Source of the DNA: Candidatus Angelobacter sp.
GTDB taxonomy: Bacteria; Verrucomicrobiota; Verrucomicrobiia; Limisphaerales; AV2
Reading direction: 5' to 3'
DNA length: 44,557 bases
NCBI GenBank assembly: GCA_035607015.1
Contig: DATNDF010000497.1
Span: forward strand, 1 to 44,557
The translations under genes and the position numbers were made by a program. Shown here one piece after another: positions 1 through 44,557 of the stretch. Positions within the stretch are counted from its first letter, which is position 1; every line of letters begins with the position of its first letter. The notes under the pieces were generated by a model that worked only from the letters and a program-made list of their open reading frames with translations, was not told where the DNA came from and ran no database searches.

Positions 1-11
1 GGGGGGGGGGG
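1..11. other. Poly-G run at window edge
   Basis: The window opens with eleven consecutive G residues. Nothing of this kind occurs elsewhere in it. Its place at the very first base suggests a contig end or a sequencing or assembly artefact rather than biology. No feature was placed on bases 1 to about 150. Confidence 0.6.
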
Positions 12-166
12 CGTTTACTTTTGCCGAGGGTCAGGTTGTGGGGCCGCGTTTATGAGAAGCCGCGAGACAGGCTTCATGCTTGCGGGGAGTCGTGTCCGTT
101 CCAAAACGACCGACGACGCGGTTTATCCTGACTCGAAGAGTAAACGCGGCATTCATGGAGGTCGCG

Positions 167-394
167 ATGAATTCATCGAATGAGCCGGACCGGAAATTAA
201 CCAGGCGGGAGACGGAGATTCTGGAGCTTCTGGCCGCGGGCCTTCCCGCCAAGGAACTGGCGGATAAACTCGGAATCGCGGTGAGTACGGCCAACCGGCA
301 TTTGCATCATATCTATCACAAGCTCCACGCCAAAAACCGGGTTGATGCCGCCCGCTTTTACGACCAGTGGATTCGCCCCCGGCGTGAAAACTGA
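167..394 (+). CDS. Stand-alone LuxR/GerE-type HTH protein
   Basis: A 75-residue protein that is almost only a LuxR (GerE) C-terminal DNA-binding domain. The typical pattern LTRRETEILELLAAG is followed by the recognition-helix region KELADKLGIAVSTANRHLHHIYHKL. There is no receiver, PAS or autoinducer-binding domain, so it probably binds DNA constitutively or works with a partner. I chose the ATG at 167 because GGAGG at 157-161 lies five bases upstream. The in-frame ATG at 155 and the longer reading from 80 have no such site. Known for the family: binding as dimers to short inverted repeats near promoters. Inference: it may control the downstream cassette, since an inverted repeat lies at 448-465 in the only gap between them. 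The domain call is firm, the target is not. Confidence 0.85.
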   Translation: MNSSNEPDRKLTRRETEILELLAAGLPAKELADKLGIAVSTANRHLHHIYHKLHAKNRVDAARFYDQWIRPRREN

Positions 395-447
395 AGTGGC
401 CCGGTCCGGAGAAAGGCTGCTGGCCGTCCGCAGATTGGAAAACCGGC

Positions 448-465
448 GTACCTACTTTTTGGTAC
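448..465. promoter_or_regulatory. Inverted repeat upstream of the membrane/pseudopilin cassette
   Basis: GTACC (448-452) and GGTAC (461-465) form a perfect 5-base inverted repeat around a T-rich centre, in the 119-base gap between the HTH gene and the gene at 514. A weak -35-like TTGCAC follows at 467-472. This could be an operator for the adjacent LuxR-type protein, or chance. There is no stronger evidence. Confidence 0.3.
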
Positions 466-513
466 TTTGCACGGCGACATTTTCTGTTAGCATGCTCGCT
501 TAGGAAAAAGGCC

Positions 514-1398
514 ATGAATTGGAAAAGATCGTTTCTGTTCATGTCGTCCAGTGAACGTCTGGCAGCCGTATTCGTGTTGATTCAGCGCGTTTTGCGGAGA
601 CTGCGTTGCCACATGCTGGTTCTCGGCTTGGGCGTTGGGATAACGCTTACCGTGCGTGCGGTGCTTAGGGAGCAGTATTCGCAAGAGAGACGCCAAATTG
701 AAGCTCAAGCGCGGGAAAATCGAGTCCGACAAGTGGCCGCCGTGTGGAATGCCTTTCAATATACCGACATCTCGACGAAAGACCTCTCGGAAAATGTTCT
801 TGCCAAACCCGCCTTGCAAGGGCTGCTGCTCACACGGATACAAAGGGAGCGACTGAGAATTCGTTTGCCCGACATTCTTAGCTACCTCGGAAATCCCACT
901 TGCGATGCATATATGCGTCTGAAAACAAATGAACTGCATTACAAATTCGTCCTGACTACCGATACCGAGCAGTTCTTACAGAATGGTAATCCGCCAGTAG
1001 CTTCGGAAGCGGAGACTGTCACGCGGGCCTTATGGCATAAAGTGACGAACCCGCACGGTGATGCCGGTCCCGGGCTTACGGGGATTTGTTTGGAGCGTAT
1101 TCGAGCTGCGGTTACTCACACGAACTCACCCGGCTCCTTCTTCAGCGGCGCGGTGGCGCAGGGCTTCACGATGGCAAAGGCGGCGATTGATCCGGGCTTT
1201 CGATATGGTATGCAGACCACTGGCGGAGGGAGCAGCGACGAGGGTCCATTCTTACTTCTGAGTTTTTTTGCTCACGCGAATGCGTCAACTAATGCGGCTC
1301 CGGTTTATCTGAGTTTGTACTGGTCTGATGAGGACCAGCAGTGGGCACCTTCACGGTTATTCACGGATGTGCTGCTGAACATCAACCTGCTATTCTAA
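514..1398 (+). CDS. Unknown single-pass membrane protein
   Basis: A 294-residue protein I do not recognise. It has a basic N-terminus, one hydrophobic segment near residues 33-50 (MLVLGLGVGITLTV), then a long, mostly polar extracytoplasmic part with a charged, helix-prone stretch right after the membrane segment (REQYSQERRQIEAQAREN). No catalytic motif is visible. The ATG at 514 is preceded by an AGGAAAAAGG purine stretch that can serve as ribosome binding site. It is the first gene of a tight run: its stop at 1398 is two bases before the start of the MauE-like gene, so the two are probably translated together. Inference from context only: a cassette-specific membrane partner of the redox protein and pseudopilin that follow. 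Confidence 0.75.
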   Translation: MNWKRSFLFMSSSERLAAVFVLIQRVLRRLRCHMLVLGLGVGITLTVRAVLREQYSQERRQIEAQARENRVRQVAAVWNAFQYTDISTKDLSENVLAKPALQGLLLTRIQRERLRIRLPDILSYLGNPTCDAYMRLKTNELHYKFVLTTDTEQFLQNGNPPVASEAETVTRALWHKVTNPHGDAGPGLTGICLERIRAAVTHTNSPGSFFSGAVAQGFTMAKAAIDPGFRYGMQTTGGGSSDEGPFLLLSFFAHANASTNAAPVYLSLYWSDEDQQWAPSRLFTDVLLNINLLF

Positions 1399-1400
1399 CC

Positions 1401-1883
1401 ATGTGCCGTCCGTTTTACCGCCACGGTCCCCTGCTTTTGGGTGCCTTGTTTATTCTGGCAGCCATTAGCAAGCTGCTGCATCCGGGTCCGGCCACGGTGG
1501 CGCTGGAATCACTCCGCGTGCCGACCATCTGGGCTAAAGCCATCGTCGCTACGGTAACGTCCTTGGAACTCTACTTGGGAGCTGTTTTGATGCTTAAAGT
1601 GGATTTAAGGTATGCGCTGATCTTCTCCACCTTCGTCTTGTTCGTCTTCACTGCTTACCTGTTTTATCTCTCGACGTTGGCCCATCCACCCTCATGCGGG
1701 TGCTTGGGCCTGATGGGGATTTTCCAGAACAGCCGACAAGAGGCGCTCCTCGGACTTGCGCGAAACTGCGCCCTATTATGGGCTATCAAGTGGACCTACG
1801 ACCGACATTTCCCGAACGGTGCGAGTTCCAGCGGAACGCATACAGATACGGACAGGGTTCAGAGTCTAATCGCGAGTCCATGA
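1401..1883 (+). CDS. MauE/DoxX-like redox-associated membrane protein
   Basis: A 160-residue protein with about four membrane helices, matching the MauE (methylamine utilisation) and DoxX-related family. Visible features are the first helix ([19 protein letters not shown]), a second around [13 protein letters not shown], a third around [16 protein letters not shown], and the family's SCGCLG motif with Cys99 and Cys101 after the third helix. MauE proteins help make or protect disulfides in exported cysteine-rich proteins such as methylamine dehydrogenase small subunit. I chose the ATG at 1401 because it follows the upstream stop by two bases. The reading frame stays open upstream but there overlaps the preceding gene. 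Its stop overlaps the pseudopilin start as ATGA. A secreted ten-cysteine peptide lies two genes downstream and is a plausible client, which is inference. Confidence 0.8.
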
Positions 1884-2743
1884 GAATATCGACGAACATT
1901 CTTGCGGGCAACCGGCAGCGCGGCTTCACCCTCATCGAACTGCTCGTGGTCATCGGGATGATTGCGATCCTCGCGGCGCTGCTGTTGCCGGCGTTGTCGC
2001 GGGCCAAGGAAAACGCTCGGCGCATTGCCTGCGTCAGCAACGAACGCCAGATTACTCTGAGCTATCGCTTGGCGCTGGACGAAGAACTCAACGAGGATCG
2101 GCTGGGTAAACATTCCGTGGGCGAATGGTGGCAGCGCACGGTTGGCTATCAGGCCCAAGGCTGGATTTGTCCCGACGCGCCTTTGCCAAGCCCCAACCGG
2201 TTAAAGGCGGACGGAGACGACGGCTCGGTCAACACCGCTTGGTATGGACACGGGGGATGGCAGACTGGCTTCGTCGGTTTCAAGGATTTCACCGATCCCG
2301 ACCCCAAGGAGTTACGGGCCGGGAGCTATGCGTTGAACTTCTGGATCCAGTTGTCTCCACCACTCTGGACTCAGGATGTCTATCGTTATCCTGAGTATTT
2401 CGTAACCGAAGTAAACATTACCCAGCCAGCGCTGGTGCCGACACTTTCGGATGGCATCACCATTGACACGACTCCCATGGCGACAGACCGCCCACCGCTG
2501 AGGCCGAGCGGGGTCAATGCCCAGGATGGTCACACGGGACAAGGAATGCATAATATTCTCATCGCCCGGCATGGAAGTCACCCGACCAAGTTGACGGGTG
2601 TCTGGCCGCCAACGCAACGTCTGCCGGGTGCGATCAACGTGTCATTTTTCGACGGTCACGTGGAAATGGTTCCCTTGGAGAATCTGTGGCAACTCTACTG
2701 GCACAAGGGTTACGTACCGCCGACGAAACGGCCTGGATCATAA
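1880..2743 (+). CDS. Prepilin-like protein with N-terminal cleavage/methylation motif
   Basis: A 287-residue protein with a class III (type IV pilin) signal. A short basic leader ends at Gly15, followed by [20 protein letters not shown]. Glu20, the fifth mature residue, is the conserved glutamate that guides assembly. The C-terminal [12 protein letters not shown] block is typical of the large Verrucomicrobia/Planctomycetes pseudopilin family (often named DUF1559-like or H-X9-DG). The globular part has WICPDAP and a YALNFWIQ stretch, as in relatives. The start at 1880 overlaps the stop of the MauE-like gene (ATGA), giving translational coupling. Such proteins are processed by a prepilin peptidase and held in the inner membrane or assembled in pseudopili. 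The role in this cassette is unknown. Confidence 0.88.
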
Positions 2744-2857
2744 TAGACAATGAATCCCACATTTCATAGCCCGATTCGAGAGCGTGCGACCACTCCCCTT
2801 GGAGACCGGCCGAGCGGCGCTTGAGGAGTTCGGGCATGAAGAAGAGAAAGAAAAGCC

Positions 2858-3139
2858 ATGAACAAACTCAAAAAGCTGTTTAGTCCAAGCAATCTTTCGG
2901 CAACTATAGCCACAGGAATGTTGTTGTGTGGAACTATGAAGGTTCTGGCGGACTATGAAGTAAGCGCGTGTGTAGTACCTGGCACCCCTTACCAGTGCCC
3001 GACATGTACCCCTTCCTGCCACACACGAATTGCCGAATACGACTTCTATTGGTGCTGCAGCTCTGGGGACCAATGCGGTAGCTATGACGGAGGGTGCGGC
3101 GCCCAATGGGGCTGTGGGACGTGTTTACATCAGGATTAA
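2858..3139 (+). CDS. Small secreted cysteine-rich protein (10 Cys in mature part)
   Basis: A 93-residue protein with a Sec signal peptide: basic N-terminus (MNKLKKLF), hydrophobic core (ATIATGMLL) and a likely signal peptidase I site after VLA at residue 31. The mature part of about 62 residues has ten cysteines, including a CC pair and CPTC, GGCG and WGCGTC patterns, which suggests up to five disulfides or a metal- or cofactor-binding fold. A purine-rich GAAGAAGAGAAAG stretch precedes the ATG. I do not recognise the family. It is 114 bases downstream of the pseudopilin and in the same direction as the MauE-like gene, whose relatives assist disulfide-rich exported proteins. The ORF and signal peptide look real. 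Function is unknown. Confidence 0.75.
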   Translation: MNKLKKLFSPSNLSATIATGMLLCGTMKVLADYEVSACVVPGTPYQCPTCTPSCHTRIAEYDFYWCCSSGDQCGSYDGGCGAQWGCGTCLHQD

Positions 3140-3205
3140 GTAGCTAAATGTCTTCGGTGGCTAGTCCTCGTTCGGAATGATGCTTGTGAGGCAATAGCCC
3201 TCAGA

Positions 3206-3250
3206 CGCTCGGCTGTAAAACTGCGCGGGTGCCAATTTTACAGCCGGGCG
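3206..3250. terminator. Strong hairpin closing the cassette
   Basis: CGCTCGGCTGTAAAA (3206-3220) pairs with TTTTACAGCCGGGCG (3236-3250): a 15-base stem with one G-T wobble and a 15-base loop, 66 bases after the stop of the cysteine-rich gene. The T tract sits inside the stem rather than after it, so it is not a classical rho-independent terminator. It may be an RNA-stabilising hairpin or a dispersed palindromic repeat. Confidence 0.45.
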
Positions 3251-3306
3251 CAGGACTGTGCTTGACACATGCGCACGTCGGCGGGTCAGTTGGTTAGATA
3301 TTAAAT

Positions 3307-4338
3307 ATGGTGGGTGACGGATCCGGGAATTTACCATGCCTGTATCTGTTTGGCGTACCGGGCAGAATTGGCGGCGCTGCCACTAAGATCGCCCATTTGA
3401 TCAAGCTCCTGCAACAAGACTTCAACATTACTCTTGTCCTTCCGAATATCGCTTGGTGCAAAGATAAAGATGTCAAGCAACTGACAGAGCCGCACGGTGT
3501 TCACTGTTTTCTGCTGAAAAATCTGTCGAAAACACTCGAAGGCGTTGCGCTGGCAATGTGCGAGAAGGAGTTTTTTTCTTCCGGCACCGCAAGCGAAGCA
3601 AAGGCGCGCGGACTGAAGCTTGTATGGTCGAACGAAATGATGTGGGCGTTCAAAGGCGAAGCGGAAGCGGTGAAGGAAGGTTTGATTGACCGCGTGCTGT
3701 TCGTCTCGGAATTTCAGGCGAACGTTTTTGCTGACATGTATCGCGACGTGCCTTCGTTCATGAGCGGCAACTACATTGATCCCGACGATTACGCCTGGCG
3801 TGAAAGGTGCAATTCGTCCTTCACTTTAGGCAGGCTGTCGCGAGCCGACCCCAAGAAGTATCCGCTCGATTTTCCGGTGTTCTACGAAGAACTCGGACTC
3901 AAGGAGGCGCGCTATCGCGTGATGGCGTGGAGCCAGGATTTGCAGAAGCAATATCGCTGGCATCGGTTCGGCCCGGAGTGGGAACTGCTTCCGGTGAACA
4001 AGGAGTCCGCGCTCAAGTTTCTGTACAGCCTCGACGTGTTTCTTTACCCGCTCGGCCATCGCATCAAGGAATCGTGGGGCCGGTCAGTTGTCGAGGCGAT
4101 GTTGACCGGCTGTGTACCGGTGGTTCCCGCCGGGCATCAGTTCCACAAATTGATGGTGCATGGTGAAAGCGGGTTCATCTGCGGAGAATATGCCGAGTTC
4201 AAAGCGACGGCGCGTGAGCTTTGCGAGAATTATCCGTTGCGGATGAAACTGAGCCGCCAATGCTCGGAATATGCGCGCGAGCACTTGTGCAATCCGGACG
4301 AGCATCGGCGAAGGTGGGTTGAGGCTTTGAGTTTTTGA
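3307..4338 (+). CDS. GT4-type (GT-B) glycosyltransferase
   Basis: A 343-residue glycosyltransferase of the GT-B fold. The N-terminal glycine-rich loop is GVPGRIGGAATKIAHL, the acceptor-side start of GT4-like enzymes. The donor-side nucleotide-sugar site shows Glu255 and Glu263 in KESWGRSVVEAMLTG (the E-x7-E motif), followed by GCVPVVPAG. The N-terminal half is shorter than in most GT4 enzymes (usually 370-400 residues), but both domains are represented. It would act at the cytoplasmic face with a nucleotide-sugar donor. Donor and acceptor cannot be read from sequence. The ATG at 3307 has no clear ribosome binding site. It is followed after 63 bases by a GT-A enzyme in the same direction, so the two may act on one glycan. 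Confidence 0.82.
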   Translation: MVGDGSGNLPCLYLFGVPGRIGGAATKIAHLIKLLQQDFNITLVLPNIAWCKDKDVKQLTEPHGVHCFLLKNLSKTLEGVALAMCEKEFFSSGTASEAKARGLKLVWSNEMMWAFKGEAEAVKEGLIDRVLFVSEFQANVFADMYRDVPSFMSGNYIDPDDYAWRERCNSSFTLGRLSRADPKKYPLDFPVFYEELGLKEARYRVMAWSQDLQKQYRWHRFGPEWELLPVNKESALKFLYSLDVFLYPLGHRIKESWGRSVVEAMLTGCVPVVPAGHQFHKLMVHGESGFICGEYAEFKATARELCENYPLRMKLSRQCSEYAREHLCNPDEHRRRWVEALSF

Positions 4339-4401
4339 ATCACGCTCCCTTTTCCATAACCCGGCGCGCAAGGGCATGCGGCCTGGATTGGTGGTGTCAG
4401 C

Positions 4402-5172
4402 ATGAGACCAAAATACTGCTATTGGTCGGTCTGCGACGGCGTTTACGGCGCGATGATGGAACGCTGCGTGCGCACGGCGCGGCAGGCGGGCGTCTTCAGA
4501 GAGTTTCATGTCCTGACCGACAGGCCGCTCGAAGGGTGCGGGTGCTACGACGCCTTCCAGTTCGAGAAGGAGCACGGGCTGTTCAAATTGCATTACCTCA
4601 AGGTGGGCATGGACCGCTTGAACTTTGAGTATTTCATCTGGCTTGATGCGGACACGGTGTTCGTCCGGAACCCCGTTGACGTGCTCGGCCCGCTGGGCAA
4701 GTCGCCCATTCATGTGCCGCTGGAATTGAACCTTTCACGTTTGAACGAGGATCGCGTCTGGAAAGGAGCATCCACGCATCGGTTGCGTGAGTTGATGTGT
4801 GAGCAGGGAATTGTCAATCAGGCTTATCTATTCTCAAGCGCATTCTGGATTGTGCATCACGACGCCATTGATGCGGTTTACGATCTGGCGCTGGGTTTTT
4901 GGCACAAGGCGAAAGAGGCAGGGCTGATGGCCGATGTATCCGCCGCGTTGGGCTACGCGATGCAGATTCTGTGCGCTGATCCCGAAGCGCACTTGCTCGC
5001 CAAACATCCTGACGTCTGGGCGGGTGACGACGGGGGAGTTTTTCGAGAAACCCCGCGCGATGTAACGGCGTGGAAGTGGCAGCATCCGCTCGGCGGCGCG
5101 GCCGTCGAAGTCCGTCCTGCGATCATTCACTTGCCGCACAGCAAGGGTCTTTTATCGGCTCCCCAGGACTGA
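4402..5172 (+). CDS. GT-A type glycosyltransferase (family unassigned)
   Basis: A 256-residue protein with a GT-A glycosyltransferase core. YFIWLDADTVFVRNP carries the metal-binding DxD (Asp82 and Asp84) after a hydrophobic strand. The start MRPKYCYWSVCDGVYGAMMERCVRTAR resembles enzymes that open with a substrate-binding strand, and AFWIVHHDAIDAVYDLALGFW fits the acceptor-side helix. A histidine near the end (PAIIHLPHSKG) is in the place of a third metal ligand in GT8-like enzymes. It lacks a signal peptide, so it is cytoplasmic. It pairs with the GT-B gene upstream. Donor sugar unknown. The fold call rests on DxD and overall pattern. Confidence 0.75.
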   Translation: MRPKYCYWSVCDGVYGAMMERCVRTARQAGVFREFHVLTDRPLEGCGCYDAFQFEKEHGLFKLHYLKVGMDRLNFEYFIWLDADTVFVRNPVDVLGPLGKSPIHVPLELNLSRLNEDRVWKGASTHRLRELMCEQGIVNQAYLFSSAFWIVHHDAIDAVYDLALGFWHKAKEAGLMADVSAALGYAMQILCADPEAHLLAKHPDVWAGDDGGVFRETPRDVTAWKWQHPLGGAAVEVRPAIIHLPHSKGLLSAPQD

Positions 5173-5333
5173 GCGAGCTGGTTGTTTTGGTTCAGAGTCT
5201 TCGTTCACGGCGGATTCGCCTCGCCCGCATCAGACCTGTCTCCATTTTGTCCGGCCTGTGTTCGGGGTTGTCGCCGGCACGGTGCGCACAATTCCATTGA
5301 AAATCCGGCGGCTTGCCCTGAATATTCGCCGTG

Positions 5334-6224
5334 ATGAAAGACACAAACATGAACAGAAGATTGATAACATTTTTGGCGTTCGGACTCCTTGTCAACGTCG
5401 TTCGCGCGGCTGACGACAAACCTGCCCTAAAAGTCGGCAAGGAAAGGAACAGCTACGCCATCGGAGCGAACCTGGGCAACAGTTTGAAACGGCAGGAGAT
5501 CAACGTGGATCTGGAGCTGTTGATCAAAGGACTGCGAGAGGCCTTTGACGGCCATTCGGGGCTTTCCGACGAAGAGCTGAAGCAGTGTATGATGGCGCTG
5601 AACCAGGAAATCCGCGCCCACCAGCAGGAAAAAAGAAAGGAGCTGGGGGAAAAAAATAAACAGGAAGGCGAAAAATTCCTCGCAGAGAACAAGACGAAAC
5701 CGGGCGTGATCACGTTGCCCGACGGTCTTCAATACAAGGTCCTGACCGAAGGCAAGGGCGAATCGCCCAAATCCAATGACGTGGTGACCGCCAATTATCG
5801 CGGCTCGTTTCTCGACGGAACCGAGTTCGACAGTTCCTACAAGCACGGCAAGCCGTACACGACGCCGGCCAATCGCGTCATCAAAGGGTGGTCCGAAGCC
5901 CTGCAACTGATGAATCCCGGCGCCAAATGGCAGTTGTTCATCCCGTCCGACCTCGCCTACGGCGAGCGCGGATACGGTCCGCAGATCGGTCCCAACGCCA
6001 CCCTGGTGTTCGAAGTCGAATTGATATCGTTCACCCAGCCGGCTCCCCCGGCCACCCCTCCCACCGCGGCGACGCCCGTGCCAGCGCAGCAGGTGACCAG
6101 CGATATCATCAAGGTGCCGTCAAAGGAAGAACTGGAGAAGGGCGCCAAAATCGAAGTGATCAAGGCGGCTGACCTGGAAAAGCTTCAAAAGGAGCAGCAG
6201 CAAAAACAGGCGGAAAAAAAATAA
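5334..6224 (+). CDS. Exported FKBP-type peptidyl-prolyl cis-trans isomerase
   Basis: A 296-residue protein with a signal peptide (NRRLITFLAFGLLVNVVRA), an FKBP N-terminal dimerisation domain (NSYAIGANLGNSLKRQ, a long charged helix to about residue 120) and an FKBP catalytic domain from about 125 to 232 (LPDGLQYKVLTEGKG, then FDSSYKHGKP, VIKGWSEALQLM, IPSDLAYGERG and ATLVFEVELISF). The layout matches FkpA/Mip-type periplasmic folding factors. A proline- and alanine-rich linker and a lysine/glutamine-rich tail follow, extending beyond the usual FkpA end. Starts are possible at 5331 (GTG), 5334 (ATG) and 5349 (ATG). The last gives the neatest signal peptide, with GAAAG at 5335-5339 upstream. The gene stands alone and ends at a strong terminator. 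Confidence 0.92.
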   Translation: MKDTNMNRRLITFLAFGLLVNVVRAADDKPALKVGKERNSYAIGANLGNSLKRQEINVDLELLIKGLREAFDGHSGLSDEELKQCMMALNQEIRAHQQEKRKELGEKNKQEGEKFLAENKTKPGVITLPDGLQYKVLTEGKGESPKSNDVVTANYRGSFLDGTEFDSSYKHGKPYTTPANRVIKGWSEALQLMNPGAKWQLFIPSDLAYGERGYGPQIGPNATLVFEVELISFTQPAPPATPPTAATPVPAQQVTSDIIKVPSKEELEKGAKIEVIKAADLEKLQKEQQQKQAEKK

Positions 6225-6246
6225 ACCCTGCGATCCATTTTGTCAG

Positions 6247-6284
6247 GCGGCCGCGGCAAATTCAGCGCGGCCGCTTTTCTTTTC
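6247..6284 (+). terminator. Rho-independent terminator
   Basis: GCGGCCGC at 6247-6254 pairs with GCGGCCGC at 6267-6274 around a 12-base loop, followed directly by TTTTCTTTTCC. It starts 23 bases after the isomerase stop. It lies between convergent genes, so it may also limit readthrough from the minus-strand operon ending at 6314, although the T run serves only the plus strand. Confidence 0.88.
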
Positions 6285-6313
6285 CCCTCTGCGCGACGCA
6301 CGAAGCCCGCGGA

Positions 6314-9300
6314 TCATTTGCCGTTCCCCGCCAGCTTCGCGGGTTGCTGCCGGACACGGAGCAGGACGGGCGGTGAAGTCTGGCGCCCGGCCTGGTTCTC
6401 GATGGCATAACAGAGACGATCCTGCTCCGGCACCCATTTCGCGGCGGTCAGGACAATTTCCCGCTCGCTTTCGCCCTTTGGGATCAGGACACCGTTCAGG
6501 CCGATGTTATCAACGATGACCCCGTGCGGCAGGTCTTCGACGGTGAACGTCACGAGATCATCATAGCCGTTGCGCCTGATCTTCAACCGGGCGCGGGCGG
6601 ACTCGCCGGGAGCGATGGTGATTTCCATCGGCGTTGCGGATGGCGGATCGGGTTCGGGCGTTGTCGCCTGGATCCGCGAATCAGGCTCGAACGAAACGTA
6701 GAGTTTCGGTTTCTCACCCAGCGTGATTCTGCCGAGATTGTTCACTTCCCTGGTTACAATCCGGCCGCTGATCGTCGCGGTCGCGATCACACGGGACGCT
6801 GCCGCGTTTGTCCCGTCCGGTTTCGTTGCATTGGCCGCGGCGTTGAGCGTGCCTTTCGCCTCGTTGTGTCCGGCCTGAATCAGCAGCGGCGTTGAAACCG
6901 AAAAGCCGGCCGGAAGGTTGGTGATTTCGAGCCTGATGTCGCCATCGAACCCGTCAACGCGCTCGGCCGTCACGGAGAATTCCCTGCCGCTGCCCGCGCT
7001 CACGGTGGGATTCGCGCCGTTCAGTGTCAGTTTGAAGTCGGGTTTCGGTTCGCGAATTATGAGACGATAGACGTATCGGTCGCCGGAGTAACCGCGTGAA
7101 TCGCGGACTCGAATGAGATAAACTCCATCCGTCGGTGCCGCGAAGAACAGCCTCGAGTCCGCCCCCAGCTTCCGTTCGCCGTCGTCGTCGTTGGCGTAGT
7201 TGACATGGAAGACGGGCAGGCCGCTTGCCGGCAGCTTTGTGCCGGGCGGGCGGGCTTCGACAATGTAGCCCTGTTCGTCCAGCGCATGGGCCGTCGCGGT
7301 CGTATCGAAATACGCCCGGCGCTTGCCGTTCGACGCATAAAAAAGCATGTCCGAGTCGGGACCCTGCGGCATCCGGAAAACCCGGATGACATCGCCCTTG
7401 AGATAAACGAACTGGTTCAGCTCCATCTCCTCCCAGTTGTCGAGTCTCATTCCCGAATTGTTGGAATCAACCCCGCGAAAATTGATGGCCGTGTCGCGCA
7501 TCGCCTGCAGGACCATCCGCTCAACCGGGCGGCCGTCGGCGTGCAATACTTCGATCTTCGTATCCACCGGCGAACCGCGTTGCGCCGCCTGAGTCTCGAT
7601 GATCCATTGCTGGCCGGCCTTTGCTTCGAACCGAAAAAGGTCCGTGTCGCTGCCTCCTTTCGGCGTCCAGATGCGTCCATTGACTGCGCCCGGAGCGGTG
7701 ATTTTCGTTGCTTGTTCAGGCGAATCATTCGGTTCGACCTCTGTCAGTTCTGTTCCGTCGCCGACGATCAGCTTGAACACGCGCCGGCTGCGGAATTTTT
7801 CCAGATCAACCGGCACATCCATTTCACCCGGAACGCCGGCCTTGATCCTGACCGTTCGCTCCGCCGACAGATTGTAGCCGACCAGTTCCAAATCCGACTC
7901 TGCGTTCGCCGGAATACTGAGTGGATAACAGCCGGTCACGTAGGCGAACCCGCCGATTGACAGCCGGTAAAAATGCTCCGGCGAACCCGCGGGCATTTGT
8001 TCGCTCACCTGCACACGGTATTCGCCGTCCGATTCGAACGCGTAAGCCAATAGCGGGTCAGCGCTGCCATCGAAACCACCGTTGCTCGCCAGCACCTTGC
8101 CCGACGCGTCGAGCAACGTCAGGATCGTGTCGGCCTTCGAGCCGATGCTCTTCGCCGCGACATCGAACACGATGGTCTGGCCCGCTTTCGCCGCAAATCC
8201 GATTTCGTCCGAGTCACCGGGCTTTTCGTGCGCGCCCCAGAAAGTCGATGGCAAAGATTCCGCCTGATTCGTTCCGGTCAACTCGATCTGCGGAAGGTCA
8301 TCCACATACAGCTTGATCCGGCCGCTTTCGTCGCTGCCGCTGACGACCGACAGCTCATAAGCGCCGCGCGCCAGATCGCCGGCCGCGGCCACCTTGATCC
8401 ACGCGGCGTCGTTCGCGCCCGCGTCACCGGCCAGTTCCGCCTTCAGCTTCGGTTCGTGAGATTTCACGCCGGTCACGCCGGCAAGGTTTTTCCCGACGAG
8501 CCGGACTTTGACTTCCTTGCCGCGCTGGATGCCGCGCGGCTCGGCGCGCGTCAACTCGGGTTTCGGTGCGGACACGACTTTGCCATTGGCCGCGTCGTAA
8601 AACTGAAGCGACCCGTCCATGCGCCCGACGGCGACCGCTTGGTTGTCGAGCACGAACACGACCGCGGACGCCCAATCGGGCTGCTTCTCGAGGGAGAGTT
8701 TTTCCTTCCACTCGGCCGCGTCCCAGATTTTCACCGTGCGATCGTCGGCGGATGACGCGAGCGATTTTCCGTCGGAGGAAAACGCGAGATTGAGGATGGT
8801 GCCTTCGTGGGCGAAGCGCGATTCGAGGATCGGGTTGGTCGTTTCCGCGGCGGTCTCGCTGATCTGCCAGACGCGGATTCGGTTGTCCACGCCGCCAGCC
8901 ACGAGCCGCTTGCCATCGGGGCTGAACGCGACCGTGTATTGTTCCTTCACGGGCTGCGAAAGCGTGTCGCGCCGTTCGCCGCTCGTCACGTCCCACAGTT
9001 TGATCGTGCGATCCGCGCTGGCGCTGGCGAGAATTTTCCCGTCGGGCCGGAACGCGAGGCCGAACACCGCGCCGTTGTGGCCGGAGAGAGTCTTGATTTC
9101 CTCGCCGGTGGCGACGTTCCACAACTTGATCTTCTGATCGTAACCGCCGGTCGCCAACGTCCGGCCGTCAGGTGAAACGGCGACGGAATAAACCGCGTCC
9201 CTGTGTCCTTCGAAGACGTAAAACAAATGATCATCAGCCAGGTCCCACTGCCGGACTTCGCCGAGCCAGCCGGCCTCGCCGCCGCCCGCGAATAGAAACC

Positions 9301-10021
9301 TGCCGTCGGGTGAGAACGCGATGGCATTGACGTTGCCGCGGTGCCCTTCGAGCGCCTGCACGACGGCGTGCGTCTCGGCGGAGCGCAGTTCGACCTCGCC
9401 GTAACGCGCGGCGGCGACCAGTTTGCGGGCGGGCGAATAGGCGATGGCGTTGACCGGATTGCGCGGCGGAACTTTGGGTTCGATTCTCGGCACGACCAGT
9501 TCCTTCGGTTTGAATTCGGCCGGCGGTTTGGCGCCGGCGTCAATCCACGCGCGGATGAGCGCGATCTCCTCGGGCTTGAGTTTCTCGCGTTTTTTCCCCG
9601 GCGGCATGATCAGTTTCTTGCCGTCCTTTTCGACGCGGCCCTCGATCATGCGCACGAGCAGGCTTTCGTCGCTTTTTCCCGGCACAATCACCGCGCCGCC
9701 CTCGCCTCCCTTCATCAGCAGTTCGTGCGTCTCCATGATCAGCTTCGCCTCCGGCTCGGTCGAGCCGTGGCAATCGAGACAGTGCTGCGTGAAGATGGCT
9801 TCGACCGCGGAATAATCCACAGGCTCCGCGACAAGCAACCTTGCGGTAATCGAGGTGAAGCAAACGCAGGCACCCGCCAGAAGCGACAGAACCCTCGCCG
9901 GGCTCGCGTGTTGAAGCGGGCTGAATCCCGCGCTCTGCGGCGCGGCGCTTACGCCGCTCGGCGCGCGGCGGTGATGCGCAAGCGACGGGCGTGGTCCGCA
10001 ACATTCCACGGGTGGCATCAT
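6314..10021 (-). CDS. Exported c-type cytochrome / WD40 / PPC-domain protein
   Basis: A 1235-residue protein. A hydrophobic segment (residues 43-60) precedes a planctomycete-type cytochrome domain with heme motif Cys81-x2-Cys84-His85 (HCLDCHG) and downstream MPPGKKREKL...IRAWIDAGA. About seven WD40 repeats follow (GHRGNVNAIAFSPDGR, GHRDAVYSVAVSPDGR, GHNGAVFGLAFRPDGK and others, each ending in a W-D-like pair), enough for one beta-propeller. The C-terminal half has two or more bacterial pre-peptidase (PPC)-like beta domains (GDSDEIGFAAKAGQ, GSDTDLFRFEAKAGQ, TDGVYLIRVRDSRGYSGD). The ATG at 10021 overlaps the stop of the PIG-L gene as ATGA. The frame stays open to 10357 but that extension lies inside the PIG-L gene. 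It is the last gene of the operon. Likely periplasmic or surface located. The heme suggests electron transfer, partner unknown. Confidence 0.88.
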   Translation of the reverse strand: MMPPVECCGPRPSLAHHRRAPSGVSAAPQSAGFSPLQHASPARVLSLLAGACVCFTSITARLLVAEPVDYSAVEAIFTQHCLDCHGSTEPEAKLIMETHELLMKGGEGGAVIVPGKSDESLLVRMIEGRVEKDGKKLIMPPGKKREKLKPEEIALIRAWIDAGAKPPAEFKPKELVVPRIEPKVPPRNPVNAIAYSPARKLVAAARYGEVELRSAETHAVVQALEGHRGNVNAIAFSPDGRFLFAGGGEAGWLGEVRQWDLADDHLFYVFEGHRDAVYSVAVSPDGRTLATGGYDQKIKLWNVATGEEIKTLSGHNGAVFGLAFRPDGKILASASADRTIKLWDVTSGERRDTLSQPVKEQYTVAFSPDGKRLVAGGVDNRIRVWQISETAAETTNPILESRFAHEGTILNLAFSSDGKSLASSADDRTVKIWDAAEWKEKLSLEKQPDWASAVVFVLDNQAVAVGRMDGSLQFYDAANGKVVSAPKPELTRAEPRGIQRGKEVKVRLVGKNLAGVTGVKSHEPKLKAELAGDAGANDAAWIKVAAAGDLARGAYELSVVSGSDESGRIKLYVDDLPQIELTGTNQAESLPSTFWGAHEKPGDSDEIGFAAKAGQTIVFDVAAKSIGSKADTILTLLDASGKVLASNGGFDGSADPLLAYAFESDGEYRVQVSEQMPAGSPEHFYRLSIGGFAYVTGCYPLSIPANAESDLELVGYNLSAERTVRIKAGVPGEMDVPVDLEKFRSRRVFKLIVGDGTELTEVEPNDSPEQATKITAPGAVNGRIWTPKGGSDTDLFRFEAKAGQQWIIETQAAQRGSPVDTKIEVLHADGRPVERMVLQAMRDTAINFRGVDSNNSGMRLDNWEEMELNQFVYLKGDVIRVFRMPQGPDSDMLFYASNGKRRAYFDTTATAHALDEQGYIVEARPPGTKLPASGLPVFHVNYANDDDGERKLGADSRLFFAAPTDGVYLIRVRDSRGYSGDRYVYRLIIREPKPDFKLTLNGANPTVSAGSGREFSVTAERVDGFDGDIRLEITNLPAGFSVSTPLLIQAGHNEAKGTLNAAANATKPDGTNAAASRVIATATISGRIVTREVNNLGRITLGEKPKLYVSFEPDSRIQATTPEPDPPSATPMEITIAPGESARARLKIRRNGYDDLVTFTVEDLPHGVIVDNIGLNGVLIPKGESEREIVLTAAKWVPEQDRLCYAIENQAGRQTSPPVLLRVRQQPAKLAGNGK

Positions 10022-10806
10022 ACTCCGGGCAACCGGGTGCTCTTGTTGTCGCGGTTCAAATGAGAGAACGCCTCGGCGGCGGCGACGCCGGCTTCGCGCC
10101 CGCGCCATTGGGCGATGAATTCGTGGTGCTGTTTCCAGATGCCCTGGCCGTCCTGGCTCGCGTGCGCGAACAGCGCGGACTTTTTCTTTTCGAGCACTGG
10201 CGTGATGTCCACGTAGGTGTTGGGCGCGAAGCCCTGGGTCTGGCTGCCGCTGTTCACCTCGAAGAAATAAAGATGCGGTTTTCGAGGCAGCGCCATGCAC
10301 GCGCGGATCGCGCACATGCTGGCAACCTGATGGTCCATGTGCGTGTCCACCGGCCAATGCGTGAAAACCAGGTCCGGCGCTTCAGCAGCGAGAAGCTTTT
10401 GAAGTTCGTCCACGCGCGTTCGCGTGAAGTCCGCCGTGCCATCAATCTGGCCGGCAAAAACCGCTTTGGCGCCGATGATTTTGCAGGCCGCTTCGCATTC
10501 GGCTGTCCGGATTTTTGCGGCTTCGTCCAGCGACTTGCCCTGAATCCCGCGCTCGCCGCGCGTGAGGTAAATGACGGAGACGGCGTGGCCCTGTTCCGAG
10601 TAACGCGCCAACGTCCCGGCGCAACCCGATTCGGGATCGTCCGGATGCCCGCCGACACAAACGACCTTGAGCTTGCGCGCCACGCCTGAATCAAATTCGG
10701 CTGCGCCGAGTGGAAGCGCGGCGGCCAGCAATGTCGGCGTGGCGAGAACCACTGACTGTTTTACAAAATCGCGCCGAGGGAAAACTGGAATGTTCATCGA
10801 GGCCAT
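10018..10806 (-). CDS. Tat-exported PIG-L (LmbE-like) deacetylase
   Basis: A 262-residue PIG-L family zinc deacetylase. The N-terminus has a twin-arginine signal (PRRDFVKQS followed by a hydrophobic stretch to about residue 36). The metal motif is GGHPDDPESG, with His54 and Asp57. Most relatives read HPDDE, so a proline is inserted before the glutamate here. The third zinc ligand is probably in DTHMDHQVA. Family members remove N-acetyl groups from GlcNAc-like substrates. ATGs exist at 10806 and 10797; the second gives the tighter Tat signal. The stop overlaps the next gene by ATGA, and the upstream gene ends 27 bases before it, so it sits inside the operon. Substrate unknown. A role in deacetylating imported or surface sugars is inference. 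Confidence 0.88.
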   Translation of the reverse strand: MASMNIPVFPRRDFVKQSVVLATPTLLAAALPLGAAEFDSGVARKLKVVCVGGHPDDPESGCAGTLARYSEQGHAVSVIYLTRGERGIQGKSLDEAAKIRTAECEAACKIIGAKAVFAGQIDGTADFTRTRVDELQKLLAAEAPDLVFTHWPVDTHMDHQVASMCAIRACMALPRKPHLYFFEVNSGSQTQGFAPNTYVDITPVLEKKKSALFAHASQDGQGIWKQHHEFIAQWRGREAGVAAAEAFSHLNRDNKSTRLPGV

Positions 10807-10833
10807 TCAGGAAAATGCGCCAATTGATACAAA

Positions 10834-11289
10834 TCAAGTTACAGGTTCATAGCGGATAACTTTTCCCAGCCATTCCGGCATCCCGGTCGTCCTAGGGAGT
10901 TTTACAACCCCGTAGCTGGTTTTAAGCGGCTTCACGGGGTCAAAGAAATGTAGAAAAAAGACCATGCGCAAAAAATTTCCTGCAGGACGGACGTACTCCG
11001 AAATAATTGAAGTGCCATCGGCTGACAGATACCTTTCTTCATAGGCGGCTTGATCGGAATCGGGTTGTTCGAAGTCGCCGACGGAGTAGTTCTCATCCGC
11101 ATTTTCGATTGTCAGCTCAATGAGCACAGCCGAGGACAACTCTTTGAACACTACTGGCTCCGCTCTGCGTCGAGCTTGAGCACTGTATGAATCAATCGGA
11201 TACTTCAAGTCTAAAGCTTCTTTCACCAGCGCGGGATCGACGTTCAGCTTATAAATCCCGACCACATGAACTTTGGGCTGTGAGTTCAT
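10834..11289 (-). CDS. Small protein of unknown function
   Basis: A 151-residue soluble-looking protein I do not recognise. It begins MNSQPKVHVVGIYKLNVDPALVKEALDLK, a beta-alpha start. It has mixed strands, several acidic stretches and a terminal MPEWLGKVIRYEP segment. It has no signal peptide, membrane helix or catalytic motif. I chose the ATG at 11289 because it lies 10 bases after the upstream stop with a GAAG purine stretch before it. The longer reading from 11385 would overlap the DUF1549/DUF1553 gene. Codon use looks less GC-rich than its neighbours, and this class of operon usually lacks such a gene, so it may be an insertion into the DUF1501 operon. Function unknown. Confidence 0.65.
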   Translation of the reverse strand: MNSQPKVHVVGIYKLNVDPALVKEALDLKYPIDSYSAQARRRAEPVVFKELSSAVLIELTIENADENYSVGDFEQPDSDQAAYEERYLSADGTSIISEYVRPAGNFLRMVFFLHFFDPVKPLKTSYGVVKLPRTTGMPEWLGKVIRYEPVT

Positions 11290-11299
11290 CTTCAAATCT

Positions 11300-13522
11300 T
11301 CAATGATTAAACAAAAACTCTTTGCTGCTGAGCAGCGCCCAATACATGTCCTCGACCAGCGGACGTTGTTCGGAATTCTTCGCATCCGCGAGGGTCTTCA
11401 GTATTGCCGCCTTCTCCTCTTTCGTCGGGTAACGCGACAGGACGCCGAGGTAGGCTTCTTCGATCAGTTTCTCCGATGACGATTTTTCGCCCAGTTCTTT
11501 CGCGATCGCGTTGTCCTTCGCCATCAGTTTCTCGTTGATTGAGTCGCCGTTGGCGATGTGCAGCACCTGCGCGACGTTCGGTTCGGCGGTGCGTTCGCAG
11601 GCGCACGTCTTCTCGCGATCAGGACGGCCGAACGTCTTCAGGAAGTAGGAAGCGATCTTCGTGTCCGGAAGCTGGATGGCGCGCAAGCCGACCGGATACT
11701 TCTCGCCGAGGCCGCGGTTCTCGTTGCGCAGGTCGGTGCGAAACTCGGTCGGCACGCCGGTCACCTGCGAATAGGCGTCGAGCAACACCTCGGCCATGAG
11801 GCGGCGCGGGTAATAGCGCGAGTAGAAGCGGGTGTCGGCCTTGTTCTCGGGCAACGATTCGCTGCTGCGTTGATACGTTTCCGATTGAAGGATCGCGCGC
11901 ATCAGCGCCTTGAGGTCGAACTTCCCGTCGGCGAGATAATTCGCGGCGGCAGTCAGTAGTTTTTCATTGCTGGCCGGGTTGGTCACGCGCAGGTCGTCCA
12001 CGGGATCAATCACACCGACGCCGAAAAAGTTCGCCCAGATCCGGTTCGCGATCGAGCGGGCGAAGTAAGGATTGTCCCGCGAAGTGAGCCAGTCGGCGAG
12101 CGCTTCACGGCGGTCGCGCGGATCGTCGAGTGGCAGCGGCTTGCCGTCGAGCGGCGTGGGCGGCTGCGCCTTGCCGGTGAGGGGTTGCACGATGTCGCCG
12201 TGGTCCGCGACGAAGATGATTTCGTCGTCGTCCTTGCCGGTCTTGGCGCGGACGCGGGCGAACAGGTTGGCGAAGCGGTAATATTGTTCGTTGGTCCACT
12301 TCTCCATCGGATGATTGTGGCACTTCGCGCAGGCGACGGACATGCCGAGGAACGCCTGAGTGGTCGTCTCAGCCATGGAGCGCGGGTCCTCGTGAAGCAC
12401 GAAGAAATTGCCGGCGCCGTTTTCGAGCGTGCTGCCCTGGGCGGTGACGATCCTGCGGACAAACACGTCCCACGGCGTGTTGGCGGCGACGTTGTTTCGG
12501 ATGAACCGGTAGTAACTCCACATCGCCGCCGGCTTCAGGCGTTTGCTGGAGACCAGCAGCAGATCGGACCATTTGTAGGTCCAGTAATCGACGAACTCGG
12601 GCCGCTGAAGCAACGAGTCGATGAGCCGGTCGCGTTTGTCTTTCGATTTCCCGTCGAGAAACGCGCGGACTTCCTCCGCAGTCGGCAGCGTTCCAATCGT
12701 GTCGAGGAACGCGCGGCGGATGAACTCCGCGTCGTTGCAACGGGGCGACGGCGGCAGGTTCAATTCGCGCAACTTCTCCAGCGCGAGATCATCAATGAAG
12801 TTGCGCTTCGGCGCTTTGGTGAAGATGGACGGTGAAACTTTGTTCGTGAACGACACGGTGACGGTGGCGACGGCGATGCGGCTGAGATACCACGCGGTGA
12901 TGGCGCCTTCGCCGTTGCCGACGACGGTGACCTTGCCGTCTTCGCCGACGTTGGAGACCGTTTCGTTCGCCGAGGTGTATTTGGCCCAGCGCGTCACGTC
13001 TTCCGAATGGCCATCGCTGAAATAGGCCAGCACGGTCAGTTGTTGCGTCGCGCCGTTTTTCAGGGTCGTGTGGTCCGGCCGGACTTCGATGCGCTGGATG
13101 CGCGGGTCGTCAGGTTTGGGGCCGGGGGCGCCGGCGGCGATCCATTGAGAAAGGATTTTGTATTCGAGCGAGTTCACCTCGAAGCGTTGTCCGCCTTTGT
13201 GCGGCACAGTTCGGGTGGGTTTGATCAACATCAGACTGCGGCCGGGATCGGACGGGACAATGCGGCGTCCGCGCGCGTTGCGGGTAAGCGCGAGGTAATC
13301 GCCTTCGTCATCGAAGCCGCGCAGGGACAGTTTGAAGCCGTTCTGTCCGGCGGCCGCGCCGTGGCAGGCGCCGGAACTGCAGCCGAATTTGGCGAGCACG
13401 GGCTGGACATGGTTGCGGAAGGTGATGTTGGTGAGCGCGACCGAGTCGGCGTCGGCTGCCTTTGCGGAAAGAGCCAGGAGAAGGCCGCCCGCGAAACACG
13501 CGAAGTAACGCGAAAGACTCAT
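11300..13522 (-). CDS. Cytochrome / Ig-like / DUF1549-DUF1553 protein
   Basis: A 740-residue exported protein. Signal peptide: MSLSRYFACFAGGLLLALSAKA. A cytochrome-like segment carries Cys48-x4-Cys53-His54 (GCSSGACHG), spaced wider than a normal CxxCH. A bacterial Ig-like (BIG2) domain follows (RIEVRPDHTTLKNGATQQL...VVGNGEGAITAWY). Then come DUF1549 (NFIDDLALEKLRELNLPPSP, FIRRAFLDTIGTLPTAEE) with a second heme-like CAKCHNHP, and DUF1553 (REALADWLTSRDNPYFARSI, NRIWANFFG, ILQSETYQRSS). In Planctomycetes and Verrucomicrobia this protein pairs with DUF1501, as here. I chose the ATG at 13522 for its signal peptide. A TTG at 13606 overlaps the upstream stop (TTGA) and would add 28 residues. The biochemical function of the family is not settled. 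Confidence 0.9.
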   Translation of the reverse strand: MSLSRYFACFAGGLLLALSAKAADADSVALTNITFRNHVQPVLAKFGCSSGACHGAAAGQNGFKLSLRGFDDEGDYLALTRNARGRRIVPSDPGRSLMLIKPTRTVPHKGGQRFEVNSLEYKILSQWIAAGAPGPKPDDPRIQRIEVRPDHTTLKNGATQQLTVLAYFSDGHSEDVTRWAKYTSANETVSNVGEDGKVTVVGNGEGAITAWYLSRIAVATVTVSFTNKVSPSIFTKAPKRNFIDDLALEKLRELNLPPSPRCNDAEFIRRAFLDTIGTLPTAEEVRAFLDGKSKDKRDRLIDSLLQRPEFVDYWTYKWSDLLLVSSKRLKPAAMWSYYRFIRNNVAANTPWDVFVRRIVTAQGSTLENGAGNFFVLHEDPRSMAETTTQAFLGMSVACAKCHNHPMEKWTNEQYYRFANLFARVRAKTGKDDDEIIFVADHGDIVQPLTGKAQPPTPLDGKPLPLDDPRDRREALADWLTSRDNPYFARSIANRIWANFFGVGVIDPVDDLRVTNPASNEKLLTAAANYLADGKFDLKALMRAILQSETYQRSSESLPENKADTRFYSRYYPRRLMAEVLLDAYSQVTGVPTEFRTDLRNENRGLGEKYPVGLRAIQLPDTKIASYFLKTFGRPDREKTCACERTAEPNVAQVLHIANGDSINEKLMAKDNAIAKELGEKSSSEKLIEEAYLGVLSRYPTKEEKAAILKTLADAKNSEQRPLVEDMYWALLSSKEFLFNH

Positions 13523-13602
13523 AAGGCAACGGGCGGCGAGGGGCCGTCGTCTGCTGCGCCCGAGGCGCAAGCGCTGCCGGTTTTCAACTTCATGATTCCA
13601 GC

Positions 13603-14979
13603 TCAAAACAACTCCCGGATCGGCTGAGTGCCGTAGTTGACGAGCGGGAACGGCCGTCCGCTGGGACCAGGCAGTTCGGTAATCAGGTCGAGGCCAAGGC
13701 TCTGAAAGATCGTGGCCACGATTTCCGATGGGTTAACCGGGCGTTCGGCCGGATACGCGCCGATCTCGTCGCTCTTGCCCACGACGCGCCCACCCTTCAC
13801 GCCGCCGCCCGCGAAGTAAACCGTCCAGCATTGCGGCCAGTGATCGCGTCCGCCGGCCGGGTTGACCTTTGGCGTGCGGCCGAATTCGGCGAGGTTGCAC
13901 ACCAGCGTGTTGTCCAGCATGCCGCGCTGGAACAGGTCTTCGAGCAGCCCGCTGTAGCCCTGGTCATACATCGGCGCGACGATGTCCCGCATGCCCTGAA
14001 TGGACGTGAACGGTTTCGAGCCGTGAATGTCCCAGGTGATCTCGTCGAACACGGTGATGAACGTGTTGATGGTGACGAAACGCACGCCGGCTTCGACCAA
14101 TCGCCGCGCGAGCAGGCAACATTGGCCAAAGCGCGTCATGCCGTAGCGTTCGCGAACCTTTTGCGGTTCCTTCGTCAGGTCAAATGCCTCGCGCGCTTTT
14201 TCGCTGGTCATCAGGCGATAGGCGGCGTCGAAACTTGAATCCATCAACTGCGCGCTCGGGCTGGCTTCGAAATCCTTGACCGTCCCATCCACGACGTCGC
14301 GCAACTGTTTCCGTCGCTGGAGCCGCGCCTCGCCGATTTCCTTCGGCGGCAGAAGATCCGGCACTTTGAAATCCGGTTTCGACGGATCGGCGTTCAACAC
14401 GAACGGATCGTAAGCCTTGCCGAGGAACCCGGCATCCTGGCCGTGCGGCATGTTGCCGCCGGTCGGCCCCATGACCTCGGGCAGAATGACGTTGGCCGGA
14501 AGCTCGTTGCGCCGGCCTTTGAGAAACTCGAGCGCGCAACCGGCGTGCGGCGTGTTGACGCCCCCGGTGAACAGACGGCCGGTCTGCATCATCTGGTGAC
14601 CAGTGTCGTGGACCGCAGCCGCGGTATGGTAACAGGTGCGGACGAGAGAGAATTTGTCAGCCAGTTTCGCGTGAAGCGGAAAGATTTCGGAAATCTGGAT
14701 GTCGGGATTGTTGGTCTTGATCGGCTTGAACGGCCCGCGGATTTCGCGCGGCGCATCCGGCTTCAGGTCGAAGGTGTCGAGCTGGCTCGGCGCGCCGAGG
14801 TTGAAGATCATGATCACGGACTTTTCGTCGTTGCCGCTCTTGACGGCGCCGATTGCCTTCAGAGCCGCCCAGTTCGACAACGTGAACCCGATGGCTCCGA
14901 GCGCGCCGACCTGGAGGAAGTCGCGGCGCGTGATGCCGTCGCAGGTGGTGATGGAGCCTTTACCCGTAACTTTCAGCAT
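13603..14979 (-). CDS. DUF1501 protein, Tat-exported
   Basis: A 458-residue DUF1501 family protein, a sulfatase/alkaline phosphatase-like fold. A twin-arginine signal (TRRDFLQVGALGAIG) is near residue 18. Typical blocks are SVIMIFNLGAPSQLDTFDLKPDAP, HDTGHQMMQTGRLFTGG and, near the end, NLAEFGRTPKVNPAGGRDHWP, which holds the likely metal-binding Asp and His. It is the first gene of the minus-strand operon and is almost always next to a DUF1549/DUF1553 gene in Planctomycetes and Verrucomicrobia. The stop is at 13603. Family function is not established; hydrolysis of a sulfate or phosphate ester is inference from the fold. The Tat signal suggests it folds with metal in the cytoplasm before export. 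Confidence 0.92.
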   Translation of the reverse strand: MLKVTGKGSITTCDGITRRDFLQVGALGAIGFTLSNWAALKAIGAVKSGNDEKSVIMIFNLGAPSQLDTFDLKPDAPREIRGPFKPIKTNNPDIQISEIFPLHAKLADKFSLVRTCYHTAAAVHDTGHQMMQTGRLFTGGVNTPHAGCALEFLKGRRNELPANVILPEVMGPTGGNMPHGQDAGFLGKAYDPFVLNADPSKPDFKVPDLLPPKEIGEARLQRRKQLRDVVDGTVKDFEASPSAQLMDSSFDAAYRLMTSEKAREAFDLTKEPQKVRERYGMTRFGQCCLLARRLVEAGVRFVTINTFITVFDEITWDIHGSKPFTSIQGMRDIVAPMYDQGYSGLLEDLFQRGMLDNTLVCNLAEFGRTPKVNPAGGRDHWPQCWTVYFAGGGVKGGRVVGKSDEIGAYPAERPVNPSEIVATIFQSLGLDLITELPGPSGRPFPLVNYGTQPIRELF

Positions 14980-15278
14980 AAGGTGACACTGGGCAGTTGA
15001 TTGAAGAACCTAGTCTTCAGATGCTCCACGGACAATAGAGAAAATTGCCAAAGAATATGTAGAATTTTGCAGAAATGATCTGGACTGGGCGTAGGATTGG
15101 ATCAGCCGTTCGGCGACTTGAAAATGCCCGAGCGAATCCCGTCCCGCACTCAGACGAGTTGAATTGAGGCAACCTGGCGTCAGTGAATAAAATGTTGATG
15201 AAGCCCGTGGGTTGCGTATTCTCGTCGCACAAAGCCGTGCAGCGAGCATCTGGTGGAGCTCAGGCGCCCGTGACGAAA
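14980..15278. other. Divergent intergenic region
   Basis: A 299-base gap between the start of the minus-strand DUF1501 operon and the start of the plus-strand polysaccharide locus. It must hold promoters for both. I see no convincing -35/-10 or -24/-12 pair. TTTTGCAGAA at about 15066 weakly resembles part of the shared box found at 16209. A 6-base inverted repeat (TGAAGA/TCTTCA) lies at 15002-15019. Confidence 0.4.
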
Positions 15279-15944
15279 ATGAAAACCCAGGCAATGAACA
15301 AAACGTTTGTGGAGGACCGTTTGGAAAGAAGTGCGTGGCCCGATTGGCTAAGGCGGCTGACCAAGTTTCCCGTTCTTTTCTGTGCCCTTGCCCTTCCCTT
15401 ATTCGGCTGCAAGACCGAGACCCCGCTCACGGGAAAGGAAATGACGCCTTACGGGACGGTCAAGCTCAGGGAAGGCGACACTGTCGTTATTTCTTTCCCT
15501 GGCTCGCCGACTCTTAACGCGACCCAGCAAATTCGTCCCGACGGCAAGATCGCCTTGCAGTTGGTAGGGGAGGTCACGGCAGCGGGAAAAACCCCCGCGG
15601 AGTTAGAGAAGGAGCTGCTCAGTGTGTACGATGCACAACTCGTACTGAAACAGGTTTCAGTTGCTTTGCAGTCGGCGGCATACCCGGTTTTTGTAACTGG
15701 TTCAGTGGTTCACCCCGGCCGGATCATGCCGGACAGACCGATCTCGGATCTTGAGGCGATCATGGAAGCTGGAGGGTTCGATCCCGCAAAGGCGAACATG
15801 ACGAGTGTGGTCATCCTTCGGCGCGAAGAAGGCCAACTAAAGCACTACGTCAGAAATCTAAAAAGAGTGCTGGAGGGAAAGAGCGGGAAGCTATTTTACC
15901 TCAGACCATCTGACATTATTTACGTGCCGGAAAGGGCGTTTTAG
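15279..15944 (+). CDS. Wza-like polysaccharide export lipoprotein
   Basis: A 221-residue polysaccharide biosynthesis/export protein. A lipoprotein signal ends at Cys44 (LFGC), so the mature protein is probably anchored in the outer membrane. The polysaccharide-export domain follows (KLREGDTVVISFPGSPTLN, IRPDGKIALQLVGEVTAAGKT, ELEKELLSVYDAQLV), then one SLBB-like beta-grasp domain (VFVTGSVVHPGRIMPDRPISDLEAIMEAGGF) and a terminal IIYVPERAF. At 221 residues it is shorter than E. coli Wza (about 380) and lacks the C-terminal amphipathic helix that forms the outer-membrane pore, so a separate porin may be needed. Starts are possible at 15279 or 15294; the n-region is long in either case. It is the first gene of the locus. 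Confidence 0.88.
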   Translation: MKTQAMNKTFVEDRLERSAWPDWLRRLTKFPVLFCALALPLFGCKTETPLTGKEMTPYGTVKLREGDTVVISFPGSPTLNATQQIRPDGKIALQLVGEVTAAGKTPAELEKELLSVYDAQLVLKQVSVALQSAAYPVFVTGSVVHPGRIMPDRPISDLEAIMEAGGFDPAKANMTSVVILRREEGQLKHYVRNLKRVLEGKSGKLFYLRPSDIIYVPERAF

Positions 15945-16208
15945 GGCTTAGAGCATTCGAGCGTTGCTCGATTGGACAAGGCTGGCTGAGCAAAACCCGG
16001 CAATTCAAATCGGGTCGATCTGCACGGAAAGCTAGTTGGGGTGTCGTACCACCGTTAGCCGGTCCTATAACTCAAGCACACATTCCCTACCTTTGTAGCT
16101 TCTGCGAGTCTTCAGGAATGGTTCGATTTTGGCCGAATCAAACGTTACAACTCGAAGCAAACACGAAAGTTACGACGACCTTCAGTCAAGGAGAATGGGC
16201 TCCGCGAC
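15945..16208. other. Gap with small hairpin after the export gene
   Basis: First part of a 446-base stretch without a protein gene. TCGAGC (15957-15962) and GCTCGA (15966-15971) form a 6-base hairpin with a 3-base loop just after the export gene, without a T tract, so termination there is doubtful. The rest shows no ORF with coding character. The second part of the gap holds the shared leader element described separately. Confidence 0.4.
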
Positions 16209-16343
16209 TTTGAAGTGCAGGTGCATTGCAGAATCAATTCAAACCATGCTGCTCCGGCCAATCGCGTGAGTTGGTACGAGCGTTTATGATTGATTACAAG
16301 AGAGTTAGAAAATCAGGAGAGCAGTGGTACAAAAGGAGCTAAA
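16209..16343 (+). promoter_or_regulatory. Shared leader element, copy A
   Basis: Starts with TTTGAAGTGCA (16209-16219) and continues to ATTGCAGAATCAATTC (16225-16240), a near-palindromic TGCA...TGCA box. It ends with GGTAC (16326-16330) and AAGGAGCTAAA (16333-16343). The same two blocks occur at 40775-40907 with almost the same spacing (117 here, 115 there, measured between block starts). About 60 bases into both copies is a second AATCAAT-type site (here ATTGATT near 16290). The element may be an operator plus promoter and start of the mRNA leader of the synthesis genes. The end block includes the AAGGAG ribosome binding site of the short leader ORF. Confidence 0.6.
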
Positions 16344-16384
16344 TGGGGCGACGTGGCGTCGCATTACACCGACTTCGAGCATAA
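16343..16384 (+). CDS. Putative 13-codon leader peptide
   Basis: A short ORF (MGRRGVALHRLRA) with AAGGAG at 16333-16338, four bases before its ATG, the best ribosome binding site in this gap. It ends in tandem TAATAA (16382-16387), in the same frame as the sugar transferase, whose GTG follows at 16391. A GCGACG/CGTCGC hairpin (16348-16362) lies inside it. Likely role, by inference: ribosomes load here and reinitiate at the GTG, which has no site of its own. It is arginine-rich (4 of 13 residues), as some attenuator peptides are. No homology evidence is available. Confidence 0.45.
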   Translation: MGRRGVALHRLRA

Positions 16385-16390
16385 TAACTT

Positions 16391-17107
16391 GTGAAAGACG
16401 TTCTACAAATTGTTTGGGGAGAGGCGAAGGCGGCGGAACATTCGTGCGGCACGCCGGGCTGGAAGCGATGCCTCGACATAGCGTGCATCGCCCTTGCGCT
16501 TCCGGCGCTGGCACCGCTCATTCTGATCATCTCGCTTTGGATTCGATTGTCGTCCTCCGGCCCCGTTTTGTTCCGGCAGGAACGTGTCGGATACCGAGGA
16601 CGCCGCTTCACTTGCTTGAAGTTTCGGTCCATGAAGGTCAATGCGGACAATCGTGTTCACAAGGAGTACCTCAGGGGACTCATCAATTCAGACGTTCCGA
16701 TGACTAAGATGGATGCCAGGGGCGACTCTCGATTGATTTCCATGGGCGCATTCCTTCGTTCCACCGGGTTGGACGAACTTCCACAACTTATCAACATCCT
16801 GCGTGGCGAGATGAGCATCGTGGGTCCGCGGCCCTGCATCCCTTACGAAAGTGACAACTATCTTCCCTGGCAGAAAGAGAGATTTGAGACCCTGCCAGGA
16901 CTTACCGGTCTCTGGCAAGTCAGTGGAAAGAACAAGACCACTTTCAACGAGATGGTCAATCTCGATATTGCCTACGTGCGGAACAAGTCGCTGTGGCTCG
17001 ATATTCAAATCATCCTGAAGACGGTTCCGGCCCTCATTTCACAGGTCCGTGAAACTCAGGCGAGTCGGAGAACGCAGTCGGCAGACAAAGTCGTGCTCTC
17101 GGCATAA
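16391..17107 (+). CDS. Priming sugar-phosphate transferase (WbaP/WcaJ C-terminal type)
   Basis: A 238-residue bacterial sugar transferase that moves a sugar 1-phosphate from UDP-sugar to undecaprenyl phosphate, the first step of lipid-linked repeat-unit assembly. It has one hydrophobic membrane segment (about residues 30-53), then VLFRQERVGYRGRRFTCLKFRSMKVNAD, LRSTGLDELPQLINILRGEMSIVGPRP and GLTGLWQVSGKN, all hallmarks of the catalytic domain. The N-terminal four-helix domain of full-length WbaP is absent, as in monotopic PglC-like enzymes. The start is GTG at 16391, the first start codon after in-frame TAATAA, preceded by a possible leader peptide. The next gene begins 1 base after the stop. 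Sugar specificity cannot be read. Confidence 0.92.
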   Translation: MKDVLQIVWGEAKAAEHSCGTPGWKRCLDIACIALALPALAPLILIISLWIRLSSSGPVLFRQERVGYRGRRFTCLKFRSMKVNADNRVHKEYLRGLINSDVPMTKMDARGDSRLISMGAFLRSTGLDELPQLINILRGEMSIVGPRPCIPYESDNYLPWQKERFETLPGLTGLWQVSGKNKTTFNEMVNLDIAYVRNKSLWLDIQIILKTVPALISQVRETQASRRTQSADKVVLSA

Positions 17108-17108
17108 T

Positions 17109-18203
17109 ATGAAAAATCAGATCAGCGTCGGAGTTGTTGGCTGCGGGTATTGGGGGCCGAACCTTGTCCGAAATTTTCGGCAGTTGCCGGAGTGCAACCT
17201 CAAGTTGATGTGCGATACCAGCGAGCAGCGTCTGGCGCATCTCAGATCGCTGTATCCCGAGGTTGAGGGGCATAAAGACTACGGCCACCTGTTGAATGGC
17301 GCCGGGCTTGACGCGGTGATTATCGCAACGCCGGTCCGGTTTCACTACTCGATGGCGAAGGCGAGCCTCCTCGCGGGCAAACACACTTTCATAGAAAAGC
17401 CGATGGCGTCATCCGCGGAGGAATGCGAAGAACTTGTTCATATTGCCCAGGAGAAGGGGCTCGTTCTGATGATAGGCCACACCTTTCTGTATTCGCCAGC
17501 CGTCAGAAAGATCAAAGAGATCGTTGATCGTGGCGACATTGGCGACATCCGTTATATCAGTTCGCGCCGCCTGAACCTGGGCCTTTTTCAAAAGGACATC
17601 AATGTTGCCTGGGACCTCGCTCCGCACGACATCTCGATCATCCTTCACATCCTCGACGAAGTTCCGGTCAGCGTAAATTGCCGCGGCGAAGCCCATGTCA
17701 CGCCAGGCATCGAAGATGTGACCAACATTCATCTGACATTCCGCAAGCACCGCTCGGCACTGGTGCAGAGCAGCTGGCTCGATCCCAGGAAGGTACGGGA
17801 AATGACCATCGTCGGCTCGAAACGCATGATCGTTTACGACGATGTTGCGCCGCTGGAAAAAATAAAAATCTTCGACGCACGGGTGGAAGTACCGCCGCAT
17901 TATGACAGCTTCGCGGAGTTTCAGTATTCATATCATTACGGCGACATGTATGTGCCGTATCTCAAACAGGAAGAACCGCTCAAAGTGGAATGCCAGCACT
18001 TTCTCGACTGTATTCGGAACGGTAAAACTCCGCTGACCAATGGCCAGAGAGGTCTGGAGTTGGTGCGAATACTTGAAGCGGCCTCTGCATCTTTGAAACA
18101 AAACGGCGCCGCGATCGACATCTCCACGAGCCAAGACGCCGCTTTCCCAATGGGTGTCTCTAAGGCGCGAGCGGTGCGTGAACCGGCCTTGGTTTGCGCA
18201 TGA
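17109..18203 (+). CDS. Gfo/Idh/MocA NAD-dependent sugar dehydrogenase (WbpB/WlbA-like)
   Basis: A 364-residue oxidoreductase. The N-terminal Rossmann fold has GVVGCGYWGPNLVRNF. The EKP motif (Glu96-Lys97-Pro98) carries the catalytic-site lysine, and WDLAPHDISIILHIL holds the usual active-site Asp and His. The length and the two neighbours match WlbA/WbpB, which oxidise C3 of UDP-GlcNAc uronic acid so that an aminotransferase can add an amine. The ATG at 17109 follows the upstream stop by one base. A longer reading from 17049 overlaps the sugar transferase. The stop overlaps the acetyltransferase start by ATGA. The family call is firm. The exact sugar substrate is inferred from the WbpB-WbpD-WbpE-like order. 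Confidence 0.9.
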   Translation: MKNQISVGVVGCGYWGPNLVRNFRQLPECNLKLMCDTSEQRLAHLRSLYPEVEGHKDYGHLLNGAGLDAVIIATPVRFHYSMAKASLLAGKHTFIEKPMASSAEECEELVHIAQEKGLVLMIGHTFLYSPAVRKIKEIVDRGDIGDIRYISSRRLNLGLFQKDINVAWDLAPHDISIILHILDEVPVSVNCRGEAHVTPGIEDVTNIHLTFRKHRSALVQSSWLDPRKVREMTIVGSKRMIVYDDVAPLEKIKIFDARVEVPPHYDSFAEFQYSYHYGDMYVPYLKQEEPLKVECQHFLDCIRNGKTPLTNGQRGLELVRILEAASASLKQNGAAIDISTSQDAAFPMGVSKARAVREPALVCA

Positions 18204-18709
18204 GAAGATCGAAGCCACCCGCGCGACGACTCTACCAACAGATTGCGCCGGACGTAAGACTGGGCCGGGGAGTTCGAATCTTTGGTTTCGTCAATCTTTA
18301 CGGATGTGAAATTGGCGATGACGTAAAGATTGGCACATTCGTGGAGATTCAAAAGGGCGTCAAAATCGGGAATCGCTGCAAGATTTCCAGCCATACTTTC
18401 GTTTGCGAAGGCGTGACATTGGAAGATGAAGTTTTTGTGGGACACAACGTTACTTTCATTAACGATCGTTACCCCCGCGCGACGACGAGGGATGGGCAAC
18501 TGCAGACTGAAGCGGACTGGAACTGCGCGCCGACGCTCGTGAAAAGGGGCGCATCAATCGGTTCCAGCGCGACGCTTCTTTGCGGGATAACCGTGGGAGA
18601 ACGCGCGATCGTTGGTGCCGGCAGTGTGGTCACGAAGGATGTGCCGGCACACAGCGTGGTCGTTGGCAATCCTGCGAGGGTGTTGAAGGTGCTTTCGATC
18701 AACAAATGA
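18200..18709 (+). CDS. Hexapeptide-repeat N-acetyltransferase (WbpD/WlbB-like)
   Basis: A 169-residue left-handed beta-helix acetyltransferase with repeated hexapeptides (DVRLGRGVRIFGFVNLYGCEIGDDVKIG..., ASIGSSATLLCGITVGERAIVGAGSVVTKDVP). The stretch HTFVCEGVTLEDEVFVGHN followed by VTFINDRYPR is characteristic of the WlbB/WbpD group, which uses acetyl-CoA to acetylate the 3-amino group of UDP-GlcNAc3NA. The ATG at 18200 overlaps the dehydrogenase stop (ATGA); the TTG at 18194 is less likely. The aminotransferase begins 1 base after the stop. Family and pathway position are well supported by neighbours; substrate is inferred. Confidence 0.9.
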   Translation: MRRSKPPARRLYQQIAPDVRLGRGVRIFGFVNLYGCEIGDDVKIGTFVEIQKGVKIGNRCKISSHTFVCEGVTLEDEVFVGHNVTFINDRYPRATTRDGQLQTEADWNCAPTLVKRGASIGSSATLLCGITVGERAIVGAGSVVTKDVPAHSVVVGNPARVLKVLSINK

Positions 18710-18710
18710 T

Positions 18711-19844
18711 ATGCAGGTGCCATTTTTAGACCTAAAGGCTCACCACGATCCTCTGAAAGAGGAGTTGGTGGCCGTCATACGAGAGGTGATCGATAGTACG
18801 GCGTTTGCGGGAGGTCCGTTCGTAGCTGCGTTTGAGAAGGACTTCGCTGAGTTTTGCGGGTCTTCGTACGCGGTCGGAGTGGGAAACGGGACGGACGCGC
18901 TTTGGTTGACCCTGCTTGGGCTCGGCATCGGAGCAGGTGACGAGGTGATCACTGCACCGATGACCTTTATGGCCACGGCCGAGGCGATCAGCTATTGCGG
19001 AGCAAAGCCGGTGTTTGTCGACATTGACGAACGGACCTATACATTGGATCCCCGTCTGCTCGAGCGAGCCATTAGTCCAAGGACAAAGGCAATCATTCCG
19101 GTTCACCTCTTCGGTCAGACGGCGGACCTGGATCCGATTCTGGAGATCGCCCGGCGCCACAAGTTGCATGTAATTGAAGATGCATGTCAGGCACACGGTG
19201 CCGAATACAACCACCGAAAAGCCGGATCGATTGGGATTGCCGGCTGCTTCAGTTTTTACCCCGGAAAAAATCTGGGCGCGCTTGGAGAAGCTGGCGCGGT
19301 CGTTACGGACAACGAGGAACTCAGGAACACGCTTCAAACGCTGCGTGATCATGGGCAGGCGAAGAAATACCACCACACCATGGTAGGTTGGAATGCGCGA
19401 ATGGATGGTATTCAGGGTGCCGCGCTTCGAGTGAAATTGAGGCACTTGGATCGAGCGAACGAAGCCAGACGTGCAAACGCAGCGCTCTATAAAGAGCAAT
19501 TGGCGGGTGTAGGCGAACTGATTCTCCCTGGAGAGGCTGTCTCTTCCCGCCACGTTTACCACCTCTATGTCGTACGAACGCAGAACCGCGACAAGGTGCT
19601 GCAAACGATGGCGGAGAGGGGAGTTGCGTGCGGAATCCATTATCCTATTCCGGTGCATCTCCAGGAGGCGTACCGGTTTCTGGGGTGCCGCAAGGGTTCA
19701 TTTCCGGTCGCCGAGCGCTGCGCGGACGAATTCCTATCCATACCGATGTACCCCGAATTGACGGCGGAGCAAATTGGGGTGGTTGTTCGTGAACTAAAGG
19801 ACGTGCTGTGTGTTCCCTGGAGGAGCCATGCGCCTGTTACGTAA
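18711..19844 (+). CDS. DegT/DnrJ/EryC1 PLP aminotransferase (WbpE/WlbC-like)
   Basis: A 377-residue sugar aminotransferase. Visible: VGNGTDALWLTLLGLGIGAGD (cofactor phosphate loop), VPVHLFGQTADLDPI-like strand, IEDACQAHGAEY (the Asp that contacts the PLP ring nitrogen) and SFYPGKNLGALGEAGAVVT with the Schiff-base Lys186. Near the C-terminus CGIHYPIPVHLQEAYRFLG is typical of the family. In the Wbp/Wlb pathway this enzyme aminates the 3-keto sugar from the dehydrogenase, using glutamate. The ATG at 18711 is one base after the acetyltransferase stop, so the three genes with the sugar transferase form one tight unit. The 3' end abuts a gene-free gap. Confidence 0.93.
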   Translation: MQVPFLDLKAHHDPLKEELVAVIREVIDSTAFAGGPFVAAFEKDFAEFCGSSYAVGVGNGTDALWLTLLGLGIGAGDEVITAPMTFMATAEAISYCGAKPVFVDIDERTYTLDPRLLERAISPRTKAIIPVHLFGQTADLDPILEIARRHKLHVIEDACQAHGAEYNHRKAGSIGIAGCFSFYPGKNLGALGEAGAVVTDNEELRNTLQTLRDHGQAKKYHHTMVGWNARMDGIQGAALRVKLRHLDRANEARRANAALYKEQLAGVGELILPGEAVSSRHVYHLYVVRTQNRDKVLQTMAERGVACGIHYPIPVHLQEAYRFLGCRKGSFPVAERCADEFLSIPMYPELTAEQIGVVVRELKDVLCVPWRSHAPVT

Positions 19845-20192
19845 GGAGTGCCTGATCCTTTCGAGCCCCACAAAGCGCTCCCGGGGTTCGACCTCAAACC
19901 CAAATTCGTGGGATCCTAAACTGCGAGAACCAAGGGCGAAAATCTACCGAAGCTCCACCCTGACTTCCGAACCATCGGACCATCTGTCGTCTGGCGAGTT
20001 GGGCTTGAATATGGCGCACAAGGTTTTGCGCTGGATTGAGGGCGGTATTTTGGCCGATTTTTCGTTTACCCCCATCTTGTCGTCCCTTATGATGGCCAAG
20101 CTAATGCACAGCCTCCAGTCCCGAAGCGCAATGAATCTCTGATTGCAGTTACTAACTGACGAATGCCAATCCGGATGAACACAGAGGGAACA
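19845..20192. other. Gap before the Wzc-like gene
   Basis: A 348-base stretch without a credible gene. A 110-codon reading from 19810 overlaps the aminotransferase and ends at 20142, with no recognisable protein character. TCTGATTGCAG at 20138-20148 recurs exactly at 22702-22712 in another gap and resembles part of the shared leader box. GAGGG at 20184-20188 is the likely ribosome binding site for the next gene. Confidence 0.4.
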
Positions 20193-22457
20193 ATGATGGA
20201 TGACGAATCCGCAGAAACACGGCCCTCCGGTTTCAGCCTTAAGGACGTTTACTATGTGTTTTTCAGGCACAAAACGATGGTCCTGGTCGGTTTATTCCTC
20301 GGGATCGCCAGCTCGGTGGCGGTGTATTTTTACAAGCCCCCCAAATATCAATCCATCGCTGTTCTGTTCGTGCGTTACGTGGTCGAACAGGGCAGCAAGA
20401 CGTTGGACCCGGCGGCGAACGATTCTCAGATCAAATCGCCTGATTCGGGTGGCGGCGGGATCATAGGCACGGAACGAGTGATTCTTGCCAGTTTTGACTC
20501 GGCGAAAGAGGTCGCCGCGATCATCGGGCCCGAGAAGATACTGGCAAAGGTTGGGGGTGGAACCAATCAACTTCAAGCCGCCGGCGTCATCACGGGAGAC
20601 CTGGCCACGGAAGCGATGGGAAACGACATGATCAAAGTTACTTTTGAGCATCCCGATCCCGCATTGGTCCAACCTGTCCTTCGACAGTTGATTACGAATT
20701 ATTTTTACCGTCATTACGAATTTCACCAACCGGGTGGTTTTGATGAAGTTCTCGAAAAAAGGGCCGAGGAACTCAGCGTCAGTCTAAAGCAGACCGAAGA
20801 CAAGCTGACCAAACTCAAAAGAGACGCGGGCGTGAGCTCACTTGAAGAGACAAAAAAGGCGTACAGCGACCAGATTTCGAAGGTTCGCGCAGACCTGAGT
20901 GCCGCCCAGGCCGAACTGGCCGGAGAGAAGGCCGCGCTGTCGGAGCCGGTCGATTCACCGCGGGAGAATACCAACACGACGGTGATTGAACCGAAAGTTC
21001 CTTCCGACAAAGTGGACGAGTATCGAAACCTGTCCGCGCGGCTGGATTCGCTCCATAAACAGGAAAATGAGTATCTGGTTCATTATCCAGAGGGGAGCGT
21101 TTTTGTAATAAGTGTCCGCGAACGCATTGCGGACCTCGAAAAACTGAGGAGAAAACTCGAAGAGAATTACCCGTCGCTGGCAAAAAGCAGCGTGCTTGCT
21201 GCGGGCGCAAGCGGATCGTCAAGCTCGAGCAGTCATGTTGATCCATCCTTGGAACCGGGCCGGAGAGTAGCGGGGCTTGAGGCGAAGGTCAGCGAGTTAA
21301 AAAAACAACTCGATGATCTTCACGCCGAAGCCACCAAGGTCGATGAGGCCGAACCTGAAATAGTCCGACTTCAAAGAGAGAGGGATCTGCTCGATAAGAA
21401 CTATAATTATTGCAAGACCAGCTTGGAACAGTCCAAGGCAAACCAGGCCCTCGGAGCCGGAAAGCTCTCAAACATCGGCCTTGTACAGGAGCCATCGCCA
21501 CCAGCGAAGGATTACAAGAAGACGCTGAAAAGGATGGGAATAGCGTTCGCGTTCTGGTTTTTTGGCGGCGTCGGGCTCGCCTTTCTCATCGAGTTGGTCC
21601 TTGACCATTCGGTCCGACGTTCGGAGGAGATACCGACGAAGCTGCGCCTGCCACTTTTCCTTACGATTCCTCTTTTGAACCACCAGCGCCAAGCAGTCCG
21701 GCTTGGTCGGACCGAAGGTGCCAGCGCAGGACCGGAAGGTGGTGGGCCGGGCAGTGAAGGGGCTTCGGTGGTGGACACACGGAGTGTTGACAGGCCCGTT
21801 CCCACGACAGCTTCACCTCCTGAGGCTCACAATGGGTTGCGCGCCTATTACGACGCTCTGCGCAATCGCCTAATCACATATTTCGAAATGAACAACATGA
21901 CCCACCGGCCGAAGATGATCGCGATTACCAGTTGTTCGAAAGGGGCCGGTGTTACCTCCACGGCGTCCGGACTTGCGGCGACCCTCTCGGAAACAGGGGA
22001 CGGTAACGTCCTTTTGGTGGATATGAACTCTGGCCAGGGCGCGGCCCATCCGTTTTATCGAGGGAAACCAGCCTGTGGCCTCGCCGATGTTTTGGAGGCT
22101 GGGAAGCGATCTTCCGCATCGGCAGGTGCGGGTAATCTCTATCTGGCGTCCGTCGGTGGTGCGAAAGAAACGCTCCCTTGTTCTTTACCCGAACGGTTCA
22201 CCGATTTGGTGCCAAAATTAAAAATGAGCGACTACGACTATATCATCTTTGATATGCCGGCGGTCAGTCAGACAAGTGTCACATCGATGGTGGCTACGTA
22301 CATGGATTTGGTACTGCTCTTGATCGAGTCGGAAAAAACGAATCGCGCCCTGGTCGAGCAGGCGGGCTCGTTGCTTGCCGAATCGAAAGTGAATGTCAAA
22401 GCAGTTTTGAACAAGTATCGGCGCTATGTCCCTGACAGTCTTCAACCGGAACTGTGA
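20193..22457 (+). CDS. Wzc-like polysaccharide co-polymerase with degenerate kinase domain
   Basis: A 754-residue inner-membrane protein. A Wzz-type first helix (about residues 28-45, MVLVGLFLGIASSVAVYFY) is followed by a large periplasmic part with long coiled coils, then a second helix near RMGIAFAFWFFGGVGLAFLI, then a C-terminal ATPase-like (BY-kinase) domain. The P-loop region reads SCSKGAGVTST: Val587 replaces the invariant lysine of GxGK[ST]. The A' motif reads VLLVDMN (Asp610, Asn612 instead of a second Asp). Walker B is IIFDMPA (Asp687). There is no C-terminal tyrosine cluster, only two tyrosines near the end. It probably still sets chain length and bridges to Wza, but autophosphorylation is doubtful. 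I chose ATG 20193 for its GAGGG; other starts are 20163 and 20175. Confidence 0.88.
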   Translation: MMDDESAETRPSGFSLKDVYYVFFRHKTMVLVGLFLGIASSVAVYFYKPPKYQSIAVLFVRYVVEQGSKTLDPAANDSQIKSPDSGGGGIIGTERVILASFDSAKEVAAIIGPEKILAKVGGGTNQLQAAGVITGDLATEAMGNDMIKVTFEHPDPALVQPVLRQLITNYFYRHYEFHQPGGFDEVLEKRAEELSVSLKQTEDKLTKLKRDAGVSSLEETKKAYSDQISKVRADLSAAQAELAGEKAALSEPVDSPRENTNTTVIEPKVPSDKVDEYRNLSARLDSLHKQENEYLVHYPEGSVFVISVRERIADLEKLRRKLEENYPSLAKSSVLAAGASGSSSSSSHVDPSLEPGRRVAGLEAKVSELKKQLDDLHAEATKVDEAEPEIVRLQRERDLLDKNYNYCKTSLEQSKANQALGAGKLSNIGLVQEPSPPAKDYKKTLKRMGIAFAFWFFGGVGLAFLIELVLDHSVRRSEEIPTKLRLPLFLTIPLLNHQRQAVRLGRTEGASAGPEGGGPGSEGASVVDTRSVDRPVPTTASPPEAHNGLRAYYDALRNRLITYFEMNNMTHRPKMIAITSCSKGAGVTSTASGLAATLSETGDGNVLLVDMNSGQGAAHPFYRGKPACGLADVLEAGKRSSASAGAGNLYLASVGGAKETLPCSLPERFTDLVPKLKMSDYDYIIFDMPAVSQTSVTSMVATYMDLVLLLIESEKTNRALVEQAGSLLAESKVNVKAVLNKYRRYVPDSLQPEL

Positions 22458-22898
22458 ATATCCATCGCTGTTCGCTGCCCTTCTTTCGTTGCAGGCGCTC
22501 GGACGCTGAGGCTTTGTCCCGTCCTTTAATTCGCTTTATTGTCGGCGTTTTCGATTGGGTGCCGTACCGCAGTCTTGTTCGGGTGAAGCAGAAACATTTT
22601 CTCCAATCGATGTCCGGGAGTGGCCCCTCTCTTGGGAATTCGCTCATCGACTTTTGCCCGGGGCGAGCCGGTTCTGTCGCTGTTTTCCGGCCCCGCTTGG
22701 GTCTGATTGCAGAATCGATCCGGATTTCAGTTCAATCAGGGATAGGTTTGAACTGATGCGTTGGTGCGGTTCGATTGGCGGACGTTGACTTGTATCCGCG
22801 CGCGGAGTTTATGGACTGCACTCGGGGCGTGGTGCGCTGTCAGCCGAGGGGTGCGCGAATTGACGGGGACGAAGTGTGCCCGTCGCCGAAGAGCGGTT
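22458..22898. other. Gap before the DUF354 gene
   Basis: A 441-base stretch without a convincing gene. A 100-codon reading starts with GTG at 22454, overlapping the Wzc-like stop, but has no recognisable family. ATTGCAGAATCGATCC at 22706-22721 matches the inner part of the shared leader box (16225-16240) at 14 of 16 positions and 40791-40806 at 14 of 16. The distal block of that element is absent here, so this may be a half-site or a decayed copy. Confidence 0.4.
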
Positions 22899-24077
22899 AT
22901 GCGTAAGGATCAAACTCGTTGTGCGGAGGAACCGATCCGTTCCCAGTTGCGTCGGCACGGCCCGCCGGGGCCCACCCCTCGCGTTAAAATATGGATCGAC
23001 CTCGACAACACTCCTCATGTGCCCTTTTTCATTCCACTGGCACGTGAACTCGATCGGCGGGGCCACGGGACGGTACTAACTGCGCGAGACGCGTTTCAAG
23101 TATGTGAACTCGCCGATCTGAGAGGTCTCAAGTATTCAAAAGTCGGCCGGCACTACGGGAAGAATGCAATCCTGAAAGTATTGGGACTGTTCTGGAGAGC
23201 GGCACAACTGATCCCCTTTGTTTTGCGCGAGCGTCCGCAACTGGCTCTCTCTCACGGGGCGCGCTCCCAAATCGTGCTGGGAAATTTACTCCGGATTCCC
23301 ACCATCCTTGTCATCGACTATGAGCACGCGAGAACGCTTCCGCTCGCAGGGCCGCGCTGGGAGATCGTACCCGACTCGCTGTCCGTCGAAGGATTTCGAT
23401 GCAAGTCTGAACGCGTGCGCAAGTATCGGGGGATCAAAGAGGACGTATACGCGCCTGATTTCAAGCCGGACCCGGCTCTGTTGGAAGAACTCGGACTGCG
23501 CAGTTCCGACCTGGTCGTGACCGTCAGGCCCCCGGCGAGCGAGGCGCATTATCACAACCCGGAAAGTGAGTTGCTTCTGACCGAGTTGATGGCGCGGATC
23601 TGCCAGACCCGGGACGCCCGGGCCGTGCTCCTGCCGCGCAACCGCGAGCAGGAACTGAAACTTCGCGCCGAGCACTCCGACTGGTTTGTCGCCGGTCGGA
23701 CCATCGTTCCCGCCCGTGCCATCGACGGGCTGAATCTTCTCTGGTTCTCTGATCTGGTCGTCAGTGGCGGTGGAACGATGAATCGCGAGGCGGCGGCGTT
23801 GGGGGTGCCGGTTTACAGTATTTTTCGTGGCAAGCTAGGCGCTGTGGATCGTCAACTGGAACAAGAGGGGCGGCTGAAGCTGATTAGCAGTGTTGAGGAC
23901 GTTCAAACCCGGATCCAATTACGGCATCGCGATAAAACGGCTCCACCTAAAAACCGTCCGCGCCAGGCGCTGCAGGACATTGTGAACCATATCGAGGACA
24001 TTATTCGAGTCGAGTATCTGCCCGTTGGGTCGGGCTCCGATAACCAGGTCGCGGACGATGCCCGGTTCAAAGATTAA
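22899..24077 (+). CDS. DUF354 glycosyltransferase-like protein
   Basis: A 392-residue DUF354 protein, a GT-B-like fold often found in polysaccharide loci of bacteria and archaea. It has the signature KIWIDLDNTPHVPFFIPLA, then SHGARSQIVLGNLLRIPTI, the DYEHA segment, and a donor-side VVSGGGTMNREAAALGVPVYS that resembles nucleotide-sugar binding in MurG/WecB-like folds. Relatives usually begin at the KIWIDL strand. Here no start codon lies at that point, so I used ATG 22899, which adds about 30 basic residues. No signal peptide is present. Function in the family is not proven; a transferase or epimerase-like step is inference. The epimerase gene follows after 33 bases. Confidence 0.82.
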   Translation: MRKDQTRCAEEPIRSQLRRHGPPGPTPRVKIWIDLDNTPHVPFFIPLARELDRRGHGTVLTARDAFQVCELADLRGLKYSKVGRHYGKNAILKVLGLFWRAAQLIPFVLRERPQLALSHGARSQIVLGNLLRIPTILVIDYEHARTLPLAGPRWEIVPDSLSVEGFRCKSERVRKYRGIKEDVYAPDFKPDPALLEELGLRSSDLVVTVRPPASEAHYHNPESELLLTELMARICQTRDARAVLLPRNREQELKLRAEHSDWFVAGRTIVPARAIDGLNLLWFSDLVVSGGGTMNREAAALGVPVYSIFRGKLGAVDRQLEQEGRLKLISSVEDVQTRIQLRHRDKTAPPKNRPRQALQDIVNHIEDIIRVEYLPVGSGSDNQVADDARFKD

Positions 24078-24110
24078 TCGGCCAATAGCGGCATCGGGCA
24101 TCCACGCAAA

Positions 24111-25250
24111 ATGCCGGCGCATTCACAACTGATGCAATGTCTGAAAATAATCGTCGTTGCAGGAGCGCGGCCGAATTTCATGAAGGTCGCTCCGATCATG
24201 AAGGCGGTTGAGGAGCACAACGCGAGGTGTGGCGAGGTCCGGCCGCGGATTGATGCCCGCTTGCTACACACGGGGCAACACTACGACAAAGCGATGTCGG
24301 AGGTCTTTTTTCGCGAGCTCGGGATCCGGCCACCCGATATAAACCTCGGCGTGGGCTCAGGCTCGCACGCCATCCAGACAGCGAACGTGATGGCAAAATT
24401 TGAACCGGTCTGCGAGCGAGAACGGCCGGACTGGGTCGTCGTGGTTGGGGATGTAAACTCAACCATGGCCTGTACTTTGGTTTGCTCAAAAATGGGGGTC
24501 AAGGTCGCGCATGTGGAGGCAGGCTTGCGGAGTTTTGATCGCACCATGCCTGAAGAGGTGAATCGCATCGTCACCGATGCTTTGGCAGATCTGCTCCTGA
24601 CACCGTCGGCGGACGCTGACGATAACCTGAAACGAGAAGGCATTCCCGACTCGAAAATACGGCTTGTTGGCAACGTGATGATTGATGCGTTGATGGCAAA
24701 CCTGAATCAGGCCCGCGTGAACCACCTCGTGGAAGATCTCGGTCTGCGGGAAAAGCTCTTCGTCTACGTCACGCTGCACCGACCATCGAACGTGGACGAA
24801 CGGGAGAGCCTGGCCGCGATCATCACAGAGTTGAAACGGCTGGCCAGTCAGCTGCCGGTCGTCTTTCCCATGCACCCTCGGACACTAAAAATGTGCCGGC
24901 AATTCGGGATCACGATTGATGACGCCGAGGGTTTGAAGATATTAGAACCGATCGGCTACCACGATTCGTTGTGCCTTACGGAAAAAGCCCGGTTTGTGCT
25001 AACGGATTCAGGCGGGCTTCAGGAGGAGAGCACTTATTTCAGAACTCCATGCCTGACCCTCCGCCCGAATACAGAACGACCGGTCACGATAACCGTCGGA
25101 AGCAACCACTTGACGTCGTTGAAAACGTTGCGGTCTGATATCGAAACCATTCTCGGCAGCAGAACGTCCTTGGGCGCGGTCCCGGATTTATGGGACGGGC
25201 GGACTGCCGGCCGAATTGTGCACGCGCTGGTCGAGTATGCCGGCCGTTAA
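24111..25250 (+). CDS. Non-hydrolysing UDP-N-acetylglucosamine 2-epimerase (WecB/WbpI-like)
   Basis: A 379-residue epimerase of the WecB family. It begins with IIVVAGARPNFMKVAPIM and LLHTGQHYDKAMSEVFF. The active-site region VVVGDVNSTMACTLV, VAHVEAGLRSFDRTMPEEVNR, LHRPSNVDERE and DSGGLQEESTYFRTPCLTLR is intact, with the TERPVT ending of the uracil-side loop. It would invert C2 of a UDP-N-acetyl-hexosamine. Because the locus has WbpB/D/E-like genes, the WbpI reaction (UDP-GlcNAc3NAcA to UDP-ManNAc3NAcA) is as likely as plain UDP-GlcNAc to UDP-ManNAc. This is inference. Starts at 24111 or 24132; neither has a clear ribosome binding site. Confidence 0.92.
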   Translation: MPAHSQLMQCLKIIVVAGARPNFMKVAPIMKAVEEHNARCGEVRPRIDARLLHTGQHYDKAMSEVFFRELGIRPPDINLGVGSGSHAIQTANVMAKFEPVCERERPDWVVVVGDVNSTMACTLVCSKMGVKVAHVEAGLRSFDRTMPEEVNRIVTDALADLLLTPSADADDNLKREGIPDSKIRLVGNVMIDALMANLNQARVNHLVEDLGLREKLFVYVTLHRPSNVDERESLAAIITELKRLASQLPVVFPMHPRTLKMCRQFGITIDDAEGLKILEPIGYHDSLCLTEKARFVLTDSGGLQEESTYFRTPCLTLRPNTERPVTITVGSNHLTSLKTLRSDIETILGSRTSLGAVPDLWDGRTAGRIVHALVEYAGR

Positions 25251-25430
25251 GCGTTGCTTTGCTCCGGATTGCGTCGGGGGCGATGCTCCCGTGAGACCGT
25301 GTTGCCGGCTAACTCCGAACTCCTTGAAGCGAGGTTCGGTGAGTTCAGAACCAAAGCCCCTCGGTGGCGATGGTGACCGGCTAATTAAGAGAATTGCAAC
25401 CCGGTGAAATGCCCGTAAGAGAGGCCCCAC

Positions 25431-26309
25431 ATGAGCGCAGAGGTGAACTACATTGTTGTTAGTCCGGTCCGCAACGAGGCGGAGCACATTTCTCTTACCA
25501 TAAATTCGATGGTAGCACAAACGATCCTCCCCACGCGCTGGATTATTGTGAATGATGGATCGACTGACGCGACTGGTCCGATCACAGAGGCTGCCGCGAG
25601 AGCGCACTCTTGGATCAAGGTTTTGAATCGCCCTGATCGGGGGTTCCGAAAGGCAGGTGGCGGGGTCGTTGACGCCTTTTATGATGGGTATCGACCCGTT
25701 GAACGAGAATCCTGGGACTATTTGGTAAAGCTGGATGGTGATCTTTCATTTGAGCGCGACTACTTCGAGAGGTGTTTCAGGCATTTTGATGACGACCCGC
25801 GGCTGGGAATCGCCGGGGGCACCATCTGCCGCGCCGTTCAGGATGGTGTTGAGGTTGAATCCCGGATCGATCCGAAATTTCATGTGCGGGGCGCGACGAA
25901 AATCTATCGAAGCAGATGCTGGTCGGATATCGGTGGCTTGATTCACGCGCCGGGTTGGGACACGCTGGATGAAGTAAAAGCGAACATGCTTGGCTGGGCG
26001 ACGCGCACCTTTTCTGACATAAACGTGGTTCACCTTCGCCCGACCGGCGCCGCTTATGGGGCGTGGAACGACATGGCAAAAGGGGGAATGGCCAACTATA
26101 TCGCTGGTTATCATCCTTTATTCATGTTTTTGAAATGCATGAGACGGATGGTGGAAAAGCCATACTTCATCGGGGGTTGCGCGCTTTTGTTTGGGTTCAT
26201 CAGGGGATACTTGAAACGAGTTCCGCAAGTGGATGACAAGGAATTGATCAGCTACTTTCGCCGACAGCAAATGAACCGTCTTCTCTTTCGAAAGAGTCTT
26301 TGGGGGTGA
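25431..26309 (+). CDS. GT2 family glycosyltransferase
   Basis: A 292-residue GT-A enzyme of family 2. It opens with VNYIVVSPVRNEAEHISLTINSM and has WIIVNDGSTDATGP (nucleotide binding) and LDGDLSF (Asp102 and Asp104, metal-binding DxD). The conserved downstream PGWDTLDEVKANMLGW holds a likely catalytic acid. A hydrophobic C-terminal part (FIGGCALLFGFIRGYL) suggests membrane attachment. AGAGAGG lies six bases before the ATG. The gap of 180 bases upstream shows nothing notable. It probably adds one residue to the lipid-linked repeat unit; donor and acceptor unknown. Confidence 0.9.
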   Translation: MSAEVNYIVVSPVRNEAEHISLTINSMVAQTILPTRWIIVNDGSTDATGPITEAAARAHSWIKVLNRPDRGFRKAGGGVVDAFYDGYRPVERESWDYLVKLDGDLSFERDYFERCFRHFDDDPRLGIAGGTICRAVQDGVEVESRIDPKFHVRGATKIYRSRCWSDIGGLIHAPGWDTLDEVKANMLGWATRTFSDINVVHLRPTGAAYGAWNDMAKGGMANYIAGYHPLFMFLKCMRRMVEKPYFIGGCALLFGFIRGYLKRVPQVDDKELISYFRRQQMNRLLFRKSLWG

Positions 26310-26369
26310 GCCATCGGTTGTCTGGCCTTCGTCCGGAAACAGTTCACTCCGAAGACAACACCGAAACAT

Positions 26370-28256
26370 ATGTGCGGCATTTGTGGAAAATTACAGTTCG
26401 ATACCGGGGCAAAGGTGGAACCCGCGTTGCTTCGCAGCATGATGGAATCGATAGCTCACCGCGGTCCGGATGGCAGTGGCAAGTACACTTCTGGCCCCGT
26501 GGGTTTGGGCCACACGCGGCTCGCGATCATTGATCTGAATACCGGAGATCAACCGATTTCGAACGAGGATAAAACGATTTGGGTTGTGTATAACGGTGAA
26601 ATTTACAATTTCCAGCAACTACGCGACGAACTCCTGAAAAAAGGGCACGAATTTCGAACCACGACCGATACGGAAGTCATCGTGCATCTTTACGAAGAGT
26701 ACGGAGTCGAAAGCCTTTCCCGGCTCCGCGGGATGTTTGCGTTTGCGCTTTGGGATGAAAAACAGCAGTTGTTATTACTGGCACGGGATCGGATTGGAAT
26801 CAAACCCCTTTATTATGCGCACACCGGCAAAGCCATCGTCTTTGCGTCGGAAATCAAGGCGATCCTTGCCGATCCAAGCGTGAGTTGCCAGGTGGACCCT
26901 CAATCTGTCGACAAGTTCCTGACCCATCTCTGCCTGCCGGGGAAAGACACACTGTGGAAAGGAATCCGAAAGCTGGAACCGGGTTGTTACCTCGTTGCAA
27001 AGGGAGACAAATCCAAGGTGGAACGGTACTGGGATCTGCGTTTTGAACTGGATGATAAATGGCGGACGATGGATCAGGCCTGTGACGCCCTTTACAACCT
27101 GGTCAAGAGCACGGTCAGGGATCACATGATCAGCGATGTGCCGGTCGGTTTCCTGCTTAGTGGTGGAGTGGATTCGACGGTTGTGCTCAGTTGCGCGGCA
27201 ACCGAGACGAGCAAAAGGATTAGCACGTTCACCGTTGGATTTGCTGATGCGGGCTTTGCGGACGAGCGGCCTTATGCGAAGCTCGCCGCTAACCGTTTCG
27301 GGACGGATCACCACGAGATCACGATTACTCCCCGGGAGTTTTGGGATTTCCTGCCAACGTTGGTTCGTCAGATGGAAGAGCCCGTGTGTGATCCCCCCGC
27401 GGTGTCGCTCCACTACGTTTCGAAACTTGCACGCCGTCATGTAAAGGTATTGCTCTCCGGCGAAGGAGGCGACGAAGCTTTCGGTGGATATCATAGCTAC
27501 CGAAACTTTCTGCTGCTGGAGAAGTTGAAAGCGGCGGCAGGACCATTCAAGGGAGGACTGTCGAGGGCCTTTCAGGTTGCAGGGCGAGTTCCTCTTTTCA
27601 GCAAAATCGGGCAGTTTGCTCCATACATCGACACGCCGCCGGCGGAATACTATTACAGCCGGGCGGCCTCACCCTTCAGCTATTTTAACCGCAATAAAGG
27701 CAGGCTCTACACTCCAGGATTTTACGATCAAGTCGATTACAAACGATCAACAGAGGTGATTGACGATCTTTTTCAACGTGTTCATGACCGGCCTTTGCTG
27801 GATCAAATGCAATACATGGATATTAAAACATCGCTTCCCGACGATCTTCTCGTAAAGGCGGACAAGATGACCATGGGGAATTCGCTGGAGCTTCGAGTTC
27901 CATTTCTCGACCATAAGGTGCTGGAGTTTGCCGCGAGTCTTCCGTCGGACTATCGGGTGAAAGGCGCAACGACCAAACGCATTCTGAAGGCCGCGTTTCG
28001 GAAGCGGATTCCGAAGGAAATAATTAAACGCAAGAAGGCGGGGTTCCCCATACCGATCGAGCGGTGGATTCAGAAAGATTTGAGGGAAGAGGTTCGTCAG
28101 ATTCTGCTCAGCAAGCGATGCGTTGACCGCGGGTATTTCCGGAAAGAAAGTGTTGAAGCGCTTCTGGATTCCGGAGATCGCGGACAACCCGTGGCAAAGG
28201 AGGTTTTCTCGTTGTTAACTCTTGAATTGTTGCAGACACAGTTTATTGACCACTAA
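26370..28256 (+). CDS. asnB: Asparagine synthase-like glutamine amidotransferase
   Basis: A 628-residue class II amidotransferase. Cys2 in MCGICGKLQF is the N-terminal nucleophile of the glutaminase domain (to about residue 200). The synthetase domain has the ATP pyrophosphatase loop SGGVDS at 264-269, then FADERPYAKLAANRFGTDHHE, LSGEGGDEAFGGY, and KTSLPDDLLVKADKMTMGNSLELRVPFLDH. All catalytic elements look intact. Family members make asparagine, but those inside O-antigen loci (WbpS of Pseudomonas aeruginosa O6 type) convert sugar acids to uronamides. Given the sugar-acid genes here, amidation of the polymer is a reasonable inference, though a housekeeping role is possible. The start has no clear ribosome binding site. 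Confidence 0.92.
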   Translation: MCGICGKLQFDTGAKVEPALLRSMMESIAHRGPDGSGKYTSGPVGLGHTRLAIIDLNTGDQPISNEDKTIWVVYNGEIYNFQQLRDELLKKGHEFRTTTDTEVIVHLYEEYGVESLSRLRGMFAFALWDEKQQLLLLARDRIGIKPLYYAHTGKAIVFASEIKAILADPSVSCQVDPQSVDKFLTHLCLPGKDTLWKGIRKLEPGCYLVAKGDKSKVERYWDLRFELDDKWRTMDQACDALYNLVKSTVRDHMISDVPVGFLLSGGVDSTVVLSCAATETSKRISTFTVGFADAGFADERPYAKLAANRFGTDHHEITITPREFWDFLPTLVRQMEEPVCDPPAVSLHYVSKLARRHVKVLLSGEGGDEAFGGYHSYRNFLLLEKLKAAAGPFKGGLSRAFQVAGRVPLFSKIGQFAPYIDTPPAEYYYSRAASPFSYFNRNKGRLYTPGFYDQVDYKRSTEVIDDLFQRVHDRPLLDQMQYMDIKTSLPDDLLVKADKMTMGNSLELRVPFLDHKVLEFAASLPSDYRVKGATTKRILKAAFRKRIPKEIIKRKKAGFPIPIERWIQKDLREEVRQILLSKRCVDRGYFRKESVEALLDSGDRGQPVAKEVFSLLTLELLQTQFIDH

Positions 28257-28351
28257 CCGGTTTTCCGCAGCGCTCCGCTCCATTCCGACGTGGGAACGAT
28301 GTCTCTTCCGTTCATGCGCAATTCTAAGCCCGATGGCTTGACCGCCCAATC

Positions 28352-29671
28352 ATGACCATTCTCGGTTTTCTGTTCGCGGTTGTCAGTTCAGTCTTGCTGT
28401 TTGTTCTGCCAAGGTGTTGGGCTTCGCTTCCTTTTTTGCTGGGGGCCGCCTATATGACGCATGCCCAGGAAATAGCGATTGGCCCGCTACATTTCCCTGT
28501 AATCCGCATTTTAATTGCAGTGGGATTTGCGCGGGTGATGTCAAAAGGTGAGCGCATCACAGGCGGACTGAAAGCTCTGGACTGGATGATGATCGCCTGG
28601 GCCGTTTGGACCGTTCTCTGCAGCGTGTTCCACACCGAGGGCGCTTTGGTCCTGCGTTTAGGAATGGTTTACAATGCGCTGGGTATTTACTTTTTGTTTC
28701 GGATCTTCATCCGAGAAGGTGGCGACGTGCTGAACGTGTTCAAACTCGTCAGTATTCTTTTCGTGCCACTCGGGATAGCCATGGTATTAGAAAAGCTGAC
28801 CGGGAGGAACGCGTTTGCTTTGCTGGGAGGCGTTCCTGCACAAGCTGCGATTCGTCATGGGCATTTTCGAGCACAAGGCCCGTTTGGCCATCCTATACTT
28901 GCGGGAACTGTGGGTGCGGTATGCCTGCCCATGGCCATTTTCCTGTGGCGAACCCACCGGAAACTTGCTCTGACGGGAATAGCGGCTACGTGTGGCATCG
29001 TTTTCGGCAGCGGTTCCAGCGGACCGATCATGACCATTATATCCATCGTGGGCGCGTTGCTGCTGTGGAAAAGACGCCGGTATTTGCCGGCGATCCGTTG
29101 GATGGCTCTGGTTTTGGTCATTGCTCTTAATTTCATCATGAAGGATCCTGTATACTATCTGCTCGCGCGAATCGACATTACCGGAGGCAGTACCGGATGG
29201 CACCGTGCAGCCTTGATTGAAGCTGCGATCAAACATTTTGGGGACTGGTGGCTGGGAGGCACAGATTACACGCGGGACTGGATGCCTACGGGAGTCACTT
29301 GGAGCGGTAACCACACGGACATTACAAACCACTACATTCAGATGGGGGTGACTGGGGGAATGCCGTTAATGCTGCTTTTCATCGGAGTTCTGCTCGTTGG
29401 ATTCTCCACGATTGGAAAGGCGTTGCGGGCGAGCAGAAAGGCACCAGTCGAACACCGGTTCCTGCTTTGGACGTTGGGTTCGATTCTATTCGGCCATTTG
29501 ACGACCTTTTTCTCGGTGACTTATTTTGATCAATCAGTGGTTTTTCTCTACTTCCTGCTGGCGAGCATAAGTTCACTCGGGCCCGCGAAGCCGATTCCGG
29601 CACTCGTCCCGGCTCGAAATACAACCCGGACATCGCCGGATTATGCACCACATCTCAGTCATCATCGTTAG
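28352..29671 (+). CDS. O-antigen polymerase/ligase family membrane protein (Wzy/WaaL-like)
   Basis: A 439-residue protein with about eleven membrane helices. A periplasmic loop near residue 280 carries the family signature DITGGSTGWHRAALIEAAI, followed by FGDWWLGGTDYTRDW and HTDITNHYIQMGVTGGMPLML. Wzy and WaaL share this fold, and sequence alone does not separate them. In a locus with Wzx, Wzc and Wza proteins, a polymerase (Wzy) joining flipped repeat units in the periplasm is the best guess. A terminal tail of about 30 residues is polar. The last 29 bases overlap the next gene, whose start is at 29643. No ribosome binding site is obvious. Confidence 0.88.
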   Translation: MTILGFLFAVVSSVLLFVLPRCWASLPFLLGAAYMTHAQEIAIGPLHFPVIRILIAVGFARVMSKGERITGGLKALDWMMIAWAVWTVLCSVFHTEGALVLRLGMVYNALGIYFLFRIFIREGGDVLNVFKLVSILFVPLGIAMVLEKLTGRNAFALLGGVPAQAAIRHGHFRAQGPFGHPILAGTVGAVCLPMAIFLWRTHRKLALTGIAATCGIVFGSGSSGPIMTIISIVGALLLWKRRRYLPAIRWMALVLVIALNFIMKDPVYYLLARIDITGGSTGWHRAALIEAAIKHFGDWWLGGTDYTRDWMPTGVTWSGNHTDITNHYIQMGVTGGMPLMLLFIGVLLVGFSTIGKALRASRKAPVEHRFLLWTLGSILFGHLTTFFSVTYFDQSVVFLYFLLASISSLGPAKPIPALVPARNTTRTSPDYAPHLSHHR

Positions 29672-30581
29672 CTGGAATGCCCGCGAACACTTGCGGAATT
29701 GTCTGAGGTCGATCCGCAAAACCGGTGATCCGCTCGTGCGGGAGGTCATCGTGGTTGACAACGCCTCGACCGATGGTTCCCCGGAGATGGTGGAAGAGCA
29801 ATTCCCGGATGCGACGTTGATCAAAGCGGAGAAGAATCTGGGGTTTGCCAGAGCCAATAATCTGGGCATTCAGCGTGCATCCGGTTCGTTGCTGGCCTTG
29901 GTCAACTCCGATGTGATAGTTCATCGCGATTGCTTTGAGCGACTCACCCGTTTTCTTGAGAGCCATCCGGACGTGGGGTTGGTCGGACCCCGGGTTGTCG
30001 GCGGCGATGGCAGGCTGCAACTGACATGTGGTCGACTGCCGACCGTTTGGAACACCGCCTGCCGATTTCTTGCGCTCGACAGGATACTGGCCCGGTGGTC
30101 GTGGTTTTCGGGTTTCGAAATGCGGCATTTTGACCATAACAGTTGTGCTGAAGTCGAGGTTCTGAGCGGCTGCTTTTGGCTCGCTCGCCGTGACGCAGTG
30201 AAAATCGTGGGGGGACTGGACGAAGGGTTTTTCTTTTACGCCGAGGATTTGGACTGGTGCAAACGATTTCGAAGCGCCGGATGGAAGATAATGTTTGTCG
30301 CAGAGGCGAGCGCCACACATTTTGGTGGTGGTAGTTCCTCAAACTCACCCTCCCGCTTCAACATCGAAATGATGCGCGGCAACCTGATTTATTGGAGGAA
30401 ACATCACGGCGTGATCGGTCGGTCGCTTTATTTCCTCCTTTCCATGATGCGGCATTCTGTTCGGCTTGTGGCGCACGGTTTATTGAGATTCGTGCTGCGG
30501 GACAGCCGCGGCGAAAGCGCCCTCAAACTAAAAGAGGATCTGATCTGTTTGCGATGGCTGCTGACTGGAAAAGGTACTTGA
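29643..30581 (+). CDS. GT2 family glycosyltransferase (WbbL-like)
   Basis: A 312-residue family 2 enzyme of the rhamnosyltransferase-like branch. It has ISVIIVSWNAREHLRNCL, VVDNASTDGSPEMV, the LGFARANNLGIQRASG block and VNSDV (residues 87-91, the position of the metal-binding DxD). LSGCFWLARRDAVKIVGGLDEGFFFYAEDLDWCKR is the classic acceptor-side pattern with the catalytic Glu/Asp pair. A C-terminal hydrophobic/basic part suggests peripheral membrane binding. It overlaps the polymerase gene by 29 bases, so they are cotranscribed. Known relatives add rhamnose or a similar sugar from dTDP-sugars, but no rhamnose synthesis genes are in the window. Confidence 0.92.
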   Translation: MHHISVIIVSWNAREHLRNCLRSIRKTGDPLVREVIVVDNASTDGSPEMVEEQFPDATLIKAEKNLGFARANNLGIQRASGSLLALVNSDVIVHRDCFERLTRFLESHPDVGLVGPRVVGGDGRLQLTCGRLPTVWNTACRFLALDRILARWSWFSGFEMRHFDHNSCAEVEVLSGCFWLARRDAVKIVGGLDEGFFFYAEDLDWCKRFRSAGWKIMFVAEASATHFGGGSSSNSPSRFNIEMMRGNLIYWRKHHGVIGRSLYFLLSMMRHSVRLVAHGLLRFVLRDSRGESALKLKEDLICLRWLLTGKGT

Positions 30582-30655
30582 TGAGGCGGCGGTCTATCTC
30601 CATTCGAATCTCCCGCTTTCGGGCCTTCCTCTGATGTGGTTGCCGCTTGTGTTGC

Positions 30656-32260
30656 ATGTCACATCTGTTCCAAGTCGACATTCGCCGTGGGAGTCCCGAC
30701 ATTGTGATGTCGGAGGTGCTTTCCACTCTTGAAGGACTTCTGCCCGTAAAATTCACCTTGGCGGGCCAACGTCGGCTCGAGGGAGTCGGAGAAATGATAG
30801 TCGGGGAACGCGCAGGCGGGACCTCGTGCGATGGCTCTGGCGTGGCTTCTAGCCTCAGCGTGCCGCCTAACGAGAACTCGGCACAGGCGTCGGTGTTGAA
30901 AGACGTGACTGTTGTTTTCGCGGACGATCCTCAGGTTCCGTTTCCCTTCCGAGGCAAATCGTTGCGTAATAGAATTGGTTGTGCGGTCAACGCCCTGAAG
31001 GTGATCGGAGGTGAAAAAGTTTTGGCCTCTGGCGAGGCCGGACCGCTGTGGACCCTGTCTACTATGGGGGACGCAAAACATTTTCGCTCCGCCTTCCCGT
31101 TGCCCCGTTTCGGCCCGGAAGGCGGACTCAAGGACGTCCTCAACGAGGAGCGTTTTGTAGAAATTCTCCCTTTGCTTCACTGGTTGCGTGATCTATGTGC
31201 GCCTGCCAGCTATGCATCTCCGCCTTTGAGGGCATGCTTCATGTTCGACGATCCCAATTTGCACTGGCAACGCTATGGTTATGTCGATTTCAAGCAAATC
31301 GCAACAAATGCCGCCAAAGAGAATTACCACGTTTCGTTCGCCACGATTCCTCTGGACTGCTGGTTTACTCACATGCGGACCGCCGCACTGTTCCGAACGA
31401 GTTCAAAGTACCTGTCGTTGGCAATTCATGGGAACAACCACACTCGCAAAGAGCTTGCTCGGAATTACACCAAACCCGAACGGTTATGCCTGCTCAATCA
31501 GGCAGTCCGCCGAATTGAACGTCTCGAGCGGTCAACCGCGTTGAAGGTCTGTAGGGTTATGGTACCGCCGCACGGAGCGTGCTCGGAGGAAATGTTGGGT
31601 GAACTGCCTGCGTGCGGCTTCGAGGCGGCCTGCCTTTCGCATGGTTCCTTACGAGCGCACAATGCGACCAAAGCGTGGACAAAGGATGTCGGCTATCTGC
31701 CAGCAGAACAGGTTCAGAATTGCCCGGTCTTGCCACGTTGGGGGCTCAGTGGCAATACGACCAACGCCATTCTCCTGGCTGCATTTCTTGGGCAACCGCT
31801 CGTGTTGAGAGGACATCAGCGAGACCTGAAGAACGGAATCGAGTTGCTTGATCAACACGCTGGGTACATTAACAGCCTAGGGTCTGTTCTGTGGTCCAAC
31901 ATGACCGGCGTTAGCCGAAGCAATTATCTTTGGCGAATGGATGGAGAGACATGCAGACTAAAACCATTGAGCCGCAACGTGGAATTCCATCTGCCGAGCG
32001 GCGCATCTCAATTGATCGTTGAGAGCCCCTTCGATGGTTTGACCGAACCGTGGCATATCGTGGATGGTGGAAGCAAAGCCGAGTTGACAGTCCTTTCTGG
32101 CCAGGGTGTTGCGTTGCCGAAGATGGTCAACAGAACGATTTCGGTCCGAATGCTTTCCTCGCAACCCGATCGGATTGGAGGAAGTTTGAACCCCTTAGTA
32201 ATTCCTTTTTTTCGCAGGTTACTCACGGAGGGTCGGGATCGCTTCCTTTCCTTCAACTGA
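30656..32260 (+). CDS. Cytoplasmic NodB-like polysaccharide deacetylase-type protein
   Basis: A 534-residue protein with a NodB-type (polysaccharide deacetylase/glycoside hydrolase) core. ACFMFDDPNLHWQRYGYVDF carries Asp198-Asp199, and LAIHGNNHT carries His258 and His262 (H-x3-H), the metal triad of this superfamily. VMVPPHGACSEEML is a further match to the family's active-site loop. About 170 N-terminal residues precede the core with no known domain, and a beta-rich part follows to the end. There is no signal peptide or membrane helix, unusual for exported deacetylases, so it may act on nucleotide- or lipid-linked sugars inside the cell. Starts at TTG 30647 or ATG 30656. Deacetylase activity is inferred. 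Confidence 0.75.
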   Translation: MSHLFQVDIRRGSPDIVMSEVLSTLEGLLPVKFTLAGQRRLEGVGEMIVGERAGGTSCDGSGVASSLSVPPNENSAQASVLKDVTVVFADDPQVPFPFRGKSLRNRIGCAVNALKVIGGEKVLASGEAGPLWTLSTMGDAKHFRSAFPLPRFGPEGGLKDVLNEERFVEILPLLHWLRDLCAPASYASPPLRACFMFDDPNLHWQRYGYVDFKQIATNAAKENYHVSFATIPLDCWFTHMRTAALFRTSSKYLSLAIHGNNHTRKELARNYTKPERLCLLNQAVRRIERLERSTALKVCRVMVPPHGACSEEMLGELPACGFEAACLSHGSLRAHNATKAWTKDVGYLPAEQVQNCPVLPRWGLSGNTTNAILLAAFLGQPLVLRGHQRDLKNGIELLDQHAGYINSLGSVLWSNMTGVSRSNYLWRMDGETCRLKPLSRNVEFHLPSGASQLIVESPFDGLTEPWHIVDGGSKAELTVLSGQGVALPKMVNRTISVRMLSSQPDRIGGSLNPLVIPFFRRLLTEGRDRFLSFN

Positions 32261-32505
32261 GTAAATTTACATCGATGCCTGCGATTGCCGCCCGTCCGAG
32301 TATGGCCGTCTGGTCAGTTTCTGGCCTCTCACTGTGGGTCCGCTGTCTCGCCGCGGGACACCGTAACAGCTAATGGCATCGGATAACCGAGGAATCCTGC
32401 AACCGTATCAAGGGCTTGGATTTGAACTCGCTGCTTGTTCGTCTGTGCCTTGTGCTTCTGTTCCCTTTGGTTCATTAAGCTAGGGTGGGCGCTGGTCGGC
32501 CTGTT

Positions 32506-32520
32506 TGGCATATGAATTGC
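32506..32520 (+). promoter_or_regulatory. Sigma-54-type (-24/-12) promoter candidate
   Basis: TGGCATATGAATTGC matches the sigma-54 consensus, with TGGCA at 32506-32510, TTGC at 32517-32520 and the standard spacing between GG and GC. Transcription would begin about 12 bases after the GC, near 32532, leaving a leader of some 44 bases before the ATG at 32576. The surrounding gap 32261-32575 (315 bases) shows no gene and nothing else notable. If real, an enhancer-binding activator is needed; none is encoded in the window. Confidence 0.55.
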
Positions 32521-32575
32521 GAAGAAAGTGTCGTCGAAGGAACACGTGCTACGTAGAGCCGCGACGAAAACTAAT

Positions 32576-34978
32576 ATGATCAAAAAATTCGCAACTGCAT
32601 TCGCTTCATTATTTTTCCTGACCGGCGCACAGGCGGCCAACTGGTACGTGCGGCCAACTGCGTCGGGCTCGAACAGCGGCACGGACTGGAACAATGCGTG
32701 GACGATTTCCAGCATAGCTTGGGGAAACGTCAAGCCAGGGGACACCGTCTGGCTGGCCGGGGGGAATTACTCCAGTTCGTTAAAGCCGGGAGCCAGCGGA
32801 GTTGCGGGAAACTTGATTTACATAAAACGAGTCCTGGCTACGGACAACGTCCCGGTAGGAGCGGTTGGCTGGAACAGTTCATTCGACTCTCAAGTAACCT
32901 TGGCCCCGTCCAGCGGCGATGTGCTGTATTACGACGCTCCCAATATCGGCAGCTATATGTACATTGACGGACGGGTTGATAGCGGGATCAAACTTCAAAA
33001 AGCCAATACCGGAGGCGAGATTTATCCCGGCTGCATTCATTTTGCCGACGGATCGTCAGGCCAGCATGACATAACGTTCTCAAACGTTGACTTGGCCGGA
33101 CCATTCGGCTCAGCCAGCAGCGGTTCGCCCAACTCTTATTTTCAGGCCTTTTCCATCCGTTCGTGGAGTGGCTCAGCTTTTAATCAAATCGGTCCTAACA
33201 TACTCGTGACACATTGCCGGTTGCACGGCTCGGTCAACCTCGCGATTCTGGTAAACGCTACCGGCGTCACGTTCGATTCGTGCAAATGGTACGACAACTT
33301 GGTGGGCAACTCGAATTTTCACCAAAATATGTGCGAATTCCTTTCCTCCGGTAACATCACGTGGAAGAACTGCGAGTTCTATAATTGGGCCGTCGAAGGC
33401 ATCATGCCTTACGGCAACGCGACCGGTCCGATCTACATTTACGGCTGCGTCTTTCACGATGGAGTTTCGGTTGCTCGTGTTCTCGAACCGTTCTCCTCGT
33501 ATCAGTTGTTCTTTTGCAATAATACCATCTACAACGTGCCATTAGGGGTGTATTCGAGCAGCGGTGGCGGCTCATGGAGCGCAGGAAGCCAGGCGAGGAA
33601 CAACATTTATTGGAACGTCTCTTTGGGCGGACTCGTTCCTCCGGACAGTGATTACGAGTTTTCCAGCGGAAGCGTCAGCGGTGCTCATTCGATCGGCAGT
33701 GGTTCAAATCCGTTCGTGAACCTCGCGGGTGCGGATTTTCATCTTACGTCAACCATTGGCGCCAAATATCCACGAGACAAAGGCGTGGCAATGGCCTCGA
33801 CTTACAACACTGATAAGGATGGGAACATCCGTGGTACCGACGGTGCATGGGACGTTGGAGCCTACGAGTACTCCGTTGGCGGCCCAAGCACCAACGCGGC
33901 GATTTTGGTCAGTCCCCCCAGCCAGAATTTTGGCACCGTCTTGGTCGGCACAACCAACAGTCTGACCTTTTCTGTGCAGAACGTGGGTGGCGCGACATTG
34001 ACGGGGACGGCCAGCGTGCCCGCTCCGTTCAGCATTGTTTCCGGTGGAACTTACAGTCTGGCTGCTAACCAGAGTCAAAATGTAACCGTCCGCTTTGTTC
34101 CTCTGACGGCCGGCCTCGCAAGCAGTGTTGTTACTTTCACCGGTGGCGGCGGCGCGACTGCGGCGGTCGCCGCGACCGTCACCCTTCCAGCCCCAACGGT
34201 CTCTGCGATTACCCAGAGCAGCGCGGACGTGGATCCCGGCAGGGCAGGCCTCCAAATCTTCGCCGGCTCGGTGGTTCAGTATTCTGGTTCCGCTTCCGAT
34301 CCCAGCGGTCTCCCGTTAACATGGCAATGGATCTACACGGTCAACGGTGGGCCCGAGGTCGTTTTGCAGAGCGGTGCGGGCACGGTGCCCGGCGTTTCCT
34401 TCAACTATGTGGCGGGCACTGCCGGGAACACATACGTGTGGAAACTACGCGTCAGCAATGGAACCGTTACCGCGGAGTCAGCTTTGACGGTCGGTGTGGA
34501 GGCTTCACCCCCGCCCGCAGGCACACTCACTTTTGCGGGGGGATCGGGTGTTCTGACTGCTCCTTTTGTCGTGGCGAGCGGCTATGTTTCCCAACCGGTC
34601 GAGACCGGTGTCACGAACGGCGGCCAGGCGGTTTATAGTTTCACAACTACCAACTCGGGCGATTACGTTATCCAGGTGTTGGTGAATGCAGCCAATGACG
34701 GAGCAAACTCTTTTTACGTTAATATTGACGGTCAGCCGCAGGATCCTGATATGATTTGTGACCTCCCGCTCACCACCGGCTTTGAGCAGCGAATTGTTAG
34801 TTGGCGCGGAAACGGCACGTTTGACAACGACCAATTCATCCCGAAGGTCTTCACCCTGGCCCCGGGGCCGCATCAACTTGTCGTCGTCGGGCGGGAAGCG
34901 AATGTGCAATTGCAGAGCCTGTCGGTTTTACTATTGCCGACGACTCCACGAAATGTGCATGTGGTGGCGAGCCCCTGA
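32576..34978 (+). CDS. Secreted right-handed beta-helix protein with choice-of-anchor D domain
   Basis: An 800-residue exported protein with signal peptide MIKKFATAFASLFFLTGAQA. The first half starts NWYVRPTASGSNSGTDWNNAW and shows repeated short strands typical of a right-handed parallel beta-helix (pectin lyase-like), found in polysaccharide-binding or lyase proteins. About residues 440-525 form a choice-of-anchor D domain (QNFGTVLVGTTNSLTFSVQN, VRFVPLTAGLASSVVTF). An Ig/PKD-like domain follows, then a C-terminal jelly-roll-like domain resembling carbohydrate-binding modules (YVIQVLVNAANDGANSFYVN). No catalytic residues could be assigned and no PEP-CTERM or sortase signal is present. A sigma-54-type promoter lies upstream. 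Likely role, by inference: binding or cleaving the exported polymer. Confidence 0.82.
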   Translation: MIKKFATAFASLFFLTGAQAANWYVRPTASGSNSGTDWNNAWTISSIAWGNVKPGDTVWLAGGNYSSSLKPGASGVAGNLIYIKRVLATDNVPVGAVGWNSSFDSQVTLAPSSGDVLYYDAPNIGSYMYIDGRVDSGIKLQKANTGGEIYPGCIHFADGSSGQHDITFSNVDLAGPFGSASSGSPNSYFQAFSIRSWSGSAFNQIGPNILVTHCRLHGSVNLAILVNATGVTFDSCKWYDNLVGNSNFHQNMCEFLSSGNITWKNCEFYNWAVEGIMPYGNATGPIYIYGCVFHDGVSVARVLEPFSSYQLFFCNNTIYNVPLGVYSSSGGGSWSAGSQARNNIYWNVSLGGLVPPDSDYEFSSGSVSGAHSIGSGSNPFVNLAGADFHLTSTIGAKYPRDKGVAMASTYNTDKDGNIRGTDGAWDVGAYEYSVGGPSTNAAILVSPPSQNFGTVLVGTTNSLTFSVQNVGGATLTGTASVPAPFSIVSGGTYSLAANQSQNVTVRFVPLTAGLASSVVTFTGGGGATAAVAATVTLPAPTVSAITQSSADVDPGRAGLQIFAGSVVQYSGSASDPSGLPLTWQWIYTVNGGPEVVLQSGAGTVPGVSFNYVAGTAGNTYVWKLRVSNGTVTAESALTVGVEASPPPAGTLTFAGGSGVLTAPFVVASGYVSQPVETGVTNGGQAVYSFTTTNSGDYVIQVLVNAANDGANSFYVNIDGQPQDPDMICDLPLTTGFEQRIVSWRGNGTFDNDQFIPKVFTLAPGPHQLVVVGREANVQLQSLSVLLLPTTPRNVHVVASP

Positions 34979-35126
34979 TTCGCTTCCGACCTCATCGCGC
35001 TGAACAGCATGCGACGGACGCTCCTCTCCTGAGCCACCCGAGGTTCTTACGACCAAGACCCGCAGGAATGTCGGCAAGTGGTGAGGCGCATCCTTCGGAT
35101 TCTCCAACAAGTCTCTCATAAACAAT

Positions 35127-35696
35127 GTGATCCTGCATTTGGCGAGACTGTGGTGTTTGACAAGGACGCGCGTACTTTGGGGTTGGCGGTTCCACTCGCT
35201 TGGCGCACGTTCTGTTGTCAGAAAATGCAGAATTGTTGTCAATCCCAAGGCGATCAGCATTGGCCACCATACGACGCTTTCGGATGACTGGTGTCTGGCT
35301 GATCTCAAACCATCACGACCCTCGACCGAGGCAAAGATAAAAATCGGCTCCTATTGCACTATTCTCCATGATTTCCAGTGCAATGCGGCGGCTTCGGTCG
35401 AAATTCAGGATTACGTGTTGATTGCTCCAAGGGTTTTCATAACCGACTCCGATCATGTCGTTGGCGAGAAGGCGGAACGAACAACGCGTTGTGGCGAATT
35501 TCGCACCCTGCCGGTGTTGATCGAACATGATTGCTGGCTGGGTGTCAACGCCGTCGTTCTGAAAGGCGTTAAAATTGGTCACCACTCGGTTATCGGCGCG
35601 AATGCAGTCGTAACCCGTGACGTACCCCCGTACAGCACGGTGGTTGGCGTCCCGGGCAAGGTGGTTGGACAAAAACACCCTCGCCCGGCTTCCTGA
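35127..35696 (+). CDS. Hexapeptide-repeat O-acetyltransferase (WcaF/maltose acetyltransferase-like)
   Basis: A 189-residue left-handed beta-helix acyltransferase. Hexapeptide repeats run from about residue 70 (AKIKIGSYCTILHDFQCNAAASVEIQDYVLIAPRVFI) through TDSDHVVGEK, and then CWLGVNAVVLKGVKIGHHSVIGANAVVTRDVPPYSTVVGVPGK. The DSDH stretch carries the catalytic histidine typical of sugar O-acetyltransferases. The N-terminal 35 residues are basic and partly hydrophobic and may be wrongly included; the start at 35127 is a GTG and no ribosome binding site is visible. It probably O-acetylates a residue of the polysaccharide. The next gene follows after 8 bases. Confidence 0.82.
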   Translation: MILHLARLWCLTRTRVLWGWRFHSLGARSVVRKCRIVVNPKAISIGHHTTLSDDWCLADLKPSRPSTEAKIKIGSYCTILHDFQCNAAASVEIQDYVLIAPRVFITDSDHVVGEKAERTTRCGEFRTLPVLIEHDCWLGVNAVVLKGVKIGHHSVIGANAVVTRDVPPYSTVVGVPGKVVGQKHPRPAS

Positions 35697-35704
35697 TCCA
35701 TCAC

Positions 35705-37138
35705 ATGCACAGCGCAGATCAATTGCCCGCCTCCAACCGGCTTCGATTGCTGGTTGCCATCGCGAGTTACGGGCAGAAGAATATTCCGTTCCTCAAGAAG
35801 ATAATTCAAAACTACAAGAGCATGGCGATGGATGTTGACATCGTGGTGCTCTCCGAGGCGCCTAAAGATGTCGGAGCCGGGGTCGAAATTGTGGTTGGAT
35901 TGCCCGACAAGAATCCGTGGTCCCTTCCCTTTGCTCACAAAGCGGAGATGGCACGGAACGCAGAGAAATACGATCTGTTTGTGTACACAGAGGATGACAT
36001 TGAAGTTGCCGAGGCCAACATCCAGGCTTTTTTACGCCTCACTGCTTCGCTGCAATCAGAGGAGATCGCCGGCTATCTTCGATACGAGATCGGGCCGGGT
36101 GCCACGAAGCTATTGACGGACGTGCATGGAGCCTTTCACTGGAAGCCGGAATCGGTTAAGCGTCGCGGCCCCCACATCGTGGCCGAGTTTACCAACGAGC
36201 ACGCAGGGTTCTACATACTAACGCAATCACAGTTGAAACGCGCGATTGCATCCGGAGGCTTCCTCAAGGCTCCCTACGAAGGAAGATACGGCCTGCCGGA
36301 AACTGCCGCGACAGACCCATATACGAGGTGTGGATTTCGTAAGGTCGTTTGTATCTCAATGCTTGATGATTTTCTTATTCGCCACATGTCCAATCTGTAC
36401 GTCGAACGTCATGGCGTTTCGCTCGACGCGTTCAGACAGCAGGTTCAAACGCTTACGGACATTTGTGACGGCAGGCACGTGGCGGAAACTCTTTGTGGGG
36501 TTGAGTCAAAACTGCTGCACGGAAGCTGGTCCAAGAGTTATTACGAGCAACCCGACGAAGAGCTAATTGAAATGATACCCAGCGAGACCGAGACGATCCT
36601 TTCGATCGGTTGCGGTTGCGGTGCCACTGAAGCAGCGGTCCAAAAACGAGGAGCCAAAGTCACGGTTTTGCCGCTCGATTCAGTCGTCGGCGCCTCGGCC
36701 GAGCGGTTGGGGATGGAAGTAATCTACGGGACGCTGGAAAACTGTCTCAGGGATTTGCGTGGCCGGCAGTTCCACTGCGTCCTGATAACAAATTTGCTTC
36801 ACTTGATGCGGGATCCGGGAAGCGCACTGCGGGATTTTGCGCGTTTCGTTCTGAAGGGCGGCACACTCGTGGCAGGCGGTCCGAATTTTAGCCGGGTTTC
36901 AATCTCCATCAGGCGGATCTGCGGTGACCTCGAAATCGGCAGGCTCACAAGTTTTGAGCAAAGCGGCATCAGCGTTTGTGGCCCCGGAACGCTTTCGAGA
37001 TGCATCAGAAAAGAAGGAATGCGCGTCACCGCGGTTCGCTGGCTCAACCACGCAACCGGCAGTCGGAAATTGGACCGGTACCGTGTGCGTTTCGGACGTC
37101 TGACCGCGAAGGACTGGATTTTCCAGGCGCGAAGATAA
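35705..37138 (+). CDS. Glycosyltransferase-like / SAM methyltransferase fusion
   Basis: A 477-residue two-part protein. Residues 1-270 resemble a GT-A domain: LRLLVAIASYGQKNIPFLKKII at the start, DLFVYTEDDIEVAEANI with an acidic EDD in the DxD place, and KAPYEGRYGLPETAATDPYTRCGF later. Residues about 290-477 are a class I methyltransferase: ILSIGCGCGATEAAVQKRGA (glycine motif, residues 299-308), then ITNLLHLMRDPGSALRDFARFVLKGGTLVAGGPN. Both halves look complete, so one chain could transfer a sugar and then methylate it, which could cap or modify the chain. The fusion is not obviously a frameshift product, since one frame runs through without break. Substrates unknown. Confidence 0.78.
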   Translation: MHSADQLPASNRLRLLVAIASYGQKNIPFLKKIIQNYKSMAMDVDIVVLSEAPKDVGAGVEIVVGLPDKNPWSLPFAHKAEMARNAEKYDLFVYTEDDIEVAEANIQAFLRLTASLQSEEIAGYLRYEIGPGATKLLTDVHGAFHWKPESVKRRGPHIVAEFTNEHAGFYILTQSQLKRAIASGGFLKAPYEGRYGLPETAATDPYTRCGFRKVVCISMLDDFLIRHMSNLYVERHGVSLDAFRQQVQTLTDICDGRHVAETLCGVESKLLHGSWSKSYYEQPDEELIEMIPSETETILSIGCGCGATEAAVQKRGAKVTVLPLDSVVGASAERLGMEVIYGTLENCLRDLRGRQFHCVLITNLLHLMRDPGSALRDFARFVLKGGTLVAGGPNFSRVSISIRRICGDLEIGRLTSFEQSGISVCGPGTLSRCIRKEGMRVTAVRWLNHATGSRKLDRYRVRFGRLTAKDWIFQARR

Positions 37139-37240
37139 TTGGTTTTGTGCGGGTATAAGGGAAACGGGTGATTCCGGTGGCGCCGTCTCCACGTTTGCAT
37201 GTTTATGGCACCCTGAACTCATGCATCGGATTTTGAATTT

Positions 37241-37816
37241 ATGAAGTCGCGACTCATCAATCTCTATCAACGTGCAAGAATCCTGAAGTACCGGTTTCTG
37301 TCACAATGTAAAAATGTACAGGGCACGCCGACAATCTATCAACCGGTCCAGTTCATGGGACAAGGCACGATCAAGTTTCACGGCAGGGTCAATCTCGGTG
37401 TCTATCCCTCGGCGTATTACTTCAGCGGATACATTTACATCGAGGCGCGCAGTCCGTCTTCCGTCATCGAAATCGAGGATGGGGCGTGGATCAACAACAA
37501 CTCGTTTCTCGTTAGTGATGGCCCGGGTATTTTTATCGGGAAAAAAACGATGTTGGGCACGCACTGTGAAGTCGTTGATTCGGATTTTCATGACACCCAT
37601 CCCGACCGGAGAATGAGTGGCGTTCCGAAAACAGGGCGTGTTGTCATTGGTGAGAACGTTCTTATCGGTTCAAACGTCAAGATCTTAAAAGGGGTCCGGA
37701 TCGGCAGGAACTCGATCATCGCGAACGGGTCTGTTGTTACACGATCATTTCCGGAGAACATGGTCATCTTCGGCAACCCGGCGAAAGGCGGCTTTGGCCT
37801 GACACCCGGCGACTAA
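37241..37816 (+). CDS. Hexapeptide-repeat acyltransferase (LbH family)
   Basis: A 191-residue left-handed beta-helix protein. Repeats appear from about residue 40 (GTIKFHGRVNLGVYPSAYYFSGYIYI), then GAWINNNSFLVSDGPGIFIGKKTMLGTHCEVVDSDFHDTHP with the catalytic-type histidine, then VVIGENVLIGSNVKILKGVRIGRNSIIANGSVVTRSFP and IFGNPAK. It most resembles O-acetyltransferases of the WbbJ/LpxA-like group in polysaccharide loci. It is the second such enzyme in the locus. It ends directly at the Wzx start (TAA followed by GTG). An adenine- and thymine-rich stretch with no strong ribosome binding site precedes the ATG. Confidence 0.85.
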   Translation: MKSRLINLYQRARILKYRFLSQCKNVQGTPTIYQPVQFMGQGTIKFHGRVNLGVYPSAYYFSGYIYIEARSPSSVIEIEDGAWINNNSFLVSDGPGIFIGKKTMLGTHCEVVDSDFHDTHPDRRMSGVPKTGRVVIGENVLIGSNVKILKGVRIGRNSIIANGSVVTRSFPENMVIFGNPAKGGFGLTPGD

Positions 37817-39400
37817 GTGATACGATCTCAACAATCGGGTTGCATCGAACCGGTTGAACCTACCGGGCACAAGAGCCAAGTGACCGACCCAGAAAAAAAA
37901 TCCTACGGCCAGATACTGAAATCCTCCGCACTGATCGGCAGCTCTTCGATGTTGAACATCGGGCTGGGAATCGTTCGGACGAAGGCGATGGCGGTTCTGT
38001 TGGGGCCAGCGGGAGTTGGCCTGCTGGGCCTTTATGGATCAATCGCCGACCTCACGCGCAGCATCGCCGGGATCGGTATCAACAGCAGTGGCGTCCGGCA
38101 GATTGCGGAAGCGGTCGGATCGGGTGACACCCTGCGCATCGCTCGAACGGTGACGGCGTTGCGCCGGGTGGCACTTTGCACGGGTGCGTTGGGGTCTCTC
38201 CTGCTTTGTGTCTTCAGCAAACCCGTGTCGCGGCTGACGTTTGGGGACACCGAACATGCGGGGTCCGTGGCATTACTGGCCGCCGCGGTTTTTTTTGGCG
38301 ACATCTCCGCCGCGCAGGGAGCGCTCGTTCAAGGAATGCGCCGTGTTGCTGATCTTGCCCGGATGAGCGTGCTGGGCGCCCTTTATGGAACAATTTTCAG
38401 CATTCCAATCGTTTACATTTATGGCGAGCGAGGAGTCGTGCCGTCCCTCGTGTGCGTCGCCGCAATGGGTATCGCAACGTCGTGGTGGTACGCTCGTAAA
38501 ATCAAAGTCGAGCGGATTGCCCGGAGCGTGCGGGAGGACGCCCACGAAGTGTCCGCCCTTTTGAAACTTGGAGTGGTCTTTATGGCGAGCGGGCTGATGA
38601 CGATGGGCATGGCCTATCTGGCCCGCACGATCATACTCCGAAAGGTTGGTGTCGAGGCGGCGGGTTTTTATCAGGCTGCGTGGGCGTTGAGCGGCATCTA
38701 TGTGGGGTTCATCCTGCAAGCGATGGGTGCGGATTTCTATCCGCGCCTCACAGCGGCTGCCAGCGACAACGTTCAATGCAACCGCCTTGTGAACGAACAA
38801 GCGGAAGTGAGCCTTTTGATGGCAGGGCCCGGCGTTCTGGCGACCCTCTCGTTTGCGCCGCTGGTCATCCAGCTTTTCTACTCGGCAAAATTCCAACCCG
38901 CCGTGGAGATCCTTCGTTGGAATTGTCTGGGAATGCTTCTACAAGTTGTCTCATGGCCGATGGGGTTTATCGTCCTGGCGAAGGGCGCACGGAACATCTT
39001 TTTCTGGGCTGAACTTGCCAGCAGCGTGGCTTATATCGTCATGGTTTGGGGAGGTGTTTTGCGGTTTGGTTTGCCGGGCGCGGGTATGGCGTTCTTTGGC
39101 TTATATGCGATCCACTGGGTCGGGATCTACATGATTGTCAGTCGGCTGAGCGGATTCCGCTGGTCAGCGTCGAATCGGCGGCTGGCATCGGTATTTTTGC
39201 CCCTGGTGGCCGGACTCTTTGCAGGCTGGTACTTTCTGCCTCGCGTTGCGACCGTCGCTTTGGGAGGGGCCGCCACACTGCTCAGCGGGATTTATTCGAT
39301 CAAGAGAGTTTGCGAGTTGGTGCCTCTGGGCAGACTCCCGAGACCTGTTCGGAGCCTGTTGCGACTCTTGAAATTGACTCCGCCGGACATGATCGCATGA
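37817..39400 (+). CDS. Wzx-type repeat-unit flippase (polysaccharide transporter)
   Basis: A 527-residue membrane protein of the MATE/Wzx superfamily with about 12 to 14 hydrophobic helices from residue 40 on. The start of the core, IGSSSMLNIGLGIVRTKAMAVLLGPAGVGLLGLYGSI, is typical of O-antigen translocases such as WzxE-like proteins, and the IAGIGINSSGVRQIAEA loop supports this. It moves undecaprenyl-linked repeat units across the inner membrane. The start is GTG at 37817, the base after the upstream TAA; a GTG at 37880 would shorten the polar N-terminal extension. It fits with the Wzy-like, Wzc-like and Wza-like proteins in the same locus. Confidence 0.88.
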   Translation: MIRSQQSGCIEPVEPTGHKSQVTDPEKKSYGQILKSSALIGSSSMLNIGLGIVRTKAMAVLLGPAGVGLLGLYGSIADLTRSIAGIGINSSGVRQIAEAVGSGDTLRIARTVTALRRVALCTGALGSLLLCVFSKPVSRLTFGDTEHAGSVALLAAAVFFGDISAAQGALVQGMRRVADLARMSVLGALYGTIFSIPIVYIYGERGVVPSLVCVAAMGIATSWWYARKIKVERIARSVREDAHEVSALLKLGVVFMASGLMTMGMAYLARTIILRKVGVEAAGFYQAAWALSGIYVGFILQAMGADFYPRLTAAASDNVQCNRLVNEQAEVSLLMAGPGVLATLSFAPLVIQLFYSAKFQPAVEILRWNCLGMLLQVVSWPMGFIVLAKGARNIFFWAELASSVAYIVMVWGGVLRFGLPGAGMAFFGLYAIHWVGIYMIVSRLSGFRWSASNRRLASVFLPLVAGLFAGWYFLPRVATVALGGAATLLSGIYSIKRVCELVPLGRLPRPVRSLLRLLKLTPPDMIA

Positions 39401-39461
39401 CAACAGAACGGTGGCGACCGAACATTCTAACAGCGGCAGTATCTCGCTTGTTTGAGTCCGA

Positions 39462-40688
39462 ATGAATTTTTTGCTCATCTACCCCAGTCCCGGGGTTTTG
39501 GGAGGAATTGAAACTCTAATCGCCCGATTGTCGCGGTGGCTGATCGGGAACGGGCATCGAGTGACCTTGCTCGCCGAAAAAGGCGGACAGTGGACAACGA
39601 TTCTTCCAGAAGAGGTGCGCTGCGTCGTTCTCGAGAGGCGATTCCGCGAGCTTCACTACTATTTTCATGCGAAACGGGTATTGAAAGATTTCATCATCGG
39701 TCCACCTGACGTGATAAAGAGTTTCGATATTCCATCCTCGTGGATCGCGTGCCAGTTGGCGACGTTGGCGGGAAACAATTGCAAGGTTCTCGCGGGAATC
39801 TACAACCCTTGTGTTTTCAAGTGGTACTATTCGACGAAATCGCTGCCATTCTGGGATGACAAGGTTTTCTGCGTAAAGAATTTTTTGGAAAACATTCCTG
39901 CGAACGCACGCATTTTCTGCTCTGTGGATCAAATTGAAGAACTGGAAGAAGTCCACCATCACAAAGGAGTCTTGTGGCCGCTTCCCATCGATTCCGTGGA
40001 ATTTGATCCGGCTGTGCGAAGGCCCAGGCCCGGTAAAATCGTTTCGATCGGCCGTCTGTCGCCGATGAAAGAGTACAACCTTTCGATGATCGACGTCGTA
40101 AGCAGTTTGATCCAAAGAGGGCACAACGTCAGATGGTCTGTTTACGGCGACGGCGAATATGCGTCGGCGATGAGGGCCCGAATCAAAGAGCGGAAGCTTG
40201 AGAGTGTGATCTCAATGGAAGGAACGATACCCTATCGGCTGTTATGGAAGGCTCTGGAAGACGCTTATGTATTCGTTGGTACTGGGACCTCGAGTTTGGA
40301 AGCCGCGCTTTTCAGAGTTCCGAGCGTGATTCCGGTAGCCTACGATCAGGACGGGCTAAGTTATGGTCCAATATATCGGCTTCCGCCGGGCAGTATCGGG
40401 CCGTCAAAGAATCGTCCGGAGTTTTCGAAAACGGCGGATGAAATCGAACGTATCCTCAAGCTGAGTCCCACTGAATATCGCACGGAGAGCGAGTTGGTTT
40501 TCCAGTATGTGCAGGACCACGTAATGGCGCGATCAATGGGGCGGTTTATGGAACTGGTGACACAGTGTGGTAGTGTAACGCCATCACGCTCCCTTTATCT
40601 GGCGAACTACATATCCTGGTTTTTGCGAAAAGCGATCAAGAGGCGGTCGAACGCCGGAGGCAATCACCACCCGGAAGAGCCAGTGTAA
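39462..40688 (+). CDS. GT4-type (GT-B) glycosyltransferase
   Basis: A 408-residue GT-B glycosyltransferase. It starts FLLIYPSPGVLGGIETLIARLSRWL, the usual GT4 loop. The C-terminal domain begins KIVSIGRLSPMKEYNLSMIDVV, then VRWSVYGDGEYASAMRARIKE and YVFVGTGTSSLEAALFRVPSVIP. In GT4 enzymes the last block normally has two glutamates seven residues apart; here the first is replaced by a non-acidic residue, with only the Glu of SSLEAA present, so the donor site is atypical. It is the last gene before a gap with a probable terminator and the second leader element. Specificity unknown. Confidence 0.85.
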   Translation: MNFLLIYPSPGVLGGIETLIARLSRWLIGNGHRVTLLAEKGGQWTTILPEEVRCVVLERRFRELHYYFHAKRVLKDFIIGPPDVIKSFDIPSSWIACQLATLAGNNCKVLAGIYNPCVFKWYYSTKSLPFWDDKVFCVKNFLENIPANARIFCSVDQIEELEEVHHHKGVLWPLPIDSVEFDPAVRRPRPGKIVSIGRLSPMKEYNLSMIDVVSSLIQRGHNVRWSVYGDGEYASAMRARIKERKLESVISMEGTIPYRLLWKALEDAYVFVGTGTSSLEAALFRVPSVIPVAYDQDGLSYGPIYRLPPGSIGPSKNRPEFSKTADEIERILKLSPTEYRTESELVFQYVQDHVMARSMGRFMELVTQCGSVTPSRSLYLANYISWFLRKAIKRRSNAGGNHHPEEPV

Positions 40689-40737
40689 AAAGGAGATTTC
40701 CGTTCCCAAGCGATTCCATCCGAAATGCCCCCTTCTC

Positions 40738-40758
40738 AAAGCCGAATCGTTCGGTTTT
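40738..40758 (+). terminator. Probable terminator after the glycosyltransferase
   Basis: CCGAA (40742-40746) pairs with TTCGG (40750-40754) around a 3-base loop, followed by TTTT. Flanking A and T bases extend the stem to nine pairs including one wobble. It lies 50 bases after the last glycosyltransferase stop and just before the second leader element, so it may separate the two transcription units. Confidence 0.5.
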
Positions 40759-40774
40759 GCAATGAATTCGCCTT

Positions 40775-40907
40775 TTTGAAGTGCAATCGCATTGCATAAT
40801 CAATCCAATCGGAACCGAAAGGTTGGTCTTTGCAAACAGGATCACTGTTTGTCGTTGGAAATCAATTGATGTTGCTATTTCCACTACCGGGTACGGAAGG
40901 AGCTAAA
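40775..40907 (+). promoter_or_regulatory. Shared leader element, copy B
   Basis: Begins with TTTGAAGTGCA (40775-40785), then ATTGCATAATCAATCC (40791-40806). The core TGCAAT-N3-ATTGCA (40782-40796) is a perfect inverted repeat. The distal block is GGTAC (40890-40894) and AAGGAGCTAAA (40897-40907). It corresponds to copy A at 16209-16343, with block spacing of 115 against 117. It also contains a hairpin at 40833-40851 and a second AATCAAT site near 40860. The leader-ORF ATG of copy A is missing here (CTAAAC in place of CTAAAT). It probably drives the secreted protein starting at 41198. Confidence 0.6.
40833..40851. repeat. Hairpin inside leader element B
   Basis: CAAACAG (40833-40839) and CTGTTTG (40845-40851) form a perfect 7-base stem with a 5-base loop. 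It has no T tract. It may be an operator or an RNA hairpin in the leader. No counterpart was found in copy A. Confidence 0.4.
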
Positions 40908-40925
40908 CACGGTTTCTGAGTTCTT

Positions 40926-41189
40926 GTGATTCAACTCGAAGAATCTATGCACCAGATACTGTTTTCAGCCCCTTTGAGCGGAGACACCAGTGCGAAAGCA
41001 TGGGTAAGGAGAATCATGTGTCCTGCACACTTGGAATATAACGGTCGCTCTCGCTCGGTTTGTTTCGATGAATACGTCAATTCGGAACCCTTGCTGAGTT
41101 CGGTCATCCTACGACTGGTGCTCTCACTGGCTACTGAAGCGGGATACGGTTGGTGGTGGACGCAAGCCTATTTGAGCTCCACGCGATAA
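40926..41189 (+). CDS. Doubtful small ORF between leader and secreted protein
   Basis: An 87-codon reading starting with GTG, ending 8 bases before the next gene. It has mixed composition and a weakly hydrophobic stretch (LLSSVILRLVLSLATEAGYGWWW), with no recognisable family. The AAGGAG of the leader is 23 bases before its start, too far for normal initiation. The gap 40689-41197 (509 bases) otherwise holds the terminator and leader element. It may be chance; kept because it fills the space between leader and gene. Confidence 0.25.
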   Translation: MIQLEESMHQILFSAPLSGDTSAKAWVRRIMCPAHLEYNGRSRSVCFDEYVNSEPLLSSVILRLVLSLATEAGYGWWWTQAYLSSTR

Positions 41190-41197
41190 TCCCTCCC

Positions 41198-44100
41198 GTG
41201 CGATCTTCTCGAAAAACATCCTGGGTCGTGGCCGTTTGCTTTGTGCTGCGCGTAATACACTCGGTGCATGGTCAGATGACGCAGCCGCTCGTGGCAATTC
41301 ACGATTCTGAATTGACGCGTAATCTCGAGACGATGGTTGCCGCACCGCCAACTCCGACGGGTCCCTTTACAACTGGTTTTGAATGGTGGCTGACGGATTG
41401 GCATTACTTCGTCATGCCTGAATCCGTCAAGGAAGCCCTTCGATCGGACGGGACCGCCTTCACGGTTGTGAGCGACGCCAATATCAGCGCCGGCCTCTTG
41501 TTAACCAACGGACAACCAAAATATCCCATTGTCATCAGTCTTGCATCGGAGGCAATCAGCGATGACGAGATCGCGCAGTTTACCAACTATGTCGCGGCCG
41601 GAGGCACGTTGTTCATCGGCTCGTCTGCCTTCACTCGTAACACCAACGGGACAACTCGCGGTGATTTTGCATTCTCCAATGAGATGGGAATTCACATGGT
41701 GAACGCGAGTCTGCAGAATTGGGCGAACAACTCCACGTTTACAAAGACCGTTGATCACCGGATTGTCTCGCACATTCCTGGCGGTGGTTTAACCTGGCAG
41801 ATGCCGCGGTTTTCCGAGGAAGTCCCTACCGGTATATCACCGGATCACTCCCTGCCGAACGTGCATGGAATCTGGCAGGTTCAGCCGACTACGAACGCCG
41901 TGGTACTCGCGCAGGGAGACCTTTTCCCCTATCTGTTGGTAAGACAATATGGGAAGGGCAATTTCGTTTATGATGCCGCAATGCAACCCCTGCTCGGGCA
42001 CAGTTCGTGGGCACCTGGAATGTACGCTTATGTAATTTTCCGCAGGGCCATTGAGTGGGCATTCGAGTCATCCAAACTTCCCGTTCCCAAAGTCAGCCCG
42101 TGGCCTTACCCGTACGACGCCGCGCTGAACGTTCGCCATGACTTTGAGAACACGCCCAGTTTGATCAATTCGATTGAGGCGTCGGCTCAATTTGAGGCGT
42201 CGCTTGGGGTGAAAGGGGATTATTTTTTCTGCACAGGCACTCTTCGACAGGAAATGACGAATTCGCCGGCGACGATCGCAAGCCTTCAGCGCGCCGTAAC
42301 GAACTACGGCGCAACGATAGGCCCGCACAACGGAGGCTTGAAGAACCCAAATAACCCGTCGCTGGTTCTTAGTAATTATGATTATTGGCACTGGGGTCCG
42401 GATGAGGCCTACGACTCCACCAACACTCTACCACCAGGTTACACAAACTGGCAGCATTACGCTGCCACGTCCGTGAGCAACGCGTTTTCGGATGTTGACG
42501 GATGGCTGTTCGGCATAACGAATGGTGGCGGAATAAGACATACTGTGGCGCCAAATTTCAATGCCACGCGTGAAGCTTCCTATCAAATCGAGGAGGCATT
42601 GGGCGTCCGAACAACGGGCGAGCAGAAACTTGGTCCGTTTCCCAGCTGGGTGCTTTCGACCTCGCTCAGCACGGCCGGCAAGCGTTATCCATTCATCAGT
42701 CTGCCGGTGAGCGACTGGTACTTGTGCTATCAGACTTCGCCGCCGTTCTGGGTCTCACAGTCCATGGAAACTATATTTGGTCATACGCCGGGAACTGTCC
42801 GGGAACTGGTGGACTTCTATTACGATCTGGGCGGGTTGATCAACGCATACTCACACAACACTTCCCTGGGGGGAGGGACTGCGGACAACAACCCACGCGA
42901 GTATGTTACGTATGCAGTAACAAAACCGCGAATTTGGCTCGCGAATGCCTCGAGCGTTTACTCGTGGTGGGTGGCCAGGACAAATGCGCAAATCACACCG
43001 GTTTTCACAACCAACGGCAATCAATCGATAATCACTCTCGCCTTAGCCGGTGTGACCGATGCCAACTCCGCGGTCGAAGTGCTGTTGCCGCATCCGTCAG
43101 TCTCAGGGCTGCAGGTCTTCACGAATGGCATTTTAGCATCCGGGAGTAGCTATCGGACGAACGGCCAGGTGGTCAAGATCCTTGCGGGGCCTTCAGTGTT
43201 GACCGCTGAAGTTCGCTACACTCTCAATCCGAAAGCTGTGGGTGACGTTTATAGTGTGCCAGCGGCGACGAACCTGATTGTGGCCGCGCCGGGCGTGCTC
43301 ACAAACGATGAGGTGGGTGTCGGAACGAATCTGACCGCGGCGCTCGTGAGCGGTGCATCCCATGGAACGCTGACCCTGAACACGAACGGCGGTTTTACAT
43401 ATTCACCGAATGCCAACTTTACCGGGACGGATAGTTTCACCTATCAGGCGAATGACGGGGTCGCAACCTCGGATGTGGCCACGGCGACCATCACTGTGAC
43501 TCCTGCTGGTGAGGTCTTTTTCGACGACTTTACCCGGGCAGCAAACGCGGAACCGTTGGCGCCATGGATTCCCGCCCTGGGCGACTGGACCATCACCAAC
43601 GGAATACTGCGAGGGGCGAGTTCCGGTGTGGGAGAATACGCCGATGCATACGTGGCAGGAAACTGGAGCGATTTCAGTCTGGAAACCCAGGTCCAGTTGC
43701 CTGCGGGGGCGCACAACGGCGGTTTGACCGGACGATTGAATCCCCTGAACGGAGCAAGATACGGAGCGGTGATTTATCCGGAAGGAGTGGCTGGTCCATC
43801 CGGAATGGTGGCGCTGGTGAAGTTTTCCACGTGGAGGAGCATCCAGCAGATGCAAATCGCGGAGGCTCCAACAGTAGTCGGCACCGGGGTTCACACCTTA
43901 AAGATGAGGTTTCGAGGAAACAGGATCCGCGTGTATTACGACAATACCCAGGTTATCGACGTTACTGATAACAATTTTGGGGGGCAGCCCGCCTTCACGA
44001 GCGGGGCTATCGGCGCCCACCTTTATACAAGAACCGACCAGGTGACGTTCGTCGATACCTTCGATCAACTGAGTGTTAGTCCCATACCGCCGACGCCGTT

Positions 44101-44557
44101 GGCAGCCGACGACAGCTACACCTTCGCCGAGAACAAGACCTCGGTGGTGTCCGCTCCCGGGGTGTTGAGCAATGATGAATTAGGTCTGGGAACGAACCTG
44201 AGGGCCGAGCTCGCCAGCTCGCCGACACACGGCACACTAACCCTCAACACAAACGGCGGCTTCAGTTACACGCCGACTGCCAGCTATGTTGGAACGGACA
44301 GCTTCACGTATCGGGCCCTTGACAGTATTAGCAATTCCGATCCGGCGACCGTGATCATCACGGTGACGACCAATCATCCTCCGGTCGCGAATGACGACAG
44401 CTATAGTTTTGTCGCGAACACGGTGTTGACGGTGACTTCGGCCGCGGGGGTTTTGATCAATGACACCGACTCTGACGGAGACAGTCTGACGGCGACGCAG
44501 GTCACCGGTCCCACACACGGATCGTTGACGCTTAACGCGAACGGCAGTTTCACCTAC
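41198..44557 (+). CDS. Large secreted protein: amidotransferase-like, NodB-like, lectin-like and cadherin-like domains (3' end missing)
   Basis: An open frame of 1120 codons running off the window. A signal peptide-like start (SSRKTSWVVAVCFVLRVIHS, cleavage near VHG-Q) precedes a glutamine amidotransferase-like fold (about residues 30-300; LRSDGTAFTVVSDANI, GGTLFIGSSAF, YGKGNFVYDAA). A NodB-like domain follows with LNVRHDFENTP (His314, Asp315) and IGPHNGG (His377), but the H-x3-H zinc motif is not clear, so it may be inactive. A cadherin-like repeat at about 682-768, a concanavalin A-like lectin domain at about 772-965, and further cadherin-like repeats come next. The start is GTG; an in-frame stop is at 41135. 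GTG 41156 and TTG 41150 are alternatives. It is probably surface-bound polysaccharide-acting or adhesive; this is inference. Confidence 0.8.
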   Translation, partial: MRSSRKTSWVVAVCFVLRVIHSVHGQMTQPLVAIHDSELTRNLETMVAAPPTPTGPFTTGFEWWLTDWHYFVMPESVKEALRSDGTAFTVVSDANISAGLLLTNGQPKYPIVISLASEAISDDEIAQFTNYVAAGGTLFIGSSAFTRNTNGTTRGDFAFSNEMGIHMVNASLQNWANNSTFTKTVDHRIVSHIPGGGLTWQMPRFSEEVPTGISPDHSLPNVHGIWQVQPTTNAVVLAQGDLFPYLLVRQYGKGNFVYDAAMQPLLGHSSWAPGMYAYVIFRRAIEWAFESSKLPVPKVSPWPYPYDAALNVRHDFENTPSLINSIEASAQFEASLGVKGDYFFCTGTLRQEMTNSPATIASLQRAVTNYGATIGPHNGGLKNPNNPSLVLSNYDYWHWGPDEAYDSTNTLPPGYTNWQHYAATSVSNAFSDVDGWLFGITNGGGIRHTVAPNFNATREASYQIEEALGVRTTGEQKLGPFPSWVLSTSLSTAGKRYPFISLPVSDWYLCYQTSPPFWVSQSMETIFGHTPGTVRELVDFYYDLGGLINAYSHNTSLGGGTADNNPREYVTYAVTKPRIWLANASSVYSWWVARTNAQITPVFTTNGNQSIITLALAGVTDANSAVEVLLPHPSVSGLQVFTNGILASGSSYRTNGQVVKILAGPSVLTAEVRYTLNPKAVGDVYSVPAATNLIVAAPGVLTNDEVGVGTNLTAALVSGASHGTLTLNTNGGFTYSPNANFTGTDSFTYQANDGVATSDVATATITVTPAGEVFFDDFTRAANAEPLAPWIPALGDWTITNGILRGASSGVGEYADAYVAGNWSDFSLETQVQLPAGAHNGGLTGRLNPLNGARYGAVIYPEGVAGPSGMVALVKFSTWRSIQQMQIAEAPTVVGTGVHTLKMRFRGNRIRVYYDNTQVIDVTDNNFGGQPAFTSGAIGAHLYTRTDQVTFVDTFDQLSVSPIPPTPLAADDSYTFAENKTSVVSAPGVLSNDELGLGTNLRAELASSPTHGTLTLNTNGGFSYTPTASYVGTDSFTYRALDSISNSDPATVIITVTTNHPPVANDDSYSFVANTVLTVTSAAGVLINDTDSDGDSLTATQVTGPTHGSLTLNANGSFTY
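43241..44557 (+). repeat. Three cadherin-like repeats (one cut by window end)
   Basis: Copies at about 43241-43500, 44102-44370 and 44383 to the window end, separated by a lectin-like domain between the first and second. Each has the pattern APGVLxND, HGTLTLNxNGGFxYxP and GTDSFTY. The same order of bases is recognisable in DNA for the first two (about three quarters identical by eye in the HGTLTLN region). The third is shorter in view. Such repeats often bind calcium and form adhesive stalks. Confidence 0.8.

Follow-up and report, generated by a model that had tools for sequence, protein, structure and literature searches.

Promoters that depend on sigma-54 carry as their hallmark a GG at -25/-24 and a GC at -13/-12, ten bases apart, and in the textbook layout (NtrC, NifA) an enhancer is followed by an IHF site and then by the -24/-12 promoter, site-to-promoter distances of 98-122 bases being typical for sigma-54 enhancers. 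The link between sigma-54 and the bacterial exterior, polysaccharide genes included, is established (PMC3162934, PMC4641369, PMC1569441). For example, in Desulfovibrio vulgaris polysaccharide and biofilm operons are controlled by sigma-54 two-component enhancer-binding proteins (EBPs; DVU0110 and DVUA0057) (PMC4641369), and an RpoN-dependent PEP-CTERM gene has been shown in Aquincola (PMC9850573). The system closest to the one described here is the PEP-CTERM cis-regulatory box of Proteobacteria, with a motif 1, a sigma-54 motif 2 and PrsK/PrsR (PMC1569441). There, according to Haft et al. (2006), proteobacterial PEP-CTERM genes have motif 1, then a spacer of 63 bases on average and then sigma-54 motif 2, which lies about 71 bases upstream of the start codon (PMC1569441).

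We have analysed an element that appears twice within one stretch of 44,557 nucleotides (the window, contig C497) of the draft genome of Candidatus Angelobacter sp., which was searched as a whole (4.58 Mb, 522 contigs, 96% complete). Copy A is located at ~16209 and copy B at ~40775. Each has an upstream block (block I, also block 1; TTTGAAGTGCA-N5-ATTGCAnAATCAAT) at 16209-16238 and 40775-40804, with 0 mismatches, and a downstream one (block III, also block 2; GGTACnnAAGGAGCTAAA) at 16326-16343 and 40890-40907. These two shared blocks and their start-to-start spacing of 117 (copy A) and 115 bases (copy B) had been pointed out in a preliminary description and were found exactly as reported, block 1 being absent from all of 100 dinucleotide shuffles of the window. 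In the whole genome block I matches the same two places only, even with up to three mismatches allowed, and block III is restricted to these two places at up to two mismatches (all further matches have three). The genes named as following the copies were likewise recovered, a Bac_transf priming transferase after copy A and a secreted repeat protein after copy B. Taken together, each copy would very probably be a complete sigma-54-dependent promoter region, with block I as the activator site and block III as the promoter. The features are read as follows.

16209..16241 (+): copy A block I, candidate enhancer/activator-binding site with core TGCAGGTGCATTGCA at 16216-16230; exact match, position kept in four other species, core also kept in another family, where a perfect sigma-54 promoter follows it
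16295..16307 (+): copy A IHF-like place, degenerate, TACAAGAGAGTTA (6/9 fixed positions of WATCAANNNNTTR), placed by the orthologues, which have AATCAAGGGGTTG at this position
16325..16340 (+): copy A block III, predicted sigma-54 -24/-12 promoter TGGTACAAAAGGAGCT, with GG at 16326-16327 and GC at 16338-16339; GG-N10-GC, 8/12 consensus positions, a 12/12 promoter at the same position in genome G253
16350..16352 (+): copy A predicted transcription start, placed 11-13 bases past the -12 GC
16391..17107 (+): priming sugar transferase (Bac_transf; PF02397, E=1e-62), first gene of the putatively controlled operon
40775..40807 (+): copy B block I, candidate enhancer/activator-binding site with core TGCAATCGCATTGCA at 40782-40796; exact match
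40860..40872 (+): copy B IHF-like place AATCAATTGATGT, 2 mismatches, 29 bases before the promoter; from the sequence and from comparing position and consensus across all copies
40889..40904 (+): copy B block III, predicted sigma-54 promoter GGGTACGGAAGGAGCT, with GG at 40890-40891 and GC at 40902-40903
41150..44557 (+): secreted Ig/cadherin-repeat protein downstream of copy B, running off the contig; start uncertain

An 87-codon ORF without Pfam match is also found between the copy B promoter and the secreted-protein gene (window 40926-41189).

All four other species of the genus that were examined carry the block pair. The eight full copies represent four kinds of site, all of them within polysaccharide or surface-protein clusters, and core-to-block III spacings among copies are 99, 108, 110, 111 and 123 bases. 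The place of copy A is identical in 5/5 species, 3' of a polysaccharide export gene and 5' of the priming transferase. Three copies are non-orthologous: copy B of the window, G002b (L010), with a PKD-repeat gene on one side and, on the other, a NarL-type response regulator ahead of GT2 and ABC-transporter genes, and G003b (L037), flanked by an asparagine-synthase-like gene and by the gene of a secreted, pectate-lyase-like protein, behind which come two GT4 genes. The proposal that a single regulator serves both polymer synthesis and a surface protein gains support here, since the copies of the relatives precede genes of the same theme. The preliminary description had staked the element on conservation in relatives and on positions and spacings that are not random genome-wide; what is seen is a pair present across the genus, two places in the own genome and spacings of 99-123 bases. 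Within the genus, block I (up to three mismatches) gave 10 matches, three of them without block III, versus 0 for a reversed control, and among 84,980 species genomes scanned for exact matches to both blocks only four Verrucomicrobia MAGs (AV2, AV4, AV5, AV7), all from this genus, had the pair. Weak block I matches in three further genomes (G064, G075, G109) had no block III within three mismatches and were about as frequent as in the reversed control. Two candidates for block III (L063 and L065, two mismatches) were discarded, as they are located in apparent coding sequence and have no block I; an origin from a mobile element was also dropped, there being no viral match.

We have scored block III against the full sigma-54 consensus TGGCACR-N4-TTGCW (12 positions). 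It reads TGGTAC-N7-AGCT, i.e., (T)GGTACGGAAGGAGCT, with GG and GC exactly ten bases apart, and this GG-N10-GC geometry is preserved in all eight genus copies and in G253. All eight genus copies score 8-9/12 and G253 scores 12/12, while 8/12 with the GG and GC in place occurs about once per 1000 positions. Considered alone, block III would be a mediocre sigma-54 site and moderate evidence, because in the genus the -12 half is GAGCT and not TTGCW, and -23 is T. Within the block, AAGGAGCTAAA is conserved beyond the sigma-54 requirements, and a conserved AAA (16341-16343) directly follows the copy A promoter.

The decisive comparison is G253, the genome of a member of another family in the same order, of which 1.53 of about 6.5 Mb were examined. 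The locus was first reached through a weak model match (E=0.06). In it, TTTTTGGAATGCAAGTGCAATGCAAAATC holds the block I core TGCAAGTGCAATGCA; 105 bases downstream stands TGGCACGAGTGTTGCT, and no other sequence in the 1.53 Mb examined matches the sigma-54 consensus at 12/12. A perfect IHF consensus is found 31 bases before this perfect promoter. About 70 bases separate the promoter from the ATG of a gene whose secreted product weakly matches DUF4114. No other exact core in the examined 1.53 Mb had a sigma-54-like site 60-180 bases downstream, and the other weak order-level model matches (L029-L031, L033, L034) had no sigma-54 partner. This support comes from one locus; over the six weak order-level matches we roughly estimate the probability of coincidence at <1 in 1000. 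Block III is most likely a -24(GG)/-12(GC) sigma-54 promoter.

Block I is an imperfect dyad around TGCA-N7-TGCA and is located 98-122 bases before -26, the expectation for such a dyad being about 80-200 bases upstream. It most likely behaves like an enhancer, i.e., a putative activator-binding site. The perfect palindrome previously noted in copy B (TGCAAT-CGC-ATTGCA) is indeed present, but as judged from the sequences of the other copies it is incidental, because they do not have it; the symmetry that is conserved is TGCA-N7-TGCA. A helical phasing of block I with block III (99, 108-111, 123) had to be abandoned, as G253 breaks it at 105. The distance from block I to block III varies, while that from the IHF place to block III is nearly fixed. 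Specifically, the IHF consensus WATCAANNNNTTR, counted on either strand, appears with 0-1 mismatch 30-31 bases before -26 in 6/8 genus copies and in G253 (7/9), and when the best matches of six divergent copies were summed, 0/2000 shuffles reached the total; copy A has no significant IHF match. The second AATCAAT-type site that had been claimed for both copies is present in copy B, at 40860-40872 (the IHF-like place in most other copies), and has only a degenerate counterpart in copy A. A third conserved stretch between the blocks makes copy B, the orthologous group and the G003b copy mutually similar (p 0.002-0.006). The orthologous group also resembles G002b (p=0.002), the similarity of copy B to G002b being weaker (p=0.054), and no significant match was detected in copy A. 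Upstream of the IHF-like site, AGGATcAC-n-TTTGT is conserved at window 40838-40854 and at the same place in L003, L010 and L037; neither IHF nor sigma-54 accounts for it.

The promoter could instead be block I itself, either of sigma-54 type (NYGCA-N6-TTGCA) or of sigma-70/ECF type (TTGAnn-N17-ATCAAT), with block III as a transcribed leader element. The TTGCA of block I would suit a -12, it has a GCA at the right distance for a -24, and 7-9/12 consensus positions agree. Block I also appears without block III: in three relatives, a block I-like site is found a few bases past the stop codon of a NusG/UpxY-like paralog (L038 784-813, minus strand; L040 near 1520, minus strand; L039 1501-1530, plus strand), with an epimerase or an Ig-repeat gene after it (in G004 ~48 bases before the epimerase gene) and no obvious promoter partner. 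However, block I of every copy has TG or CG in place of the near-invariant GG of the -24, block I of G253 stays non-canonical beside a perfect sigma-54 promoter at block III, and no sigma-70-like match appears in the region of either copy, which makes this reading improbable. The position of those three sites directly after such a gene, the polysaccharide context and the presence of NusG paralogs in four other species would also suit a leader that, as in the JUMPstart/ops or LoaP class, is read by a specialised NusG paralog for processive antitermination; JUMPstart/ops had been evoked, loosely, in the preliminary description. Against such a leader, the own genome has two copies of the element and yet a single NusG was found, of the canonical type, with no match to the paralog of the relatives (as the xerC neighbourhood of the paralog was not found in this draft genome either, the paralog is not proven absent). 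No conserved RNA hairpin appears, folding energies are near those of shuffles for most stretches, neither leader has a terminator-like site, and the perfect sigma-54 promoter of the distant relative occupies the position of block III. We consider such a leader highly improbable. A NusG paralog of a second type adjoins a secreted-protein gene in three relatives (L048, L050, L052).

Least probable of all, by a small step, appears a structured RNA in the 5' leader, be it a riboswitch or a CsrA-type target. GGA motifs occur in block III as well as in the middle region, and an isolated strong fold (40830-40970, z -2.67, stronger than 198/200 shuffles) spans block III of copy B together with sequence on both sides; on the other hand, Rfam gave no match at gathering or at E<=1, and no CsrA gene was found in the own genome. 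The covariation that the preliminary description suggested looking for in the intervening RNA did not appear, the RNAalifold covariation term being unfavourable and compensatory pairs amounting to 1/19. We do not read block III as part of an RNA or antitermination leader, because there is no covariation, no Rfam match and no NusG paralog found in the own genome, and because the promoter geometry is fixed. AAGGAG as the ribosome site of a leader peptide was rejected too, the start codon being missing in copy B, G004a and G003b.

Returning to a sigma-54 promoter region, the machinery is encoded in the own genome: RpoN (TIGR02395, above cut-off) and eight NtrC-type activators, five with GAFTGA, one with GAYTGA and two with GAFTDA. 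None of them is PrsR (TIGR02915) at cut-off (best 417.8 versus 502.6 bits). From what is directly seen (sequences, spacing, conservation, gene contexts, the RpoN and EBP genes, and in a distant relative the canonical promoter) we infer protein binding, DNA bending, start sites and the identity of the activator as follows. An NtrC-type enhancer-binding protein (AAA+, Fis-HTH) would occupy block I as its upstream activating site, and RpoN holoenzyme would recognise block III, ~100 bases downstream, as a -24/-12 promoter. An IHF/HU-type site 30-31 bases before the promoter would probably bend the DNA and thereby bring the polymerase within reach of the activator, which would open it using ATP. 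Transcription would start at block III, near 16351 and 40915, leaving block I upstream of the transcript, and would continue into the priming-transferase operon (copy A) and the surface-protein gene (copy B). A single signal would then drive polymer synthesis and matrix or surface proteins together, and in this group of uncultured soil Verrucomicrobia the genes for the sugar coat and for surface proteins probably share one activator that switches them on jointly.

As to which activator, in G003 an EBP gene starts ~40 bases past an exact block I core (TGCAGACGCAATGCA; L121 991-1030, G003:C287), which makes this EBP a possible candidate for an autoregulated cognate activator; no orthologue was found among the EBP loci examined from the own genome, and G002:C334 and G004:C241 may hold orthologues of it. 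At L121 985-1030 the core is inside a longer inverted repeat, GCATTGC-AGAC-GCAATGC, and the EBP gene holds a run of N. That one EBP with a TGCA-N7-TGCA site runs an order-wide, autoregulated regulon of Verrucomicrobia EPS and surface-protein genes, and that block III forms a promoter class of its own, specialised by a fixed GAGCTAA -12 half, is a speculation that we hold as rather doubtful; the signature expected of such a wider regulon would be TGCANNNGCAWTGCA followed by GG-N10-GC at 90-125 bases. Elsewhere, contig G000:C265 (L129 4359-14918) encodes a secreted protein with Calx-beta/Ig repeats, together with an EBP and a PrsK-like histidine kinase. Near the start of the Calx-beta/Ig-repeat gene, at 11619, TGGCACGGGACTAGCA reads as a near-consensus sigma-54 promoter. 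From its sequence this looks like a second exterior-linked sigma-54 unit.

Compared with the described systems, the element shares with the PEP-CTERM box an activator site, a spacer of tens of bases, a -24/-12 promoter and a location near secreted proteins associated with exopolysaccharide. It differs in that motif 1 of the box ends in TTTACA, the mean spacer is 63 versus about 85-109 bases here, the phylum is another one and the EPS priming operon itself is targeted here. No PEP-CTERM tail was found at the C-termini of the two complete secreted target proteins (the copy B protein is cut by the contig end). The element is not a member of the PEP-CTERM/PrsR box. The upstream dyad, the IHF-like site in between and the -24/-12 promoter are as in NtrC-family enhancer regions, but unlike in the NtrC and NifA regions the dyad is TGCA-N7-TGCA and the activator is only a predicted EBP. 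With the DVU0110/DVUA0057 system of Desulfovibrio vulgaris it would have sigma-54 control of EPS in common, the phylum and the sites being unrelated. JUMPstart/ops-RfaH and the LoaP leader hairpin (PMC12691694) also serve long polysaccharide or biosynthetic operons, but those systems act on the elongating polymerase, whereas the block here is a predicted promoter without a hairpin. In the literature library searched by full text, no paper joined Verrucomicrobia, sigma-54 and enhancer binding protein. Along these lines, a spaced two-block 'leader' becomes recognisable as a putative enhancer and -24/-12 promoter, a promoter design common to a polymer-synthesis operon and secreted repeat proteins. 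It would extend the link between sigma-54 and the bacterial exterior to Verrucomicrobia and provide a specific, testable regulon of matrix production for uncultured soil members of the phylum. This kind of switch is well known, but the present element, with its own activator site, targets and phylum, is undescribed.
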